Positions 1-64,000 of a DNA stretch of 64,000 nucleotides are shown piece by piece. The notes beneath the pieces are model-generated. The model saw nothing but the letters and a program-made list of their open reading frames with translations. It was not told the DNA's origin and did not search any database. Every line of letters begins with the position of its first letter. The first letter of the stretch is position 1. Where the stretch lies: positions 38,250 to 102,249 of the forward strand of contig NZ_DF158901.1 of NCBI RefSeq assembly GCF_000307265.1, read 5' to 3'. Origin of the DNA: Oscillibacter ruminantium GH1. GTDB taxonomy: Bacteria > Bacillota > Clostridia > Oscillospirales > Oscillospiraceae. Both the position numbers and the translations under genes were made by a program.

Positions 1-126
1 GACGACCTCGCCGGTTCCCGGCGTCAGGGCCACCTGACCGGAGGCAAAGAGAAATCCGTTGACGGAAATTGCCTGAGAATACGGCCCGATAGCCGACGGC
101 GCGTTGGGAGTGGATAGTACGTTCAT
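1..126 (-). CDS. ridA: RidA family reactive enamine/imine deaminase (partial)
   Basis: The 42 visible codons begin [19 protein letters not shown] and continue into [10 protein letters not shown], the standard N-terminus of the RidA/YjgF/TdcF family. RidA hydrolyses reactive 2-aminoacrylate and 2-aminocrotonate released by PLP dehydratases. The start ATG at 126 follows an AGGAATG ribosome binding site at about 8 bases; the gene runs off the left edge, so two thirds of it is missing. It lies downstream of the symporter and threonine ammonia-lyase on the same strand, which fits detoxifying the enamine made by that lyase. Family identity is clear; the physiological pairing is inference. Confidence 0.93.
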
Positions 127-184
127 GCTGTTTTCATTCCTTTATAGATTTTAATTTTATTTCTCTTTCGTGCCAAGCCCAGAC

Positions 185-1405
185 TTATTCCGCAGCCTCG
201 GCAATGGGAGCGCTCTTGCTTTTCTTTCCGGTCAGCGCGTCCATCAGGACGGCGATGGCGCCGTCGCCAGTGACGTTACACGCAGTGCCGAAGCTGTCCT
301 GCGCAATATACAGGGCGATCATGAGGGTGAGCATGGCCTCGTTGAAGCCCAGCATGGTGTCCAGAATGCCCAGAGCCGCCATAACTGCGCCGCCGGGGAC
401 GCCGGGAGCGGCCACCATGGTGACGCCCAGCATCATGATAAAGGGAACCATCTGCGCCAGAGTCACATCCCAGCCGTTGAGCATCATGATGGCGATGGCG
501 CAGCTGGTCAGCGTGATGGTAGAGCCGGAGAGGTGAATCGTGGCGCACAGCGGGCAGACAAATTCCGCGATCTTCTTGCTGACGCCGTTGTTTTTGGTGC
601 ACTGCACGGTGACGGGGATGGTGGCGGCAGAGGACTGGGTGCCGATGGCGGTGAAATAGGCGGGAACCATGTTCTTAATCAAGCCAAACGGATTTTTCTT
701 GGCAAAGGCGCCGGCAATCACATACTGGAACACAATGATGAGAATGTGCATGGCAATGATCAGGCCGAAGACCTTGATGAACACGCTCATGATCTCCATT
801 ACCGTACCGGCATAGGTCATGTTGGCGAAGATGCCATACACATGGAAGGGCAGAAGGGGAATCAGAATGCTGGCGACCAGCTTTTCCACAATACCCTGAA
901 CGCCGAAGAACACGTCCTTGAGGGGTTTGTTGTGGGTAACAGCGATGCCCAGACCCAGAATGAAGGAGATCAGCAGCGCGGTCATAACGCCCATGATCGG
1001 AGGCATTTCAATGGTGAACAGACCGGAAAGCATGGTATCCTCGGCGTTCGTGGCGTTGTCCATGACGATGGAGCCAACCTTGAGGAAGCTGGGGAAAATG
1101 GACTTGTCAACCGCGAAGGCGAAGGTTCCGGCAATCAGTGTGGAGAGATAGGCAAAGCCGGCAGTCATACCCAGCGTCTTGCCCGCGCCCTCGCCCAAAT
1201 CGGCGATGCCGGGAGCCACGAAGCCGATAATAATCAGAGGAATGCAGAAATTCAGGAAGTTGCCAAAGATGCTGTTGAAGGTTGCGCCGATCTGAATAAT
1301 GATAGGGAACTCAAGGCGCTGCGCAATGTTTCCGATTACAATACCGAGGACGATTGCAATGAGCAGTTTGGGCAGCAGACCCAGTTTGAACTTCTTCTTT
1401 TCCAT
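185..1405 (-). CDS. Dicarboxylate/amino acid:cation symporter (DAACS family, SstT-like context)
   Basis: A 406-residue multi-pass membrane protein of the glutamate/aspartate/serine-threonine sodium symporter family. The N-terminus is short and basic (MEKKKFKLG) and leads straight into the first membrane helix. The re-entrant serine-rich loop appears as GTQSSAATIP near residue 245 and the second loop as HLSGSTITL near residue 285, followed by the substrate-site helix ending QDSFGTACNVTGDGA. Length is normal for the family. It sits between threonine ammonia-lyase and ridA, so serine or threonine import is the likely role, but sequence alone does not fix the substrate. The ribosome binding site (AAAAGAGAA) is weak. 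Confidence 0.88.
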   Translation of the reverse strand: MEKKKFKLGLLPKLLIAIVLGIVIGNIAQRLEFPIIIQIGATFNSIFGNFLNFCIPLIIIGFVAPGIADLGEGAGKTLGMTAGFAYLSTLIAGTFAFAVDKSIFPSFLKVGSIVMDNATNAEDTMLSGLFTIEMPPIMGVMTALLISFILGLGIAVTHNKPLKDVFFGVQGIVEKLVASILIPLLPFHVYGIFANMTYAGTVMEIMSVFIKVFGLIIAMHILIIVFQYVIAGAFAKKNPFGLIKNMVPAYFTAIGTQSSAATIPVTVQCTKNNGVSKKIAEFVCPLCATIHLSGSTITLTSCAIAIMMLNGWDVTLAQMVPFIMMLGVTMVAAPGVPGGAVMAALGILDTMLGFNEAMLTLMIALYIAQDSFGTACNVTGDGAIAVLMDALTGKKSKSAPIAEAAE

Positions 1406-1414
1406 TTCTCTTTT

Positions 1415-1438
1415 GTCTCCGGCGGCTTTGCCGGAGAC
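1415..1438 (-). other. Intercistronic hairpin before the symporter
   Basis: A perfect 9-base inverted repeat (GTCTCCGGC, six-base loop, GCCGGAGAC) lies between the threonine ammonia-lyase stop and the symporter start. There is no U-tract on the minus strand, so it is more likely an mRNA-stabilising or processing hairpin than a terminator. Confidence 0.5.
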
Positions 1439-1464
1439 ACCCCCCTTAAAATTTTCTATTATTT

Positions 1465-2658
1465 TTACTGACTCAGTAAAAAATAACCTTTAGAAGTCAG
1501 CGCGTTTTCGATTTCGTGGACATGCTCGACATTGCGAGTCTCCAGCACCATAGAAACAATACATGCGCCCACATCGGAGTGTTTATCCTCACGCGCGTGG
1601 TTGATCTTCATAATGTTTGCGCCGGTTTCAGAGACGATTTGCAGTAACTGAATCAGACTGCCCGGCTTATCTATGATCTTGGTGGAGATTTCCGTGATGC
1701 GGCCGGATTTGGACAGGCCCTTCGTGAGAATGCGGGAAAGTGTCGTCACATCCACGTTTCCGCCGGAGACCACACACACGGTCTTCCGCACGGTGGTATC
1801 CACCTTGCCAAACATCACTGCCGCCACCGGTGTGGCGCCCGCGCCCTCGGCAACGGTCTTCTGGCTCTCCATCAGCGCCAGAATCGCCGCCGCAATTTCA
1901 TCCTCGCTGACTGTGACGATCTCGTCGACGTATTTCTGGCACAGTTCAAAGGTCAGTTCTCCCGGTGTCAAAACGTGGATTCCGTCCGCAATGGTGTCAC
2001 CGTCGGATACCGTGGTAACCTTTCCCTTTCTTCGGGAGGTATACATCGACGCAACGCTGGCTGCCTGCACACCGATTACTTTGCAGGAGGGCTTCAGGCT
2101 CTTGACCGCCAGCGCAATTCCGCTGATCAGGCCGCCGCCGCCGATGGGGACCACCACCTGATCCACTTCGGGGAGCTGCTCCAAAATCTCCAGACCGATG
2201 GTGCCCTGTCCCGCAATGACATACGGGTCGTTAAAGGGGTGCGCAAAGGTATATCCCTTCTCCTGCACCAGCCGTTCCGCTTCCTTGGCCGCGTCGTCAT
2301 ACACGCCGGGAACCAGCACGACTTCTGCTCCGTAGCCCTTTGTTGCCTCTACTTTGCTGATGGGTGCGCCTGCGGGCATACAGATAATGGACTTGATTCC
2401 CAGCTTCGTTGCCGAGAGCGCAATCCCCTGCGCGTGATTTCCGGCGGAGCAGGCAATCACGCCTTTTGCCGCTTCCTCCGGGCTGAGTGAACGAATCTTG
2501 TTGTATGCGCCCCGGAGCTTAAATGCGCCGGTAAGCTGCAAATTCTCTGCCTTGATGTACACATTTTCGCCAATTTTTGGCGCGTGATCCAGCGGTGTTT
2601 TCCGCGAGATCCCGTGCAGCGCCTCCTGCGCTTCCTGAATCATCTCTAACGTAATCAT
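1465..2658 (-). CDS. Threonine ammonia-lyase (catabolic, TdcB/IlvA fold type II, with C-terminal ACT domain)
   Basis: A 397-residue PLP enzyme that deaminates threonine (and serine) to 2-oxobutyrate and ammonia. The PLP lysine is in GAFKLRGAYNK near residue 48, the substrate loop is SAGNHAQG near residue 72, and the phosphate-binding glycine loop is GGGGLISG near residue 174. After residue 320 there is a single ACT-like domain (KIIDKPGSLIQLL), the arrangement of the roughly 400-residue clostridial enzymes rather than the two-ACT biosynthetic IlvA. It is the first gene of the lyase-symporter-ridA set; all three point to threonine/serine use as an energy or 2-oxobutyrate source. Transcription likely starts at the promoter near 2833-2861. 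Confidence 0.93.
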   Translation of the reverse strand: MITLEMIQEAQEALHGISRKTPLDHAPKIGENVYIKAENLQLTGAFKLRGAYNKIRSLSPEEAAKGVIACSAGNHAQGIALSATKLGIKSIICMPAGAPISKVEATKGYGAEVVLVPGVYDDAAKEAERLVQEKGYTFAHPFNDPYVIAGQGTIGLEILEQLPEVDQVVVPIGGGGLISGIALAVKSLKPSCKVIGVQAASVASMYTSRRKGKVTTVSDGDTIADGIHVLTPGELTFELCQKYVDEIVTVSEDEIAAAILALMESQKTVAEGAGATPVAAVMFGKVDTTVRKTVCVVSGGNVDVTTLSRILTKGLSKSGRITEISTKIIDKPGSLIQLLQIVSETGANIMKINHAREDKHSDVGACIVSMVLETRNVEHVHEIENALTSKGYFLLSQ

Positions 2659-2774
2659 CGGACCAACCTCCCAAATGAAACCCCACCATATTGTTTCCCA
2701 AAGGAATCCACAGGGCGTCGATGGTTCGTCGATTCATCTGTTCCGCGGTTCACACCATTTCCGTTGCTCTGCGC

Positions 2775-2829
2775 ATTGCAAAGATGTCCTTATTATAGAA
2801 ACAAAACGGTATTGTTTTGTCTTTGCAAT
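2775..2829 (-). promoter_or_regulatory. Nested inverted repeat at the threonine ammonia-lyase promoter
   Basis: ATTGCAAAGA at 2775-2784 is the exact reverse complement of TCTTTGCAAT at 2820-2829, and inside it ACAAAAC (2801-2807) is mirrored by GTTTTGT (2814-2820). A second -10 like TATAAT on the minus strand lies inside at 2792-2797. The repeat overlaps the predicted transcription start of the upstream promoter, so it can act as an operator or as a leader hairpin. Confidence 0.6.
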
Positions 2830-2832
2830 GAG

Positions 2833-2861
2833 ATTATACCGGGCATGTCCAACAAATACAA
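2833..2861 (-). promoter_or_regulatory. Sigma-A promoter for threonine ammonia-lyase operon
   Basis: On the minus strand TTGTAT (2856-2861) is followed after 17 bases by a perfect TATAAT (2833-2838). The start would fall near 2826, at the edge of the inverted repeat at 2775-2829, leaving an untranslated leader of about 165 bases. Confidence 0.65.
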
Positions 2862-3115
2862 TGCACAAATCGCCCAAATGTTTCTGCAAAAAACACTGAA
2901 AATAGACAAAATGTTTTTCGTAGAAAGACAGCTGTTGTTTCATGATAAATAGTCCGCCGCAGTCGGACTATTGTCGGCGGCGGGAGGCATCCTTGCGGCG
3001 GTTCGCTGGTCAGTTCTGGATCCAGCAGACCTTGCGTTTCTCCTCAAAGCTACCCCATGCTTGATACTGGCCCCATGTTTTTGTGGTAAAGCCTTTTACC
3101 CTGATTTTATACCGA
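2862..3115. other. Intergenic stretch with a short hairpin and an unidentified coding-like tail
   Basis: No complete gene is visible. There is a 7-base inverted repeat TAGTCCG/CGGACTA at 2950-2970. On the minus strand about 3013-3105 an open frame reads like the end of a protein (KGFTTKTWGQYQAWG, then EEKRKVCWIQN and a stop) but has no start codon. It may be a gene remnant; I do not recognise the parent. Confidence 0.35.
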
Positions 3116-3156
3116 CAAAAATGCACAGGGGCTGATAAAAACCAGCCCCTGTGCAT
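3116..3156 (-). terminator. Intrinsic terminator of the redox operon
   Basis: A perfect 14-base stem (ATGCACAGGGGCTG with its complement, 8-base loop) at 3121-3156, followed on the minus strand by TTTTTG. It lies 80 bases after the stop of the OYE-ADC fusion. A plus-strand T-run also follows, so it may work both ways. Confidence 0.85.
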
Positions 3157-3235
3157 TCATTTTTTGGAGTCCTGTGCGACAATGCGCATCTTTGCAGACG
3201 GAGAAGGTGCTGTTCTCCTGCTTTATAGCAGAAAT

Positions 3236-6052
3236 TCAGATGCGTCCCGTCTCCATAAACGCAGTCTGGTCATAGCGCCCGGTCAGCAGGTAAGGCACAA
3301 TGTCGTCAGCGTTCAGACGTTCCACCAGATTCAGCTTATGTACCAGCAGACTATTGCTGGAATAAGCGCCGCCCACAAGGGTGTTGATGGGCAGTTCCGC
3401 CCATGGGTCGTCCAGAGAGGAGTTGAGACCCAGCTCCACCGTGCCCCGCTCCCAGCTCTTGTAATTGTACTCGCACAGGTTTTGCAGCAGAGCGCCGTTC
3501 ATAAAATGGGAAACACCGCTTTCATCCGGCTGACGGTCAAAGTGGAAATAGAAGCCGCCGCCGAAAACCTGCTTTCCGGCCGCAGGCGCCTGATACAGCG
3601 CATGGGTCAGGGGGCTGTTGTATCTACCCAGCTCCATATGAATGTCCACCAGCTGCGTTCCCCGGCGGGTGACGGCGGCGGTGACGGTATTCCCGTTGCG
3701 GCGCATGACGAACTCGGCCCCCAATTTTTTGGGAATCGAGCCGTTGTCCCGACCGCACTGGACGGCCATTTCCGAACCGGGACCGCCCAGCACCAACGAG
3801 ATGGGATATAAGCCCAGCGACTTGCCATAGGTACAGTATACACCCAGAATCGCCTCATAGTAGTCGTCGGCAAAAGTGGGCTTGCGAATGTGGCAGACAG
3901 ACAGCGTCACCACCGGCATGGAAAAGGGTTTCAGGGGTGGGGGCAGAATCCGTGCAATCGCCGCCGGATCGGTGAGATAGGCAAGATAAACGCCCTCCTG
4001 CTCATCCATCAGGGAAACCTTGCCAAAGTTGGGCAGCTTCTCCGCAGGGGTATAGAAGGAGGTGACTTTGGGCTGCTCGACAAACAGTGCCCGGGCGGCT
4101 TCATAGCCGGTGCGGGTGGCGGGAGCAATGGTGCCGTCCTTCACGGCGCTGCCCACGGAAACGACGTGCAGCCCCTTGGCCTTTAATGCCTCCGCCAGTG
4201 CGGAATCCGGTTTGTAGCCCAGCGACATGACCACCGCGTCGGTTCCCACGCTGACCACGGATTTGTCGTCCTGCTTTTCCAGCACAACTGCATCGGCTTT
4301 GATCTCCTGCAGTGCGTGACCCAGCAAGAACTTTGTGCCGTACTGGCTCAGTCTGCCGCACACGTCGGTCACGTTGGTGTGATTGGCGTTGGGGGCGATC
4401 TTGTCCAGCAAATCCACCACGGTGACCTGCGCCTTGCGGGCGGCCAGATACTCGGCAGTTTCAATACCGGTGATGCCCGCGCCGACCATGGTCACTTTTT
4501 TTCCGGAGAGGTCTGCCTTCCCGGTGAGCACCTGCTCTACCGTGTAGACATTAGGGCCAGTAGCACCGGGAATTTTTGTGGGAATGACGGACTTGGAGCC
4601 GGTACCCACAACCACGGCGTCGGGCTTCATGTCGGCCACCATATCGGCGGTGGCCTCGGTGTTCAGCCGCACCTCTACGCCTAAGGTTTTAAAGGCGGCG
4701 CGATAGTAGTCCATCACCCATTCCATGCGTTCTTTCAGCGGGGGCATTTTGGCCTGATTGACCGTGCCGCCCAGTGTGCTTCCTCTGTCCAGCAGAGTCA
4801 CCTTACAGCCGCGCTCCGCCAAAGTTTTGGCGGCCATCATGCCGCTGGGGCCTCCGCCCACAACCACCACGGAGTGATGCTTGGTGTCATAGGGCAGCTC
4901 GCCGTATTTTTTCTCCCGGGCAAGCCGGGGATTGAGGGCGCATTCCGCCGGAATTCCCGCCGCGTTATACTCGTTCAGGCTCTCAAAGCAGCGCAAACAA
5001 CTGATGCACTTGCACAGCTCGCTCTCGCGGCCCTCCTGCACCTTTTTGCCCCACTGTTCGTCGGCCAGCCAGCTGCGGCCCATGGAGATGAAGTCCTCCA
5101 CGCCGTCGTCCAGAAACTTTTCCGCCACGGCGGGTTCCCGGATAACGGATACGCCGATCACGGGAATCTTCACATGATCTTTGACAGCCTTGATGAGGTC
5201 GTGCCGCCAGCCCTGCGGGAAAGACACCGGCTCCACACAGGTCATGCCGGTTTCATAAAGGCCCACGGACACGTCGATAAAGTCAATGCCCTGCGCCTCC
5301 AGCGCCATGGCAATCTTTACGCCGTCGGAAATATGGATGTAATCCTCGGTCACACCGGTTTTGTCCAAAAATTCCTCCACGGTCAGACGCACGCCGATGG
5401 GGAAATCCACCCCGCATTTTTCGCGGATTCCGGCGATGATTTCGCAGACAATACGCAGGCGGTTTTCAAAGCTGCCACCGTATTCGTCGGTGCGCTGATT
5501 GGTATAGGGGGACAAAAACTGCTGGAGCAGATACCCGTGGGCGCAGTGCAGTTCCACACCGTCGCAGCCAGCCTTTTGCACGCGAACCGCGCCGTCGATA
5601 AACTGACCGACCAGTTCTTTGACTTCTTCTGTGGTCAGGGCGCGGGTGGGCTGCTGGAGATACTTGCAGGGAATGTCGGAAGCGGAGACGGTAGGCGCTC
5701 CGCCCAGCAGGGCGGTGACCGTCTCGCGGCCGGGGTGGTGGAGCTGAATAAAGATCTTGCTTCCGTGGCTGTGAACAGCGGCGGCCAGCCGGGAAAGAGG
5801 CGCGATGTGCCGGTCGGAAGTAACCGACAGCTGGCGCATCAATCCGGGGCCGTGAACATCATTGACCCGGGTAATTTCGGGAATGATGAGTCCCGCGCCG
5901 CCGATGGCACGCGCCTCGTAGTAGGCGATCATGTCCTCAGAGGGCGTGCCGTCCAGATTGGCAAGGCCAATGCCCATGGGGGACATTACCAGCCGATTTT
6001 TCAGCGTGACCTTGCCGATCTGTCCCGGGGAAAACAATTTTTCATACATCAT
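3236..6052 (-). CDS. FadH-like NADH:flavin oxidoreductase fused to an acetoacetate-decarboxylase-like domain
   Basis: A 938-residue, three-part protein; FadH/BaiCD-type relatives are about 640-680 residues. Residues 1-340 are an Old-Yellow-Enzyme TIM barrel (FSPGQIGKVTLKNR, HCAHGYLLQQFLSP, EYGGSFENR). Around residues 345-375 comes the iron-sulfur cysteine set CKCISCLRCF plus a later cysteine. Residues 390-680 hold the FAD loop VVVVGGGPSGMMAA and the NAD loop VTMVGAGITGIETAEYL. From about residue 690 to the end the sequence matches the acetoacetate decarboxylase family: AYLTDPAAIARILPPPLKP, a YYEA glutamate, and IPKKLG with the Schiff-base lysine pair. The arginine equivalent to Arg29 appears replaced. 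One uninterrupted frame, no frameshift. It likely reduces an enone or enoate and then decarboxylates or otherwise processes a beta-keto product; substrate unknown. Operon partner of the SDR, 20 bases apart. Confidence 0.9.
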   Translation of the reverse strand: MMYEKLFSPGQIGKVTLKNRLVMSPMGIGLANLDGTPSEDMIAYYEARAIGGAGLIIPEITRVNDVHGPGLMRQLSVTSDRHIAPLSRLAAAVHSHGSKIFIQLHHPGRETVTALLGGAPTVSASDIPCKYLQQPTRALTTEEVKELVGQFIDGAVRVQKAGCDGVELHCAHGYLLQQFLSPYTNQRTDEYGGSFENRLRIVCEIIAGIREKCGVDFPIGVRLTVEEFLDKTGVTEDYIHISDGVKIAMALEAQGIDFIDVSVGLYETGMTCVEPVSFPQGWRHDLIKAVKDHVKIPVIGVSVIREPAVAEKFLDDGVEDFISMGRSWLADEQWGKKVQEGRESELCKCISCLRCFESLNEYNAAGIPAECALNPRLAREKKYGELPYDTKHHSVVVVGGGPSGMMAAKTLAERGCKVTLLDRGSTLGGTVNQAKMPPLKERMEWVMDYYRAAFKTLGVEVRLNTEATADMVADMKPDAVVVGTGSKSVIPTKIPGATGPNVYTVEQVLTGKADLSGKKVTMVGAGITGIETAEYLAARKAQVTVVDLLDKIAPNANHTNVTDVCGRLSQYGTKFLLGHALQEIKADAVVLEKQDDKSVVSVGTDAVVMSLGYKPDSALAEALKAKGLHVVSVGSAVKDGTIAPATRTGYEAARALFVEQPKVTSFYTPAEKLPNFGKVSLMDEQEGVYLAYLTDPAAIARILPPPLKPFSMPVVTLSVCHIRKPTFADDYYEAILGVYCTYGKSLGLYPISLVLGGPGSEMAVQCGRDNGSIPKKLGAEFVMRRNGNTVTAAVTRRGTQLVDIHMELGRYNSPLTHALYQAPAAGKQVFGGGFYFHFDRQPDESGVSHFMNGALLQNLCEYNYKSWERGTVELGLNSSLDDPWAELPINTLVGGAYSSNSLLVHKLNLVERLNADDIVPYLLTGRYDQTAFMETGRI

Positions 6053-6072
6053 GGTGCTTCCTTTCCGTTCCG

Positions 6073-6828
6073 TTAAAAGATGGTATAGCCGCCGTCAACC
6101 GCCAGCGCCGCGCCCTGAATGAAAGAGGAATCCTCGCTGGCCAAGAACAAAATCGCCTTGGCCACCTCCTCCGGCTGACCGGGACGCCCGGCGGGGCTCA
6201 TCTTGATCTTCATGTTCAAGGGGTGCTGCGGCATTGCCAGCACCCGGGCGATCATCTGCGTGTCGATGGGGCCGGGAAGTACGGCGTTGACACGAATGCC
6301 TGCGTGGCCGTGGTCCAAAGAGACTTGCCGGGTCAGCCCCAGCACGCCGTGCTTGGCTGTGGTGTAGGCGATGCCGCCCCGGCCCGCCGCCGTAGAAGCC
6401 ATGGACGCCACGTTGACGATCTTGCCGCCGCCGGCCTTTTCCATGACGGGAATAACCCGCTTCATAACCTGGAACGGCGCGGTCAAATTCGTGGCCAGCA
6501 CCTTGTCCCACTCCTCATCTGTGATCTGATCCATGTTGGCAAGGCTGCCGCCCACGCCCGCATTGTTCACCAAAATGTCAATCTTGCCGTACTGATCCAG
6601 CGCGGCGGATACCAGCGCGTCCAGATCCGCGGCGGAGGTGACATTGGTCTTTTGGAAAAACGCCTCTCCGCCCGCTGCTTTGATCTCCTCCACCACAGCG
6701 TTGCCGGCTTCTTCGGTCGTGCCGACGATGACGACCTTGGCCCCTTCAGCTGCCATAAGCAGGGCTGTGGCTTTGCCGATGCCTTTGGTGGAACCAGTGA
6801 TAATTGCAACCTGATTCTGGAATTTCAT
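6073..6828 (-). CDS. Short-chain dehydrogenase/reductase (FabG-like SDR)
   Basis: A 251-residue classical SDR. The cofactor motif TGSTKGIG sits near residue 12, NNAG near residue 88, the catalytic serine in VASMAS near residue 140, and the YTTAK active-site pair near residue 154; the C-terminal VDGGYTIF is typical. It interconverts an alcohol and ketone with NAD(P)H. It is the first gene of the operon with the OYE-ADC fusion and is divergent from a PucR-type regulator, so it probably supplies or removes a keto group on the same substrate. OYE-plus-SDR pairs occur in gut pathways for bile acids and isoflavones, but nothing here fixes the substrate. Confidence 0.9.
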   Translation of the reverse strand: MKFQNQVAIITGSTKGIGKATALLMAAEGAKVVIVGTTEEAGNAVVEEIKAAGGEAFFQKTNVTSAADLDALVSAALDQYGKIDILVNNAGVGGSLANMDQITDEEWDKVLATNLTAPFQVMKRVIPVMEKAGGGKIVNVASMASTAAGRGGIAYTTAKHGVLGLTRQVSLDHGHAGIRVNAVLPGPIDTQMIARVLAMPQHPLNMKIKMSPAGRPGQPEEVAKAILFLASEDSSFIQGAALAVDGGYTIF

Positions 6829-6872
6829 ACGATGATCTCCTTATCTTCATTTTTGGAATCTCCAATGTCCTC

Positions 6873-6901
6873 ATTATAAACAGCGCATCGCGCAAAAGAA
6901 A
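6873..6901 (-). promoter_or_regulatory. Candidate promoter for the SDR-OYE operon
   Basis: A perfect minus-strand TATAAT at 6873-6878, 45 bases upstream of the SDR start, with only a weak -35 (TTTCTT at 17 bases). The poor -35 suggests activator dependence, which would fit the divergent PucR-type protein. Confidence 0.45.
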
Positions 6902-6924
6902 CGGTTCCCACATCCGAATTGGCG

Positions 6925-6953
6925 TTGACGATTTGTGCATGATGCACTATAAT
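6925..6953 (+). promoter_or_regulatory. Sigma-A promoter of the PucR-type regulator
   Basis: TTGACG (6925-6930), 17 bases, TATAAT (6948-6953). The predicted transcript start near 6960 rules out any translation start upstream and places the start codon at 6966 or 6972, just after GAGGTG. Confidence 0.75.
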
Positions 6954-6971
6954 CAACCCGAGGTGATGGAG

Positions 6972-8486
6972 ATGCTGTTCACGACCTTATTAAATCGGAT
7001 TTCCAGCGGAAACTCAGCCAAAATTGTTCATTCCGTAGATTCTTTTGACATTACCGATGTGGCGCTGATTGATGGAACTCAGACGGAATATACAAATGAA
7101 ACGCTCTATTTTGGGGAATATAAACAATTACCCAACGGGCATTTGCCGCCCCAGTGCGTGCTGGTCCGCACAGCGGAGAGCGCGGCGCTGGCAGACTGCC
7201 CCGGCGCTTTGGCGCTGGTGGACGCCGGGGAACTTTTTTTGCTGGTCAATGCGGCAAAAGCCGCGGTGGACGCCTCTCGCGGGCAGGGGTTTTATGGAGA
7301 GCTGATGGACTGCGCCGCCCGCAGCCGCAGCATGGAGCCAGTCGTCAATCTGGCAGCCGCCCGGCTGGGAAACTCCGTGGTGCTGCTGGATACGGATTTC
7401 AAAATATTGGCGCATTCCACGGTGTTCACCATTGACGACCCCCTGTGGGCGCAGAATATCCGGCAGGGGTACTGTTCGTATGAGTTTGTCAGTGCGGTGG
7501 AACAGCTGGAGGAGGTCAAAAACGCGGCCATGACCTCTGACCCGGTGGTGGTCACCTGTTACGCTTCTCCGCTGCGCAAGCTTTCCAGCAAAATATTCAT
7601 TCAGGAAAAGCTGATTGGTATTGTCCTGATGCTGGAGAAGGAGACTCCCATTTCCTCCGCTCATATGCAGTTGCTGCCCACTATCAGCGCGGCCGCCGGA
7701 GCGGCCATTGCCCTTTATGCGCCTTATCTGATTCCCGGAAACACGGTGTATCAGAAGCTGCTGTACGATCTGTTGATTGGCGCTTCACCGGAAAAGCTGG
7801 GGCCCAGAATTGCGGAGCTGAAGTTTTCCACGCATCTTTGCGCGCTGTGCATCTGCCAGACCAGATATTTAGGACAGAAGCATTTGAAGGAGGATGTGGC
7901 TGCCGAGCTGGTGCGGCGTCTTCCGGAAACGCGCTTCACGTTTCATGAGGGCGGAATTGCCGCGCTGATCCCTCTGGGCGACGAGCCGGAGCTGTCCGAG
8001 GAACAGCTTGCCGTGCTGGGAACACTGGCAAGGGACGAATATCTGCGCATCGGCGTCTCCAATACGTTCTTTCGCCCGGAGAATTTTGCAAAGCGCTACG
8101 CGCAGGCACATCGCGCACTGGAGCTGTCTGCCCGTCTCCATCCGGAGGAGCTGGTATGCAAATATGTGGACGGCTCCTTTTATGACCTGTTGGACAGAAC
8201 CGAGGACGGCGAAACACTGGGGCTGTATTGCCATCCGGCGCTGTCCATCCTCAGCCGATACGACCGTGCAAACGGCACCGACCTCTACCACACGCTGGGA
8301 ACCTATCTGGAGTGTGCGTGCAGTATCAAGGAAACGGCACAACGGCTGTTTATCCATCGCAACTCCCTTAACTATCGGCTGGAACGCATTCGGGATTTAA
8401 CCAAGATTTCAACGGAGGACAGCAATACGCGGTTTTTATTGGGCATGTCTTATCGCATTGACCACTTTATTGGTCACGACGCATAG
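6972..8486 (+). CDS. PucR/CdaR-family transcriptional regulator
   Basis: About 504 residues from the ATG at 6972, chosen because GAGGTG at 6960-6965 gives a 6-base spacer and because the promoter at 6925-6953 excludes the longer open frame that begins at 6804 inside the SDR gene. The C-terminus (ACSIKETAQRLFIHRNSLNYRLERI) is the PucR C-terminal helix-turn-helix. The middle contains a sensor-like region (SVVLLDTDFKILAHSTV) and a degenerate GGDEF-like segment, the layout of PucR/CdaR proteins that sense small metabolites. It is divergent from the SDR/OYE-ADC operon, so control of that operon is the natural inference. No membrane segment is seen. Confidence 0.87.
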   Translation: MLFTTLLNRISSGNSAKIVHSVDSFDITDVALIDGTQTEYTNETLYFGEYKQLPNGHLPPQCVLVRTAESAALADCPGALALVDAGELFLLVNAAKAAVDASRGQGFYGELMDCAARSRSMEPVVNLAAARLGNSVVLLDTDFKILAHSTVFTIDDPLWAQNIRQGYCSYEFVSAVEQLEEVKNAAMTSDPVVVTCYASPLRKLSSKIFIQEKLIGIVLMLEKETPISSAHMQLLPTISAAAGAAIALYAPYLIPGNTVYQKLLYDLLIGASPEKLGPRIAELKFSTHLCALCICQTRYLGQKHLKEDVAAELVRRLPETRFTFHEGGIAALIPLGDEPELSEEQLAVLGTLARDEYLRIGVSNTFFRPENFAKRYAQAHRALELSARLHPEELVCKYVDGSFYDLLDRTEDGETLGLYCHPALSILSRYDRANGTDLYHTLGTYLECACSIKETAQRLFIHRNSLNYRLERIRDLTKISTEDSNTRFLLGMSYRIDHFIGHDA

Positions 8487-8489
8487 AAC

Positions 8490-8705
8490 CTCTCAGCAGA
8501 CCAAGCAGATGGCCGGTGGTGGGGGTTCCCGGTCTGGCGTAGATGAATCCGCCCTCCTGACCGGCAAAGCGGTGACCGTCCTGCTTGGCAGAATCAAAGG
8601 CGAAGGCGGAGGCCTGGCAGATGGGGGCTGCCAACGCGCCCAGCGCGTTTTTAGAATGGTTGCCGTGGATGATGCCCGTTGCGGGGCATAGTCGTGATGA
8701 CGCAT
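8490..8705 (-). pseudogene. Methionine gamma-lyase / Cys-Met PLP enzyme, N-terminal remnant
   Basis: Reading the minus strand from ATG at 8705 (ribosome binding site GGAAGGA) gives MRHHDYAPQR, then after a one-base frame change GIIHGNHSKNALGALAAPIC, AFAFDSAKQDGHRFAGQEGG and FIYARPGTPTT. This is the recognisable first 70 or so residues of the methionine gamma-lyase/cystathionine gamma-synthase family. The frame breaks near residue 10 and the gene is cut off within a few bases of the PucR-type gene's stop at 8486; about 320 codons including the PLP lysine are gone. It faces the MocR regulator from a shared promoter region. Identification is by my reading of the family; a search would settle it. 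Confidence 0.8.
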
Positions 8706-8865
8706 AAAGGGATTCCTTCCCCGTTTTGTTGAAGGAAACATCTTTCTTTGTTTCCTATTTGGTGTTACAATTTTTATCATATAGAAAATCCGCCGGCTTC
8801 CATGCTCGAAGGCCCGTAAGTGTAAGGGTACAGCTATGAAAGGGTAGCGGTACAGTGGAGGGAGT

Positions 8866-10293
8866 ATGAAACAGCTGGAGCTGAAGCGAAACAGCGGGAA
8901 GAGCCTGTATCAGCAAATTTACACGGAATTGCGGGCGCAGATTTTTCGGGGAGATATTTCTGCCGGAGAATTGCTGCCGTCCTATCGGTTTATGAGCCGA
9001 AAATATCAAGTGAACGTGTCCACCGTTCAAAAAGCGTATGACCTGCTGGAAACCAATGGATATATTGAACGCCGCCACGGAAGCGGCTGCTTTGTCCTGC
9101 CGCTGGACAGCTTTGAGTTTTTTGCCGACGGAGTCATGCTGGACAGTGTTGAAGAAGGGCAGTCCGAATCGGAAAACGTGATTGACTTTGCCACCAGCAC
9201 CCCTATGGCTGGGCAAGAAGAAACCGCTGACTTTATCCGGCTGATTAACGAACTGGCCGAGCAAAGACCCCATGCGTTGTTTTGCTATCCGCCGACCCGC
9301 GGCGTTCCCGCTTTAATCGAGGTGATTCACCGGCGGCTGGTGGAAAGCGGGATGTCGGTGGGGGAGGAGAACATCCACATTGTGGGCGGCAGTCAGCAGG
9401 GGATCGACCTGATCTGCAAGTCCCTCATCAACAAGAACACGGTGATTTTGACGGAGGACCCCAGCTATTCCGTGGCGACGAACTGCTTTCAGCGGGCGGG
9501 CGCACGGATTGAAACGGTTCCCATGGAACATGACGGTCCGGACTTGAATGCGGTTCGGGAAAAACTTTCTAAATTTCCAATTGATTTTTACTACACAATG
9601 CCCAATTTCCACTGCCCCACCAACGTGAGCTGGAGCAGGGAAAAGCGGCGGGAACTGTTGTCGCTGGCGCAGGAATACGGGTTCGTCATGATCGAGGATG
9701 ACTGTCTGGGGGAATTGAGCTTTCATGACGCAGAACACCGCGCCTTTCGCTGGGAAGACACCACCGACTCTGTGATTTATTTGAACTCCTTTTCCAAGTG
9801 TCTGGTTCCCGGGCTGCGGCTGGGTTATATGCTGGTGCCGGGCCGGTATGAGAAAAAGCTGATTTTGGCAAAGTTCAGCACGGATATCGCAAGCCCCGCA
9901 ATTTTGCAGGAGACGCTGGCGCTTTACATCCAGCGCGGATTGTATGACGCACACCTGACCGCGCTGCGGTCCGTATATGCCGAGAAGCGCCGCTGCATGA
10001 TGAACGCCATTCAAAAGTCCCGCTATTTATCCCTTCCTTATCCGGAACATGACGGCGGCGTGTTCTTTTGGGTGCGCCTGCCGGAGAAAATCGACGCTTC
10101 CGAACTGTGGGGCAGGCTGCACCATCAGAACATCAAGCTGCTGCCCAGCGCGGTGTTCAGCCACACCGGACTGCTGAAAAACTTTGTGCGCATGAGCTAT
10201 GTGGGCTGTCCAACAGATCAGATTGGCAGCGGGATTACCCGGATTGACGCTGAGATCGAGCTGATGCAGCTCGGTAACCAGACCAAGGTATGA
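8866..10293 (+). CDS. MocR-family regulator (GntR helix-turn-helix fused to aminotransferase fold)
   Basis: A 475-residue protein. Residues 12-75 are a GntR winged helix (SLYQQIYTELRAQIFRGDI, STVQKAYDLLETNGYIERR). Residues 110-470 are a fold-type I aminotransferase domain with the PLP lysine in NSFSKCLVPGLRLGYML near residue 316 and the Asp/Tyr region IEDDCLGEL before it. Such proteins use PLP as a sensor for amino-acid metabolites. Start ATG at 8866 follows GGAGGG. It is divergent from the methionine gamma-lyase remnant and precedes azlCD, so it may have regulated sulfur amino-acid breakdown and now may control azlCD or itself. That role is inference. Confidence 0.92.
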   Translation: MKQLELKRNSGKSLYQQIYTELRAQIFRGDISAGELLPSYRFMSRKYQVNVSTVQKAYDLLETNGYIERRHGSGCFVLPLDSFEFFADGVMLDSVEEGQSESENVIDFATSTPMAGQEETADFIRLINELAEQRPHALFCYPPTRGVPALIEVIHRRLVESGMSVGEENIHIVGGSQQGIDLICKSLINKNTVILTEDPSYSVATNCFQRAGARIETVPMEHDGPDLNAVREKLSKFPIDFYYTMPNFHCPTNVSWSREKRRELLSLAQEYGFVMIEDDCLGELSFHDAEHRAFRWEDTTDSVIYLNSFSKCLVPGLRLGYMLVPGRYEKKLILAKFSTDIASPAILQETLALYIQRGLYDAHLTALRSVYAEKRRCMMNAIQKSRYLSLPYPEHDGGVFFWVRLPEKIDASELWGRLHHQNIKLLPSAVFSHTGLLKNFVRMSYVGCPTDQIGSGITRIDAEIELMQLGNQTKV

Positions 10294-10597
10294 CTGCCGA
10301 TGTACGAAAAAATTTTCCGGCGGCGTACTGTACTGGTACACTTTTTGCCTCGTTTTCGACAGCTTTTGCAAAGACCTCTTGCAATGCTCCATGTAACTGT
10401 GTTATAAAGTAAATTGCGTGAGATCGTGATTCTTGGACCACAGTTTAAACCTTGGCAATACGTGCATTTCGATATGCACGGCGGATAAAGGAAATTCTGT
10501 CTGCAATCCCAGTCTCATGCCGGAAACCCTTTAAATTAAAGGGCGCTTCACTGCAAAGTGAAGCGCCCTTGCTATGTTTATTTGATGGAGGATCAGG
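10294..10597 (+). other. Leader region of azlC with two inverted repeats
   Basis: No gene is visible in these 304 bases. CGTGCAT (10461-10467) mirrors ATGCACG (10474-10480), and a strong 13-base stem AAGGGCGCTTCAC with its complement spans 10539-10570, only 27 bases before the azlC start. The second hairpin is followed by GCTATGTTTATTTG, a weak U-tract, so it could end the MocR transcript or attenuate azlCD. Confidence 0.5.
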
Positions 10598-11311
10598 ATG
10601 AAACCAGCATTTAGAGATGGAATGAGAGATGGAATCCCAATCGGACTGGGCTATTTTGCGGTGTCGTTTTCCTTGGGAATCGCCGCGCGGGCGGCTGGCT
10701 TGACTGTGTTTCAAGGATTTTTAGCCAGCCTTTTGAACAATTCTTCTTCCGGCGAATATGCCGCCTTCACTTTGATTGCCAACCATGCCACCTACCTCGA
10801 ACTGGCGCTCATGACCATTACTGCCAACTCCCGCTATTTCATGATGAGCTGTGCGCTCAGCCAAAAGTGCGCCCCGGGTCTTCCGCTCCGCCATCGGCTG
10901 CTGCTGGGATTTGACATTACCGATGAGTTGTTTGGCATTACACTTGCCCGTCCCGGCAGCCTGGACCCCTACTATACCTATGGAGCCGTGGCAACGGCGG
11001 CCCCCTGCTGGGCCATTGGAACCGCTGTCGGCGTGGTCACCGGAACCCTTATGCCTTTACGGCTGGTCAGTGCGTTCAGTGTAGCGCTGTACGGGATGTT
11101 TATTGCCGTTGTGATTCCCGCGGCAAAACAAAATCAGGTGGTGGCGGGCGTGGTGACCGCGAGTTTTGTGGCCAGCTTTCTGGCGGACAAGTTGGTGCCG
11201 CTGGCCACAGTTTCCGCCGGAGCCCGCATTATTCTTTTGACGCTGGCGGTTTCGGCAGTGGCGGCGATGCTGTTTCCCTGCACACAGGAAGAGGAACTGC
11301 AGTATGCGTAA
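10598..11311 (+). CDS. azlC: AzlC family branched-chain amino acid exporter, large subunit
   Basis: A 237-residue integral membrane protein with the AzlC N-terminus (FRDGMRDGIPIGLGYFAVSFSLGI) and the conserved internal stretch ITANSRYFMMSCALSQK near residue 78. With AzlD it exports branched-chain amino acids or analogues. It overlaps azlD by 8 bases, as usual. Start ATG at 10598 follows GGAGGATCAGG. It lies after the MocR regulator, which suggests amino-acid responsive control. Confidence 0.93.
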   Translation: MKPAFRDGMRDGIPIGLGYFAVSFSLGIAARAAGLTVFQGFLASLLNNSSSGEYAAFTLIANHATYLELALMTITANSRYFMMSCALSQKCAPGLPLRHRLLLGFDITDELFGITLARPGSLDPYYTYGAVATAAPCWAIGTAVGVVTGTLMPLRLVSAFSVALYGMFIAVVIPAAKQNQVVAGVVTASFVASFLADKLVPLATVSAGARIILLTLAVSAVAAMLFPCTQEEELQYA

Positions 11312-11615
11312 TATCTATCTCTATCTCCTTGTCATGGCCGGAGTTACCTATGCGATCCGGGTCATTCCGCTGACCTTACTGCGCGGAAAGATCAAAAGCC
11401 GGTTTTTGCACTCTTTTCTGTATTACATTCCCTATGCGACCTTGGCTGTGATGACATTTCCGGCTGTCTTAAATGCCACGCAGGTTCCGTTGGCGGGTGC
11501 GCTGGCCATGGTGGTGGGAATTATTGTGGCATGGAGAGGCGCAAAATTGATCTGGGTGGCAAGCTCCTGCTGTCTTACGGTATTTCTTGTAGAAAGCCTC
11601 GTAATGATGATTTGA
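11304..11615 (+). CDS. azlD: AzlD family branched-chain amino acid exporter, small subunit
   Basis: A 103-residue membrane protein with the AzlD pattern: a first helix with TYAIRVIPLTLLR, then FLYYIPYATLAVMTFPAV and AWRGAKLIWVA. It is translationally coupled to azlC by overlap (start inside the azlC end). It completes the two-subunit exporter. An intrinsic terminator follows 8 bases after its stop. Confidence 0.92.
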   Translation: MRNIYLYLLVMAGVTYAIRVIPLTLLRGKIKSRFLHSFLYYIPYATLAVMTFPAVLNATQVPLAGALAMVVGIIVAWRGAKLIWVASSCCLTVFLVESLVMMI

Positions 11616-11622
11616 GGAATGG

Positions 11623-11661
11623 AAAACCCGGACTGTGCATCCGCACAGTCCGGGTTTTATA
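11623..11661. terminator. Bidirectional intrinsic terminator between azlD and putP
   Basis: A perfect 16-base stem (AAAACCCGGACTGTGC and its complement, loop ATCC) at 11623-11658 with A/T runs on both sides; it serves the converging azlCD and PutP-type genes. Confidence 0.9.
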
Positions 11662-11710
11662 AATCAATCTTTGCACTGAGAAAGGTGTGCTTTTACAAAA
11701 GCGCGGCGGC

Positions 11711-13246
11711 TCAAAGGGCTTTTACATCGTTAAAGGTATCCACAATCTCCTGTTTTGGGGCGGTCGTGGCCAGACTGACGGCAACGATGAACACGCAGGC
11801 CACCAAAAACGCGGGAAGCAGTTCATAGATGTTCCATACGCCGCCCAGAGGCCGGACGAGATATTTCCAGACAAAGATCATCACGCCGCCCGAGACCATT
11901 CCAGCCAGCGCGCCCTGCCAATTGGTCCGCTTCCAAAACAAGCCGAATAAAACCACCGGGCCGAAGGCTGCGCCAAAGCCCGCCCACGCGAAGGACACGA
12001 TACCAAACACGGAACTGTTGGGGTTGCGGGCCATAAACATTGCGATTAAGGCAATGCCCACCACCGTCAATCTCGCGGCGGTAACTTTCTTCTTTTCATT
12101 CATTTTCACCTGAAAACACTCGCTCATCAGGTTCTGGGACACGCTGGAGGCGGCCGCCAAGAGCTGGGAATCCGAGGTGGACATCGTACTGGCCAGAATG
12201 CCCGCCAGCACCACGCCGGCAAGCAGAGCCGCGGGAATGCCATAGGTGGACAGAAGTCCCGCCAGACGCACGATCACCGTCTCGGAAGCGGAGCCTTCCA
12301 AAAATCCGATGCCGCCGGCCTTGGTCACGCCGTAGCCCACAATGCCGATGAAAATGGCCACCGCCATGGAAATCACCACCCAGATGGAGGCGACCCGGCG
12401 GCTCAGTTTCAGCTTGCGCTCATCCTCAATCGCCATGAACCGCAACAAGATATGGGGCATTCCAAAATAACCAAGGCCCCAAGCCAGCGTGGAGACAATG
12501 GTAATGAACCCATAGGGATTGGCGGCGTTTGCCGCCATGTCGTGACTCAGAGTCATGCTCAGATAGCCGGGGAGTGCCCGGGCGTTATCCATCACCACAT
12601 CCAGACCGCCCGCCGCGCGGATACCGAACAGAACCATGACGAACAGGGCGATGGTCATGACAATGCTTTGGATAAAGTCGGTGGTGGAGGCGGCTAAAAA
12701 TCCGCCCAAAGTGGTATAGGCCACGATGATAATACCGGAGACAACCATGGCTCCGACGTAATCGATGCCGAACAGGCTGTTGAACAGCTTTCCGCAGGCG
12801 GCAAAGCCGGAGGCGGTATAGGGAATGAAGAAGATCAGGATTACCACAGCGGCAATCCCCGTCAAAATGCGCCGTTCATCCCCAAACCGCTTAGAGAAAA
12901 ATTCCGGAATGGTAATGGCTCCCACCCGGTGCGTATACAGCCGGATGCGCCGGGCCACGATCAGCCAGTTGAGGTAAGTACCCGCCGCCAGACCGATGGC
13001 GGTCCAGCCCGCGTCGGCCACGCCGGAGAGATAGGCTACGCCCGGCAGTCCCATTAAAAGCCAGCTGCTCATGTCAGAGGCCTCGGCGCTCATGGCCGTC
13101 ACCAGCGGGCCAAGCTTGCGTCCACCCAGATAGAAGTCATCGGTCGTCCGGTTCCGTCTGGAACAGGCCACGCCGATTCCCACGACCACAATCAGGTAGA
13201 CAAGAATTGTAATGACAATACAGATATTTGCTGAATTCAGCATCAT
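11711..13246 (-). CDS. putP: Sodium/proline symporter (SSS family, PutP)
   Basis: A 511-residue sodium:solute symporter with about 13 membrane helices. Family signatures are TTDDFYLGGRKLGP near residue 35, AMSAEASDMSSWLLMGLPG near residue 50 (sodium site residues) and AYTTLGGFLAASTTDFIQ near residue 180. The start ATG at 13246 is preceded by AAGGAG at 6 bases. It is a single gene between terminators. The best family match is proline uptake; other SSS substrates cannot be excluded. Confidence 0.9.
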   Translation of the reverse strand: MMLNSANICIVITILVYLIVVVGIGVACSRRNRTTDDFYLGGRKLGPLVTAMSAEASDMSSWLLMGLPGVAYLSGVADAGWTAIGLAAGTYLNWLIVARRIRLYTHRVGAITIPEFFSKRFGDERRILTGIAAVVILIFFIPYTASGFAACGKLFNSLFGIDYVGAMVVSGIIIVAYTTLGGFLAASTTDFIQSIVMTIALFVMVLFGIRAAGGLDVVMDNARALPGYLSMTLSHDMAANAANPYGFITIVSTLAWGLGYFGMPHILLRFMAIEDERKLKLSRRVASIWVVISMAVAIFIGIVGYGVTKAGGIGFLEGSASETVIVRLAGLLSTYGIPAALLAGVVLAGILASTMSTSDSQLLAAASSVSQNLMSECFQVKMNEKKKVTAARLTVVGIALIAMFMARNPNSSVFGIVSFAWAGFGAAFGPVVLFGLFWKRTNWQGALAGMVSGGVMIFVWKYLVRPLGGVWNIYELLPAFLVACVFIVAVSLATTAPKQEIVDTFNDVKAL

Positions 13247-13306
13247 TTCTTTCTCCTTTGCACACGAATACTACAAAGTATATCATCTTTTCCTCAAAAA
13301 GGAAAT

Positions 13307-13348
13307 ACAGAACTCTGCATAAAAACAAATTTTTATGCAGAGTTCTGT
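13307..13348. repeat. 42-base perfect inverted repeat between putP and dapH
   Basis: Arms of 19 bases (ACAGAACTCTGCATAAAAA and its exact complement) flank a 4-base loop CAAA. It is downstream of dapH and upstream of putP on the minus strand. It may terminate the dap transcript, although there is no clean U-tract after the stem, or serve as a dyad operator for putP. Confidence 0.7.
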
Positions 13349-13401
13349 GGAAAATTTTGTATTATTTCAATGGATTGTGTCGGAAAGACCCCGGAGAAAT
13401 C

Positions 13402-14097
13402 TCACAGCTTGCGCAGTGCGTCCACCAGAGCGGTCTTGCCGGCGGTCTTCGCGTCCTTCATTTTGATGATTTTGGCGGGGCATCCGGCGACGACGGCGTT
13501 ATCCGGCACATCCTCCACCACCACCGCACCTGCTGCAACAACCGCGTTTTTTCCAACGTGGACGCCCTCAATCACCACGGCGTTGGCACCCACCAGCACG
13601 TTGTCCTCCACGATGACCGGTGTGGCCGAGGCAGGTTCCACCACACCCGCCAGCACGGCCCCTGCACCGATGTGGCAATGGGTTCCCACCATGGCCCGTC
13701 CGCCCAGCACCGCGCCCATGTCGATCATGGTGCCCGGCCCGATCACGGCCCCGATGTTGACGATGGCCCCCATCATAATAACGGCCCCTTCGCCAATTTC
13801 TACCTTTTCCCGAATGATGGCGCCCGGCTCAATGCGGGCCGCGGCGTTCTTCATATCCAGCAATGCCACGCCGGAATTTCGCCGGTCGTTTTCCACCACC
13901 AGATCGGTGATATGGCTTTTGTTTTTTTCAAGAATGGGCGCAAGCTCTGCCCAGTCGCCGAAAACAGTGTAGCTCCCGCCCGCGCCAAAGACCTTGGCGG
14001 AGCCGAAATCCACCGTACCGGTGGTGTTGACATAGACCTTTACCGGGGTCTTTTTCTCGGAATTTGCAATATAGTCGATGATCTCCTGTGCGTTCAT
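13402..14097 (-). CDS. dapH: Tetrahydrodipicolinate N-acetyltransferase (DapH)
   Basis: A 231-residue left-handed beta-helix acyltransferase. The N-terminal alpha domain ([20 protein letters not shown]) is diagnostic of DapH, and from about residue 90 the hexapeptide repeats run through [28 protein letters not shown] and [13 protein letters not shown], ending GCPAKIIK. It acetylates tetrahydrodipicolinate in the acetylase branch of lysine/meso-DAP synthesis. ATG at 14097 is preferred over the TTG at 14115 because GGAGAG at the dapB end then acts as the ribosome binding site. Third gene of dapA-dapB-dapH. Confidence 0.95.
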
Positions 14098-14104
14098 GAA
14101 TGAA

Positions 14105-14821
14105 TTACTCTCCAAATAATAAATTTTGCAGGTCTACGCAGCCCTTGGGTCGATCTGCCAGCAGATGCGCCGCATGGAGTGCGCCGCTGACGAAGATTTG
14201 GCGGCTGCCGGCCCGGTGCGTGATCTCCAGTTCTTCGTCCAGCCCGAAAAAGTGAACCGTATGGGTTCCGGCAACCGTGCCGCCCCGCAGGGCGTGAACC
14301 CCGATCTCTTTTTTCGTCCGTTTGCCGGTGCTGCCCTCCCGGCCGTAAACAGGGGTGTACGCTCCGTCGGGGTCAATGGCGTGGAGCAGCAGCTTGGCGG
14401 TGCCGCTGGGGGCGTCGGCTTTTTGATTGTGGTGCGTTTCTTCAATCTCAATGTCAAATTCCGGCTTCAAGGTGTCGGAAATTTGGCTGAGCATTCGCTC
14501 AAATACCGCGATGCCCAACGAGTAGTTGGCGGCGTACAGCACCGGGGCATATGCACCCAGAGCACGGAGCTTGTTCATCTGCTCCGGCGTATAACCCGTG
14601 GTTCCGGACAGCAGCGCAGTTCCCGTGCGGCGGACATAGGCGCACACCGCGTCCAGCGCCTCGGGGCGGGAAAAGTCAATGACCATGTCCGCCGCAGGAA
14701 GAGTCGAAAGCTGATCCAGACTGGCGCTGTTTAGAGCGGCAACCACTTCGTCGCCCCGCTCTGCGGCGCTTTTCTCCAGCAGTTTGCCCATTTTTCCGTG
14801 GCCGATTAGTATGAGTTTCAC
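14105..14821 (-). CDS. dapB: 4-hydroxy-tetrahydrodipicolinate reductase (DapB)
   Basis: A 238-residue NAD(P)H reductase. The nucleotide loop is [11 protein letters not shown] at residue 4, GTTGYT near residue 74 and [10 protein letters not shown] near residue 98; the active-site region is [17 protein letters not shown], which carries the catalytic histidines and lysine. It is on the short side of the family. The ATG overlaps the dapA stop by four bases, so it is translationally coupled. It converts the dapA product to tetrahydrodipicolinate. Confidence 0.95.
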
Positions 14822-15705
14822 AGCAGGCCTGCCTCCCGCATGGTGGCTTCCAGCCGATTCTTTGCGTCGCCGCTCATCTCATAGAGGGGCAGGCGCATGG
14901 GACCCACGTTCAGACCCATCAGATTCATGGCGGTTTTCACGGGAATGGGGTTGACCTCCAAAAACAGATCGTTCATCAACTGCAAGTACCGCAGGTGATT
15001 TGCCAGCGCCTTGTTCCGGTCGCCGGTGAGAAATTCCCGGACGATCTCATGGCACATTTTCGGCATCACGTTGGCATACACGGAGATCACGCCGCTGCCG
15101 CCGATGCTCATGAGGGGAATGGTGATATCGTCATTGCCGGAATACAGCGCGAAGTCCGGTCCGATGCAGTGGGCAATCTTCATGGCATAGGCCATGTCGC
15201 CGCTGGCCTCCTTGATGGCGGCGATGCGGGGATGCTTGGCAAGGCGCTCCACCACCGGGACGGGGATGGAACAGCCCGTGCGGCCCGGGACATTGTAGAG
15301 GATGCAGGGGATATCCACTGCGTCGGCTGTGGTGGCAAAATGGCGGTACATGCCCTCGGCATTGGCTTTGTTGTAATACGGGGAAATCAGAAGCAGGGCG
15401 TCCGCGCCCATGGACTGATAGAGCTTGCTATTTTCCAACATGGTGGCAGTGCAGTTGGACCCGCTGCCAACAATCACCGGAACCCGTCCATCCACCACGC
15501 GGATGGTATGCTCCACCACGGCGGCATCTTCCTCGTGAGTCATGGTGGCGGATTCGCCGGTGGTTCCAATGGCCAGAATGGCGTCTGTACCGCCGGCAAT
15601 CTGACGCTCCAAAAGCTGGGTCAGAACTTCAAAATTGACGCTGCCGTCGGCCTTGAACGGTGTGACCATGGCCACGATAGAACCCTGTACATGTTCGAAT
15701 TTCAT
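14818..15705 (-). CDS. dapA: 4-hydroxy-tetrahydrodipicolinate synthase (DapA)
   Basis: A 295-residue class I aldolase that condenses pyruvate and aspartate semialdehyde. The pyruvate-binding motif GTTGESATM is near residue 48, YYNKANAEGMYRHF near residue 109, the catalytic tyrosine in YNVPGRTG near residue 136, and the Schiff-base lysine in AAIKEASGD near residue 164. First gene of the dap operon, controlled by the lysine riboswitch upstream. Start ATG at 15705 follows GGAGGAAACACT. Confidence 0.96.
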   Translation of the reverse strand: MKFEHVQGSIVAMVTPFKADGSVNFEVLTQLLERQIAGGTDAILAIGTTGESATMTHEEDAAVVEHTIRVVDGRVPVIVGSGSNCTATMLENSKLYQSMGADALLLISPYYNKANAEGMYRHFATTADAVDIPCILYNVPGRTGCSIPVPVVERLAKHPRIAAIKEASGDMAYAMKIAHCIGPDFALYSGNDDITIPLMSIGGSGVISVYANVMPKMCHEIVREFLTGDRNKALANHLRYLQLMNDLFLEVNPIPVKTAMNLMGLNVGPMRLPLYEMSGDAKNRLEATMREAGLL

Positions 15706-15742
15706 AGTGTTTCCTCCATACGTTTATTTTGTGTCGGGCAAC

Positions 15743-15980
15743 AAAAAATCGGTAGAGAAAACGCTCTCTACCGACAATCGCTCCCACGCAGATGTACAAA
15801 TGTGTGGAGCTTCCTGTGAGCAGATAGCGCCCCCGCAGTTTCCCGCGGACAGTCCCGGAGATATTCTCCCCGGACCCACCAAAGCGGCATACCTGCCGTT
15901 TCAGTTCGGCGGAATCGCTTCCGCTGCGTTCATCGCCTGTCAGCTCGCACAGCGCCGTCTCATCCGCACCTCTATCTTGT
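15743..15980 (-). promoter_or_regulatory. Lysine riboswitch (L box) with expression-platform terminator
   Basis: On the minus strand the leader opens with AAGATAGAGGTGCGG (15978 down to 15964), the signature 5' core of the lysine aptamer, followed by GGAAGCGATTCCGCCGAAC, a GGTGGGTCCGGGG segment and a closing CTGTC. It ends in a terminator hairpin TCGGTAGAG...CTCTACCGA (15774-15749) followed by TTTTTTG. The aptamer starts at the predicted transcription start. In known L boxes lysine binding favours the terminator and shuts down dap genes, which fits dapABH downstream. Confidence 0.9.
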
Positions 15981-15986
15981 GGGGAT

Positions 15987-16015
15987 ATCATATCACCTTT
16001 GTTCTCTGGATTCAA
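15987..16015 (-). promoter_or_regulatory. Promoter of the lysine riboswitch-dapABH transcript
   Basis: Minus-strand TTGAAT (16010-16015), 17-base spacer, TATGAT (15987-15992). The start near 15980 coincides with the first bases of the L-box aptamer. Confidence 0.75.
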
Positions 16016-16085
16016 GTGCGATTTTGGAGCGAAGATGGGAAAATTTCCACAAAAATCCACGCAAGATGGAGGGAAAAGTGAGGCG

Positions 16086-16114
16086 TTGCGCAAAAAATGG
16101 AAAAGGGCTATAAT
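16086..16114 (+). promoter_or_regulatory. Promoter of the BceRS-like two-component operon
   Basis: TTGCGC (16086-16091), 17 bases, TATAAT (16109-16114), about 40 bases before the response regulator start. Confidence 0.65.
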
Positions 16115-16153
16115 GTGGGACAGATGAAATAAAGCGCAGGGGAGGAAGAGAAT

Positions 16154-16834
16154 TTGAACGGCTGCCGTATTCTGATTGTGGAGGACGACCCGGTGATCGC
16201 CGGGGCTATGGAGGCTCATCTGCAAAGCTGGGGCCACCATGTGACCTGCGTCCGGGACTTTCAAAATGTCCTGGCGGAATTTGCCGCCGCAGGGCCTCAG
16301 CTGGTTCTGCTGGACGTGTCCCTTCCGTTTTTCAACGGCTACCACTGGTGCGCGGAGCTGCGGAAGGTGTCTCAGGTCCCCATTCTCTTTATCTCTTCCG
16401 CCGGGGACAATATGAACCAGATCATGGCCATGAATATGGGCGGGGATGATTTTCTTCCAAAGCCTTTCGATCTGGCGGTTCTTTCCGCCAAGGTGCAGGC
16501 GCTGCTGCGCCGGGCCTATGACTTTGGCGCGCCCGCGCGGCTGCTGAATTGCGGCGGGGCAGTGCTGAACGTGTCCGACGGGACACTGACCGCAGGAGAG
16601 AAGCGATTGGATTTGACGGGAAATGAGCTGAAGATTTTGCAGATGCTGTTGGAAAACCGGGGCAGAATCGTCAGCCGGGACAGTCTGATGACCCGGCTTT
16701 GGGAGTCGGACGCGTTTGTGGACGAAAACACGCTGACAGTGAACGTCACCCGCCTGCGTAAAAAGCTGGAGGCCGTCGGCCTTGAAAACCTGATCCGCAC
16801 GAAAAAGGGCGCGGGCTATCTGGTGGAGGGCTGA
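16154..16834 (+). CDS. OmpR-family response regulator (BceR/GraR-like)
   Basis: A 226-residue regulator starting at a TTG codon (16154) after a strong GGGGAGGAAG site. The receiver domain has the acidic pair VEDD, the phospho-aspartate in LVLLDVSLP near residue 52 and the lysine in FLPKPFDL near residue 101. The C-terminal winged helix (LDLTGNELKILQMLLENRG, TVNVTRLRKKL) is OmpR type. It is followed after two bases by a BceS-like kinase and then a BceAB-like transporter, so it belongs to an antimicrobial-peptide sensing and detoxification module. Its likely DNA site is at 17888-17909. Confidence 0.92.
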   Translation: MNGCRILIVEDDPVIAGAMEAHLQSWGHHVTCVRDFQNVLAEFAAAGPQLVLLDVSLPFFNGYHWCAELRKVSQVPILFISSAGDNMNQIMAMNMGGDDFLPKPFDLAVLSAKVQALLRRAYDFGAPARLLNCGGAVLNVSDGTLTAGEKRLDLTGNELKILQMLLENRGRIVSRDSLMTRLWESDAFVDENTLTVNVTRLRKKLEAVGLENLIRTKKGAGYLVEG

Positions 16835-16836
16835 GA

Positions 16837-17820
16837 ATGCTGCTGCAATATCTGAAACGGCAGTACCGGCTGGTGTGCTTTCTGGCGGCCTGCGCCGCCA
16901 TCTTTGCCGCGGTGCTTTCGCTGTACGATTTTCCCGCCGAATCGGTGGGCTATGCGGCGCTGCTGTGCGCCGCGCTGGGGCTTGTGTTCTTTGCCGTGGG
17001 CTACTGCGGATTTCTCCACCGCCACCGGGAACTGGAACGGCTGCTGGACGCCGTCAACGAGACGGTGCTGCCTCTGCCGGCTGCCCGCAGCGTGCTGGAA
17101 GCGGACTATCAGGCGCTTTTGACTGCCGTGTGTACGCACCGCGCTCATCTGCTGACGGAGAGTGAAAATAAGCGGCAGGACCTGCTGGATTATTATACCC
17201 TCTGGGCGCATCAGATCAAAACGCCCATTGCCGCCGGGCGGCTTTTGCTCCAGTCCGGCGGGGAGACGGACCGGGAGGCGCTGTCGGCGGAGCTTTTGAA
17301 GATCGAAGAATACGTGGAGATGGTTTTGGGCTATCTCCGGCTGGACAGCGACACCACGGATTATGTTCTGCGCCGCTGTGCGCTGGACGACATCGTGCGG
17401 GGGAGCCTGCGGCGGTACGCCCGGCTGTTTATTCTAAAAAAGCTGACCTTGGAATTTCGGGAGACCAACCGGGAACTTGTGACGGATGAAAAGTGGCTGG
17501 GCTTTGTGGTGGGGCAGCTGCTGTCCAACGCCGTGAAATACACCCCTGTGGGCGGAACGGTGCGTATCTACCCTGACGGCGACACGCTGGCTATCTCCGA
17601 CAATGGCATCGGCATCCGGCCGGAGGATTTGCCCCGGGTATTTGAAAAGGGGTTCACCGGCTACAATGGCCGGGAGGACCGAAAGGCCACGGGAATCGGG
17701 CTGTACCTTTGCAAGCGGGTGCTGACAAATCTGGGGCAGGGGATTACCATCGTCTCACGGCCCGGAAAAGGAACGATTGTGCGGTTGCTGCTGCGGGATG
17801 GGCGGCAGGTGGAGGAATGA
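16837..17820 (+). CDS. Intramembrane-sensing histidine kinase (BceS/GraS-like)
   Basis: A 327-residue kinase with two N-terminal membrane helices (residues about 10-32 and 35-60) separated by only a few residues, so it has no extracellular sensor. The phospho-acceptor motif is LWAHQIKTPI near residue 125, the N box VGQLLSNAVKYTP near residue 226, and the ATP lid ISDNGIGIRPEDL with GIGLYLCKRV. Such kinases sense peptide antibiotics through the flux of the partner ABC transporter rather than directly. Two bases separate it from the regulator gene. Confidence 0.93.
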   Translation: MLLQYLKRQYRLVCFLAACAAIFAAVLSLYDFPAESVGYAALLCAALGLVFFAVGYCGFLHRHRELERLLDAVNETVLPLPAARSVLEADYQALLTAVCTHRAHLLTESENKRQDLLDYYTLWAHQIKTPIAAGRLLLQSGGETDREALSAELLKIEEYVEMVLGYLRLDSDTTDYVLRRCALDDIVRGSLRRYARLFILKKLTLEFRETNRELVTDEKWLGFVVGQLLSNAVKYTPVGGTVRIYPDGDTLAISDNGIGIRPEDLPRVFEKGFTGYNGREDRKATGIGLYLCKRVLTNLGQGITIVSRPGKGTIVRLLLRDGRQVEE

Positions 17821-17887
17821 GCGCCGATTTGGAAAGCACGGCGGGCTTTCGCCGCGCTGTTTTCCGCTTGGGGTGCGTTGGAGAAGC

Positions 17888-17909
17888 AACCTTACAAAAC
17901 TGTAAGGTT
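17888..17909 (+). promoter_or_regulatory. BceR-type operator upstream of the ABC transporter
   Basis: AACCTTACA (17888-17896), AAAC, TGTAAGGTT (17901-17909): a perfect 9-base inverted repeat containing TTACA-N4-TGTAA, which matches the known BceR-like consensus TnACA-N4-TGTAA. A half site TTGTAAG follows at 17919-17925, and a TATGAT -10 at 17959-17964 with no good -35, as expected for an activated promoter. Confidence 0.8.
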
Positions 17910-17989
17910 GCGGGGAAAATTGTAAGCCAATTCGATGGCGTCGCCGACGAAACCCGACTATGATGGGAGCATCAAAAGGAGGAATGCGC

Positions 17990-18757
17990 ATGTCACTTCT
18001 GGAAGTATCCCATCTTCAAAAAATTTACACCACCCGCTTCGGCGGCAATCAGGTGGAGGCATTGAAAAACGTCAGCTTCTCGGTGGAGCCGGGGGAGTAT
18101 GTGGCCATCATGGGCGAATCCGGCTCCGGAAAGACCACGCTGCTGAATATTCTGGCGGCTCTGGACAAGCCCACCTCCGGACAGGTGCTGCTTGGCGGAA
18201 AGCCCCTCTCCGAAATCAGGGAGCGGGATATGGCGGCGTTCCGCCGCACGAATCTGGGCTTCGTGTTTCAGGATTTTAATCTGCTGGACACCTTTTCCCT
18301 GCAAGACAACATCTTTCTTCCGCTGGTTCTGGCGGGACAGGAGTTCGGGGAAATGGAGCGGGTGCTGGGGCCGCTGGCAGAGCGGTTGGGGATCGGGGAC
18401 ATTTTGAGCAAGTATCCCTATGAGGTTTCCGGCGGACAGAAGCAGCGCTGCGCCGTGGCCCGGGCGTTGATTACCAATCCTCAGATCGTTCTGGCCGACG
18501 AACCTACCGGCGCGCTGGATTCCCGGGCCTCTGACCGGCTGCTGGATTTGTTTGGTGAGATCAACGCCGATGGGCAGACAATTTTAATGGTGACCCACTC
18601 CGTCAAGGCGGCGAGCCACGCCCAGCGGGTGCTGTTTTTACGGGATGGAGAGGTGTATCACCAACTCTATCGGGGCGAAAGCACGCAGGAAGAGCAGTTT
18701 GGCCGTATTTCCGACACACTGACGGTATTGGCGCGGGGAGGTGAGGCAAATGAATAA
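17990..18757 (+). CDS. ABC transporter ATP-binding protein (BceA-like, MacB/LolD type)
   Basis: A 255-residue ATPase. Walker A is GESGSGKTTLL near residue 40, the Q loop is GFVFQDFNLLDTF, the signature is VSGGQKQRCAVARAL near residue 145 and Walker B is IVLADEPTGALDS. The ATG at 17990 is chosen because AAGGAGG at 17976-17982 lies 7 bases upstream; in-frame codons further upstream overlap the promoter. It overlaps the permease start by 8 bases. With the permease it forms a Bce-type antimicrobial-peptide transporter. Confidence 0.93.
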   Translation: MSLLEVSHLQKIYTTRFGGNQVEALKNVSFSVEPGEYVAIMGESGSGKTTLLNILAALDKPTSGQVLLGGKPLSEIRERDMAAFRRTNLGFVFQDFNLLDTFSLQDNIFLPLVLAGQEFGEMERVLGPLAERLGIGDILSKYPYEVSGGQKQRCAVARALITNPQIVLADEPTGALDSRASDRLLDLFGEINADGQTILMVTHSVKAASHAQRVLFLRDGEVYHQLYRGESTQEEQFGRISDTLTVLARGGEANE

Positions 18758-20753
18758 GGGGCGGTTCTATCCCCGGATGGCGCTGGTGAATCTGGCCAGA
18801 AACGGGCAGTTTTACATTCCCTATCTTCTCACGGTCATGGGGACGGCGGCGGCCTACTATATCACGCTGGCGCTGGCGGCAACGCCGGATCTGCCCCAAA
18901 CCTCCAGATATAGTTACCTGACCATGTTCATGTCCATCGGAACCTTTGTCATCGCTGTTTTTGCGGTCATCTTCCTCACCTATACCAACAGCTTTCTGAT
19001 GAAGCGGCGCAAGCGGGAGCTGGGGCTTTACAACGTGCTTGGCATGGGAAAGCGGCACATTGCCATCGTTTTGGGCTGTGAAACACTCTACACCGCCTTC
19101 GCGGGTATTATCGGCGGCGCGGCGCTGGGAATGCTGCTGCAAAAACTGGCGATGCTTCTGCTGTGCCGCATGATGCGGATGGACATTGTATACGGCTTTT
19201 ATGTCTCCGACTCCGCCATCGTGGGAACGGCGATTTTATTCGGTGTGATTCTGCTGTTCAATCTGCTGCTGAATCTCCACCGCATTCACGTCCAGAACCC
19301 CATGGAACTGCTGCGGGAGAGCAGCGCGGGAGAGCGGGAGCCAAAGACCCGCTGGCCGCTGGCAGTCATCGGCGTGGCGGCGCTGGGTGCGGGATATGCC
19401 ATCGCTGTGACCACCCGCTCTGCCATGATGGCGCTGGGAATGTACTTCATCGCGGTGCTTTTGGTCATCATCGGGACCTACTGCCTGTTTACCTCCGTGA
19501 GCATCGCGGTGCTCAAAGCCCTGCGGGCCAACAAGAAGTTCTATTATCAGACCGATCATTTCATCGGCGTTTCCGGAATGCTTTACCGCATGAAGCGCAA
19601 CGCCGTGGGTCTTGCCAACATCTGCATTCTCTCCACCATGGTGCTGGTAATGGTCTCCGGTACGCTGTCGCTGTATTTGGGCAGCGAGGCGGCGCTGGAC
19701 GAACAGTTTGCGGGCAATCTGCGGGCAGAGGTCCGGTACGACCCTGCGGAGGAAACGCCCTTTGATTCCGCCGCCCTTTCTGCCATCGTTTCCAAACAAC
19801 TGGAGCAGCGGGGTGTTTCCGCCGCCCCGGTGGCGGCGTACCGATACCTCTCCTTCAACGTGAACGAGGAGCAGGGGGCGCTGGAGGTGAAAAAGTATCT
19901 CTCCGGTTCTTCCAGCATGGTCTGTGCCATGACGCCAAGCGACTATGCTGCCATCACTGGGGCGGAGACTCCGAGCCTTGCGGACGGACAGATGCTGCTG
20001 TTTACAGACGGCGCGGGCCAGCGGCGGAATCTAACCTTCCGCTTTGCCGAAGCCACCGACGTGACGCTGACGGCGGCGGAACCGGACTCCCGGTATCCCG
20101 CACCCCGGATGTTCCAGCCTTCTGCGGTGGATGTTTTCTATCTGGTAGTTTCTAATGGAACCTTTCAGGAATTGTACGTGGGGCAGCAGACCGCGCTTGG
20201 CGAAGCGGGCGGGGAGCTGATGCAGTGGAACGGTTTTTGGAACGTGGACGAGAGCGCTGTCCAGCCCGATGAGCTGGAGCAGACGCTGGATTTCACCGGA
20301 ACCGGCAGCTGGGCGCGTTTGGATTTGGATACGCGGTCCAGCTTTGCGCAGGAGTATTACTCCCTCAACGGCGGTTTTTTCTTCTTGGGCGTGTTTTTAG
20401 GGGCTATCTTCCTGATGGCGGCGGTGCTCATCATCTATTACAAGCAGATTTCCGAGGGCTATGAGGATCGGGAACGGTATCTTGTGATGCAGAAGGTGGG
20501 CATGGAGCCTCGGACCGTCCGGCGGTCAGTCAATACCCAGCTGTTGGTGGTGTTTTTTGCGCCGCTGGCAGTGGCCGCCATCCATGTGGCGTTTGACTTC
20601 AGCTTGATGACGCGGCTTCTGACGCTGTTTTCGCTCCACAACGGGACGCTGACGCTTCTTTGTACCGCAGGGACGCTGGCCGTGTTCGGCGTGATCTATG
20701 CACTGGTCTATCGCGTCACCGCCCGTGCGTATTACAAGCTGGTCAAGGCCTGA
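18750..20753 (+). CDS. ABC transporter permease (BceB-like, FtsX domains)
   Basis: A 667-residue permease with about ten membrane helices: one near the N-terminus, three around residues 50-180, a group around 190-310, a large extracellular domain of about 200 residues (roughly 330-530), and three C-terminal helices. That single large loop is the hallmark of BceB-type peptide-antibiotic transporters. ATG at 18750 has GGAGG 7-9 bases upstream and is preferred over the GTG at 18741. The loop differs freely among relatives and sets which peptide is recognised; the ligand here is unknown. Confidence 0.92.
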   Translation: MNKGRFYPRMALVNLARNGQFYIPYLLTVMGTAAAYYITLALAATPDLPQTSRYSYLTMFMSIGTFVIAVFAVIFLTYTNSFLMKRRKRELGLYNVLGMGKRHIAIVLGCETLYTAFAGIIGGAALGMLLQKLAMLLLCRMMRMDIVYGFYVSDSAIVGTAILFGVILLFNLLLNLHRIHVQNPMELLRESSAGEREPKTRWPLAVIGVAALGAGYAIAVTTRSAMMALGMYFIAVLLVIIGTYCLFTSVSIAVLKALRANKKFYYQTDHFIGVSGMLYRMKRNAVGLANICILSTMVLVMVSGTLSLYLGSEAALDEQFAGNLRAEVRYDPAEETPFDSAALSAIVSKQLEQRGVSAAPVAAYRYLSFNVNEEQGALEVKKYLSGSSSMVCAMTPSDYAAITGAETPSLADGQMLLFTDGAGQRRNLTFRFAEATDVTLTAAEPDSRYPAPRMFQPSAVDVFYLVVSNGTFQELYVGQQTALGEAGGELMQWNGFWNVDESAVQPDELEQTLDFTGTGSWARLDLDTRSSFAQEYYSLNGGFFFLGVFLGAIFLMAAVLIIYYKQISEGYEDRERYLVMQKVGMEPRTVRRSVNTQLLVVFFAPLAVAAIHVAFDFSLMTRLLTLFSLHNGTLTLLCTAGTLAVFGVIYALVYRVTARAYYKLVKA

Positions 20754-20931
20754 TGTGAGGTGTCTCCGTTCTTGCCGGACCAAAACCCGCCAAACGCGTC
20801 CCGGCTCGTGGGCAGAGTTCGTTTTGCCCCGCGTCCCGCTTCTTTCGGAGAAAATCTAGGATTGCTTTGCGGGGACGGGGGAATGGGAAAAACATCCAAC
20901 TGCTGATACGAAGTCCTTCAAGAAACAAAAT

Positions 20932-20958
20932 CGTCCCCCGGCCTGTGGCCGGGGGACG
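20932..20958 (-). terminator. Intrinsic terminator of rny
   Basis: Stem CGTCCCCCGGCC with its complement and a short loop, followed on the minus strand by ATTTTGTTTC. It lies just after the ribonuclease Y stop. Confidence 0.8.
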
Positions 20959-20966
20959 ATTTCTCG

Positions 20967-22514
20967 TTATTTCGCGTATTCGACCACTTTGGTTTCTCGA
21001 ATAAGATGGACCTTGATCTGTCCGGGATATTCCATCTCCTCTTCGATCTTCTTGGCCAAATCCCGGGCGAGAATCACCATTTCATCCTCGGAAACCTGCT
21101 CGGGCTTCACCATCACGCGGACTTCGCGTCCCGCCTGAATGGCAAAGGCTTTGTCCACGCCGGGATAGCTCCCGGTGATCTCTTCCAGCTGCTGGAGACG
21201 CTTGATGTAGTTCTCCAGATTTTCGCGGCGAGCGCCGGGCCGGGCTGCGGAGATTGCATCCGCCGCCTGCACAAGACACGCCACGATGGTGCGGGGCTCC
21301 ACGTCGTTGTGGTGGGCCTCGATGGCATGGATAATGTCGTCCTTCTCCTTGTACTTCCGGGCAAATTCCACGCCCAGCTGCACATGGGTACCCTCCATCT
21401 CGTGATCCACGGATTTACCCAGATCGTGGAGCAGGCCCGCCCGCTTGGCGGCCTGCGTGTCCGCGCCCAGTTCCGTTGCCATCATGCCGGCGATGTGACT
21501 GACCTCAATGGAGTGCTGCAGGACATTTTGACCATAGCTGGTGCGGTAATGGAGACGGCCCAGCATCTTGACAAGCTCCGGATGGAGATTGCGCACACCG
21601 GTTTCAAACACGGCGCGCTCGCCTTCGGACTTGATGACGGCGTCCACCTCGCGGCGGGCTTTTTCCACCATCTCCTCGATGTGCGTGGGGTGGATGCGGC
21701 CGTCGGCAATCAGCTTTTCCAGCGCCAGCCGGGCAACCTCGCGGCGAACCGGCTCAAAGCAGCTGACGGTGATGGCCTCCGGCGTGTCGTCGATGATGAG
21801 ATCCACGCCGGTAAGCGTTTCGATGGTGCGGATGTTGCGGCCCTCGCGGCCGATGATGCGGCCCTTCATTTCGTCGTTGGGCAGAGCCACAACGCTGACG
21901 GTCATTTCCGCCACGGAGTCTGCCGCGCAGCGCTGGATCGCCTGCGCCACCACCTCGCGGGCGCGGGTATCGCACTCGTCCTTCATGCGGGTTTCGATCT
22001 CTTTGATCTTGAGAGCAGTCTCGTGGGTGACTTCATTTTCTACTTGAGAAATCAGATAATTCTTGGCTTCTTCGGCGGTAAAGCCGGAGATGCGCTCCAG
22101 CATTTCTGTCTGGCTGCGCTTAATCGTGTTGATCTCTTCCGTTTCCTTGTCCAACTGCGCGTGCTTCTGGGCCAGGGCCTCTTCCTTTTTCTCAATGGCC
22201 TCAGTCTTGCGGTCGTTGGTTTCTTCCTTCTGCTGCAGGCGGTTTTCCTGCCGTTGAAGTTCGGACCGGCGCTCTTTAACTTCCTTCTCATACTCGCTGC
22301 GGTTTCTCAGGATCTCCTCTTTTGCTTCCAACAGGGCTTCTTTCTTCTTGGTTTCTGCACTTTTAATCGCCTCGTTGATAATGCGCTTTCCCTCTTCTTC
22401 GGCGCTTGAGATTTCCCGTTCAGACACGTTTTTCCGGTAGCGAATACCGAGAGGGAAGCAAACCGCGCCGCCGACCACCGCCCCGATCAGGGCTGCGATG
22501 ATGGTCTGCATCAC
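20967..22514 (-). CDS. rny: Ribonuclease Y (RNase Y, YmdA)
   Basis: A 515-residue endoribonuclease that starts bulk mRNA decay at the membrane. It has an N-terminal membrane helix (residues 3-22), a long charged coiled coil (about 30-200), a KH domain ([28 protein letters not shown], near residue 215) and an HD domain ([13 protein letters not shown] and [12 protein letters not shown], about 330-370) that holds the metal ligands. Length is normal. Start could be GTG 22514 or ATG 22511; AGGAGG at 22524-22529 favours GTG by spacing. Confidence 0.96.
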
Positions 22515-22692
22515 AATGGTTTACCTCCTAGTTTTATCGGCATTTTTATGCGGGGTATTTTGGAAAAATCAGCGGTCGACCGACCGCCGATAAGAATCCT
22601 TTTTTAGTTTAATCGTTTGCCGCCATTGTGTCAAGAATAAATGTTTAAACTTTTAACAAAGGAAACTTTTTACAACGGAAAATCGTGGAATA

Positions 22693-23433
22693 CTAAACGT
22701 CAATGTAGGCCGCAGCCGCATAACCCAGCTGGTCGTCGTACCGGACGGTGTACCAGCCCTGCCACTCGCCGTAAACCGTCACCGACGCGCCGTTTGGAAT
22801 ATTTGCAATGACTGTGCCCTGCGGGGAGGGGTAACTGCGAAGATTCAGCGTGCCATAATTCACAGCAACCGTGCCAGTTTGGGGGCCGGAGGGATAGATA
22901 AACGGAATGCCGAAAAATTCCGTCAGCGCCCGAACCAGCTGCTGGGCGATGGAGTCCATATGGCCCTCCACCCACATAGCGTCGGCATAGTTGTCGTGGT
23001 AGCCGATTTCAACCAGCACCGACGGAAAGTGGGGCTGGCGAACTTCTCCGAGCGAGGTGGTGGCCTGCGTGCGCACCTTGTCGGGAAGGGGATAGATCTT
23101 CCGCAGATTGGCCGCGATCAGTTCCGCCCCCCGCTTTCCCTCTGCGCTTCCGGGATAGTAAAAGGCGATGATGCCCCGGACGGGACTGGCCTCTCCCTGA
23201 CCGGAGGCGTTGGAGTGCAGCGCCAGATAAAAGTCATAATAGCCCTGATTGGCCTGTGCAATGGAGCTGGCGGCGGTCATGTCGGGCGTGTTGCGGCGAT
23301 AGGCAATGGCGTTGGAATTGAGATAGGGAATCATGTGATCCGCCAGCAAATTCATGTTGTACTCCTCGGAGCCGCTGCCGGTGATATAGGGGTTCCACTC
23401 CTGCGTGGAGGGACTGAGATAGATGATAGGCAT
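22693..23433 (-). CDS. N-acetylmuramoyl-L-alanine amidase (Amidase_3) with C-terminal SH3 domain
   Basis: A 246-residue zinc amidase. The glutamate ligand region GSEEYNMNLLA is near residue 20, the second histidine region FYLALHSNASGQG near residue 70, and the catalytic glutamate in VLVEIGYHDN near residue 140. Residues about 180-246 form a bacterial SH3 domain (TLNLRSYPSP, GWYTVRYDDQLGYAAA). No signal peptide is visible: translation begins MPIIYLSPSTQEW directly at the ATG after GGAGGACTTACC. That is how mother-cell lysis amidases such as CwlC look, so a role in releasing spores is possible. A longer open frame upstream is antisense to asnS and rlmI and is not used. Confidence 0.9.
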   Translation of the reverse strand: MPIIYLSPSTQEWNPYITGSGSEEYNMNLLADHMIPYLNSNAIAYRRNTPDMTAASSIAQANQGYYDFYLALHSNASGQGEASPVRGIIAFYYPGSAEGKRGAELIAANLRKIYPLPDKVRTQATTSLGEVRQPHFPSVLVEIGYHDNYADAMWVEGHMDSIAQQLVRALTEFFGIPFIYPSGPQTGTVAVNYGTLNLRSYPSPQGTVIANIPNGASVTVYGEWQGWYTVRYDDQLGYAAAAYIDV

Positions 23434-23544
23434 GGTAAGTCCTCCGTTCCGTGCAGATTTCTCTGCTCTGTTATATGGCGTTTCCAAGAAAAGTGTGCTA
23501 CACTCAGAACCGAAATGCAGAAAACAGGAAATGAGGAAGCGTTT

Positions 23545-24774
23545 ATGAAAACAGAACGAACCTATCCCCGCGCCGTCGTCACCCCCAAGGCGGAAGCCGC
23601 TCTTCTGCGGGGGCATCCTTGGGTCTATGACGCGGAGATTACCGCGCTGGACGGAACACCGGAAAACGGCGGTCTTGTGGATGTTGTAAGCAAAAAAGAC
23701 CGGTATCTGGGCACAGGGATGTATTCCGAAAAGTCTAAAATCCGCCTTCGCCTTGTCTCCCGCAACGCCAACGATAGCTTTGACAGCGCGTTTTGGGAGC
23801 GAAAGCTCCGCTGGGCATGGGATTATCGCAAGGCGGTGCTGCGGGAGGAGGATTTGACCTGCTGCCGCATCATTTTTGGCGAGGCGGACGGCTTCCCCGG
23901 GCTGACGGTGGATCGGTTTGGACCGATTTTGTCCGTGCAGGTACTCTCCGTGGGCATGGAAGTGCGCAAAGAGCTGCTGTTTCCGCTGCTGGTGGAAGTT
24001 TTGCGGCAGGACGGACAGGAGATTTCGGGGGTATACGAGCGCAACGATGTCGCTCTGCGGGAAAAAGAGGGCCTGCCCCAGTACAAGGGCTGGTTCCCCC
24101 TGCCGGGGGAGACGGCGCCGGACAGCGCCGTGACGGAGATTGTTGAAAATGAGGTCAAATATCTGGTAGATGTGGAAAACGGGCAGAAAACTGGGTTTTT
24201 TCTGGATCAGAAGTTTAACCGTCAGGCCGTGGCACGGCTTTCCAAGGGCCGGACGGTGCTGGACTGCTTCACCCACACCGGTTCTTTCGCCCTGAACGCC
24301 GCCAGAGGCGGCGCGGCCCACGTTACCGCCGTGGACGTATCGGAATCGGCGGTGGAGATGGCCCGGGACAATGCCCGCCGCAACGGGCTGGAAAACACGG
24401 TGGAGTGCGTATGCGCCAACGTGTTCGACCTGTTGCCAAGCCTTGAAAAGCAGCCCCGGAAATACGATTTCATTATTCTGGACCCTCCTGCGTTTACAAA
24501 ATCCCGGGCCACGGTGGCAAATGCCATCACCGGCTATAAGGAGATCAATTACCGGGCCATGAAGCTGCTGCCCCGGGGCGGATTTCTGGCCACTTGCTCC
24601 TGCTCCCACTTTGCAACAGAGGAGAAATTCATCGCCATGCTCCACGCCGCCGCCCACGATGCAAACGTTCAGCTGCGGCAGATCGAAGCGCGGCAGCAAG
24701 GGCCGGATCATCCCATCCTCTGGGGTGTGGACGAGACAAGCTATCTGAAATTTTACTTGTTTCAGGTGGTTTAA
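23545..24774 (+). CDS. Class I SAM-dependent rRNA methyltransferase (RlmI-like, PUA domain)
   Basis: A 409-residue protein. Residues 1-85 form a PUA domain (LLRGHPWVYDAEI, GGLVDVVSKKDRYLG), followed by an RlmI-like central domain and a Rossmann methyltransferase: motif I LDCFTHTGSFALNAA near residue 235, VTAVDVSESAVEMA, and motif IV FIILDPPAFTKSR near residue 310, with TCSCSH at the cytosine-C5 active site. RlmI methylates 23S rRNA cytosine 1962 in Escherichia coli; the same target is likely here. ATG at 23545 follows GAGGAAG; the longer frame upstream overlaps the amidase gene on the other strand. Confidence 0.9.
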   Translation: MKTERTYPRAVVTPKAEAALLRGHPWVYDAEITALDGTPENGGLVDVVSKKDRYLGTGMYSEKSKIRLRLVSRNANDSFDSAFWERKLRWAWDYRKAVLREEDLTCCRIIFGEADGFPGLTVDRFGPILSVQVLSVGMEVRKELLFPLLVEVLRQDGQEISGVYERNDVALREKEGLPQYKGWFPLPGETAPDSAVTEIVENEVKYLVDVENGQKTGFFLDQKFNRQAVARLSKGRTVLDCFTHTGSFALNAARGGAAHVTAVDVSESAVEMARDNARRNGLENTVECVCANVFDLLPSLEKQPRKYDFIILDPPAFTKSRATVANAITGYKEINYRAMKLLPRGGFLATCSCSHFATEEKFIAMLHAAAHDANVQLRQIEARQQGPDHPILWGVDETSYLKFYLFQVV

Positions 24775-24796
24775 GCCGGATATGGAGAAAATCGGC

Positions 24797-24825
24797 TTGT
24801 AAAGCCCCGAAAAGGGGAGTATAAT
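24797..24825 (+). promoter_or_regulatory. Promoter of asnS
   Basis: TTGTAA (24797-24802), 17 bases, TATAAT (24820-24825). The spacer holds a short CCCC-GAAAA-GGGG dyad. Confidence 0.75.
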
Positions 24826-24873
24826 ATAGGATAATTGTGCCGTTTGGCAAAAATAACAAAACGGGTGAACGAA

Positions 24874-26264
<1,391 letters not shown>

Positions 26265-26268
<4 letters not shown>

Positions 26269-26510
26269 GAGAAAACAGAGTAAGAGCGGAAAGTCAAAGG
26301 CTTTCCGCTCTTATTTTTTGGCGCTTCGGTTTTTTCGGATACAACAAGCTGAAAGACCGGCTCCGCCTTGGGCGTTTCCCCGTGGGCCGCAGTCCAGCCC
26401 GCCAGAAAGGACAGGCGGACGATATTAAACAGGGCACTTTCCGCCGCGTCGTATTCGTGCCGGTCCAGAAAACTGCCGAAAGCTTTTTCAAATTCCTCGC
26501 TGCTTTCCAT
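26265..26510 (-). CDS. Hypothetical small protein (81 residues)
   Basis: Not recognised with a name. It begins [21 protein letters not shown] and includes [20 protein letters not shown], an amphipathic helical region with composition like a real protein. The last 30 codons run through the asnS terminator hairpin and the stop overlaps the asnS stop on the other strand by four bases. ATG 26510 follows GGGTGAG; the GTG at 26519 is an alternative. It diverges from the first ribbon-helix-helix gene across the palindrome at 26536-26584 and may be controlled by it. Confidence 0.6.
26279..26317 (+). terminator. Intrinsic terminator of asnS
   Basis: AAGAGCGGAAAG, loop, CTTTCCGCTCTT (about 26282-26310) followed by ATTTTTT. 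It lies inside the 3' end of the opposite-strand hypothetical. Confidence 0.85.
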
Positions 26511-26535
26511 AAAACTCACCCGTGCTCATTAAATT

Positions 26536-26584
26536 ATATGTACTCATTTTAAGTACATATATGAATAATAGTACATTTTGTACT
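26536..26584. promoter_or_regulatory. Paired palindromic operators with GTAC cores
   Basis: ATATGTACT (26536-26544) is the exact mirror of AGTACATAT (26552-26560); a second dyad AGTACA-TTT-TGTACT spans 26570-26584. They lie in the divergent gap between the hypothetical at 26265-26510 and the small RHH protein at 26623, and overlap a minus-strand TATAAT at 26533-26538. Spaced half sites like these suit binding by two or more RHH dimers. Confidence 0.65.
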
Positions 26585-26622
26585 TAAAATCGAGTTATAT
26601 TGATAAAAAAGGACGTGAGTAA

Positions 26623-26796
26623 GTGGAGAAGGACAAGCATCTGGGGCTTCGGATCGATGCCGAAACTCACGGGAAGCTGCACTATATCGCCGCATACGAG
26701 GGGCGAAGCGAAAATAAGCAGGTGCTGTATCTCATTCAAAAGTGTATTCGTGAATTTGAAAAGGAGCACGGGCCTATCGACTGGAAACAGTCGTAA
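26623..26796 (+). CDS. Small Arc-type ribbon-helix-helix protein 1
   Basis: A 57-residue protein: VEKDKHLGLRIDAETHGKLH then YIAAYEGRSENKQVLYLIQ and IREFEKEHGPIDWK. The short beta strand (HLGLRID), helix (AETHGKLHYIAAYEG), the turn with RSENK, and second helix (QVLYLIQKCIREFEKEH) match Arc/MetJ-type DNA-binding folds. The GTG start at 26623 has AAGGA about 9 bases upstream. It is about 45-50% identical by eye to the next small gene, including EYEGR/AYEGR and IREFEKEHGPI. A palindrome set upstream suggests autoregulation. Confidence 0.75.
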   Translation: MEKDKHLGLRIDAETHGKLHYIAAYEGRSENKQVLYLIQKCIREFEKEHGPIDWKQS

Positions 26797-26937
26797 TGTC
26801 CGATGCAAGGGGAGGTCGCGGCTTATGCCGGGGCCTCTCATTTTATCCGAAAACACCTCATACGGCACCAAAAAATCCTTCTTTCGGTATTGCGTCATAA
26901 ATTCGTCATTTTTCCACACAATCTTATCACGACGCTA

Positions 26938-26960
26938 TATTGATGTCAATATGACGTCAA
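26938..26960 (+). promoter_or_regulatory. Operator of the second small RHH gene
   Basis: TTGATGTCA (26940-26948), ATA, TGACGTCAA (26952-26960): a 9-base inverted repeat with one mismatch, ending 12 bases before the start codon and overlapping a TATATT-like -10. Core GTCA differs from the GTAC core of the first operator. Confidence 0.6.
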
Positions 26961-26972
26961 GGGGATGGAAAG

Positions 26973-27152
26973 ATGAACGACCATTTGCCGCGCTACACAC
27001 TGCGGGTTTCAGAGGAACTGCTGGATAAACTGGGCTATATCGCGGAGTATGAGGGACGCACAAAAAACCGGGAGTTGGAACAAATGATTCTGAAACGCAT
27101 TCGCGAATTTGAGAAGGAGCACGGACCTATCAACCTGGAGCATCCCTGCTGA
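26973..27152 (+). CDS. Small Arc-type ribbon-helix-helix protein 2
   Basis: A 59-residue paralogue of the preceding small protein: MNDHLPRYTLRVSEELLDKL, YIAEYEGRTKNRELEQMIL and KRIREFEKEHGPINLEH. Beta strand RYTLRVS followed by two helices is a complete RHH domain with nothing else attached. The ATG at 26973 follows AAGGGGATGGAAAG. The beta-strand residues that read DNA differ from protein 1 (RYTLRV against HLGLRI), matching the different palindromes. It probably represses itself; other targets are unknown. Confidence 0.78.
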   Translation: MNDHLPRYTLRVSEELLDKLGYIAEYEGRTKNRELEQMILKRIREFEKEHGPINLEHPC

Positions 27153-27170
27153 ATTGCCGCGGGCGGACGC

Positions 27171-27240
27171 GCACAGGGGCCGACGGATTTCCGTCGGCCC
27201 CTGTGCGGCATAAAAGCCTGCACGACAAGCAGTTGCAGGC
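27171..27240 (+). other. Two strong hairpins after the small RHH genes
   Basis: A perfect 17-base stem GCACAGGGGCCGACGGA with its complement and a 2-base loop spans 27171-27206; a second 7-base stem GCCTGCA/TGCAGGC spans 27216-27240. No proper U-tract follows the first, so termination may depend on the pair. The remaining stretch to 27382 holds only a further hairpin with a T-run at about 27337-27362, reading plus strand. Confidence 0.6.
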
Positions 27241-27382
27241 ATTCTATTTGATTCGATGCTGGCTTGGCCCCCTCAAACTCCCCGGCGTATTTTGATACAA
27301 ACCGGTTTTAAAAAGAGGTTTATCGACAAACTGAGGAGAGGGCGTATGCCCGCCCTTTTTAATAGGACGTGAATACCGCGTT

Positions 27383-27889
27383 TCAATAGCTGCTGATGTC
27401 CAGAGACGGGTCGTCCTCCCCCTTTTCAATGGACGCGATGGCCAGATCATATCCCCGGCCCTCGCCCAGATCGACATGGACCGTCTCTCCGGCCCGATGG
27501 CCCAAAACGGCCTTGGCCACCGGAGATTCCTTGCTGACAAGGCCCTTCAACGCGTCCTGACGCAGGGTGGTGACGATGCGGATGGTTTGGGGCGTTTTCG
27601 TGGGCGCGGGGACGATCACCACCGTGTCGAACAGACCCACGCAGTCCGCCTCGGCGGACTTTGGCTGGATGACCTTGGCCGTACGGACCATCTGCTGGAG
27701 ATAGCGGATGCGGCTGTCGTTACGGTTTTTGTCCCGCTTTGCGCACTTGTACTCGAAGTTCTCGCTGAGGTCGCCAAAGCCCCGGGCAATCTGCACATCC
27801 TCAATCAGCTTTGGGCGCAGCACCGTGATGCGATGGGCAATCTCGTCCTTCATTTTTTGGATATCCACTTCCGTCAGTTCGTCGTACAC
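27383..27889 (-). CDS. greA: Transcription elongation factor GreA/GreB family
   Basis: A 168-residue factor that rescues backtracked RNA polymerase by stimulating transcript cleavage. The coiled-coil tip GDLSENFEYKCAKRDK near residue 40 has the conserved acidic pair; the C-terminal FKBP-like domain contains GETVHVDLGEGRGYDLAIASIE. Length is slightly above the usual 158. It is the downstream gene of a two-gene unit with an EamA transporter, 18 bases apart. Confidence 0.9.
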   Translation of the reverse strand: MYDELTEVDIQKMKDEIAHRITVLRPKLIEDVQIARGFGDLSENFEYKCAKRDKNRNDSRIRYLQQMVRTAKVIQPKSAEADCVGLFDTVVIVPAPTKTPQTIRIVTTLRQDALKGLVSKESPVAKAVLGHRAGETVHVDLGEGRGYDLAIASIEKGEDDPSLDISSY

Positions 27890-27907
27890 AAAAAAGCCCC
27901 TTTCCCG

Positions 27908-28864
27908 TTAACTTTCTGAATCCTCCCGTGCCAGAAGGAAAATTGTAATAAGAATCAGTCCAAAACCAATCAGATCCGCCAGCGAAAACGCCGTGTGGAG
28001 CCACAGGGCGGAGCACACCGTGGCGGATACCGGTTCGGTTGCCGCCAACATGGAGGATTTCACAGGGCCTACGTCTGCGATTCCCTGCATGAACAGCGGA
28101 AAGGCCACAATCGACCCTAAAATTACCGCGCCGCCCACCGCAAGCCAGCCCTTCCAAGAGAGGCTGATGGAAAAAGTCCAGCTTTGGCTGGCCAAATTGA
28201 TAAACACACCGCCGATCAGCATTCCCACGCCGGTGACCAGCTCCTTGCCCCATGTTTGGACGAGCTGCCGGGGCAAAAGCGTATAGACCGTCACAGCCAC
28301 GGCGGTGAGCAGACCCCAGAAAAGGCCCTGCGGAGAGATGGACATGTGACGCAGGTCGCCGCCGGTAGCCAGAATGAAGGTTCCCGCCAGCGCCAGCACC
28401 AGCGCAATGGTCTGAACCCGGTCGGGCAGTTTGCGGGCGTGAATGCAGGTAATGAGCATGATGAAGATGAGGTTCAGGTTTTGCAGGACGGTGGTGGTCC
28501 CGGCGTTGGTATAGCCAATGGAAGTGAGATACGCAAACTGACACAGCAGCAGACCGAACAGGCCGAACAGAACCAGCTTTCCAAAATCACGGGGCTGGCG
28601 GACCAAGGCCAGCAGGCTTCGTCCGTGCTTGGGCAGGGCCAGCAGCGTTAACACGATGCCGCCAACCAGCATCCGCACGCAGACAAGCCAAACAGGGGCA
28701 ATGCCGCAGGAGTCGAACAGATATTGCCCGCAGGCGCCGGAAACGCCCCAGCAGACGCCGCCGACCGTGGTGCATACAATGCCCCGAAGACTGCGGCTTT
28801 TTTCACGGACGGCGCTTGCTTCGCTGATTTCACTTATTTCACTGATCTCATTTTTCTCGCTCAT
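27908..28864 (-). CDS. EamA/DMT family transporter 1
   Basis: A 318-residue protein with ten predicted membrane helices arranged as two EamA repeats (first around residues 30-160, second around 175-315). Family marks are the GxxxG-rich first helix and YTNAGTTTVLQNLNLIF at the end of the first repeat. The first 25 residues (NEISEISEISEASAVREKS) are a hydrophilic repeat-like extension. Drug/metabolite exporters of this type carry amino acids, nucleosides or other metabolites; no substrate can be assigned. It precedes greA. Confidence 0.88.
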   Translation of the reverse strand: MSEKNEISEISEISEASAVREKSRSLRGIVCTTVGGVCWGVSGACGQYLFDSCGIAPVWLVCVRMLVGGIVLTLLALPKHGRSLLALVRQPRDFGKLVLFGLFGLLLCQFAYLTSIGYTNAGTTTVLQNLNLIFIMLITCIHARKLPDRVQTIALVLALAGTFILATGGDLRHMSISPQGLFWGLLTAVAVTVYTLLPRQLVQTWGKELVTGVGMLIGGVFINLASQSWTFSISLSWKGWLAVGGAVILGSIVAFPLFMQGIADVGPVKSSMLAATEPVSATVCSALWLHTAFSLADLIGFGLILITIFLLAREDSES

Positions 28865-28923
28865 GGGACTCTCTCTTTCAATCGTTGGTATTTCCCGGCG
28901 TGATGGCGCCGGACAGGGTGAAA

Positions 28924-28957
28924 GCTAGGCCCTTCGCCAAAGAGCGAAGGGCCTAGC
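28924..28957 (-). terminator. Terminator after EamA transporter 2
   Basis: A perfect 14-base stem GCTAGGCCCTTCGC with its complement and a 6-base loop, followed by TTTCA on the minus strand. Confidence 0.75.
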
Positions 28958-28983
28958 GGTGTATTCGATTCTAACCTATTTTT

Positions 28984-30030
28984 TCACGGATTGCAAGGCC
29001 CATCCTCGGGAAGCAGGCTTTCGGCAGCCACGCAGGCCACAATGAGGACTGCGCCCACAAGCCCCGGGGTGCTGAGGCGCTCTCCCAGCATAAAAAAGGA
29101 GAACAGCGCGGTCATCACCGGGCAGAGGCACTGGACCAAGGCCACCGTCCGGGCGGACACGGCCGTGAGTGCCGCGTTTTGCAGCAAAAAGCCGCCAATC
29201 GTGCATGTCACAGCCAAATAGACAATGACAGCCCAGACCTGAGGCGTGGCGGTGGAAAGGCAGGACCAGCCGCCGTCCACAAACAGGGCAAAGATCACGC
29301 TCAGAACTGCCGCCGCCAAGGTCTGGACGGTGGAGAGCGTCAGTGCGTCCATGCGGGCCAGCGATTCCTGCCCCAAAACCAAAGACCCCGCCAGCAAAAG
29401 CGCTGTTAGCAGCGCCAGCACCTCACCGATGCCAAAGCCGGTCAGTCCGCCCAGCCCGCAGAGAAGATACAGTCCCACCACCACGAGAATTTGAATGGGG
29501 ATGTGCTTCCGAGAGTATTTCCGGCGGAACAGAACCAAAACCAGCAGGGGCGTCATCACGGTGGAAAGAGAGCGCAAAAACGCCGTGCTTGTGGCTGCGC
29601 TGAATTGGAGGGCAACATTGCCGGTCAAATGGGCGACGGCGATGCACAGCGCGGGACCAATCCAGTCCCGGATGCGGCAGTTCCGCATCCCTGCCACAAT
29701 CCGCTTTCCGCCGAAGAGGAATAAAAGTGCCAGCGCCAGCAGATACCGCACGGACAGCAGCGCGTATACCGGCGTCACGGAAAGGGCGTCCTTGGTGATG
29801 GGGTCGCCGAACCCATAAATCACGCTTTGCAGCAAAATGAGCACAATGGCCAGCCGGGGAGTCAAGGAGCGGGAAGCGGAGGCTTCCTCCGGCGGGACCG
29901 AAGCGGAGAGATCAACCGGCGCGAAATCTTCCACCGGGACGGCGGCTGCTCCGGCTCCCGGCCTGTCCGGGACGGCGGGATCAAGTTCCGGCGCGATTTC
30001 GGCCGATGCGGATTGGAACTGCTGATTCAT
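28984..30030 (-). CDS. EamA/DMT family transporter 2
   Basis: About 348 residues with ten membrane helices as two EamA repeats. It has a 60-residue hydrophilic acidic N-terminus rich in Ala, Pro and Glu (FQSASAEIAPELDPAVP) before the first helix, longer than in typical DMT proteins. Start ATG 30030 has AAGGAG 9 bases upstream; ATG 30036 is too close. Marks include KDALSVTPVYALLSVRYL and LLLGERLSTPGLVGAVLI. Substrate unknown. It follows the pyr operon end by about 40 bases in the opposite gene order, so it is probably an independent unit. Confidence 0.87.
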   Translation of the reverse strand: MNQQFQSASAEIAPELDPAVPDRPGAGAAAVPVEDFAPVDLSASVPPEEASASRSLTPRLAIVLILLQSVIYGFGDPITKDALSVTPVYALLSVRYLLALALLFLFGGKRIVAGMRNCRIRDWIGPALCIAVAHLTGNVALQFSAATSTAFLRSLSTVMTPLLVLVLFRRKYSRKHIPIQILVVVGLYLLCGLGGLTGFGIGEVLALLTALLLAGSLVLGQESLARMDALTLSTVQTLAAAVLSVIFALFVDGGWSCLSTATPQVWAVIVYLAVTCTIGGFLLQNAALTAVSARTVALVQCLCPVMTALFSFFMLGERLSTPGLVGAVLIVACVAAESLLPEDGPCNP

Positions 30031-30074
30031 GAGCATGCGCTCCTTTTTCCGGCGCGGCCCTGCCGCACGCAGTT

Positions 30075-30500
30075 TTAGATTTTCCGCTTTTTCTCCGCAT
30101 CACAGTAAGCACAGCGATAGGTGTGCTTTTCCGGGTCGCTCAATAAAAAGATGGCGTCCAGCTGGGGTTCCACCGCCGTGATGCACCGGGGGTTCTTACA
30201 ATGGATGATATTCACCAGCTTGAGAGGAAGTTCCAGATGCTTCTTTTCCACCCGGGCTCCGTTTCGGATGACGTTCACGGTGATGTCCGGGTCCACGTAG
30301 CCCAGCACGTCCAGATCCACTTCCATAGGAGAGTCGATCTTGATGATGTCCTTTTTGCCCATCCGCCCGCTGCGGACGTTTTTGATGATGGCAACGGAGC
30401 AGTCCAGCTGATCCAGATGCAGATATTTATAGATGTCCATGGACTTTCCGGCCTTGATGTGGTCGAGAACCACACCGTCCTGAATGCTATCAATATTCAT
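30075..30500 (-). CDS. pyrI: Aspartate carbamoyltransferase regulatory subunit
   Basis: A 141-residue regulatory chain. The N-terminal nucleotide-binding domain has VLDHIKAGKSMDIYKYL and ISP-like residues; the C-terminal zinc domain has the four cysteines as CKNPRC near residue 108 and CAYC near residue 132. PyrI is common in Proteobacteria and archaea, present in many Clostridia, and absent from Bacillus. It is the last gene of the pyr operon, 12 bases after pyrB, and should confer CTP/ATP control on PyrB. Confidence 0.95.
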   Translation of the reverse strand: MNIDSIQDGVVLDHIKAGKSMDIYKYLHLDQLDCSVAIIKNVRSGRMGKKDIIKIDSPMEVDLDVLGYVDPDITVNVIRNGARVEKKHLELPLKLVNIIHCKNPRCITAVEPQLDAIFLLSDPEKHTYRCAYCDAEKKRKI

Positions 30501-30512
30501 GGCGTTCCTCCT

Positions 30513-31439
30513 TTACTCCGCCCGCAGGCCCAGCAGCAGCATAATCAGGGCCATGCGGATATATTTGCCGTTTTTCACCTGTCTGAAGTAGCAGGCCCGG
30601 GGATCGTTGTCCACCGCCACGGTGATCTCGTTCACACGGGGCAGAGGGTGCAGAATGCACAGATCCTCTTTTGCGGGGATCAGCTTTTCCGGGTCCAGAA
30701 CATAGGTGTCTTTCAGCCGGACGTAATCGGCCTCGTTGAAAAACCGCTCCTTCTGGACGCGGGTCATATACAGAATGTCAAGACGGGGAATCGCGTCTTC
30801 CAGAGAGTCCGTCTCCTGGTAGGCGAGATGGTTCTTCTCCAGCACGCTTTCCTTCAGGTATTGCGGCAGTTTCAGCTCCTCCGGGGAGATAAACACGAAG
30901 TTGATGCCCGTCCGGCGGCTCAGGGCGTTCACCAGAGAGTGAACCGTCCGGCCAAACTTCAGGTCGCCGCAGAAGCCGATGGTGAAATCGTCCAGCCGTC
31001 CCTTTTCCCGATGGATGGTCAAAAGGTCCGTCAGCGTCTGGGTGGGGTGGTTGTGCCCGCCGTCTCCGGCGTTGATAATGGGCACTTCGCTGCGCTGGGC
31101 AGCGGCGAACGGTGCGCCCTCTTTGGGGTGGCGCATGGCGATGATGTCGGCATAGCAGCTGACGGTGCGGACAGTGTCCACCACGGTTTCGCCCTTGGCG
31201 GTGGAAGAGGACGCGGCCTCGGAAAAGCCCAGAACACCGCCGCCCAGCGCCAGCATGGCGGATTCAAAGCTGAGGCGGGTGCGGGTGGAAGGCTCAAAAA
31301 ACAGCGTTGCCAGCTGCTTGTGGGCGCAGGCACTCTGATACTTCGCGGGGTTTGCAATCATGTCCTCCGCCGTGTCGATCAGCCCGTCGATCTCGGCGAG
31401 GGTCAGGTCGGTGATGTCGATGAGATTACGATTTGACAT
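30513..31439 (-). CDS. pyrB: Aspartate carbamoyltransferase catalytic subunit
   Basis: A 308-residue transcarbamoylase making carbamoyl-aspartate. The carbamoyl-phosphate loop is [13 protein letters not shown] near residue 49, the conserved [15 protein letters not shown] near residue 125, and the C-terminal HPLPRVNEI near residue 265. Length is standard. It pairs with PyrI directly downstream. Confidence 0.97.
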
Positions 31440-31474
31440 AGAAGTTCTCCCTTCGTGCGTTCCGGTGAATGGGT

Positions 31475-32113
31475 TCAGCCCCGTGCCCAGCTCTCGTCGC
31501 TGGGATTGGCGCGGAATTTTTTCAGGCGCTGAATATCCTCGGTCTTAATTTTACCCTCCTCGGCGGCAACCTGGCACACTGCGTCGAAATTACTCAGACT
31601 GAAATTGACCACGTTCGCCGCGGCCAGCCGGTCAAGGCCCTTTTGGAGCCCGTAGGTAAAGATGGAGGCCACGCCCAGCACCTGTGCCCCGGCTTCGCGC
31701 AAAACGTCCACGGTTTCAATGCAGCTGCCCGCAGTGGAGATCAAATCCTCCACTACCACGACCTTCTGCCCCTTTTCCAGCCGACCTTCGATCTGGTTGC
31801 CCCGGCCGTGATCCTTGTGCCCGGAGCGGACATAGCCCATGGGAAGGTCCATCAGATGGCCAACGATGGCGGCGTGGGCGATGCCGGCGGTGGAGGTGCC
31901 CATCAGAACTTCCACGTCGGGAAAGTGCTGACGAATCAGGCCCACCAGCCCGGTTTCCACCGCCGTGCGGACGGTGGGAGCGGTGAGGGTCAGGCGGTTG
32001 TCGCAGTAAATCGGGCTGTGGATGCCGCTGGCCCAGGTAAAGGGGTCATCCGGGCGCAGAAATACCGCGCCGATGGACAAAAGGTCGTGGGCAATCTCGC
32101 GTTCGATGCTCAT
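31475..32113 (-). CDS. pyrE: Orotate phosphoribosyltransferase
   Basis: About 212 residues. The PRPP-binding motif is [13 protein letters not shown] near residue 122 and the flexible catalytic loop is [12 protein letters not shown] near residue 95. It converts orotate to OMP. The ATG at 32113 is preferred because AAGGAG lies 10 bases upstream; TTG 32122 would be too close. Confidence 0.96.
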
Positions 32114-32207
32114 ATCGTTCAATCTCCTTTGATTTTAATAACAAACTGAGTTGCGGACAAGAGGTGTATAGGGTCCCCACAAAAGGGCTGCGGGAAGTGG
32201 CGGAAAA

Positions 32208-32909
32208 TTAACCGAGAAAATCCTGAACCGCCCGCCGGTAGGCGGCGACGGGGTCCTCTGCCTGTGTGATGGGCCGACCCATCACCAGATAATCACAGCC
32301 GGATTTTCCAGCCAATTCGGGGGTCATGATGCGCTTTTGATCTCCGGCGGCGGAGTCCGCGAAGCGGATGCCGGGGGTGACGGTGACAAACTTCTCGCCG
32401 CAGACGGACTTGACCCCCGCCGCCTCCAGCGGGGAGCAGACCACGCCGTCAAGACCGGAAGCGGCGGCGTTTTTCGCATAAGTCATCACGGTTTCGGCCA
32501 TGGGTGTGTCGATCAGCAGCTCGTTTTTCAGCGCCGCGTCGTTGGTGGAGGTCAGCTGGGTAACGGCGATCAGCAGCGGGCGGGAGCCGTCCGGACGGGT
32601 GAGCCCCTCCAGCGCGGCGCGCATCATTTCCGACGCGCCCGCGGCGTGGAGATTCACCATGTCCACGTCCAGCCGGGAGAGGGAGGCCATGGCCCGCTTC
32701 ACGGTGTTGGGAATGTCATGCAGCTTCAAATCCAGAAAAATTCTGTGGCCCCGAGCCTTGATGGCCCGGACCATGTCCGGTCCCTCGGCGTAGAAAAGCT
32801 CCATGCCGATTTTTACATAGGGCTTTTCCCCGGCGGGAAAATGGTCCAAAAATTGAAGAGTTTCCGCCCCCGTGGGGAAGTCCAGAGCAATGATGACGTC
32901 CTGATTCAT
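32208..32909 (-). CDS. pyrF: Orotidine 5'-phosphate decarboxylase
   Basis: A 233-residue TIM-barrel enzyme producing UMP. The catalytic Asp-Lys array is [13 protein letters not shown] near residue 57; the phosphate loop [16 protein letters not shown] is near residue 178, and [14 protein letters not shown] near the end. It overlaps pyrD by four bases. About 95 non-coding bases separate it from pyrE. Confidence 0.96.
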
Positions 32910-33820
32910 GCGTGCGCTCCTCCAGTCAGTTGAGAAATTTCGGTTACGCCCAGCCGCTCACAGACGGCGGGCAGTTTTTCGATAATGGTTTTGCAGGCGG
33001 CGGGGTTTTTCAGGTTTGCCGCCCCGATCTCCACGGCGCTGGCTCCCGCCAGCATCATTTCGCATACGTCCTCGGCGGAACTGATGCCGCCGCAGCCGAT
33101 GATGGGCAGCTTCACCGCTTCGTACACGTCCCACACCATCCGCAGCGCCACCGGGAATACAGCGGGGCCGGACAGGCCCCCGGTCCGGTTGGCCAGCAGA
33201 GGGCGCTTGGTCTTCAAATCAATGCGCATACCCAGCAGTGTGTTGATGAGGCAGAGGCCGTCCGCCCCCGCGTCCGCGCAGGCTTTGGCAATTTCCGCGA
33301 TGTCCGTCACATTGGGACTGAGCTTGAGAAAGACGGGCTTTTTTGTGGCGGCCTTGACCGCCGCCGTTACCTCCGCCGCGCTTTTGGAATCGGAGCCAAA
33401 GTTCTTGCCGCCGCAGTGGACGTTGGGACAGGAGATATTCACTTCGATGATGCCCACCTGCGGGCAGGCGTCCAGTTTACGGCAGTTCTCGGCGTATTCC
33501 TCCACGGTGTTTCCGCCAATGTTGGCGATCACCGGGCCGTGAAAAAGCTTGGCGATGTTGGGCAGTTCTTCGGCAATCACAGCGTCGATGCCCGGATTTT
33601 GCAGACCCACCGCGTTCAGCATTCCGCAGGCAGTCTCCGCGATGCGGGGCTGGGGATTGCCGAACCGGGCCTGCGCGGTGGTTCCTTTAAAGGAAAAGCT
33701 GCCGAGGATGTCAAGGTCATAGACCTCCGCAAACTCCCGCCCGTATCCAAACGCGCCGGAGGCGGGGATAACGGGGTTCTTCAGCGCCACGCCCGCTAAG
33801 GTCACACCAAGGTTCACCAT
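32906..33820 (-). CDS. pyrD: Dihydroorotate dehydrogenase B (NAD+), catalytic subunit
   Basis: A 304-residue FMN enzyme of class 1B. The active-site cysteine lies in [15 protein letters not shown] near residue 130, FMN contacts in [11 protein letters not shown], and the C-terminal [11 protein letters not shown] and GASAVEIG motifs hold the phosphate. It works with the electron-transfer subunit PyrK, whose gene overlaps it by 7 bases upstream. Confidence 0.96.
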
Positions 33821-34551
33821 ACGATCTCCTCCTTTTGGAACACCGGTCCGTCCTTACAGACCCGGCGGGGGCCGCCCGTTGTCTGAATTGTGCAGCCCAC
33901 GCACGCGCCAAAGCCGCAGGCCATCCGGGCCTCAAAGCTATACTGCCCGCTTTTCAGCTGGGGAAGTGCGTGGACGGCTTTCAGCATGGGTGTGGGACCG
34001 CAGACGAAGGCGGCGGTGCACGCCGGGGAGGCTTTTACCAAATCGGTCACAAAGCCCTTTGTGCCGAGACTCCCGTCCTCCGTGGCAATAAAAAGGTGAC
34101 AGCCAAGACGGGCGAATTCCTCCAGATAAAATGCGTCTGCCGCCGTGCGAAAGCCCAGCGCCACCGTAGGGGTAACACCCACCTCCCGCATCCGCCCGGC
34201 AAGGCCGAACAGCGGGGCTGCACCCACGCCGCCGCCAATCAGGATGGGGTTTTCCGGGCAGTCGGTCAAGTCAAACCCGCTGCCAAGGCCGGAAAGGGTG
34301 TCCAGTTCCGTGCCGGGGACGGAACGAACCAGCTCCCGTGTTCCTTCGCCCACCACCCGGACGATTAAGAGGAGCGCGTCTTCCGTCCAGTTGGCGATGC
34401 TGATGGGGCGGCGGAGAAATCTGCCGGGCAGTTCTACGTTGACAAACTGCCCCGGCGCGGTGATGGCGGAGACGTCGCCGGAGAGCACCAGCTCATAGGT
34501 GTCCGCCGTCAGCTGGCGGGCATGTTCCAGAGTAAAGAGAGATTGTTTCAT
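33814..34551 (-). CDS. pyrK: Dihydroorotate dehydrogenase B electron transfer subunit
   Basis: A 245-residue ferredoxin-reductase-like protein. FAD binding shows as RFLRRPISIAN near residue 47, the NAD region as LIGGGVGAAPLFGLA near residue 106, and the [2Fe-2S] cluster cysteines as CGFGACVGC with a further cysteine in RRVCKDGPVF near the C-terminus. It passes electrons from PyrD to NAD+. Overlaps both neighbours. Confidence 0.96.
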   Translation of the reverse strand: MKQSLFTLEHARQLTADTYELVLSGDVSAITAPGQFVNVELPGRFLRRPISIANWTEDALLLIVRVVGEGTRELVRSVPGTELDTLSGLGSGFDLTDCPENPILIGGGVGAAPLFGLAGRMREVGVTPTVALGFRTAADAFYLEEFARLGCHLFIATEDGSLGTKGFVTDLVKASPACTAAFVCGPTPMLKAVHALPQLKSGQYSFEARMACGFGACVGCTIQTTGGPRRVCKDGPVFQKEEIVW

Positions 34552-35831
34552 GTGTCCTCCCGTTGAAAGTCGGTGTAAACCAGTTTTCCATTACAGATAG
34601 TGGCGGCCACGGCGGCGGATACCATCCAGCCGTCAAACGGCGTGGCGCGGCCCATGGAGTTGAAGTTTCTGCTGTTAATGGTGTGGGGCCGGTTCAGATC
34701 CAGCACGGTCAGGTCTGCGGGAGCGCCCTCGGCGATTTTGCCGCCCGGCAGACCAAAAATCTTCCGGGGTCGGACGCACAGCCGGTCCAAAAGCAGTTCC
34801 AGTGGGACGATACCCGTTTGAACCAATTGTGTATAGAGAATGGAAAACGCCGTCTCAAGTCCCACGATGCCAAAGGCGCTGCCTTGCAGGCCCTTGGACT
34901 TTTCCTCGGCGGAGTGGGGGGCGTGATCTGTGGCGATGCAGTCAATGGTTCCGTCCAGCAGGCCCTCCAGCAGAGCGTCCCGGTCGGCGGCGGAGCGCAG
35001 GGGCGGGTTCATCTTGAACCGGCCCTCGTCTTGCAAATCCTCGTCGCACAAAACCAGATAGTGAGGCCCAGTCTCGCAGGTGACGGGCAGGCCCTCGGCC
35101 TTGGCTCTGCGGATGAGCGCCACGCTTTCTTTGGCGGAGATGTGGCAGACGTGGTATGGACACCCGGTTTCCCGCACCAGCCCGATATCCCGCTCCACCT
35201 GCCGCCATTCGCTCTCCGACGAAATGCCCGGAAAGCCGTGGGCCTTGGCCCACGTGCCGTCATGGATGCAGCCGCCGGGCTTTAACAGGGCGTTCACCTC
35301 GCAGTGGGCCACAATGGGCTTGTCCAGCGCCTTTGCCGCCTTCATGGCGGCGCGCATCATCTCGTCGGACTGCACGCCCCGCCCATCGTCGGAAAAACCG
35401 GCCACATGGGGGGCCATTTCCGCCATGTCGGAAAGAAACTGCCCCTGTTCCCCGGCGGTAATTGCCCCGTAGGGATAAACGTGGATTTTTGCGTCCCGGG
35501 CAATTGCGTCCAGCTCCGGCTTCAGCGTCTCACAGCTGTCCGGAACCGGCTTCAGGTTGGGCATGGGGCACACGGCGGTATAGCCGCCGGCGGCGGCCGC
35601 CGCCGTGCCGGAGGCGAAGGTTTCCTTATAAGAAAATCCAGGCTCCCGAAGATGCACATGTACATCGACGAAACCTGGAACAATCAACAAATCTTGAATT
35701 TCAATCACGGAACGATTCTCACGGGGAAGGGAGGGAGAAATGGAAACAATACGGCCATTCTCAACGGCAACGTCTGCCGTCTGGAAACCGCCGTTCAAAA
35801 AAACACTGCCGCGAGCCAGCAGAAAACCCAT
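34548..35831 (-). CDS. pyrC: Dihydroorotase
   Basis: A 427-residue type I dihydroorotase. Metal ligands appear in DVHVHLREPGF near residue 57, the carboxylated-lysine/histidine region in the central barrel (VAHCEVNAL), and the catalytic aspartate in ATDHAPHSAEEK near residue 303. First gene of pyrC-K-D-F-E-B-I. The ATG at 35831 follows GGAGGTACACC. Confidence 0.96.
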   Translation of the reverse strand: MGFLLARGSVFLNGGFQTADVAVENGRIVSISPSLPRENRSVIEIQDLLIVPGFVDVHVHLREPGFSYKETFASGTAAAAAGGYTAVCPMPNLKPVPDSCETLKPELDAIARDAKIHVYPYGAITAGEQGQFLSDMAEMAPHVAGFSDDGRGVQSDEMMRAAMKAAKALDKPIVAHCEVNALLKPGGCIHDGTWAKAHGFPGISSESEWRQVERDIGLVRETGCPYHVCHISAKESVALIRRAKAEGLPVTCETGPHYLVLCDEDLQDEGRFKMNPPLRSAADRDALLEGLLDGTIDCIATDHAPHSAEEKSKGLQGSAFGIVGLETAFSILYTQLVQTGIVPLELLLDRLCVRPRKIFGLPGGKIAEGAPADLTVLDLNRPHTINSRNFNSMGRATPFDGWMVSAAVAATICNGKLVYTDFQREDT

Positions 35832-35867
35832 GGTGTACCTCCTTGTTTGTGCATACTCTAACGGTAT

Positions 35868-35896
35868 ATTTTAGTGGAAAGAGCGGCGCTTGTCAA
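35868..35896 (-). promoter_or_regulatory. Promoter of the pyr operon
   Basis: Near-consensus minus-strand TTGACA (35891-35896), 17-base spacer, TAAAAT (35868-35873). The start would fall near 35861, only 30 bases before pyrC, so there is no room for a PyrR-type attenuator. Confidence 0.8.
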
Positions 35897-35946
35897 TGGC
35901 AGATTTCATAAACAAGACGAATTCTCCAAAGATTTTTTCTCTGATT

Positions 35947-35972
35947 AAAAGGGCGGGGCTGAAGCCCCGCCC
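35947..35972 (-). terminator. Terminator of trkH-trkA
   Basis: GGGCGGGGCT, GA, AGCCCCGCCC, followed by TTTTAATC on the minus strand, directly after the trkH stop. Confidence 0.85.
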
Positions 35973-35981
35973 TTCTGTGCG

Positions 35982-37430
35982 TTATCTGCGGAAACTATGT
36001 CTTCGCCAAAGGGACGGTCCCAACAGCAGCATCGGGAACAGTTCCAGTCTGCCGGCCAGCATGTCGAACGACAGCAGGAGCTTGGCCGCCGGGGAGAACG
36101 CCGAGAAGTTCCCCATGGGGCCGACCAGTTCCAGACCCGGCCCGATGTTGTTCATGCAGGAAACCACGGCGGTGAAGGTGGTGACAAGGTCAAACCCATC
36201 CAGACTCAAAAGAAGGGTAGACCCGGCCATCAACAGCAGATATACCACCAAAAACATGTGGGTGCTGCGCAGGAGCTTGACATTGAGCGGACGGCCCTCC
36301 ACCCGCACGGTGGCCACGGCGCTGGGGTGAAGCATCTGGCGCATGTCGCTGATGGACATCTTTGCCAGAATCACAAGGCGGGCAACTTTGATGCCGCCGC
36401 CGGTGGAACCGGCGCAGGCTCCCACGAACATCAAAAGAACCAGAACCACCTTGGAATAGCTTGGCCAGAGGTTGAAGTCCGCAGTGGCGTATCCGGTGGT
36501 GGTGATGATGGAGGACACCTGAAAGAAGGAGTACCGCATGGCGGTGGCAAAAGAGCCGAACAGGTGGGTGATATTCCAGGCGATGGTGACGGTGGACGCC
36601 GCCACGATCAGGAAATAGGCCCGCAGTTCCTCAGACCGCAGCACGTCCCGCACCTTGCCGATAAGCAGGAAATAATAGAGATTAAAGTTTACACCAAACA
36701 GCAGCATGAAAATTCCGATCACGATGTCGAAATAGGGGCTGTTGTATGCCCCCACGCTGAGGTTGCGGCTGCTGAAGCCGCCGGTGCCGGCGGTGCCGAA
36801 GGCATGGATGCAGGCGTCAAACAGCGGCATCCCCCCAAGCAGAAGCAAAATGATTTCCACCACTGTCATGACAAGGTAAATGCTGTACAGGATTTTGGCG
36901 GTGTCCCCCAGACGGCTCACCAGCTTGCCCACCACGGGGCCGGGAACCTCCGCCCGCAAAAGATGCATCCCATGTCCGTCGGACATGGGCAGAATTGCCA
37001 TGACAAATACCAGAACGCCCATGCCGCCTACCCAGTGGGTAAAGCTGCGCCAGAACAGAATTCCTTGGCTCAGATGCTCAATTTCCGTTAAAATGCTGGC
37101 GCCCGTGGTGGTAAAGCCGGAGACGGTTTCAAAAAAACAGTCCACAAATGTGGGCATGGAGTGGGAAATATAAAAGGGCATGGCTCCGAAAAAGGACATC
37201 ACGATCCACGCCAGAGCCACGATGGCCAGACCGTCTCTTGCATAGAGTGTCCGGGTGCGAGGGGTTATACGCCCCAGCAGGACGCCGCAGAGGACGAGCG
37301 CCAGCATGGGGATCAAAAACGGTTCAGCCGACTCCTTGTAAAGAATCGCCACCAGCATGGGCAGCGCAAGCAGCGCCGCCTCCACCAGCAGAATTCTGCC
37401 GAGGATGTAGGCAATCATTCTTCTATTCAA
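35982..37430 (-). CDS. trkH: Potassium uptake protein TrkH
   Basis: A 482-residue channel-like subunit with four pore repeats. The selectivity-filter segments read SGFTTTGAS near residue 106, GTGGFSSRN near residue 216, TTGYATADF near residue 314 and MNNIGPGLE near residue 432; CAGSTGGGIK is the conserved cytoplasmic link near residue 340. With TrkA it imports potassium. It lies 15 bases after trkA on the same strand. Confidence 0.95.
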   Translation of the reverse strand: MNRRMIAYILGRILLVEAALLALPMLVAILYKESAEPFLIPMLALVLCGVLLGRITPRTRTLYARDGLAIVALAWIVMSFFGAMPFYISHSMPTFVDCFFETVSGFTTTGASILTEIEHLSQGILFWRSFTHWVGGMGVLVFVMAILPMSDGHGMHLLRAEVPGPVVGKLVSRLGDTAKILYSIYLVMTVVEIILLLLGGMPLFDACIHAFGTAGTGGFSSRNLSVGAYNSPYFDIVIGIFMLLFGVNFNLYYFLLIGKVRDVLRSEELRAYFLIVAASTVTIAWNITHLFGSFATAMRYSFFQVSSIITTTGYATADFNLWPSYSKVVLVLLMFVGACAGSTGGGIKVARLVILAKMSISDMRQMLHPSAVATVRVEGRPLNVKLLRSTHMFLVVYLLLMAGSTLLLSLDGFDLVTTFTAVVSCMNNIGPGLELVGPMGNFSAFSPAAKLLLSFDMLAGRLELFPMLLLGPSLWRRHSFRR

Positions 37431-37445
37431 CGATATCTGTCCTTT

Positions 37446-38804
37446 TTACTGCAAAATGTCGCGGATGTCCCGCAAGGTGCTGGTGGTGACCACGATCACG
37501 TCGTCTCCGGCGTTGATCGCATCCGATCCGGAGGGAATGACAATCTTCCCATTTTGACGGACGATGCCCGCCAGCAGAATCCCGGAGCGGAGCTTCAAGT
37601 CCCGCAGCGGTACGCCGATCAGGGGAGAATTGGGGCAGATGCCGAATTCCAGCGCCTCCACCGTGCCGCCAATCAGGCGGTGCAGCGTTTTAACCTGAGA
37701 GCCGGAGGCGTTTTGCATGGCGCGGACGTACTGTAAAATCAGCTCTGCGGTGACAGAGCCGGTGGAAACCACACTGCCGATCATGCTCTCGGTGGACACC
37801 AAATCCACCAGAGACTGGCGGTTGATCTTTGCCACCACCTTGCAGTTTTGATACTGCCGCGTCACACTGAGCGCCATCAGAATGTTTGCCTCGTCCATGC
37901 CGGTGATCGCCACGAAGCCGTCTGTCCGTTCCAGACCTTCCTCCCGCAAAAGCTCGCTGTCCGTGCCGTCGCCGGTGATGACAAGGGCCTTGGGCAAAAG
38001 CTCGCTCATGCGGGTAGAGCGTTCGGAATTCTGATCAATAATCTTGACGGTCATGCCCATTTCGGTCAGCTCCTGTGCCAAATAGTAGCACAGCTTGCTG
38101 GCGCCCACGATCATGACCGAGGATGCCTTGCCCTTAAACTCTCCCAGATGCCGGAAAAACTGTTCCAGTTCGTGGGGAGTCGCGGTGATGTAAATGGTGT
38201 CCCCGTCCTGCAGGGCAAAGTCGCCGGAGGGAATGATGGTCTGATCCTTTCGGGCCACGGCGCAGACCAGAACTCTTGCCCGCAGATTTTTATAAAGGTC
38301 GCTGAGAAGCACGCCGTTGAGCGGACTGCCGACGGACAGACGGTATTCCACCAGCTCCAGCCGGCCCTTGGAAAAGGACTCCAGCTTCATGGCGTTGGGG
38401 AACCGGAGGACACGGGCAATCTCCCGAGCGGTGGCCCGCTCCGGATTGATGGACATGGAAAGACCCAGCTCGCCGCGCATATACCGCAGCTGCTTTTCGT
38501 ATTCCGGGTTGCGGATACGGGCGATGGTATGCTGAACGCCCAGCGTTTTTGCCACAAGGCAGGTCAAAATGTTGATCTCGTCGCTGGAGGTGGTGGCGAT
38601 GAGGAGATTGGTCCGTCCCGCGTCCGCCTCCTTCTGCACGTCGGCGCAGGCGCCGTTGCCGCACACACCCATCAAGTCGTAGACGTTGATGATGTGGTCA
38701 AGGAGCTGGGGGTTCTCGTCAATAACGGTTACGCTGTGCTCCGTGGACAAGTGCTGCGCCAGCGCCAGCCCGACTTTCCCGGCGCCCACGATGATGATTT
38801 TCAT
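37446..38804 (-). CDS. trkA: Trk system potassium transporter regulatory protein TrkA
   Basis: A 452-residue cytoplasmic ring protein with two RCK_N/RCK_C pairs. The first NAD-binding loop is IIVGAGKVGLALA at residue 4 and the second MIVGASKLCYYLA near residue 232; each is followed by a TrkA-C domain (residues about 140-220 and 365-452). It gates TrkH in response to nucleotides. First gene of the trkAH pair. Confidence 0.95.
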   Translation of the reverse strand: MKIIIVGAGKVGLALAQHLSTEHSVTVIDENPQLLDHIINVYDLMGVCGNGACADVQKEADAGRTNLLIATTSSDEINILTCLVAKTLGVQHTIARIRNPEYEKQLRYMRGELGLSMSINPERATAREIARVLRFPNAMKLESFSKGRLELVEYRLSVGSPLNGVLLSDLYKNLRARVLVCAVARKDQTIIPSGDFALQDGDTIYITATPHELEQFFRHLGEFKGKASSVMIVGASKLCYYLAQELTEMGMTVKIIDQNSERSTRMSELLPKALVITGDGTDSELLREEGLERTDGFVAITGMDEANILMALSVTRQYQNCKVVAKINRQSLVDLVSTESMIGSVVSTGSVTAELILQYVRAMQNASGSQVKTLHRLIGGTVEALEFGICPNSPLIGVPLRDLKLRSGILLAGIVRQNGKIVIPSGSDAINAGDDVIVVTTSTLRDIRDILQ

Positions 38805-38991
38805 AGATATTGATCCTCGATTTTCACTCTGTTGTATTTTGGCGGTAGTCGCCGTTCATTTCGCGTACTTCTACAAGTGACATTATAGTGAATATTTGGG
38901 TAAAAGCAAATGTTATTTTTGACCTTCTGGCATAAGACTGCTATACTGGAGGAAAATTTACGGATTTTGAACGGGATGAGCGGGGAATACA

Positions 38992-41622
38992 ATGAAAAAA
39001 TTGGCAATTGGGATATTGGCTCATGTGGATGCGGGAAAGACCACGCTGACCGAAGGACTGCTCTATACCGGTGGGGTGCTGCGCAAATTGGGACGGGTGG
39101 ATCACCGGGACGCGTTTTTGGATACGTTTGCGCTGGAGCGGGAGCGGGGCATCACTATTTTTTCAAAGCAGGCGGTGCTGCCGCTGGACGGTTTAGAGCT
39201 GACGCTGCTGGACACCCCCGGCCACGCGGACTTTTCCTCCGAGGCGGAGCGGACGCTCCGGGTACTGGACTGCGCGGTGTTGGTGGTCAGCGGTGCGGAC
39301 GGCGTTCAGGGCCACACGCTGACGCTTTGGCGGCTGCTGGCGCGGTATGGAGTGCCCACCTTCCTGTTCGTCAACAAGATGGACCAGCCGGGGACGGACC
39401 GCTCCGCGCTGCTGGCGGAGCTGAAAAGCCGCTTGGACGGCGGGTGCGTGGATTTCTCCGGGCCGGATGCGGAGCGGGGAGAGGAAATCGCCCTTTGCGG
39501 TGAGGCGGCCATGGAGGAGTATCTGGCCTGCGGCCAGCTGAAAGACGAGACGATTGCCGCGCTGGTGGGGGAGCGGAAGCTGTTTCCCTGCCTGTTCGGT
39601 GCGGCGCTGCGGCTGGGCGGGGTGGAGGAGCTGCTGGACGGATTGCGGCGCTTTGCACCATCGCCGGTCTATGGAAGCGCCTTTGGCGCGATGGTCTATA
39701 AGATTTCAAGAGATCCGCAGGGCGCGCGGCTGACCCATCTAAAGGTCACCGGCGGGACGCTGCGGGTGAAAGATCTGCTCTGCGGCAGTCGAGATGGGGA
39801 GGACTGGCAGGAGAAGGCGGATCAGATTCGCGTCTATTCCGGAGCGAAATTCCGGGCCGTTGACGCGGCGGAGGCGGGGACCGTTTGTGCCGTCACCGGA
39901 TTGACCCGCACCTTCTGCGGCGAGGGGCTGGGCGAGGAAGAAGCATCCGCGCCCCCTATGCTGGAACCGGCTCTGACCTGTCAGGTGCTTTTGCCGGACC
40001 GCTGCGACCCCCACACGGCGCTGATGCAGCTGCGTCAAATTGAGGAGGAGGACCCCCAGCTGCATGTCTCGTGGCAGGAGCGGACCGGAGCTATCAATCT
40101 CCAGCTGATGGGGACGATTCAGCTGGAGATTTTGCAGCGGCTTTTAAAGGAGCGGTTTGATCTGGACGTGGCCTTTGGACCCGGCGCGATTGTTTATCGG
40201 GAGACGATTGCCGCCCCGGTGATCGGTATTGGGCATTTCGAGCCTCTGCGCCACTATGCGGAGGTGCACCTGTTGCTGGAGCCGTTGGAACGGGGCGCAG
40301 GGCTACGGTTTGCCTCTGCCTGTTCGGAGGACGTGCTGGCTCTTGGCTGGCAGCGGCTGGTGCTGAGTCAGCTGGCGGGACGGAGCCATCCCGGCGTTCT
40401 CACCGGTTCGCCGGTCACGGATATGAAGATTACGCTGATCGCGGGCCGCGCCCATGAAAAGCACACCGAGGGCGGCGATTTCCGTCAGGCCGCATGGCGG
40501 GCTTTGCGACAGGGCTTGCTGTCGGCGCAAAGCGTGCTGCTGGAGCCTTGGTATGACTTTCGATTGACCCTGCCCACCGCCCAGACGGGCCGGGCCATGG
40601 CGGATTTGCAGCGCATGGGCGGGGATTTTGCGCCGCCGGAAACGGTGGGGGAGGAAGCTCTGTTCACCGGGAGCGCACCCGCCTCGGCCTTGAGGGACTA
40701 TGCCGCAGAGGTAACCGCCTATACCAGAGGACGGGGTCGGCTGACCTGCGCCCCCGGCGGCTATCGCCCCTGTCGGAATCAGGAGGCGGTTGTGGACGCG
40801 GCGGGATACGACCCGGAGCGGGATTTGGAAAACCCGGCGGATTCCGTCTTTTGCGCTCACGGTGCGGGGTACAATGTCAAATGGGATCAGGTTCCAGCCC
40901 ATGCCCATGTGAACAGTGGAGTGCACCTTGGCGCGCGGCCTTTGGACGAGCAATCGCCGCCCGCGGCGGCCCGTTCCGCATCCTACGTCGGAACGGTGGA
41001 GCAGGACAAGGAGTTGCAGGCAATTTTTGAGCGGACTTACGGGCCGGTGAAGCGCCGGGCTTTTCAAAAGCCGGTGCCTGCGTCGTCTGCACGGCCGGAG
41101 CCTGCGGCCGCTCCCCGGCCTGCCGGGCCGGAATATCTGCTGGTGGACGGTTACAACGTGATCTTTGCGTGGGACGAGTTGAAAACCGTGGCTGCGGAGC
41201 ACTTGGACGCTGCCCGCCGGGAGCTGTGTGACCTGATGAGCAATTATCAGGCTTTTCGCCGGTGCAAGGTAATCGTGGTGTTTGACGCATATAAGGTAAA
41301 GGGCGGAATTGAAAAAGTGGAAAAGTACCACAATATCCATGTGGTCTATACAAAAGAAGCGGAGACGGCGGACGCTTATATCGAGCGGACCACGTATCAG
41401 ATCGGGCGGGAGCACCGGGTGCGGGTGGTTTCGTCCGACGGCGCGGAGCAGATCATCATTCTGGGTCATGGCGCGCTGCGGGTTTCCGCCGCCGGGTTCC
41501 ATGAGGAAATGCTTCAGACCACCGGGGAGATTAAGAAGATTTTAGAAAAAAACAATTTGACCGGAAAAGTCCGTCCCTTGCGGGAAGCGCTGACCAAGGC
41601 GCTGGAAAAAGGAAGCGAATGA
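38992..41622 (+). CDS. Tet(M)/EF-G-like ribosomal GTPase fused to a YacP/Rae1-type NYN endoribonuclease domain
   Basis: An 876-residue protein, against about 640 for Tet(M)/Tet(W). Residues 1-650 are a translation GTPase: P-loop GILAHVDAGKTTL at residue 6, switch region GITIFSKQ, DTPGHADFSSE near residue 73, NKMD near residue 127, then EF-G domains II-V (LMGTIQLEILQRLL, PTAQTGRAMADLQRMGG). A linker rich in Pro, Ala and Arg (about 660-710) leads to residues 713-876, a NYN/PIN-like domain: LLVDGYNVIFAW, VIVVFDAYK, ETADAYIERTTY and VVSSDGAEQ carry the acidic residues. In Bacillus the YacP/Rae1 family cuts mRNA in the ribosomal A site. The fusion suggests a factor that enters stalled ribosomes and cleaves message; tetracycline protection is possible but unproven. 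ATG follows GCGGGGAAT. Confidence 0.92.
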   Translation: MKKLAIGILAHVDAGKTTLTEGLLYTGGVLRKLGRVDHRDAFLDTFALERERGITIFSKQAVLPLDGLELTLLDTPGHADFSSEAERTLRVLDCAVLVVSGADGVQGHTLTLWRLLARYGVPTFLFVNKMDQPGTDRSALLAELKSRLDGGCVDFSGPDAERGEEIALCGEAAMEEYLACGQLKDETIAALVGERKLFPCLFGAALRLGGVEELLDGLRRFAPSPVYGSAFGAMVYKISRDPQGARLTHLKVTGGTLRVKDLLCGSRDGEDWQEKADQIRVYSGAKFRAVDAAEAGTVCAVTGLTRTFCGEGLGEEEASAPPMLEPALTCQVLLPDRCDPHTALMQLRQIEEEDPQLHVSWQERTGAINLQLMGTIQLEILQRLLKERFDLDVAFGPGAIVYRETIAAPVIGIGHFEPLRHYAEVHLLLEPLERGAGLRFASACSEDVLALGWQRLVLSQLAGRSHPGVLTGSPVTDMKITLIAGRAHEKHTEGGDFRQAAWRALRQGLLSAQSVLLEPWYDFRLTLPTAQTGRAMADLQRMGGDFAPPETVGEEALFTGSAPASALRDYAAEVTAYTRGRGRLTCAPGGYRPCRNQEAVVDAAGYDPERDLENPADSVFCAHGAGYNVKWDQVPAHAHVNSGVHLGARPLDEQSPPAAARSASYVGTVEQDKELQAIFERTYGPVKRRAFQKPVPASSARPEPAAAPRPAGPEYLLVDGYNVIFAWDELKTVAAEHLDAARRELCDLMSNYQAFRRCKVIVVFDAYKVKGGIEKVEKYHNIHVVYTKEAETADAYIERTTYQIGREHRVRVVSSDGAEQIIILGHGALRVSAAGFHEEMLQTTGEIKKILEKNNLTGKVRPLREALTKALEKGSE

Positions 41623-41811
41623 GCAAGCTGTGTAGTAGGAATTTGCGAAAAACTGCCCAATTATTTGTCAAAATTTTGTCGATATACTAAATTTTCATGA
41701 AATAGAAGAAAATTCATAAAAATATAGCCGATTTTTCCAATCGGTATGTTATACTACCTCTTAGTTTTTGATTCTTTAATTTACACGTTTGGGGCGGAGG
41801 TCGGGAAGCGG
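41623..41811 (+). promoter_or_regulatory. AT-rich gap with an extended -10 promoter
   Basis: TGTTATACT at 41747-41755 is an extended -10 with no clear -35, and a CCGATT/AATCGG dyad sits just upstream (about 41728-41744). It likely drives the small hypothetical at 41812. Nothing else is seen. Confidence 0.5.
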
Positions 41812-42249
41812 ATGCAGAAAAGGTACTGGGAAAATGAATACCGCGACATCCTGATCTGCGTGGACAGGTACGAAAATCGGATTCCGGAGGGGCATCTGGT
41901 ACATCCCAGCCTTGGACGGGCGGTCCAATTTTACGGTGTGATCCAGCTTCTGCGGATAGTGGAATCGCTGTTGGATGAGCTTCGTTTTCCCGAGACGTTT
42001 TCCTGCCTTCGCAAATTTCAGCCGCTGATGGAAGAACCGCTTCAGCCGGCTGCCGTTACGCCCGACAAGGGGCTGTCGGCCACGTTCCGCCTGCGGATTC
42101 TGTTTCGGCAGAACAGCACTTGGCAGGGGACGGTGCAGTGGCTGGAGGGAAAACGGGATACGTCGTTCCGCAGTACGTTGGAGCTTCTTTTCTTGTTGGA
42201 CAACGCCCTGTGCCCCGATGACGGGGGTAAGCACTCCGACGAGAACTGA
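41812..42249 (+). CDS. Conserved-looking hypothetical protein (145 residues)
   Basis: Starts MQKRYWENEYRDILICVDRY and includes YGVIQLLRIVESLLDELRFP, then a second half SATFRLRILFRQNSTWQGTV and FRSTLELLFLLDNAL. I cannot name the family with confidence; the pattern of a short beta-rich half ending RQN(A/S)TWQG and a terminal helix recalls small uncharacterised clostridial proteins. No membrane segment or signal peptide. ATG 41812 follows GGAGG and GGGAAG; an in-frame start at 41746 would precede the promoter. The candidate structured RNA follows 19 bases after its stop. Confidence 0.7.
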   Translation: MQKRYWENEYRDILICVDRYENRIPEGHLVHPSLGRAVQFYGVIQLLRIVESLLDELRFPETFSCLRKFQPLMEEPLQPAAVTPDKGLSATFRLRILFRQNSTWQGTVQWLEGKRDTSFRSTLELLFLLDNALCPDDGGKHSDEN

Positions 42250-42267
42250 TACGGGCTACTAATTAAA

Positions 42268-42467
42268 CCCTTGCAGACCCGACAGCTTTTTTTGCGCGTA
42301 TCATCGCGGCTGTCTTTGCCAAAGACAAACAATTGCCGATTGGTGCAGGATTTCTATTAGCAGTCCGTATGAGGCCGTTTCACGCCGGATTTTGCCGGGG
42401 TCGGGCGAACAATTGCAAGATGTGACGAACTGTACACCCGGACGCTGTCCGGGTGTTTTTTTGGCCC
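42268..42467 (+). ncRNA. Candidate structured noncoding RNA with intrinsic terminator
   Basis: No coding frame is convincing here. The ends pair: CTTGCA (42270-42275) with TGCAAG (42414-42419) and CCCGAC (42278-42283) with GTCGGG (42400-42405), closing a domain of about 150 bases. Inside, TGTCTTT-GCC-AAAGACA (42311-42327) forms a hairpin framed by CGGC/GCCG. The motif AACAATTGC occurs twice (42328 and 42409). A strong terminator ACACCCGGAC/GTCCGGGTGT with TTTTTTT ends at about 42462. The rod-like layout could suit 6S RNA or an orphan structured RNA; I cannot match it to a family. Confidence 0.45.
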
Positions 42468-42487
42468 TGCCCGGGACATGTCCACAC

Positions 42488-42516
42488 TTGCCGACGCTTT
42501 ACGCCTGTGCTATAAT
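42488..42516 (+). promoter_or_regulatory. Promoter of yqzL-recO-mutS2
   Basis: TTGCCG (42488-42493), 17 bases, TATAAT (42511-42516). The start near 42523 leaves a 160-base leader before yqzL with hairpins CGTTTCGG/CCGAAGCG and CCTCGC/GCGAGG. Confidence 0.75.
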
Positions 42517-42684
42517 CATCGCAGAACTTTGATGGTACGCGCGTTTCGGTTCTTGTGCCGAAGCGTTTGAAATTCAGCCTCGCTGTCGGAGACGGCGAGG
42601 ATACGGTTGCTTATGAAGATTACAGTCATTTCCAGCCATGTTTTCGACAAAATCGGTCATACTGACCGGAAGAGGTGATAGAAC

Positions 42685-42783
42685 ATGACTGAAGAAATTT
42701 GCTGGGCCCTGTTCTGGGTCACCGGCGCGCCGGAATACTACGCGTTGTATCGGGAATTTATGGAGGCGCTCGCCTCCGCATGA
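42685..42783 (+). CDS. yqzL: YqzL family small protein
   Basis: A 32-residue protein, MTEEICWALFWVTGAPEYYA followed by LYREFMEAL. The pattern W-x-x-F-W-x-T-G-x-x-x-x-Y-x-x-Y matches YqzL, a tiny conserved protein encoded just before recO in Bacillus and Clostridia, function unknown. ATG 42685 follows AGAGGTGATAGAAC. It lies 13 bases before recO. Confidence 0.75.
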   Translation: MTEEICWALFWVTGAPEYYALYREFMEALASA

Positions 42784-42796
42784 AGGGGGAGAACCC

Positions 42797-43549
42797 ATGA
42801 GCGATCTGGTGACCCGGGGCGCGGTGCTGCGGGAGACGGAGACGAAAGAGGCAGATAAAATTCTTACCGTTCTCACGCCCGATCACGGGAAAATCCCAGT
42901 CATCGCCAAGGGAGCGCGGCGCAAGTCCTGCCGCTTTACAGCGGCCTGCCAGACACTGGCTTACAGTGAGATGACCCTGACCCACCGGGGAGAGTGGTAC
43001 TATCTGAACGAGGGAACCACGCTGGCCCTGTTTGACGGACTGCGGACGAATTTTGAGACGCTGGCTCTTGGATTTTATTTTGCGGAACTGACGGAGGCTG
43101 TCTCCTCCCCGGAGATTCCCGCGCCGGAGCTTTTGAGTCACCTGCTTAACGGACTCTATGCGCTGGATGCCCTGAAAAAGCCGCGGGAACTGGCAAAGCT
43201 CGCCTTTGAATGGAAGTTACTATGCCTTTCGGGATACGAACCGCTGGCGGATGGATGCGCTTTGTGCGGCGAGGTGGAAATGAAAGACGCATTCCTGGAC
43301 CCGGTGCAGGGCGTTTTGCGCTGCGCAGCCTGCAGCGGGCCGGGCCGGGGCGGGACTTTGCCGCTTTGCCCGGAAGCGGTAGCCGCCTTGCGGCATATTG
43401 TCTATGGAGATCCCAAGCGGCTCTATGCCTTTGCCCTGACGGGCGAGGCACTGGAACAACTCTCCGCCGCGGCGGAGCGGTATGTGGCGGTTCAGTTGGA
43501 ACGGGGCTTTCGGACGTTGGACTATTACAAAAGCCTGTCAAATTTGTGA
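42797..43549 (+). CDS. recO: DNA repair protein RecO
   Basis: A 250-residue recombination mediator. The N-terminal OB fold reads GAVLRETETKEADKILTVLT, and the GARRKSCRF basic patch is near residue 39. The zinc finger cysteines are in CALCGEVE near residue 152 and CAACSG near residue 176. RecO helps load RecA in the RecFOR pathway. ATG follows GGGGGAGAACCC. It lies between yqzL and mutS2 in one operon. Confidence 0.95.
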   Translation: MSDLVTRGAVLRETETKEADKILTVLTPDHGKIPVIAKGARRKSCRFTAACQTLAYSEMTLTHRGEWYYLNEGTTLALFDGLRTNFETLALGFYFAELTEAVSSPEIPAPELLSHLLNGLYALDALKKPRELAKLAFEWKLLCLSGYEPLADGCALCGEVEMKDAFLDPVQGVLRCAACSGPGRGGTLPLCPEAVAALRHIVYGDPKRLYAFALTGEALEQLSAAAERYVAVQLERGFRTLDYYKSLSNL

Positions 43550-43594
43550 TACATTTTGTACAATTGCGGATGTTTTATACGAAAAGGATAGATT

Positions 43595-45979
43595 ATGAGC
43601 GAATTATTTGAAAAATCCATGAGGACGCTGGAGTTGCCCCGGGTGCTGGCGATGCTGGCGGAGCAAGCGGTCAGCGACGAGGCAAAGCGCCGCGCTCTGG
43701 CGCTGACACCGGAGACGGAGCCGGAGGAGGTTCTGCGGCTTCTGGACCAGACTGACGCGGCCCGGGAGATGATCGGCCTGCGGGGCAGTCCGTCCTTTTC
43801 CGGCCTCAAACCGGTGCGGGAGTCTTTGGACCGGGCGGACCGGGGCGGCGGATTGAATACCCATGAGCTGCTGACCATCGCGGGCCTTTTGACTGCCGCC
43901 CGGCGGACACGGGAGTATTTTAACGGCGACGCCGGAGAGAAAACCGCCATCGACCACCTGTTTTTATCCCTTCATGGCAATCGTTTTCTAGAGGAGAAAA
44001 TCAAGACCGTCATTTTGGACGAGGATACCATTTCGGACAACGCCAGCCCCGAGTTGAACGACATCCGCCGTAAGATGCGTGCGGCGCAGGCGAAAAGCCG
44101 TCAGGTTTTGCAGCGTATCATCTCATCCCCGTCTTACAGCAAGGTTTTGCAGGAGAGCATCATCACCCAGAGGGACGGGCGGTTTGTGGTGCCGGTGAAA
44201 GCAGAGCAGAAGGGCGCGCTTCCGGGACTGGTCCATGATGTGTCCTCCACCGGAGCGACCCTGTTTGTGGAACCGATGGGTGTGGTGCAGGCCAACAACG
44301 AGTACATCGAACTGGAGGCCAAGGAGAAAAAGGAGATCGAGCGGATTCTCGCGGAGTTGTCCGCCGACGCGGCGAACCACCGGGAGGACATCCAGTGGGA
44401 CTACGATGCGCTGGTGCACTTGGATTTGATTTTCGCCAAGGGGCAGCTTTCCTATAAGTTGGACGGCATCCGGCCAGAGGTTCGTCGGGACGGGGCCGTG
44501 GTCCTGCGAAAGGCCCGCCACCCGCTGCTGGACCGGGCAAAAGCGGTTCCCATCGACCTTGAGCTGGGGGACAGCTTTGACACGCTGGTTATCACCGGCC
44601 CCAACACGGGAGGTAAGACCGTGAGCCTCAAGACGCTGGGCCTTTTAACCTTGATGTCCCAGTGCGGACTTCACATCCCCGCAGCGTCCGGCAGCCAGAT
44701 TTCCGTATACGAGCGGGTGCTGGCGGACATTGGAGATGAGCAGAGTATTGAGCAGAGCCTCTCCACGTTTTCCTCCCACATGACCAGCATCGTCCGGATT
44801 CTGGAGGAGACGGACCGGCGGACGATGGTGCTGTTCGACGAGTTGGGCGCAGGAACGGACCCGGTGGAGGGCGCGGCATTGGCCATCGCCATTATCCAGC
44901 GGGTGCGGGCGACCGGGGCGAAGATTGCTGCCACCACTCACTACGCGGAGCTGAAGACCTTCGCCATGACAACTGCCGGGGTGGAAAATGCCTCCTGCGA
45001 GTTTGATGTGGAGAGCCTGAAGCCCACCTATCGGCTTTTGATCGGAATTCCCGGCAAGTCCAACGCCTTTGCCATCTCCAAGCGTCTGGGTTTGCCCGAC
45101 GATGTGGTGGAGGATGCCAAGGCCCAGATGGCCGGGGACAGCGTCCGGTTTGAGGATGTGCTCACCCAGCTGGAGCAGAAGCGGCAGGCGCTTGAAAAAA
45201 AGCAGCTGGAGGCGGATCGCCTTTTCCAGCAGCGGGAAGAGGACGCCCGCAAGGCGCGGGAGTTCCGCACCCAGATGGAGCGGGCCCGCGACAATGCCCG
45301 CAGCCGGGGCGAGGCAGACGCCCGCCGCATCCTGCGGGACGCGAAAAACGCCGCCGACGCAACCATGAACGAATTGGCCGAGCTGCGCAAGCAGCAGGCC
45401 CGGGCGGATGCCGCCCAGAATCTCAACGAGGCACAGGCCGCCATTCGGCGGGGACTGAACGAGGCGGAAGAAAAGCTCCGCAGCCGGGAATTCGACCCGG
45501 AGCCGATCCCCAAGCCCAGCCGCCCCATTCAAAAGGGAGATCAGGTGGAGATTCCCGGCGTGAAAACTTGGGCGGAGGTGCTTTCCGTTGGAAAGGACGG
45601 TACGCTCCAGCTGCAGGCGGGCCGGATGAAAATGACCGTGAAGGCGGGTGAGGTGCGGCTGATCGAGGAGCCGAAACAGCAAAAAAAGCCTGCCGTGTCC
45701 ATTCAGTCCCGAGCGGCGCAGCTGCTGCGCACCGCCGCCTCCAGCGAACTGGACATCCGGGGAATGGAGACGATCGAGGCGGAGGGCGTGGTGGAAAATT
45801 TCCTCTCCGCCGCCGTGATGGGCCGGTTGGAAACCGTCACCATTATCCACGGAAAGGGAACCGGCGCTCTGCGAAAAGCCGTCCACGCGCTGCTGCGGCG
45901 GAACAAGGCGGTGAAGTCCTTCCGATTGGGTGTCTATGGCGAGGGCGAGGACGGCGTAACGGTTGTGACCATGAAATGA
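43595..45979 (+). CDS. mutS2: MutS2 family protein (Smr endonuclease domain; RqcU-type)
   Basis: A 794-residue protein: a MutS core without mismatch-recognition domain, Walker A ITGPNTGGKTVSLK near residue 332, Walker B VLFDELGAGTDPVEGAAL near residue 408, a long coiled coil (about 515-635), a KOW-like segment and the C-terminal Smr domain (LDIRGMETIEAE, IIHGKGTGALR, about 718-794). In Bacillus MutS2 senses collided ribosomes and splits them or cuts mRNA; earlier work tied it to recombination control. Follows recO by 45 bases. Confidence 0.95.
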   Translation: MSELFEKSMRTLELPRVLAMLAEQAVSDEAKRRALALTPETEPEEVLRLLDQTDAAREMIGLRGSPSFSGLKPVRESLDRADRGGGLNTHELLTIAGLLTAARRTREYFNGDAGEKTAIDHLFLSLHGNRFLEEKIKTVILDEDTISDNASPELNDIRRKMRAAQAKSRQVLQRIISSPSYSKVLQESIITQRDGRFVVPVKAEQKGALPGLVHDVSSTGATLFVEPMGVVQANNEYIELEAKEKKEIERILAELSADAANHREDIQWDYDALVHLDLIFAKGQLSYKLDGIRPEVRRDGAVVLRKARHPLLDRAKAVPIDLELGDSFDTLVITGPNTGGKTVSLKTLGLLTLMSQCGLHIPAASGSQISVYERVLADIGDEQSIEQSLSTFSSHMTSIVRILEETDRRTMVLFDELGAGTDPVEGAALAIAIIQRVRATGAKIAATTHYAELKTFAMTTAGVENASCEFDVESLKPTYRLLIGIPGKSNAFAISKRLGLPDDVVEDAKAQMAGDSVRFEDVLTQLEQKRQALEKKQLEADRLFQQREEDARKAREFRTQMERARDNARSRGEADARRILRDAKNAADATMNELAELRKQQARADAAQNLNEAQAAIRRGLNEAEEKLRSREFDPEPIPKPSRPIQKGDQVEIPGVKTWAEVLSVGKDGTLQLQAGRMKMTVKAGEVRLIEEPKQQKKPAVSIQSRAAQLLRTAASSELDIRGMETIEAEGVVENFLSAAVMGRLETVTIIHGKGTGALRKAVHALLRRNKAVKSFRLGVYGEGEDGVTVVTMK

Positions 45980-46004
45980 GTCCCGCCCACGATAGGTTGA
46001 CCTA

Positions 46005-46033
46005 TTGAAATTTGCTGGCAAATTTGATATAAT
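46005..46033 (+). promoter_or_regulatory. Promoter of uridine phosphorylase with internal palindrome
   Basis: TTGAAA (46005-46010), 17 bases, TATAAT (46028-46033). Between the two hexamers lies a perfect 8-base dyad AAATTTGC-TG-GCAAATTT (46008-46025), an ideal repressor site. Confidence 0.75.
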
Positions 46034-46081
46034 AAAATCTTCCATTATCCGAAATGGGAAATCTGATTTGAGGTGATCGGT

Positions 46082-46852
46082 ATGCATGATTTGCCGAAAC
46101 AGTATCATATCCAGTGTGCCCCCGGAGACGTGGGCCGCTACTGCATCCTGCCCGGGGACCCGGGCCGCGTTCCCGCCATTGCCGCGCTGTTTGACAACGC
46201 GGAAAAGGTGGCTCAAAACCGGGAGTACACCACCTATACCGGCACGCTCTTGGGCGAGAAGGTGTCCGTCTGCTCCACGGGGATCGGCGGGCCTTCCGCC
46301 GCTATCGCCATGGAGGAGCTGACAAAGTGCGGTGCGGATACCTTCATCCGCACCGGTACCTGCGGCGGGATTGCGCTGGACGTGAAGTCCGGCGACATCG
46401 TGGTGGCCACGGGGGCCGTCCGGTTTGAACATACCAGCATGGAATACGCGCCCATTGAGTTCCCCGCCGTGGCGGATTTCGGAATCACCGGCTGCCTTGC
46501 GCAGGCCACGAAGAATTTGGGCTATCCCCTCCATACCGGCGTTGTCCAGTGCAAGGACAGCTTTTACGGACAGCACAGCCCGGACAAATCCCCGGTTTAC
46601 TATGAGCTTCAGCAGAAGTGGGAGAGCTGGAAGCGTTTGGGCGTGAAAGCCAGCGAGATGGAGTCCGCGGCCATCTTTGTGGTGGCGGCGGCGCTGGGCG
46701 TGCGGTGTGGCTCCTGCTTCCATGTGGTGTGGAATCAGGAGCGGGAGAAGGCGGGCATGGATCAGACGATGAGCGAAGATACCACCGCCTCCGTCAAGGT
46801 GGCCGTGGAGGCGCTGAAGCTGCTGATTCAGTCCGACCGCGCTGAAAAATAA
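46082..46852 (+). CDS. udp: Uridine phosphorylase
   Basis: A 256-residue nucleoside phosphorylase that splits uridine to uracil and ribose 1-phosphate. Signatures are [14 protein letters not shown] near residue 20, [16 protein letters not shown] near residue 66 (phosphate site), IRTGTCGGI near residue 92 and [13 protein letters not shown] near residue 194. ATG 46082 has GAGGTG 8 bases upstream; GTG 46073 is inside that site. Control through the promoter palindrome and a nucleoside-type ABC transporter further along the window make nucleoside salvage plausible. Confidence 0.92.
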
Positions 46853-46864
46853 CGGACGCGGGCT

Positions 46865-47731
46865 ATGAAGGAATTTGAGGCTTTCTTGCAAACCTCCATC
46901 CCTGGAATGAAGCTGACCATCAGCGAGCTGTTTTCTGCGGTCGTCACGTTGCTGGTGTGTCTGCTGGTGATTCGGGTGGTGATGAAGCTGCTGCGCAGCC
47001 TGATCCGACGAACAAAGCTGGACGACCGGGTGCAGAAATATCTGCTGATGGCGCTGCGGCTGGTGCTGTATGCCATTGCGGTCATTATTGTCTTGGGCGC
47101 ACTGAATGTAGACGCCACCTCGCTGGTGGCGCTTTTAAGCGTTGCATCTCTGGGCATTACGTTGGCGGCGGAGGATATTTTGGGCAATGTGGCCGGCGGG
47201 TTGGTGCTGCTCAGTTCCCGCCCCTTTGTGATTGGGGATTTTATCGAGGCTGACGGCGTTTCCGGCACAGTGGAGGAAATCACCCTGAACCGCACGAAAC
47301 TGATTACCCCGGAGGGGCTGACCGTGTTGGTTCCCAACAAGGCGCTGTCTTCCAGCAAGCTGACGAATTATACGGCCCTTGGCCGCCGCCGGGTCTGCCG
47401 AAAGGTCACCGCGTCCTATGACGCGCCCACGCAAGCGGTGAAAGCCGCTTGCCTCCTGGCGCTGGAGCGGACGGGAGATCAGCTGACGGACCCCGCACCC
47501 TCGGTCTACCTGACGGACTATCAGTCCAGCGCCATCGAGTACAGCGTATACTGCTGGTGTACGCCGGAGCATTACTGGGGCGTGTATCTCAGCCTTGGGG
47601 AAAATCTGCGGGACGCATTCGCGGAAAAGGGCGTGGAGATGACCTATAACCACCTGAACGTTCACATTCTGGGCGAGAGAGAATCTGGTTTCGCAAGAAA
47701 AACCGGAACAGCGGGTCTGGAAGAAAAATAA
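46865..47731 (+). CDS. Small-conductance mechanosensitive channel (MscS)
   Basis: A 288-residue channel with three membrane helices near residues 18-40, 58-80 and 85-110; the pore helix shows the Gly/Ala pattern LGITLAAEDILGNVAGG. The beta domain has PFVIGDFIEADGVSGTVEEI and PNKALSSSKLTNYT, characteristic of MscS. It relieves turgor on osmotic downshock. It is 12 bases after uridine phosphorylase and probably co-transcribed, ending at the terminator that follows. Confidence 0.93.
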   Translation: MKEFEAFLQTSIPGMKLTISELFSAVVTLLVCLLVIRVVMKLLRSLIRRTKLDDRVQKYLLMALRLVLYAIAVIIVLGALNVDATSLVALLSVASLGITLAAEDILGNVAGGLVLLSSRPFVIGDFIEADGVSGTVEEITLNRTKLITPEGLTVLVPNKALSSSKLTNYTALGRRRVCRKVTASYDAPTQAVKAACLLALERTGDQLTDPAPSVYLTDYQSSAIEYSVYCWCTPEHYWGVYLSLGENLRDAFAEKGVEMTYNHLNVHILGERESGFARKTGTAGLEEK

Positions 47732-47745
47732 GCAAATCTTTTGAA

Positions 47746-47780
47746 AGAGAGGGCCTGCCATTGGCAGGCCCTCTCTTTTC
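47746..47780 (+). terminator. Terminator of udp-mscS
   Basis: A perfect 15-base stem AGAGAGGGCCTGCCA with its complement, followed by TTTTC. Confidence 0.9.
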
Positions 47781-47838
47781 ATCTGCATTTGACACTCGCT
47801 CCGAAAGAAGCATGTCGGAGTTTCTATGGATAAACAAG

Positions 47839-47871
47839 CGAAGGGCGGCCCCATTTCGAGGCCGCCCTTCG
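47839..47871 (-). terminator. Terminator of mreB
   Basis: A perfect 12-base stem CGAAGGGCGGCC with its complement and a 9-base loop, 14 bases after the mreB stop, followed by CTTGTTTATCC on the minus strand. Confidence 0.8.
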
Positions 47872-47884
47872 TGATTTTCTGCGT

Positions 47885-48904
47885 TTAATTCATCTGCCGC
47901 CGACGGCTCAGATTCTGCGTGCCGTCCTGCATGCTGTTGAGTGCATCCAAGCTCTTTCCGGTGCCCAGAGCCACGCAGGAGATCGCATCCTCTGCCACCA
48001 CCGTGTGGATGCCTGTCCGCGCCGCCACCAGCTTGTCAAAGCCGGAAACCAAGCTGCCGCCGCCGGTCATGACAATGCCGTTGGTGGAAATATCCGCCAC
48101 CAGCTCGGGAGGCGTCCGCTCCAAAACGGAGTGGATGGCCTCCATAATGCGCTCTACCGGCTCCTCAAAAGCGTCCATCATCTCCGTGGAACTGACGGTG
48201 ATGACCTTGGGAAGACCCGTCAACAGACACCGGCCCTTTACGTCCAGCGTTTCCTCCTCGTCCTTGGGGAACACGCAGCCCAGCTTAATTTTCATCTCTT
48301 CGGCGGTCCGCTCACCCACCAGCAGATTGTGCTTGCGGCGCATATACTTCACGACCGCCTCATTCAGCTGGTCGCCTGCGACCTTGATGGATGCGGATTC
48401 CACCACGCCGCTCAGGGAAATCACCGCGATGTCGGCGGTGCCGCCGCCGATATCCACCACCATGTGTCCGTCGGGCTTGGCGATGTCAATGCCCGCGCCG
48501 ATGGCCGCAGCCACAGGCTCCTCAATCAGGTATACTTTTCGCGCACCCGCCTGAATGCCCGCGTCGATCACGGCGCGCTCTTCCACCTCGGTGATACCGG
48601 AGGGGATGCAGATGATGACCCGGGGCTTGAAGAAGGAGAAGCCCGCCACTTTCCGAATAAACTCGCGGAGCATCCGCTCCGTCATGTCATAGTCGGAAAT
48701 AACGCCTTCACGCAGGGGACGGATCGCGATGATGTTGCCGGGGGTACGGCCCAGCATGGCCTGCGCATCCGCGCCAACCTGAAGCAGCTTGCCGGTGTTT
48801 TTGTCCAGCGCGACCACGCTGGGCTCGTTCAGAACAATTCCCTTGCCTTTGACGTATACCAAAACGGAAGCGGTACCAAGATCGATACCGATATCTTTTG
48901 CCAT
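47885..48904 (-). CDS. mreB: Rod shape-determining protein MreB/Mbl
   Basis: A 339-residue actin homologue that guides lateral wall synthesis. Phosphate 1 loop DIGIDLGTASVLVYV is at residue 4, VVDIGGGTADIAVISL near residue 160 is phosphate 2, and the adenosine motif IVMTGGGSLVSGFDKL is near residue 288. No mreC, mreD or other partner follows; single-copy placement next to comFC suggests an extra paralogue (Mbl-like), which is inference. ATG 48904 is chosen since GGAGG is 8 bases upstream. Confidence 0.93.
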   Translation of the reverse strand: MAKDIGIDLGTASVLVYVKGKGIVLNEPSVVALDKNTGKLLQVGADAQAMLGRTPGNIIAIRPLREGVISDYDMTERMLREFIRKVAGFSFFKPRVIICIPSGITEVEERAVIDAGIQAGARKVYLIEEPVAAAIGAGIDIAKPDGHMVVDIGGGTADIAVISLSGVVESASIKVAGDQLNEAVVKYMRRKHNLLVGERTAEEMKIKLGCVFPKDEEETLDVKGRCLLTGLPKVITVSSTEMMDAFEEPVERIMEAIHSVLERTPPELVADISTNGIVMTGGGSLVSGFDKLVAARTGIHTVVAEDAISCVALGTGKSLDALNSMQDGTQNLSRRRQMN

Positions 48905-49057
48905 GGACATAGCCTCCACCTCATGCTCTTTCTACTGTATTTTCTGCCGAATTCTTCAAAATTATGAGAAGCGGCTTTTACCGCATACAATCATACGGAT
49001 ATATTATACCGACGGCCCTATGGGATTGCAAGTACATTCTGTTAAAATGAAAAATTT

Positions 49058-49762
49058 TCAACATTCTTCTCCGTTAATCCGAGGACGTGTTTTGCCGGAT
49101 GACACGTCTCGTTTTGCGCATGTCAGCGCCACCGCCGCGCAGACCACCTGCTCCGCTGCGCCGCCTTTCAGTGTGCGGATGCATTCCGTCAGGGTGGAGC
49201 CGGTGGTACAGATGTCGTCGATCAACAGAACGCGCCGCCCCGCCACATCCGCGCCGGGTGCGAGGGCGTATACACCCAGAACATTGGCCCGCCGCGCATC
49301 GGCGTCTGCAAGCTCCGACTGGGCCGGGGTGTTTACTTTTTTCACCAGCAGTTTTTCCGGCGCGGTTCCCCACAGGCGGCATGCGGACTGCGCCAGCAGC
49401 CGCGCTTGATCGAAACCCCGCTCCTTCAAGCGTTTCGGCCCCACCGGAACCCAAGTCACCACATCAAACTCTCCGGCAAACCGCTCTGCGGCGCACCGGC
49501 AGACTAGTTCTCCCAGCGGACGGGCCAGATGGGTCCCGCCTTGAAATTTCAGGCGCAGCAAAGCGGTCCGCACCGCACCCTCATAAAGGAGGGGCGCAGC
49601 GCAGCAAAGTCCGTCCGGTCCGGTGCGGAGCCCGGCATCCCCCTCGGCCCATGGCAGGGAGCGTTCACAGGCGGGGCAGATGCCTGCCCCATCCGCGACC
49701 CGGCCGCAGAAGGGACATTTTTGAGGGAAGAGCAGGTCTAAAATCGCATGAAAGCCGTTCAT
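49058..49762 (-). CDS. comFC: ComF family protein (ComFC, phosphoribosyltransferase fold)
   Basis: A 234-residue protein. The N-terminal zinc ribbon has CPFCGRVADGAGICPAC near residue 16; the PRTase core has WVPVGPKRLKERGFDQA near residue 107 and the PRPP motif VLLIDDICTTGSTL near residue 182. ComFC works in late steps of DNA uptake for transformation. ComFA and comFB are not here. Its start overlaps the XRE regulator stop by four bases, so the two are translationally coupled. Confidence 0.93.
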   Translation of the reverse strand: MNGFHAILDLLFPQKCPFCGRVADGAGICPACERSLPWAEGDAGLRTGPDGLCCAAPLLYEGAVRTALLRLKFQGGTHLARPLGELVCRCAAERFAGEFDVVTWVPVGPKRLKERGFDQARLLAQSACRLWGTAPEKLLVKKVNTPAQSELADADARRANVLGVYALAPGADVAGRRVLLIDDICTTGSTLTECIRTLKGGAAEQVVCAAVALTCAKRDVSSGKTRPRINGEEC

Positions 49763-50007
49763 TTTTCTCTCTGCCTCCGGGGATAGGGCGTCATTTCGCT
49801 GGTCAGGCCGACCAGATAGTCCACGCTGACGCCATAATATTCCGCGAGACGGACAACCACGTCCAGCGGATAATTCAACACACCGATCTCGTATTGAGAA
49901 TACGTATTTTGCTTCACATGCAGCACTTCCGCAACCGCCTCCTGCGTCAGTCCCCGGTCGATTCGAAGGCTGCGAATGCGCTCGTATTTCAAAATTTCAT
50001 TCCGCAT
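49759..50007 (-). CDS. XRE family helix-turn-helix regulator
   Basis: An 82-residue Cro/CI-type protein: RIRSLRIDRGLTQEAVAEVL and NTYSQYEIGVLNYPLDVVV, then LAEYYGVSVDYLVGLTSE, a complete single HTH domain with a short basic tail. ATG 50007 follows AGGTGATAAAAA. Several palindromes upstream point to autoregulation, and the overlap with comFC means it also controls that gene's expression. Such a pairing is not a standard competence arrangement. Confidence 0.88.
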   Translation of the reverse strand: MRNEILKYERIRSLRIDRGLTQEAVAEVLHVKQNTYSQYEIGVLNYPLDVVVRLAEYYGVSVDYLVGLTSEMTPYPRRQREK

Positions 50008-50010
50008 TTT

Positions 50011-50083
50011 TTATCACCTGATAAAAGTATATGTATCTTAAAACAAGATATTTTTATTTATCTGAAATACAGATATTCTGTAT
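50011..50083 (-). promoter_or_regulatory. Palindrome cluster upstream of the XRE regulator
   Basis: TTATCA-CC-TGATAA (50011-50024) overlaps the ribosome binding site, and two overlapping dyads TATCTG-AAATA-CAGATA (50059-50075) and ATACAG-ATATT-CTGTAT (50067-50083) lie upstream of a minus-strand TATACT. They fit operators for the adjacent XRE protein. Confidence 0.6.
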
Positions 50084-50135
50084 AATGATTATGAAAAAAG
50101 ACCGTGCGGATAAGCGATCTCCCATGAGCATACAA

Positions 50136-50170
50136 AAAGCATGGGAGCCGCGCAAGGCGCGGCCCCCATG
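50136..50170 (-). terminator. Terminator of ylbJ
   Basis: A 14-base stem CATGGGRGCCGCGC with one mismatch and a 3-base loop, followed on the minus strand by TTTTTGTATG, 15 bases after the ylbJ stop. Confidence 0.8.
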
Positions 50171-50184
50171 ACGAAGCATGATTT

Positions 50185-51093
50185 TTACCCCATAACATAT
50201 CCAACCACAAGCAAAGCAAGCCCGCCCGACAGCCCGGACTGGACAGCTTTGCCCAACAGGCAGTTTCGGGTGGAAAGGCCGCTGTCTGCCAGCACCGCCA
50301 AGGTTTGGAACAGCACCGACACTCCGCCCCAGCCCGCCAGCACCGACGCCAGTACAAATCCGGCAGAGCTGTTAGGAACCAGCGGAATGACGGAGAACAG
50401 CTCCAAGAAACCCACCGCCGCCGCGCCCACAAAGCCGGTCAGGTTCCGCAAAGGCTGGGCCAGCACATAGAATACGGTGACAAAGGCGCAGATGTTCAAC
50501 ATGGACGACAGCGCCCCCCGCACCGCGCTCACAAACGCCGTGGTCAGCGGCACGGCGCGGGAGACAAACCGCTGCCGTGGCTTCGCGCGCACCGTGGCCC
50601 CTCCTCGGAACAAGATTCCCGTCAAAAGGGCGGACAGCACATGGATCAGCCACAGCCAGACCCCCACCCGGACACTGTGGAACACGCCCGCGCCCAGAAC
50701 GCTGATGAGAAAGGCGGGGTTTGCCGTGTTGCAAAATGCCAGCAGCCGCTCCGCCTCTGCCTCGCTGACCAGGTTTTCCCGATACAGTTCCGCTGCCGTC
50801 CGCGCGCCGATGGGATAGCCGCCCACAAGGCCCAGAATCAGCGCCGTGGCTCCCGCGCCGTCCACCCGGAACAGCGGCCACATCAAAAATTCCAGCCGGG
50901 GGGCCAGTACCTCCCCCACGCCAAGCGACACCAGCAGAGAGCTGGCGGTGAGGAAAAGAAACTGGGAGGGAATGACCGTTTCCCCGCACAGAGTCAGCGC
51001 CTCGCTCACGTTTTGGCGCACACCCTCCGCGTTTGCCAGCAGCGCCGCCAGCCCGAGCGCCGCCAGCAGGCACAAAACCGTTTTCCTTTTCAC
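50185..51093 (-). CDS. ylbJ: Sporulation integral membrane protein YlbJ
   Basis: A 302-residue membrane protein with about eight helices and two nucleoside-recognition (Gate) segments. Marks are GETVIPSQFLFLTASSLLVSLG near residue 36, LGLVGGYPIGARTAAELY near residue 90, LAFCNTANPAFLISVLG near residue 118 and PLVPNSSAGFVLA near residue 240. YlbJ belongs to the sigma-E regulon and is needed for spore cortex formation in Bacillus. It supports a spore-forming host. Confidence 0.9.
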   Translation of the reverse strand: MKRKTVLCLLAALGLAALLANAEGVRQNVSEALTLCGETVIPSQFLFLTASSLLVSLGVGEVLAPRLEFLMWPLFRVDGAGATALILGLVGGYPIGARTAAELYRENLVSEAEAERLLAFCNTANPAFLISVLGAGVFHSVRVGVWLWLIHVLSALLTGILFRGGATVRAKPRQRFVSRAVPLTTAFVSAVRGALSSMLNICAFVTVFYVLAQPLRNLTGFVGAAAVGFLELFSVIPLVPNSSAGFVLASVLAGWGGVSVLFQTLAVLADSGLSTRNCLLGKAVQSGLSGGLALLVVGYVMG

Positions 51094-51218
51094 CTCACCG
51101 CCCCCTCGGGATACCCTATGCGCCGGTGGGGATGGTCATGCCTGCAGGCGCAGTGAAAAAGCGGCGCTCACAGGCAAGTTTTCCCACCTGTCTTCATACA
51201 GTTGAGCGAGGTGAGACG

Positions 51219-51512
51219 ATGGAAAAACGCAAGCGGCGGGACACGCCGCTGACAGAGCTGGCGGAGCTGTTCGACCTCCCCGGCGACGTGGTGGCGGGAT
51301 TGTGCCATATGGAAATGATCGGCGACCGGCGGCTGTTTTTGGAACACCACAGCGGAATTTTATCATACAGCGATCAGCAGATCGACGTGAACACGCCCTG
51401 CGGAATTCTGCGGGTCCGGGGACGCAAGCTGACGCTGGAGGCTATGACGGGAGAAGAACTGCGGATCGGCGGGATCGTGGATGCGGTGGAGTGGGTGAGG
51501 ACAGATGCTTGA
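51219..51512 (+). CDS. yqfC: Sporulation protein YqfC (YabP/YqfC family)
   Basis: A 97-residue protein with the YabP/YqfC pattern: LPGDVVAGLCHMEMIGDRRL, then HSGILSYSDQQIDVNT and GRKLTLEAMTGEELRIGG. It is made in the mother cell and is needed for efficient sporulation in Bacillus. ATG 51219 follows GAGGTGAGACG. It overlaps yqfD by 8 bases. Confidence 0.9.
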   Translation: MEKRKRRDTPLTELAELFDLPGDVVAGLCHMEMIGDRRLFLEHHSGILSYSDQQIDVNTPCGILRVRGRKLTLEAMTGEELRIGGIVDAVEWVRTDA

Positions 51513-52695
51513 AGAACTGGTAAACCGCCTGCGGGGGCAGGTGCGGCTGCGGATAGAGAGTACATTTCCAGAGCGGATCATGAACCTCTGCGCCCAGCGG
51601 AAGCTGGAGCTGCGGGACGTGCGGTGGGAGAGCTCCACGGCGTTTTTCTGCGTGCTCACCCGGCGGGATTTTCATCTTCTGCGCCTTTTGACCCGAAATT
51701 TGGACTGCACGCTCCATGTACAAAAACGGGAGGGCGCACCCTTTGCGCTTGGCAAGCTCCGGCGGAGGCAGGCGTTGGCGGCCTGTCTGGTGGGGTGCGC
51801 CTTGGCGCTGTTTTTCGGTTCCTTCTTCATCTGGGATATCACGGTGGACGGCGCGGTGACCGTTCCGGAGGAGAAAATATTGCGGGCGCTGGAGGAAAAC
51901 GGCGTGGGCTTTGGAACCTTCGGCTTTTCCATCGACGGCGAGGATTTGCGCAACCACATTCTGTTGGAAATTCCCGAATTGAGCTGGCTGACGGTGAACG
52001 TCTCCGGCTGCCGGGCCTATGTGCAGGTGCGGGAGCGGGTGCCTGCGCCGGAGCTACTGAACCGCCGCGCCCCCTGTAACGTGACGGCCCGGCGGGACGG
52101 ACTGGTGCTGCGGGTACAGGCGTTTTTGGGCAAAAAATGCATTCTCATGGGCGATACGGTGGAAAAAGATCAGATTTTGATTTCCGGCATTGAGGACTTG
52201 GACACCTTTGGTGCGCGCATTACCACGGCGCAGGGCTTTGTCACCGCCCGGACGTGGTATCGTCTGAGCGCGGATTTTCCCTTGACCATTCAGGAAAAAA
52301 GCGACCAAACGGAGGCAAAAGAGCGCTACTCGCTGATTTTTGGAAAGCAGCGAATAAAATTCTATGGAAGCAGTAGCTATTTTGGGGCAACTTATGATAA
52401 AATAATGACAAGACAGCAGTTGGAGCTTTTCGGATTGCCGCTGCCCGTCACCGTGGAAAAAGAGAGCTATCGTCCTTATGAGCTGCTTGCGCGCACCCGC
52501 ACCGCCGCAGAGGCGGAGGCGGAGGGCAAAACGGTTCTGACCGCCTACCTGACCGCGTTGATGGGCGAGGACGGTGAAATCCGTTCCACCCTTGTCTCAT
52601 CCCGGCAGAATGGAGACGTTTTGCGCGTGACATTGTCCGCCGAGTGCGTGGAGGAGATCGGGCAGACGACGGCCCTTGAAGCCGAGACGGGCTGA
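51505..52695 (+). CDS. yqfD: Sporulation protein YqfD
   Basis: A 396-residue membrane-anchored sporulation protein. The N-terminal cytosolic part (about 1-90) is followed by a single helix (ALAACLVGCALALFFGSFFIW, near residue 95) and a large outer domain with GVGFGTFGFSIDGEDLRNHIL and PELSWLTVNVSGCRAYVQV, typical of YqfD. Overlaps yqfC, as in the conserved yqfC-yqfD-phoH-ybeY order. Confidence 0.92.
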   Translation: MLEELVNRLRGQVRLRIESTFPERIMNLCAQRKLELRDVRWESSTAFFCVLTRRDFHLLRLLTRNLDCTLHVQKREGAPFALGKLRRRQALAACLVGCALALFFGSFFIWDITVDGAVTVPEEKILRALEENGVGFGTFGFSIDGEDLRNHILLEIPELSWLTVNVSGCRAYVQVRERVPAPELLNRRAPCNVTARRDGLVLRVQAFLGKKCILMGDTVEKDQILISGIEDLDTFGARITTAQGFVTARTWYRLSADFPLTIQEKSDQTEAKERYSLIFGKQRIKFYGSSSYFGATYDKIMTRQQLELFGLPLPVTVEKESYRPYELLARTRTAAEAEAEGKTVLTAYLTALMGEDGEIRSTLVSSRQNGDVLRVTLSAECVEEIGQTTALEAETG

Positions 52696-52830
52696 TTCCG
52701 CCGGATGCTCTTTTACAAAGCGCCGCGGCATTGCCGGCGTTGGCTGATTCCCGGCAGCGGGATAAATTCATCAGAAACCGGACGGCGGGGGGTTCACCCC
52801 GTTTCACCGGCAAACAGGAGTGGTCGTATT

Positions 52831-53814
52831 TTGGAACAGCGAATCAGCATTGAACGGTTGGAACAGGCGATCAATATTTTCGGGTCCTTCGACGAGAATA
52901 TCCGTCTGGTGGAACAGGAATTTTCCGTGGCCGTGGGGAACCGAGACGGCGAGCTGCGGGTGGAGGGCGAGCCGGAGGACGTGATGCTGGCGGTGAAGGC
53001 TGTGCAGGGACTTTTGACCCTCTCTTCCCGGGGCGAGGCCATTGGGGAGCAGAACGTGCGCTATGTGATGACCCTTGTCCGGGCCGGCAAAGAAGAGCAG
53101 ATCGCGGAGCTGACCGGCGACGTGCTGTGCATCACCGCCAAGGGCCGGCCCGTGAAGCCCAAGACCATCGGACAGAAGCAGTATTTGAAATCGGTGTTGA
53201 AAAACACCGTCACCGTGGGCGTTGGACCGGCGGGTACCGGCAAGACCTATCTCGCCGTGGCCGCCGCGGTGGCGGCGTTTCGGGACAAGCAGGTCAACCG
53301 CATCATTCTTACCCGTCCCGCGGTAGAGGCAGGAGAGCGGCTGGGCTTTCTGCCCGGCGATTTGCAGAGCAAGGTGGACCCGTACCTCCGGCCGCTGTAT
53401 GACGCGCTTTTTGACATGCTGGGCGCGGAGACGTACCAGAAATATCTGGAGCGGGGAAATATCGAGGTGGCTCCGCTGGCCTATATGCGGGGCCGGACGC
53501 TGGACGACAGCTTCATCATTCTGGATGAAGCGCAAAACACCAGCCGGGAACAGATGAAAATGTTCCTGACCCGCCTTGGCTTTGGGTCCAAAATCGTCAT
53601 CACCGGCGACGTGACCCAGATCGACCTGCCTGCCGACAAGACCTCTGGTCTAAAGGAGGCGATGCGGGTGCTTCAAAATGTGGAGGGGATTGGCATCTGC
53701 CAGCTGACCAACGCCGACGTGGTGCGCCACGTCATGGTCCAGCGGATTGTGGAGGCCTATGAAAAGGACGCGGCGGCCCATGCAAAGGCCGCCGGAAAGG
53801 GGAAACGGGCATGA
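52831..53814 (+). CDS. phoH: PhoH family ATPase
   Basis: A 327-residue protein of the PhoH/YbeZ type. An N-terminal KH-like segment precedes the ATPase: Walker A GVGPAGTGKTYLAVAAA near residue 130 and Walker B SFIILDEAQNTSREQMK near residue 228, then SKIVITGDVTQIDLP. It probably aids rRNA maturation with YbeY. The TTG at 52831 is taken as start since AGGAG lies 10 bases upstream; upstream in-frame codons up to 52705 show no family similarity. Confidence 0.93.
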   Translation: MEQRISIERLEQAINIFGSFDENIRLVEQEFSVAVGNRDGELRVEGEPEDVMLAVKAVQGLLTLSSRGEAIGEQNVRYVMTLVRAGKEEQIAELTGDVLCITAKGRPVKPKTIGQKQYLKSVLKNTVTVGVGPAGTGKTYLAVAAAVAAFRDKQVNRIILTRPAVEAGERLGFLPGDLQSKVDPYLRPLYDALFDMLGAETYQKYLERGNIEVAPLAYMRGRTLDDSFIILDEAQNTSREQMKMFLTRLGFGSKIVITGDVTQIDLPADKTSGLKEAMRVLQNVEGIGICQLTNADVVRHVMVQRIVEAYEKDAAAHAKAAGKGKRA

Positions 53815-54314
53815 GAAAGACACATTATCTCCCCGTCACCGCCGACGTACCGGGCGCGACGAACCAGCCCACCTGCGCCCTGCTCCGCAAGGCCATCAAA
53901 ACCGCCCTCCGACTGGAGGGCGTGACCTTGCCCTGCGAGGTGGACGTGCTCTTGACCAACGACGCGGGCATTCATCAAATTAATCTGGATATGAGGCGGG
54001 TGGATCGGCCCACAGACGTTTTGAGTTTTCCGGAATTTGACTTCAAGCCCGGCGAACCGCCCACGGCGGAGACTGCCGGGGACCTGTTGGATTCCACGGG
54101 CCTCCTTCCGCTGGGGGACATGGTGATCTCCATGGAGCGAGTATCCGCTCAGGCCAGAGAGTACGGACACTCCAAGCGGCGGGAACTGGCGTATCTGGCG
54201 GTCCATTCCACGCTCCATCTGCTGGGATATGATCATATGGACGAGGGCGCGATGAAAGCGCAGATGCGGGCCAGAGAAGACGCAGTGATGGAGGAGCTGG
54301 GCATCAGCCGGTGA
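53811..54314 (+). CDS. ybeY: Endoribonuclease YbeY (rRNA maturation)
   Basis: A 167-residue metalloprotein with the zinc site HSTLHLLGYDH near residue 130 and the preceding motif INLDMRRVDRPTDVLSFP near residue 55. It takes part in 16S rRNA 3'-end processing and ribosome quality control. It overlaps phoH by four bases. Confidence 0.95.
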   Translation: MRKTHYLPVTADVPGATNQPTCALLRKAIKTALRLEGVTLPCEVDVLLTNDAGIHQINLDMRRVDRPTDVLSFPEFDFKPGEPPTAETAGDLLDSTGLLPLGDMVISMERVSAQAREYGHSKRRELAYLAVHSTLHLLGYDHMDEGAMKAQMRAREDAVMEELGISR

Positions 54315-54479
54315 GGAGAGTGAACGCTGCTCTGGGAGAGGAAGAAAACCGCGCAAGAAAAACCGGACGCGGTAAAACCGGAACATCCGGTCCCAGATGC
54401 CCCAGATGCGGAAAAACCGAAGCAGCCGAGGGATTGACCGCCGCCGCCCGCTTTGCATACACTGTCCTGAGGTGATCTT

Positions 54480-54800
54480 ATGGAACTCATCCAGGATGGG
54501 GCCATCGCGTTTTTGTCTGCCGTCGGGCTGACGGCCTGTGTTTGGCTCATGGCGGGGGCCTTTCTCTCCGGCAAGTGCCGCAATCCGGAGGTGCGGCTGG
54601 TGCTTCCCCTGCGGGACGACGCGCTTGGCCTTGAATCCGATCTGAGGGAATTGCTGCGGACCCGACACACGCTGCCGCTGGTGAAAATTCTGCTGGTGGA
54701 CTGCGGCATGAGTGATGAGGCGCGGCAGACGGCGGAGTATTTCTGCTGTCGGAGGACAAACGTGGAACTGGTGAATCCGGAAGACGTAAAATTTCAATGA
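54480..54800 (+). CDS. Hypothetical protein with one membrane helix (106 residues)
   Basis: Unrecognised. Residues about 8-30 form a membrane helix (AIAFLSAVGLTACVWLMAG); the cytosolic part has VRLVLPLRDDALGLESDL and LVKILLVDCGMSDEARQTAE, which vaguely resembles the start of a glycosyltransferase A-fold but lacks any catalytic motif. ATG 54480 follows GAGGTGATCTT. It sits between ybeY and recD2, usually where dgkA, cdd or era would be found. Confidence 0.7.
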   Translation: MELIQDGAIAFLSAVGLTACVWLMAGAFLSGKCRNPEVRLVLPLRDDALGLESDLRELLRTRHTLPLVKILLVDCGMSDEARQTAEYFCCRRTNVELVNPEDVKFQ

Positions 54801-54830
54801 AAACATAAAGAAAAAGGAAGACGAAACAGC

Positions 54831-57035
54831 ATGGACGAACTCTGCTGCCTGGACGGCACGGTACATAGCCTCATTTTTCAAAACGCCGAAAACGGCTATA
54901 CCGTCCTGCGCTTGGTGACGGAGGAGGGGGAGCTGCACACGGTGGTGGGCTGCATCCCCTGTGTGGCCCCCGGCGAACACCTGACGGTCAGCGGCGTGTG
55001 GGAGACGCACCCGCAGCACGGAGAGCAGCTGAAGGCGCTGGAACTGGAGCGGCGGCTGCCGGAGGATGTGGACGAGATTTTCAACTATCTCTCCTCCGGC
55101 GTGTGCAAGGGCGTGGGCCCCGCCACCGCGCGGGCCATTGTGGACCGCTTTGGGGAGCGGACGCTGGATGTGCTGGAACAGGAACCGGAAAGGCTTACCA
55201 CGCTCCGGGGAATTACCGCGAAAAAGGCCCAGCAGATCGGCGAGAGCTTTCGCCAGCAGATGGGGCTGCGGCGGCTGATGGCTTTTCTCGCCCAATACGA
55301 ACTGGCGCCGAACCTTGCAATCCTGCTGCGAAAAATGTATGGTGATGCGGCGCTGGACGTGGTGCGGGCCAATCCTTATCTCCTCTCCGCAGACGAGTGC
55401 GGCGTTCCCTTTTCCGCCACGGACGAGATCGCCATGAGCCTTGGCATTGCCGCCGACAGCGACGCGCGGCTTCAGGCGGCGGTGATTTTTGAACTGAACC
55501 ACAACGAGGGCAATGGGCATGTGTTTCTTCCCCGGACAAAGCTGACCGCCGCCACCGTGCAGCTTTTGAACTGCGAAGACGATCTGGTGGAAAAAGCGCT
55601 GGACGATTTGATCGCCCGGGGCGCAGTGGTGCAGGAGCAGGTGGCCAATGTGTCCGCCTGCTATCTGCGCCGACTGTGGGAAGCGGAAGCCGGGGCCGTG
55701 GCCCGGCTGCGGGTTCTGCTGTCCGTGGATGCGGATCAGGGCCGCCAAGTGGACAAGGTCATCACCGAGATTGAGACCGCGCAGGGCATCACCTACGCCG
55801 ACCAGCAGCGTCAAGCCGTGGCCCTTGCGGCGCGGACGGGCGTGCTGATCCTGACCGGCGGCCCCGGCACCGGCAAGACCACCACGGTTCGGGGCATCGT
55901 GGCCCTGTTTCAGCGAATGGGACTGGACGTGGTGCTGGCGGCCCCTACCGGTCGGGCGGCCAAGCGCATGAGCGAGCTTTGCGGCGGACTGGAGGCCCAG
56001 ACCATCCACCGGCTGCTGGGTGTCACATGGAACGAAAACACCCGGGAGGCATCCTTTGTCAAATGTGAAAAGGAGCCGCTGGAAGCCGACGCGGTGATTG
56101 TGGACGAGATGAGCATGGTGGACATGTCTCTGTTTGCCGCGCTGCTGCGGGCGCTGCGTCCCGGCACCCGGCTGGTGCTAGTGGGGGATGCGGATCAGCT
56201 GCCCTCCGTGGGGGCGGGAAACGTATTTTCCGACCTGATCCGCAGCAAACGGGTGGAAACCGTCTTCCTGCGGGAGGTCTTCCGTCAGGCGGAGCAGTCC
56301 GCCATTATCCGCAATGCCCATGCGGTAAATCTGGGGCAGCCGCCCCGGTTTGTCAACGACCAGAACGACTTTTTCTTCATGTGCCGCCGCAGCGCCGACC
56401 GGGCGGTGAATACCGTGGTGGAGCTGTGCAAAACCCGCCTGCCGGAGAAGATGGGCGTTCCGGCAGACCAGATTCAGGTTTTATCCCCCACCCGAAAGGG
56501 CGAATGCGGCACGGAAAACCTGAACCGGCTTTTACAGGCGGCTTTGAATCCCCCCGCCCCGGACAAGTGCCAGCGCCAGTGGGGAGAAAAGATCTTTCGG
56601 GAAGGGGACCGCATCATGCAGACCCGGAACGATTACGACGTGGTGTGGGAAAAGGCGGATGGAACCGTGGGCACCGGGATTTTCAACGGCGATGTGGGTC
56701 GCGTTGAGGAGATCGATCCCAGCGGCGAGTGGCTGCGGGTGAGCTTTGACGACCGGACTTCCACCTATGCCGCCGACCAGCTCTCCGAGATTGATCTGGC
56801 CTATGCCCAGACGGTTCACAAGGCTCAGGGCAGCGAATACCGGGCCGTGGTGCTCACCGCGATGCCCGCCGCCGCGGCGCTGATGGTGCGCGGAGTGCTG
56901 TACACCGCACTGACCCGGGCGCGGGAGCTTTTGATCGTGGTGGGAGACGATTCCGCCGTTTCCGCTATGGCGGGAAACGACCGCCGCCAGCGGCGGTATT
57001 CGGGGCTGAAGTGGCGGTTGTGCGAGGGTACGTGA
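54831..57035 (+). CDS. recD2: ATP-dependent DNA helicase RecD2
   Basis: A 734-residue superfamily 1B helicase (5'-3') without RecBC partners. The N-terminal OB/HhH part (FNYLSSGVCKGVGPATARAIV near residue 80) is diagnostic of RecD2. Walker A is LTGGPGTGKTTTVRG near residue 340, motif II VDEMSMVDMSLF near residue 424, and the C-terminal YAQTVHKAQGSEY and LYTALTRARELLIVVGDD motifs near residues 660-700. ATG 54831 lies after AAAGGAAGACGAAACAGC. Involved in replication and mismatch repair support in Bacillus. Confidence 0.95.
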   Translation: MDELCCLDGTVHSLIFQNAENGYTVLRLVTEEGELHTVVGCIPCVAPGEHLTVSGVWETHPQHGEQLKALELERRLPEDVDEIFNYLSSGVCKGVGPATARAIVDRFGERTLDVLEQEPERLTTLRGITAKKAQQIGESFRQQMGLRRLMAFLAQYELAPNLAILLRKMYGDAALDVVRANPYLLSADECGVPFSATDEIAMSLGIAADSDARLQAAVIFELNHNEGNGHVFLPRTKLTAATVQLLNCEDDLVEKALDDLIARGAVVQEQVANVSACYLRRLWEAEAGAVARLRVLLSVDADQGRQVDKVITEIETAQGITYADQQRQAVALAARTGVLILTGGPGTGKTTTVRGIVALFQRMGLDVVLAAPTGRAAKRMSELCGGLEAQTIHRLLGVTWNENTREASFVKCEKEPLEADAVIVDEMSMVDMSLFAALLRALRPGTRLVLVGDADQLPSVGAGNVFSDLIRSKRVETVFLREVFRQAEQSAIIRNAHAVNLGQPPRFVNDQNDFFFMCRRSADRAVNTVVELCKTRLPEKMGVPADQIQVLSPTRKGECGTENLNRLLQAALNPPAPDKCQRQWGEKIFREGDRIMQTRNDYDVVWEKADGTVGTGIFNGDVGRVEEIDPSGEWLRVSFDDRTSTYAADQLSEIDLAYAQTVHKAQGSEYRAVVLTAMPAAAALMVRGVLYTALTRARELLIVVGDDSAVSAMAGNDRRQRRYSGLKWRLCEGT

Positions 57036-57080
57036 GTTGGACAACGACTCCCACTGAACTGCTTTTCAATCATATAAGAA

Positions 57081-57119
57081 CGCGGGGCCTTTTCCAAAGG
57101 AAAAGGCCCCGCGTTTTTC
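57081..57119. terminator. Bidirectional terminator between recD2 and the ABC permease
   Basis: CGCGGGGCCTTTTCC, short loop, complement ending GGCCCCGCG, then TTTTTC on plus; A-rich flank on the left serves the minus strand. It ends both converging units. Confidence 0.85.
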
Positions 57120-57140
57120 ATTGAGGTCGGTGCGCTGGGG

Positions 57141-58082
57141 TTACCGCTGGCCCTTGTCGTAGGGAATTCCCTCCGCCTTGGGTGCGCGAGACTTGCTGGA
57201 TGTAAACGCCAGCACTACCAGAGAGATGAGGTAGGGGAGCATGTTGTACACGCTGCTGGGGAGATTCAACGCCGTCAGGAAATCAAAGCCGGTGTAGACA
57301 TTGCTCAACGCCCGGAACAGTCCAAACAGCAGCGCCGCGAGTGCGATGCGGGTGGGCTTCCACTGACCGAAAATCATGACGGCCAGTGCCAGAAAGCCAA
57401 AGCCTGCCACGCCGTTTTCAAATTTCCATTCGCTGACGCCGGCGGTGATGTAAACGATGCCGCCGAGGCCGCCCAGCACGCCGGAGATCAACACGCCCGC
57501 GTACCGCATTTTGTAGACGTTGATGCCCACACTGTCCGCTGCCTGCGGATGCTCGCCGCAGGCCATCAGCCGCAGACCGAACCGGGTCTTGTACAACAGC
57601 ACATAGGAGCACACCAGCGCAATGGCGGCCAAAAGCATGAACCAGTTGAACTCAAAGCCGCCTAAGTTGACCAGAAACGCTTTTTTCGCGGCGATGTATT
57701 GAATGGTGGAGGACACGTTGTTGGGATCGGCGGCGGTGTTCATCGCCTTGACGAAGACGGTAGCCGCGGCAGTGCCCAGCAGGTTCATGGCTGTTCCCAC
57801 GATGGTTTGATCCGCCTTGAAGCTGACAGCGGCGACCGCCAGCAAAAGCGAGTATACCGCGCCCAGCGCCACAGCCGCCAAAACGGTCAGCAGCACCATC
57901 ATGAAAGCTGAGGTGCCGGCGGGCAAAAAATGGAGCATCAGCGCTCCGCCCAGAGCGCCCATAACCATGATGCCCTCCAAGCCGATGTTGATAACGCCGG
58001 AGTGCTCTGAGAAGCACCCGCCGAGGGCCACCAGAACAAGGACGGAGGCGAAGATCAGCGTATATTGCAGCAGCAGTCCCAT
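57141..58082 (-). CDS. Nucleoside-type ABC transporter permease 2 (YufQ/NupQ-like)
   Basis: A 313-residue BPD_transp_2 permease with 8-9 helices. Family marks are GGCFSEHSGVINIGLEGIMVMGALG near residue 22, the highly conserved stretch in this type, and RFGLRLMACGEHPQAADSVGI near residue 165 (EAA-like loop). It pairs with the adjacent permease and ATPase to form a BmpA-family importer, known mainly for nucleosides. The ATG overlaps the stop of the preceding permease. Confidence 0.9.
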   Translation of the reverse strand: MGLLLQYTLIFASVLVLVALGGCFSEHSGVINIGLEGIMVMGALGGALMLHFLPAGTSAFMMVLLTVLAAVALGAVYSLLLAVAAVSFKADQTIVGTAMNLLGTAAATVFVKAMNTAADPNNVSSTIQYIAAKKAFLVNLGGFEFNWFMLLAAIALVCSYVLLYKTRFGLRLMACGEHPQAADSVGINVYKMRYAGVLISGVLGGLGGIVYITAGVSEWKFENGVAGFGFLALAVMIFGQWKPTRIALAALLFGLFRALSNVYTGFDFLTALNLPSSVYNMLPYLISLVVLAFTSSKSRAPKAEGIPYDKGQR

Positions 58083-59233
58083 TACTGATCGCCCCCTTCC
58101 TTCGGCGCCGCGGCTTGAGCCGCTTTATTCTCCCGCTCTGCCCGGCGGTCCAGCCGGTTGTTCAGCGCGAATTTAAAGAACAGCACAAAACCGCACAGAT
58201 AGATGATGAGGGCGGAAATGAAATCGGAAATCTGAGAGGAATACATGGTCTTGTCCACATAAGCGCCGCCGGAGGTAATGTGCTGAATAAAATAGGAGGA
58301 GAAAATGGTTCCGATGGGGTTCAGACCGCCCAAGAATGCCGCGGCGATGCCGTTAAAGCCCATGGCCGGAACCGCCGACTGGGTGCAGGACCACTGCTCG
58401 AACCCGGTTTGATACAGCAGCGCAGCCGCCATACCGGCTAGGGCGCCCGCGATGGCCATCGTCAGGATGATGTTCCGCTTTTCCTTCATGCCGCAGTACT
58501 GGGCGGCGTCCTTATTGAAGCCGGTGGCTTTCAGCTCATAGCCCAGCTTCGTCTTTTCCAGAAGAACCCAGATGATAAGTGTGACGATCACAGCCAAAGG
58601 AATGGCAATGGTGACATACTGATTGCTGCTAAACAGGTTTCCAAGCCCCATGCTGGGAATCAGAGCGCCGGAGTTGGTGCTGATCAGCGTCATGGTATAG
58701 GGACTGGCGGATTCCTTTACATTCGTGAGCAGGGTGTTTACCAGATACAGGCTGATCCAGTTCAGCATGATGCAGGAGATAACCTCGTTCACATTGCAGT
58801 AGGCCTTTAAAACGCCGGACAGCGCGCCCAGCAGCGCCCCGGCCAAAATGGCGGCCAGCAGGCAGAGATACCAAGGCATTTTCAGCGCCAGCGCGCAGTA
58901 CAGCGACGCGCCCGCACCCACCACATACTGTCCCGCCGCGCCGATGTTGAAAAGGCCCACCTTATAGGCGAACAGCACCGACAGGCTGCACAGCAGCAGG
59001 GGAGCAGTCTTCACCAGCGTGTTTCCCAGATATTTCAACTGAGCTGTCTGGCTGGGATAGTAGAGAAAGTTTTTGACAATGGTGGCGATGGCCTTTCCCG
59101 CGCCTGCGGGATTGATAATGAGCAGAACGATGTATCCCACCAGCAGACCGATCAGAATGCACAGCAGGGAGGCCAGCAGCGACTGGGCCGCGGAATTGCG
59201 CATCAGCGGAGAACGCTTTTTTGCCTCTTCCAT
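58082..59233 (-). CDS. Nucleoside-type ABC transporter permease 1 (YufP/NupP-like)
   Basis: A 383-residue permease with about ten helices; it is longer than its partner. Marks are LNISLYLVNTLL-type helices, YKVGLFNIGAAGQYVVGAGAS near residue 90 and TKLGYELKATGFNKDAAQYCG near residue 235. The ATG at 59233 follows AAGGAGGCGGTGTGAC, one base after the ATPase stop. Together the two permeases make the channel. Confidence 0.9.
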   Translation of the reverse strand: MEEAKKRSPLMRNSAAQSLLASLLCILIGLLVGYIVLLIINPAGAGKAIATIVKNFLYYPSQTAQLKYLGNTLVKTAPLLLCSLSVLFAYKVGLFNIGAAGQYVVGAGASLYCALALKMPWYLCLLAAILAGALLGALSGVLKAYCNVNEVISCIMLNWISLYLVNTLLTNVKESASPYTMTLISTNSGALIPSMGLGNLFSSNQYVTIAIPLAVIVTLIIWVLLEKTKLGYELKATGFNKDAAQYCGMKEKRNIILTMAIAGALAGMAAALLYQTGFEQWSCTQSAVPAMGFNGIAAAFLGGLNPIGTIFSSYFIQHITSGGAYVDKTMYSSQISDFISALIIYLCGFVLFFKFALNNRLDRRAERENKAAQAAAPKEGGDQ

Positions 59234-59234
59234 G

Positions 59235-60767
59235 TCACACCGCCTCCTTTCGCTTGGCTCCGGCCATGTAAAGGCCCATTTCTTCCGTGGTGGTGGTTTT
59301 GGGATTCAACTCGCCCACGATTTCCCCCTCGTACATGACGAGGATGCGGTCGGACAGGCTCATAACCTCGTCCAGCTCTAAGCTGACCAGTAAAACCGCT
59401 TTCCCCGCGTCCCGCTGGGCAACAATCTGCCGATGGATATATTCGATGGCTCCCACGTCCAATCCACGGGTGGGCTGCACCGCCACCAGCAGCTCCGGGT
59501 CCTTGTCAATCTCCCGGGCCACGATGGCCTTTTGCTGGTTGCCGCCGGACATGGAGCGGGCCACGGTGACGGGGCCCTGTCCGGAGCGGATATCATACTG
59601 CTCGATCAGCCGCTCCGCATAGTCCCGGACGGCCTTGAAGCGGATAAAGCCGTGGTTCTGGAACTCCTGTTTCCAGTAATTTTCCAGCACCAGATTCTGC
59701 TCCAGCGAGTAATCCAGCACCAGTCCGTGTTTGTGCCGATCCTCGGGAATATGGCTCAGACCCAGCTTGGACCGCTCCCGGATGGAGTCCCGGGTCATGT
59801 CCACGCCCCGCAGGGTAAACGTTCCGGCGGTGGGCTTCACAAGACCCGTCAGAGCATAGACAAATTCGGACTGCCCGTTGCCCTCAATTCCGGCGAGGCA
59901 CACGATTTCCCCCGCCCGAACCTGAAAGCTGACATCCTTGACCGCATTGTTTTTGTGCATCTTTGACGCGACGGTCACGTCTTTCACGTCCAAAACCACC
60001 TCACCGGGGGCCAGTTCCTTCTTGTGAACCACAAACTCCACATCCCGGCCCACCATCAGGCGGCTGAGTTCTTCCTTTGTGGTCTGCGCCACGTCCACGG
60101 TACCCTTATACTTTCCCTTGCGCAAAACGGTACACCGGTCCGCCACGGACATAATCTCATTGAGCTTATGGGTGATGAAGAGGATGCTTTTGCCCTCGGC
60201 CTTCAATCCCCGCATGATCTCCATCAGCTCGTCGATTTCCTGCGGAGTCAGGACGGCGGTGGGCTCGTCGAAAATCAGAATTTCATTTTCCCGATACAGC
60301 ATCTTCAAAATCTCGGTCCGCTGCTGCATACCCACGGAGATGTTCTCGATTCTTGCGTCAGGGTCCACCTTCAGGCCATACTTGTCCGACAGCTCGACCA
60401 CTTTTTTCCGGGCTTCCGCCTTTTGCAGAAAGCCGTGCTTGCAGGGCTCCACACCCATAATGATGTTATCCAGAACGGTAAAGCACTCCACCAGCTTGAA
60501 GTGCTGGTGGACCATGCCGATCCCAAGCGCGTTTGCGTCGTTGGGGTCTTTGATGGAAACCTCGTTGCCGTTCATGCGGATAGAACCCTCCTCCGGCCGG
60601 TACAGACCGAACAGAACGCTCATCAGCGTGGATTTTCCTGCTCCGTTTTCTCCCAACAGCGCGTGAATTTCTCCCTTTTTCAGTTGCAGAGTAATGTTGT
60701 CGTTGGCAATAATGCCGGGGAACCGCTTGGTGATATTCAGCATTTCTACTGCGTATGTCTCTTCCAA
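59235..60767 (-). CDS. Nucleoside-type ABC transporter ATPase, duplicated NBD (YufO/NupO-like)
   Basis: A 510-residue protein with two nucleotide-binding domains. The first carries Walker A GENGAGKSTLMSVLFGLYRP near residue 38 and signature VGMQQRTEILK; the second has a relaxed Walker A (AGIEGNGQSEFVYALTG near residue 282) and SGGNQQKAIVAREI near residue 412. This sugar/nucleoside-type architecture powers the two permeases. No BmpA-type binding lipoprotein is encoded in the window; it may lie elsewhere. Confidence 0.92.
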   Translation of the reverse strand: MEETYAVEMLNITKRFPGIIANDNITLQLKKGEIHALLGENGAGKSTLMSVLFGLYRPEEGSIRMNGNEVSIKDPNDANALGIGMVHQHFKLVECFTVLDNIIMGVEPCKHGFLQKAEARKKVVELSDKYGLKVDPDARIENISVGMQQRTEILKMLYRENEILIFDEPTAVLTPQEIDELMEIMRGLKAEGKSILFITHKLNEIMSVADRCTVLRKGKYKGTVDVAQTTKEELSRLMVGRDVEFVVHKKELAPGEVVLDVKDVTVASKMHKNNAVKDVSFQVRAGEIVCLAGIEGNGQSEFVYALTGLVKPTAGTFTLRGVDMTRDSIRERSKLGLSHIPEDRHKHGLVLDYSLEQNLVLENYWKQEFQNHGFIRFKAVRDYAERLIEQYDIRSGQGPVTVARSMSGGNQQKAIVAREIDKDPELLVAVQPTRGLDVGAIEYIHRQIVAQRDAGKAVLLVSLELDEVMSLSDRILVMYEGEIVGELNPKTTTTEEMGLYMAGAKRKEAV

Positions 60768-60852
60768 GCTCCACGACCTCCTTTGTCCCTTAAATCGTCA
60801 GCTCCCATTCCGCGTGTCCGCAGGCAGAAGCAAAACTATACGCTATCATCAC

Positions 60853-60881
60853 ATTATACTATATCCATTTCTATAATTCAA
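60853..60881 (-). promoter_or_regulatory. Promoter of the nucleoside-type ABC operon
   Basis: Minus-strand TTGAAT (60876-60881), 17 bases, TATAAT (60853-60858), 86 bases before the ATPase start. Confidence 0.7.
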
Positions 60882-61150
60882 AAGAAACATTCAATTTTTC
60901 ACAAATTTCCTGCCCGCTGCGGAGCAGACGCAGGCCGTTCATTGGATTTCTAAGCGGAGAGTGGGCAAGGGGGACAGTTGCGACGAAATTAGGCGTCCCA
61001 CCGCCGCTTGCGGGCCGTGGTTCCAATTGCAAGGGAGAAAATTCTTCTAATTATGAAAAAACCTTGTAAATTGCACAAACATCTGGTAGAATCAGCAAAA
61101 AGTGTTGTGCAATAATGTACCACTTTAAAGTGAATGAGTGAGGGAAAACG
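60882..61150 (+). promoter_or_regulatory. APC permease promoter and leader with dyads
   Basis: No gene lies here. TTGTAA (61064-61069), 17 bases, TAGAAT (61087-61092) is a good sigma-A promoter. TTGCACAA (61071-61078) in the spacer is mirrored by TTGTGCAA (61105-61112), and CACTTTAAAGTG (61121-61132) is a perfect 12-base palindrome in the leader. Confidence 0.65.
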
Positions 61151-62500
61151 ATGGAAAACGGACTGGAAAAAAAGTACGGCCTGCCCACGGCCATCTGCAT
61201 GGTGGTGGGCATTGTAATCGGCTCCGGCGTGTTCTTTAAGGCGGAGGCGGTTCTGGTCGAAACCGGCGGCAACATGCCGCTGGGCATTTTGGCGTGGCTG
61301 ATCGTGGGCGCGATCATGATTGTCTGCTCGTACGTGTTTGCCACCATGGCCACCCGGTATGAAAAGGTCAACGGCTTGGTGGACTATGCCGAGGCCACGG
61401 TGGGGAGCCGGTATGCGTATCTGATCGGCTGGTTTATGGCCACGATTTACACCCCGGCCCTGACCAGCGTGCTGGCGTGGGTATCCGCGCGATATTTCTC
61501 CGTGCTGATGGGCTGGGACATTACCGGCGGGTCCTGTTTGGTGCTGGCCTGCTTCCTCTTGTGCGTGGATTATGCGCTCAACGCCCTGTCTCCCCGCATC
61601 GCAGGAAAAATTCAGGTGTCCACCACGATCATCAAAATGGTGCCGCTGCTGCTGATGGCGGTGGTGGGAACCATCGTGGGCCTTAGCAACGGTCAGATGG
61701 TCCAGAACTTTGCCACAATCTCCTCCGGCACCGTTTCGGCGGGTACGGGACTGATGAAATCCACCGTGGCGGTGGCCTTTGCCTATGAGGGCTGGATTTT
61801 GGCCACCTCCATCAATGCGGAGCTGCGGGACGCCAAGAAAAACCTGCCCCGGGCACTGGTGCTGGGGTCCTTCATCGTGGTGGCGACCTATATCCTCTAT
61901 TACATCGGGCTGAACGGCGCGGTGACGACCGAGGAATTGATGGCCAGCGGCGAGGCCGCCGCAAAGATGGCCTTCCAGCGGGTGTTCGGCGGGGCTGCGG
62001 GCACGGTGGTGTTCGTCCTGATCGTGATTTCCTGTATGGGGACGCTGAACGGGCTGATGCTCTCCAACTGCCGCAGCTTTTACGCACTGGCCGCCCGAGG
62101 CGAGGGGCCGAAGCCGGAGCTGTTTAAGCAGGTGGACCCGGTGACCAATATGCCCAACAATTCCGCCATTTTGTCCTTGGCCTTCGCCGCGTTCTGGCTG
62201 CTGTATTTCTACGGGGCAAATTTGACGGCAGGCTGGTTTGGGCCGTTTTGCTTCGATTCCTCAGAGCTGCCCATCATCACGCTGTACGGCATGTACGTCA
62301 TCATGTTCATCCAGTTTATGCGTAAGGAGCGTGATCTGAACGGCTTCAAACGGTTCGTGATGCCCGCACTGGGCCTTTGCGGCTGCTTGTTCATGGTGTA
62401 CGCTGCCTTCGCCGGATACGGTGTAAAGGTATTTTACTATCTGGCGGTTTACGCGGCGTTTATGCTGGTGGGCAACTGCTTCTACCGGAAAAACGCCTGA
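61151..62500 (+). CDS. APC family amino acid permease
   Basis: A 449-residue permease with about 12 helices. The substrate motif in helix 1, GIVIGSGVFFKAEAVL, is near residue 20, and AVAFAYEGWILATSINAELRDAKKNLPRAL near residue 205 covers helix 6 and the conserved loop. It most resembles L-type/glutamate-GABA branch transporters; the substrate is not determinable. ATG 61151 follows GAGGGAAAACG. It ends with a long GC-rich dyad at 62533-62588 rather than a classical terminator. Confidence 0.88.
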   Translation: MENGLEKKYGLPTAICMVVGIVIGSGVFFKAEAVLVETGGNMPLGILAWLIVGAIMIVCSYVFATMATRYEKVNGLVDYAEATVGSRYAYLIGWFMATIYTPALTSVLAWVSARYFSVLMGWDITGGSCLVLACFLLCVDYALNALSPRIAGKIQVSTTIIKMVPLLLMAVVGTIVGLSNGQMVQNFATISSGTVSAGTGLMKSTVAVAFAYEGWILATSINAELRDAKKNLPRALVLGSFIVVATYILYYIGLNGAVTTEELMASGEAAAKMAFQRVFGGAAGTVVFVLIVISCMGTLNGLMLSNCRSFYALAARGEGPKPELFKQVDPVTNMPNNSAILSLAFAAFWLLYFYGANLTAGWFGPFCFDSSELPIITLYGMYVIMFIQFMRKERDLNGFKRFVMPALGLCGCLFMVYAAFAGYGVKVFYYLAVYAAFMLVGNCFYRKNA

Positions 62501-62532
62501 TTGCCAGTACAAAACCTGAAAATGCTTTTCGC

Positions 62533-62588
62533 GCGCGGCGCGGGACGGGCAATTCGCCGGACAATGGTGGGGCCGTTCCGCGCCGCGC
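62533..62588 (+). repeat. GC-rich long inverted repeat after the APC permease
   Basis: A 16-base stem (GCGCGGCGCGGGACGG with its complement, one G-U pair) encloses a 24-base loop. No U-tract follows; the sequence continues into the -35 region of the next promoter. Confidence 0.55.
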
Positions 62589-62639
62589 TTGCCATTTGCA
62601 AAAAACCGGGTATAATAACCGCAGAGCGGTTATTATACC
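62589..62639 (+). promoter_or_regulatory. Promoter with 31-base palindromic operator for NUDIX-GNAT gene
   Basis: TTGCCA (62589-62594), 16 bases, TATAAT (62611-62616). The -10 lies within a perfect 14-base inverted repeat GGTATAATAACCGC (62609-62622), AGA, GCGGTTATTATACC (62626-62639), whose centre coincides with the predicted transcription start. It also creates a mirror -10 on the minus strand. Confidence 0.75.
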
Positions 62640-62716
62640 TACAATTAAAAAAACATACCATAACGGCGCACGCGCCGATGGTGCAGTGTAAAAAATACTT
62701 ATGGAGGGAACCGGCT

Positions 62717-63670
62717 GTGCTGAACACCACTTTGTGTTATCTGGAGCGGGGGAACCAATACCTGATGCTCCACCGCGTAAAAAAGAAAAACGACCTGAAT
62801 CACGATAAATGGATCGGCGTGGGCGGGAAGTTTTTAGACGGCGAGACACCGGAGGAGTGCGCTCTGCGGGAAACGCGGGAGGAAACCGGTCTGACGCTGA
62901 CCGCTTGGCGCTATCGGGGCATTGTCACCTTCCTCTCCGACACTTGGGAAGGGGAGTACATGCACCTGTTCACTGCCACCGATTGGACGGGGGAGCAGAT
63001 TGTCTGTGACGAAGGAGATTTGCAGTGGATCGAAAAGCAGGCGCTGCGGGGGCTCCCGCTATGGCAGGGCGACCGTATTTTTTTGGACCTGCTGGAATCC
63101 AACGCGCCCTTTTTCTCCCTGAAGCTGCGCTACGAGGGGGAACGATTGGCGGAGGCGGCCTTGAATGGGAAACCGCTGTCCACGGGTCTGACCATTGAGC
63201 CGCTGTCTAGGGATCATCTGGCGGGGCTGGCGGAGCTTTGGGGAAGCGAAGAAGTGATCCGCTATACCAACGTTTCTGCGCCTTGCGGTCCGGCAGAGGC
63301 AAACGAGCGGCTTTCCCGCTTGCTGGCGGCGCAGGCGGCGCTTCCGTCGCCCACGGTGTTCGCTGTTTTAGAGAGCGGACGGTTTGCGGGGATTGCCGGT
63401 TGTCCGCCGGTGGAAGCCGGTAGGTTTGGCTTTTTCTATCAGCTTTTACCGGAGGTATGGGGACGGGGCGTGGGCCTGTCCGCCGCCCGGATGGCGCTGG
63501 CGGCGCTGCTTCGCCGGCAGCCGGACGCAGTTGTACTGGCAGACGCAGTGGAAGAAAACGCCGCCAGTGTGCGGATATTAAACAATTTGGGCTTTCAGCG
63601 CATCGGCAGTCAGCCCGGCAGCTTTTGCCGGGACGGGCAGAAGCTGGATATTTGGAATTATCAATTTTAA
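62717..63670 (+). CDS. NUDIX hydrolase fused to GNAT N-acetyltransferase
   Basis: A 317-residue two-domain protein. Residues 1-145 are a NUDIX domain of the MutT/8-oxo-dGTP type; the NUDIX box is GKFLDGETPEECALRETREE followed by TG, near residue 35. Residues 155-317 are a GNAT fold with LLPEVWGRGVGLSAARMAL as the acetyl-CoA loop and NAASVRILNNLGFQRIGS. The GTG start at 62717 follows ATGGAGGGAACC; upstream in-frame codons overlap the palindromic promoter. Its paired domains suggest salvage or detoxification; substrate unknown. Confidence 0.85.
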   Translation: MLNTTLCYLERGNQYLMLHRVKKKNDLNHDKWIGVGGKFLDGETPEECALRETREETGLTLTAWRYRGIVTFLSDTWEGEYMHLFTATDWTGEQIVCDEGDLQWIEKQALRGLPLWQGDRIFLDLLESNAPFFSLKLRYEGERLAEAALNGKPLSTGLTIEPLSRDHLAGLAELWGSEEVIRYTNVSAPCGPAEANERLSRLLAAQAALPSPTVFAVLESGRFAGIAGCPPVEAGRFGFFYQLLPEVWGRGVGLSAARMALAALLRRQPDAVVLADAVEENAASVRILNNLGFQRIGSQPGSFCRDGQKLDIWNYQF

Positions 63671-63690
63671 AACGCCGGGGAGGAATCGAG

Positions 63691-64000
63691 ATGGCGGGAA
63701 CAATTTTGCTCTATGGCTTTGAGGAACTGACCGATATTCTGGCGGTGAAGGCTGCCGCCGGTCCGTTTCAAGCGGAGGTGAAGCCCATTTGGCATGACGG
63801 CTGGCGCACGCCCATCGGCGCGTTGGTGGGGCGGAAGACCCGTCCCGCCCGGGAGGGCGTGTTCTCCGGGAAGCTGGGAGGCCGGATGATGATTTTCTGC
63901 GACATGGACGCGCAGGTGGACGAAATTCTGCCCGCTTTGCGGCGGGCCGGGATCGGTCCGGAGTGCTACAAAGCGGTGCTGACCGCGTGGAATCAGGAAT
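63691..64000 (+). CDS. DUF3783 domain protein (partial)
   Basis: The first 103 codons are visible: MAGTILLYGFEELTDILAVK, then GALVGRKTRPAREGVFSGKL and MIFCDMDAQVDEILPALRRA with YKAVLTAWNQ. The last part matches the DUF3783 family of small clostridial proteins, function unknown. ATG 63691 follows GGGGAGGAATCGAG. It follows the NUDIX-GNAT gene by 20 bases and likely belongs to the same operon. Runs off the window. Confidence 0.75.
   Translation, partial: MAGTILLYGFEELTDILAVKAAAGPFQAEVKPIWHDGWRTPIGALVGRKTRPAREGVFSGKLGGRMMIFCDMDAQVDEILPALRRAGIGPECYKAVLTAWNQE

Follow-up and report, generated by a model that had tools for sequence, protein, structure and literature searches.

A translational GTPase joined to a Rae1/YacP-type nuclease domain and its relation to stand-alone yacP in Clostridia

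In eukaryotes, a rescue GTPase system, Hbs1/Pelota, is paired with on-ribosome mRNA cleavage by Cue2 or NONU-1. The protein considered here is like that system in its pairing of modules but differs in that the eukaryotic components are separate proteins, their nucleases are unrelated and Hbs1 belongs to the EF1A branch. According to the accessible text of two reports, Rae1 acts on mRNA in the A site, and in Bacillus subtilis it destabilises mRNA in a translation-dependent manner (PMC12320835, PMC10100781).

The fusion architecture itself is already published: the accessible part of Atkinson 2015 (BMC Genomics, PMC4342817) describes a Tet-NYN fusion in "ten species of clostridiales", with the same arrangement of an EF-G-type GTPase and a YacP-like NYN domain in Clostridia, filed as Tet and connected with possible antibiotic resistance. 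By contrast with that filing, the GTPase studied here branches as a separate clade and has a different domain IV tip, and the fusion appears to replace yacP. Within the literature searched, the fusion was found only in that paper; the principal papers on Rae1 (Leroy 2017, Condon 2018, Deves 2023, Gilet 2025) may mention it.

The gene lies in a stretch of 64,000 nucleotides (the window) and runs on the forward strand from an ATG at 38992 to a stop at 41622, with no internal stop, exactly as the single 876-residue frame of the original prediction. Its features are as follows.

38919..38947, + strand: sigma-70-like promoter match, TTGACC-17-TATACT, with TG before the second hexamer (consensus match only)
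38992..41622, + strand: fused translational GTPase - Rae1/YacP NYN protein, 876 aa (ORF and Pfam)
39001..39660, + strand: G domain, residues 4-223, with AHVDAGKTT, RGITI, DTPGH and NKMD (Pfam PF00009 and conserved residues)
39682..39915, + strand: EF-G domain II, residues 231-308 (EF-G_D2, Pfam PF22042)
39967..40179, + strand: EF-G domain III, residues 326-396 (EFG_III, Pfam PF14492)
40189..40530, + strand: EF-G domain IV, residues 400-513 (EFG_IV, Pfam PF03764)
40231..40272, + strand: domain IV tip loop I, residues 414-427, GHFEPLRHYAEVHL, unlike Tet or EF-G (alignment)
40444..40485, + strand: domain IV tip loop III, residues 485-498, GRAHEKHTEGGDFR, unlike both Tet (GLYYSPVSTPADFR) and EF-G (GSFHEVDSSEMAFK) (alignment)
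40534..40782, + strand: EF-G domain V, residues 515-597 (EFG_C, Pfam PF00679)
40780..40911, + strand: conserved C-terminal extension, about residues 597-640, common to unfused relatives (alignment)
40912..41130, + strand: linker, residues 641-713 (alignment and structure model)
40999..41040, + strand: conserved linker helix, residues 670-683, consensus ELxxIFERTYG (alignment and models)
41137..41598, + strand: NYN_YacP / Rae1 nuclease domain, residues 716-869 (Pfam PF05991 and fold match)

Sigma-70-like promoter matches number three in the region, for 1.8 expected. Upstream of the gene there is a single weak terminator-like match (38840-38854), and a search for Rfam elements there found none.

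The stretch between the two modules had been predicted to be a Pro/Ala-rich linker. A linker is indeed there, 61-145 residues long across 75 aligned fusions and mostly disordered by the alignment and a structure model, but the same stretch also holds the conserved extension and the helix. The extension carries an invariant cysteine, C621, with a second, C594, just before it (both 75/75), and is modelled at a pLDDT of about 92 in the full-length protein, for 51-75 in a model of the C-terminal part by itself; the rows of the fold search barely span it. The helix has low confidence in the full model and higher confidence in the C-terminal one, and is absent from all 15 unfused relatives inspected, whose C-termini stop short of it.

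The nuclease half answers to the full YacP/Rae1 NYN domain that had been claimed: PF05991 matches residues 716-869 with an E-value of 2.5e-50 and 171 bits, for a cut-off of 24.6, and the motifs quoted for it are present. All 75 aligned fusions keep the residues of catalytic type (D719, N722, D765, D794, E798 and D816) unchanged. The prediction had depended on retention of the catalytic acids; with the profile match, the conserved acids D719, D765, D794 and D816 place the fused domain among Rae1/YacP NYN domains. Compared with B. subtilis Rae1/YacP (PDB 5mq8, 5mq9), the fused NYN shares the profile, sequence similarity (E about 4e-40 to these structures), the catalytic-type residues and the fold (Z 19.6 and 1.9 A over 134 residues of 5mq9_A, the best non-Rae1 entry having Z 8.6). 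Of 33 columns conserved at 90% or more in 23 stand-alone YacP proteins, 26 are conserved to at least 90%, with an identical residue, in the 99 fused rows compared (the NYN of genome G337, described below, being left out). The B. subtilis protein differs in being encoded by a separate gene, without a GTPase, and in R118 and E123 (its own numbering), which are invariant in the 23 stand-alone proteins and relaxed in the fusions (R 73%, E 56%).

The GTPase half had been described as Tet(M)/EF-G-like, and this description has to be divided. It is a complete EF-G-type translational GTPase, with domains G, II, III, IV and V, the quoted motifs, a GTP_EFTU match over residues 4-223 (E 1.5e-46) and intact G motifs (K16, T55, D74, K129 and D131 in 75/75 fusions, H78 in 74/75). 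Residues 1-610 share domain order and fold with elongation factor G (Z up to 38.1), the rmsd of 11.5 A arising because the domain angles differ, yet the protein is a separate paralogue with a different tip; the host's own EF-G (L188) is grouped with EF-G in the tree. With Tet(M)/Tet(O)-type ribosomal protection proteins (RPPs) it has in common the five-domain EF-G fold and its best NCBIfam profile, NF012153 tet_protect. Since it stays below the NCBI cut-off (392 bits for 775), stands outside the RPP clade and has a different domain IV tip, it is not of Tet(M) type in the strict sense. Identity to Tet(M) is about 29%, and the tet_protect cut-off was reached in none of the 6 genomes checked.

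In a quick tree the GTPases of this family group as one clade that is separate from Tet(M/O/S/W)/TetB(P) (five RPPs, SH-aLRT 100), and in a careful tree the family clade and the four RPPs are each supported at 100/99, with the fused GTPase outside the clade of known RPPs. These trees hold 33 (quick) and 16 (careful) hand-picked fused rows; of unfused proteins the quick tree has 15, drawn from 14 of the 17 genomes, and the careful tree 10; a tet(36)-like locus (L209) is missing from them because it did not match the script's motif. The unfused GTPase of genome G301 changes place: the quick tree sets it next to the fused proteins, the careful tree among the unfused. At the tip of domain IV, the motifs PPNPFW and YSPVSTPADFR of Tet(M/O/W) are absent, and the fusions have PLRHYAEVHL and KHTEGGDFR in their place. 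In loop I, H415, H421 and Y422 are found in 75/75 fusions and R420 in 72/75; in loop III, K490, H491, T492 and G494-R498 are found in 75/75. That the GTPase constitutes its own clade and is not a Tet ribosomal protection protein appears to be a new point.

In a class-wide sample of 291 Clostridia genomes, many of them MAGs, 105 genomes in 25 families encode the fusion. One intact fused ORF was recovered at 74 of the 80 best genome_contigs loci, the locus alignment taking in these 74. In the genus of the window, NYN_YacP is found in 57 of 61 genomes, each time within an open frame of at least 350 aa. A sequencing frameshift, which the original prediction had named as fatal to it, or a misassembly joining two genes is refuted by this recurrence and by the supported clades of the fused proteins, and its probability is practically nil. 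A sharper GTPase model recovered nearly the same genomes (122), losing G274 and gaining G227, both cut by contig ends; G227 was left unclassified in the class sample, and G342, whose sole match lies below the cut-off, was left uncounted. The gene of G331 is cut short and was counted as unfused because there is a stop after the extension. Fused GTPases form one clade and fused NYN domains form one clade, one escape aside, and therefore the joining looks like a single event and the fusion is apparently of single origin. In G337, an NYN of the fused clade stands alone, without its GTPase, so the joining is not always needed.

Fused and stand-alone forms are mutually exclusive in the class sample, which appears to be a new observation: beside the 105 fused genomes, 83 carry a stand-alone yacP and none carries both, for about 30 expected. 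The host conforms to this pattern: its genome (3.1 Mb, listed as 100% complete) is without a canonical stand-alone yacP, which would be a gene of its own, some 170-215 codons long, lying upstream of sigH, and a search of it for another NYN_YacP gene found none, the fused copy being its only PF05991 gene. Apparent co-occurrence in G232, G295 and G336 was rejected, the second matches being under the cut-off (E about 5e-4). G318 was likewise rejected as a case of unfused GTPase plus stand-alone yacP, both halves sitting at contig ends, and was counted as fused because four congeners are. A Rosetta-stone reading, with unfused GTPase and yacP occurring together, finds no statistical support: yacP occurs in 10 of 17 genomes with an unfused GTPase, for 73 of 168 others (Fisher p 0.31). 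Neither NYN_YacP in any form nor the family GTPase was found in 95 of 291 genomes, and the function is therefore dispensable in the class.

The ancestral site of yacP, beside rlmB and a gene which we take to be mrnC, tells the same story. In stand-alone genomes, yacP immediately precedes sigH in 19 of 20 tested by BLAST, and by gene order also in G217 and G262. Of 37 fused genomes inspected, sigH was recognised in 31, and an intact yacP preceded it in none of these; rlmB was the next recognised gene in 21, with gaps of 8-586 bp. Some of the gaps are as long as yacP (577 bp in G123, 585 in G316, 533 in G184), none with an intact copy. In 7 of 20 gaps the top-scoring YacP match exceeds every one of 100 shuffles, which preserve base composition only and not dinucleotides (2 clear cases, 5 suggestive), and 13 of 20 hold no remnant above the shuffles. 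The G123 remnant scores 43.5 bits; its alignment spans 84 residues, is interrupted by stop codons and has no open run longer than 49 aa. The G229 remnant covers 21 residues, 81% identical to its own family's yacP. Contrasts between genomes also occur within groups, in genus g64 (G157 against G232, G123, G295 and G336) and in f46 and f47. The site is thus emptied or decayed in fused genomes, again an apparently new point, and this together with the mutual exclusion indicates that the fusion took Rae1's place; the Rae1-type role that had been predicted gains its support through this gene replacement.

From the catalytic-type residues of both modules, the joining within single clades, the mutual exclusion and the loss or ruin of yacP at its old site, we infer that the fusion does Rae1's job. 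The explanation that we favour, about evenly poised between right and wrong in our judgement, is a chromosomal GTPase of its own Clostridia clade with a tethered Rae1, which replaced the ancestral yacP, docks on paused ribosomes and has its NYN cut the A-site mRNA. On the strength of its EF-G fold, the GTPase part would dock at the factor-binding site of a paused ribosome, its unusual domain IV tip would go into the decoding centre, and the nuclease would thereby be delivered to, or gated at, the ribosome. Because domain IV and the NYN are not expected to find room in the A site together, the tethered NYN would enter only after the tip had left; it would then cleave the A-site codon, and the ribosome with its cleaved message would be passed to non-stop rescue. 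Access to the A site would in this scheme be coupled to cleavage. Several points count against the explanation: the expected competition between domain IV and the NYN for the A site, the independence of unfused GTPase and stand-alone yacP, the two relaxed residues R118 and E123, the 95 genomes with neither gene, the lone NYN of G337, the 13 gaps lacking a remnant above the shuffles and the many MAGs in the sample.

We put forward more tentatively, as possible rather than probable, that the fusion is a one-chain bacterial GTP-gated message-cleaving rescue factor, in which the GTPase would probe the stalled decoding centre with a tip that is neither of EF-G nor of Tet type and the GTP cycle would license the Rae1 cut; in much of the Clostridia it would then serve as the usual form of Rae1, having driven free yacP to decay in several lineages. 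If so, one polypeptide does the job that eukaryotes split between Hbs1/Pelota and a separate nuclease. Rae1 is joined to a ribosome GTPase, and its free copy lost, in about a third of the sampled class (105/291), gut lineages included, and this spread suggests that the cutting of messages on stuck ribosomes may be carried by an EF-G-like motor. It also suggests that a trGTPase subfamily at present classed with tetracycline resistance, or annotated as 'translation factor GTPase family protein', works in mRNA surveillance and not in drug resistance. The protein offers a native construct in which ribosome docking and cutting would be separable by point mutations.

The two activities might, however, be independent on one chain, the NYN doing Rae1's job and the GTPase a job of its own, with the joining setting only equal amounts or proximity to the ribosome and no GTP-gated coupling. 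The free occurrence of each form (no family GTPase was found in 73 of the 83 stand-alone yacP genomes, and 7 of the 17 unfused-GTPase genomes are without yacP), the NYN that G337 keeps without its GTPase and the long, mostly disordered linker would all fit such an arrangement. We nevertheless consider it unlikely, as the fusion seemingly arose once, its two parts have stayed together in a single gene across 25 families (105 sampled genomes), none of these genomes has a further yacP, and a conserved helix lies within the linker.

Steering by the GTPase could also bring the nuclease to ribosomes for rRNA or tRNA maturation, or for the degradation of defective ribosomes, and the products of rlmB and mrnC, ancestral neighbours of yacP, do act on rRNA. 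This is in line with what had earlier been proposed for NYN domains (Anantharaman and Aravind 2006, as relayed in the accessible part of PMC4342817), but the translation-dependent destabilisation of mRNA by B. subtilis Rae1 (PMC12320835, PMC10100781, as far as their accessible text goes) and the 26 of 33 conserved columns kept by the fused NYN make it rather improbable. Similarly small is the probability of an antibiotic-resistance factor, a Tet-type ribosomal protection protein with an RNase domain directed at rRNA or drug-stalled complexes, as proposed in Atkinson 2015 (PMC4342817, accessible part): the top rank of tet_protect and the weak terminator-like match upstream agree with it, whereas the score far under the cut-off, the separate clade, the missing Tet tip motifs with nearly invariant substitutes, the lack of an upstream Rfam element and the spread of the gene across whole families speak against it.

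Carriage by a mobile element or as resistance cargo was also considered and rejected; a scan of viral contigs for close relatives, with a single-protein query, found none. Only 2 of 1294 matched plasmid records had a place covering 80% of the query, and the one inspected, a non-mobilizable 517-kb replicon of Monoglobus that has cotJ and secA close by, is probably a piece of chromosome. In a phage collection, 12 records match the NYN part, none of them annotated and 8 of the 12 shorter than 15 kb.

The original prediction had further attached meaning to the proximity of mutS2. Using BLASTP, we looked for homologues of the window's neighbouring genes among up to 8 genes on each side of the fusion in 92 contexts (the window and 91 others; flanks did not exceed 6-8 kb and were in many cases truncated by the end of a contig). 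Neither recO nor mutS2 recurred in any of the 91 other contexts, and the connection was dropped, mutS2 not being a conserved neighbour. For each of three other neighbours in the window a single match was found, and one of these three matches was strong (E 7e-39).

The 876-codon single open frame at 38992-41622 (+) of the window does join an EF-G-type GTPase to a YacP/Rae1 domain, as the original prediction held: Pfam places five EF-G domains over residues 4-597 and NYN_YacP at residues 716-869 (171 bits, cut-off 24.6). The proposed structure prediction was carried out, and the AlphaFold2 model of the full-length fusion, built from 75 natural fusions, had a mean pLDDT of 84.9 and a pTM of 0.65. 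In a fold search, modelled residues 1-610 matched EF-G bound to the ribosome at Z scores of up to 38.1, the rmsd being 11.5 A because the domain angles differ from those of EF-G, and the C-terminal part folded alone best matched B. subtilis Rae1 (5mq9_A, Z 19.6, 1.9 A over 134 residues; top match other than Rae1, Z 8.6). An extension of about 44 residues, common to the fusion and its unfused relatives, follows the GTPase domains; the linker is mostly disordered, 61-145 residues long in the 75 fusions (median 77), and carries a helix upstream of which the unfused relatives inspected terminate. The following features were located in the window:

40999-41040, + strand: linker helix (residues 670-683), consensus ELxxIFERTYG, strongly conserved among fusions
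41746-42249, + strand: 167-aa ORF just downstream of the fusion, on the same strand
15817-15982, - strand: lysine riboswitch (RF00168, 88 bits)

The 167-aa ORF has no Pfam match and no homologue among the neighbours in the other 91 fusion contexts. Across these contexts mutS2 is not a conserved neighbour either, and the suggested link with the nearby mutS2 is not supported; B. subtilis MutS2 is reported, in part of PMC10897456, to split ribosomes without mRNA cutting.

Across the 75 fusions, NYN residues D719, N722, D765, D794, E798 and D816 are invariant, as are K16, T55, D74, K129 and D131 of the GTPase, with H78 kept in 74; both modules look alive from these residues.

Among 291 genomes evenly drawn over class Clostridia (the class sample), the same architecture occurs in 105, from 25 families, which rules out a sequencing accident such as a frameshift joining two genes. 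In the window's genus, NYN_YacP was found in 57 of 61 genomes, every time within an open frame of at least 350 aa. The fused gene is real and widespread, and its architecture has already been noted in print; one relative is named "translation factor GTPase family protein" by NCBI. Here it is re-identified as belonging to a trGTPase subfamily of its own, one into which Rae1 has been absorbed; a literature search, with the main Rae1 papers outside it, found no account of yacP replacement or decay or of a separation from Tet proteins. The fusion is also borne by L182, the 517-kb, non-mobilizable "plasmid 12" of Monoglobus pectinilyticus; cotJ and secA genes lie in its vicinity there, and the replicon, despite its name, is probably part of a chromosome.

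The reading of the GTPase as Tet(M)-like did not hold: judged by its sequence, it does not belong to the Tet proteins. Its score with the NCBI tet_protect model is 392 bits (cut-off 775), and further fused and unfused family members score 388-441 bits. Together with unfused relatives it makes up a clade separate from that of Tet(M), Tet(O), Tet(W) and TetB(P). In a careful tree of 33 rows, support was 100/99 for the family, 100/99 for the ribosomal protection proteins (RPPs) and 99/97 for the fused proteins, and a quick tree of 58 rows including Tet(S) agrees. Loops I and III of domain IV, which in EF-G and Tet extend into the decoding centre, are of another kind here: loop I is GHFEPLRHYAEVHL, against IHIEVPPNPFWASIGL in Tet(M), and loop III is GRAHxKHTxGGDFR, against GLYYSPVSTPADFR in Tet(M) and GSFHEVDSSEMAFK in EF-G. 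K490, H491, T492 and GGDFR are invariant in 75/75 fusions, and KHTxGGDFR is also found in the unfused rows shown in the tip alignment. A further Tet-like GTPase (G301, L183 1261-3459) forms a long branch near the RPPs, with 488 bits, below the tet_protect cut-off.

The survey of fused against separate yacP genes found NYN_YacP above cut-off in 188 of the 291 genomes, 105 fused and 83 stand-alone. None has both, versus 30 expected by chance, a figure for which a formal probability is meaningless because the genomes are related; both states occur, in different genomes, within families f46, f47, f51 and f52. In a phylum sample that partly overlaps the class sample, a single match was found in 154 of the 155 matching genomes, and the remaining genome has two, both of stand-alone size. 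The window's own genome, examined as suggested for a stand-alone yacP, has the fused copy only. The fusion stands where Rae1 should be.

Stand-alone yacP directly precedes sigH in 15/15 genomes of a first set and 4/4 of a second, genome G337 being the exception, and also, by gene order, in G262 and G217; the latter holds two unfused GTPase copies, L086 6183-8147 (+) and L087 6256-8196 (+), besides its yacP. Of 37 fused genomes examined, six have no clear sigH, and none of the other 31 has an intact yacP before it: the next recognised gene is rlmB in 21 (gap 8-586 bp), and rlmB was not found within about 1.5 kb of available sequence in ten. When the best YacP match in 20 gaps of sufficient length was compared with 100 base-composition shuffles, seven beat all 100 and 13 gave no remnant. 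In the fusion-bearing G123, a decayed yacP lies between rlmB and sigH (L222 873-1449, 43.5 bits), an 84-residue recognisable stretch interrupted by stop codons with a longest open run of 49 aa, versus 170-176 aa in two intact controls. The gap of G229 retains 21 residues, 81% identical to the yacP of a genome in its own family, and those of G209, G184, G293, G295 and G254 are suggestive of remnants. Within the genus of G123 (g64), G157 has mrnC-rlmB-yacP-sigH and lacks a family GTPase; G123 combines the fusion with the ruined yacP, and in G232, G295 and G336, which likewise carry the fusion, the gaps measure 124-206 bp. At its old site in fused genomes, yacP is either gone or decayed.

The fused NYN domains group in a single clade (SH-aLRT 100), and stand-alone NYN lies outside it with one exception: that of G337 (L099 6790-7308, -, away from rlmB and sigH) falls inside, in a genome whose GTPase is of the unfused kind (L091 6487-8433, +). 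The fusion thus seems to have arisen once and to have been reversed at least once since, G337 being the case in which it came apart.

B. subtilis Rae1 is described, in parts of PMC12320835 and PMC10100781, as translation-dependent and attacking mRNA in the A site. Since the two forms never occur together in a sampled genome, and the free yacP of fusion carriers decays at its own site, the fusion very probably does Rae1's work, an estimate that the remnants have raised. Delivery or gating of the NYN cut by the GTPase has, in our view, about an even chance, given the EF-G fold, the conserved tip and the fact that the two have stayed joined. Against this reading we count that in the class sample unfused GTPase and stand-alone yacP show no significant enrichment together (10/17 versus 73/168, p 0.31), and that 73 genomes have yacP with no family GTPase found, seven the GTPase without yacP, and 95 no NYN_YacP of either form and no family GTPase. 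The A site is not expected to accommodate domain IV and NYN simultaneously, so that the GTPase would enter first and the nuclease second, as the long tether permits. R118 and E123 do not vary among the 23 stand-alone proteins that were compared and are relaxed in fusions; they may, speculatively, be docking residues made superfluous by the GTPase.
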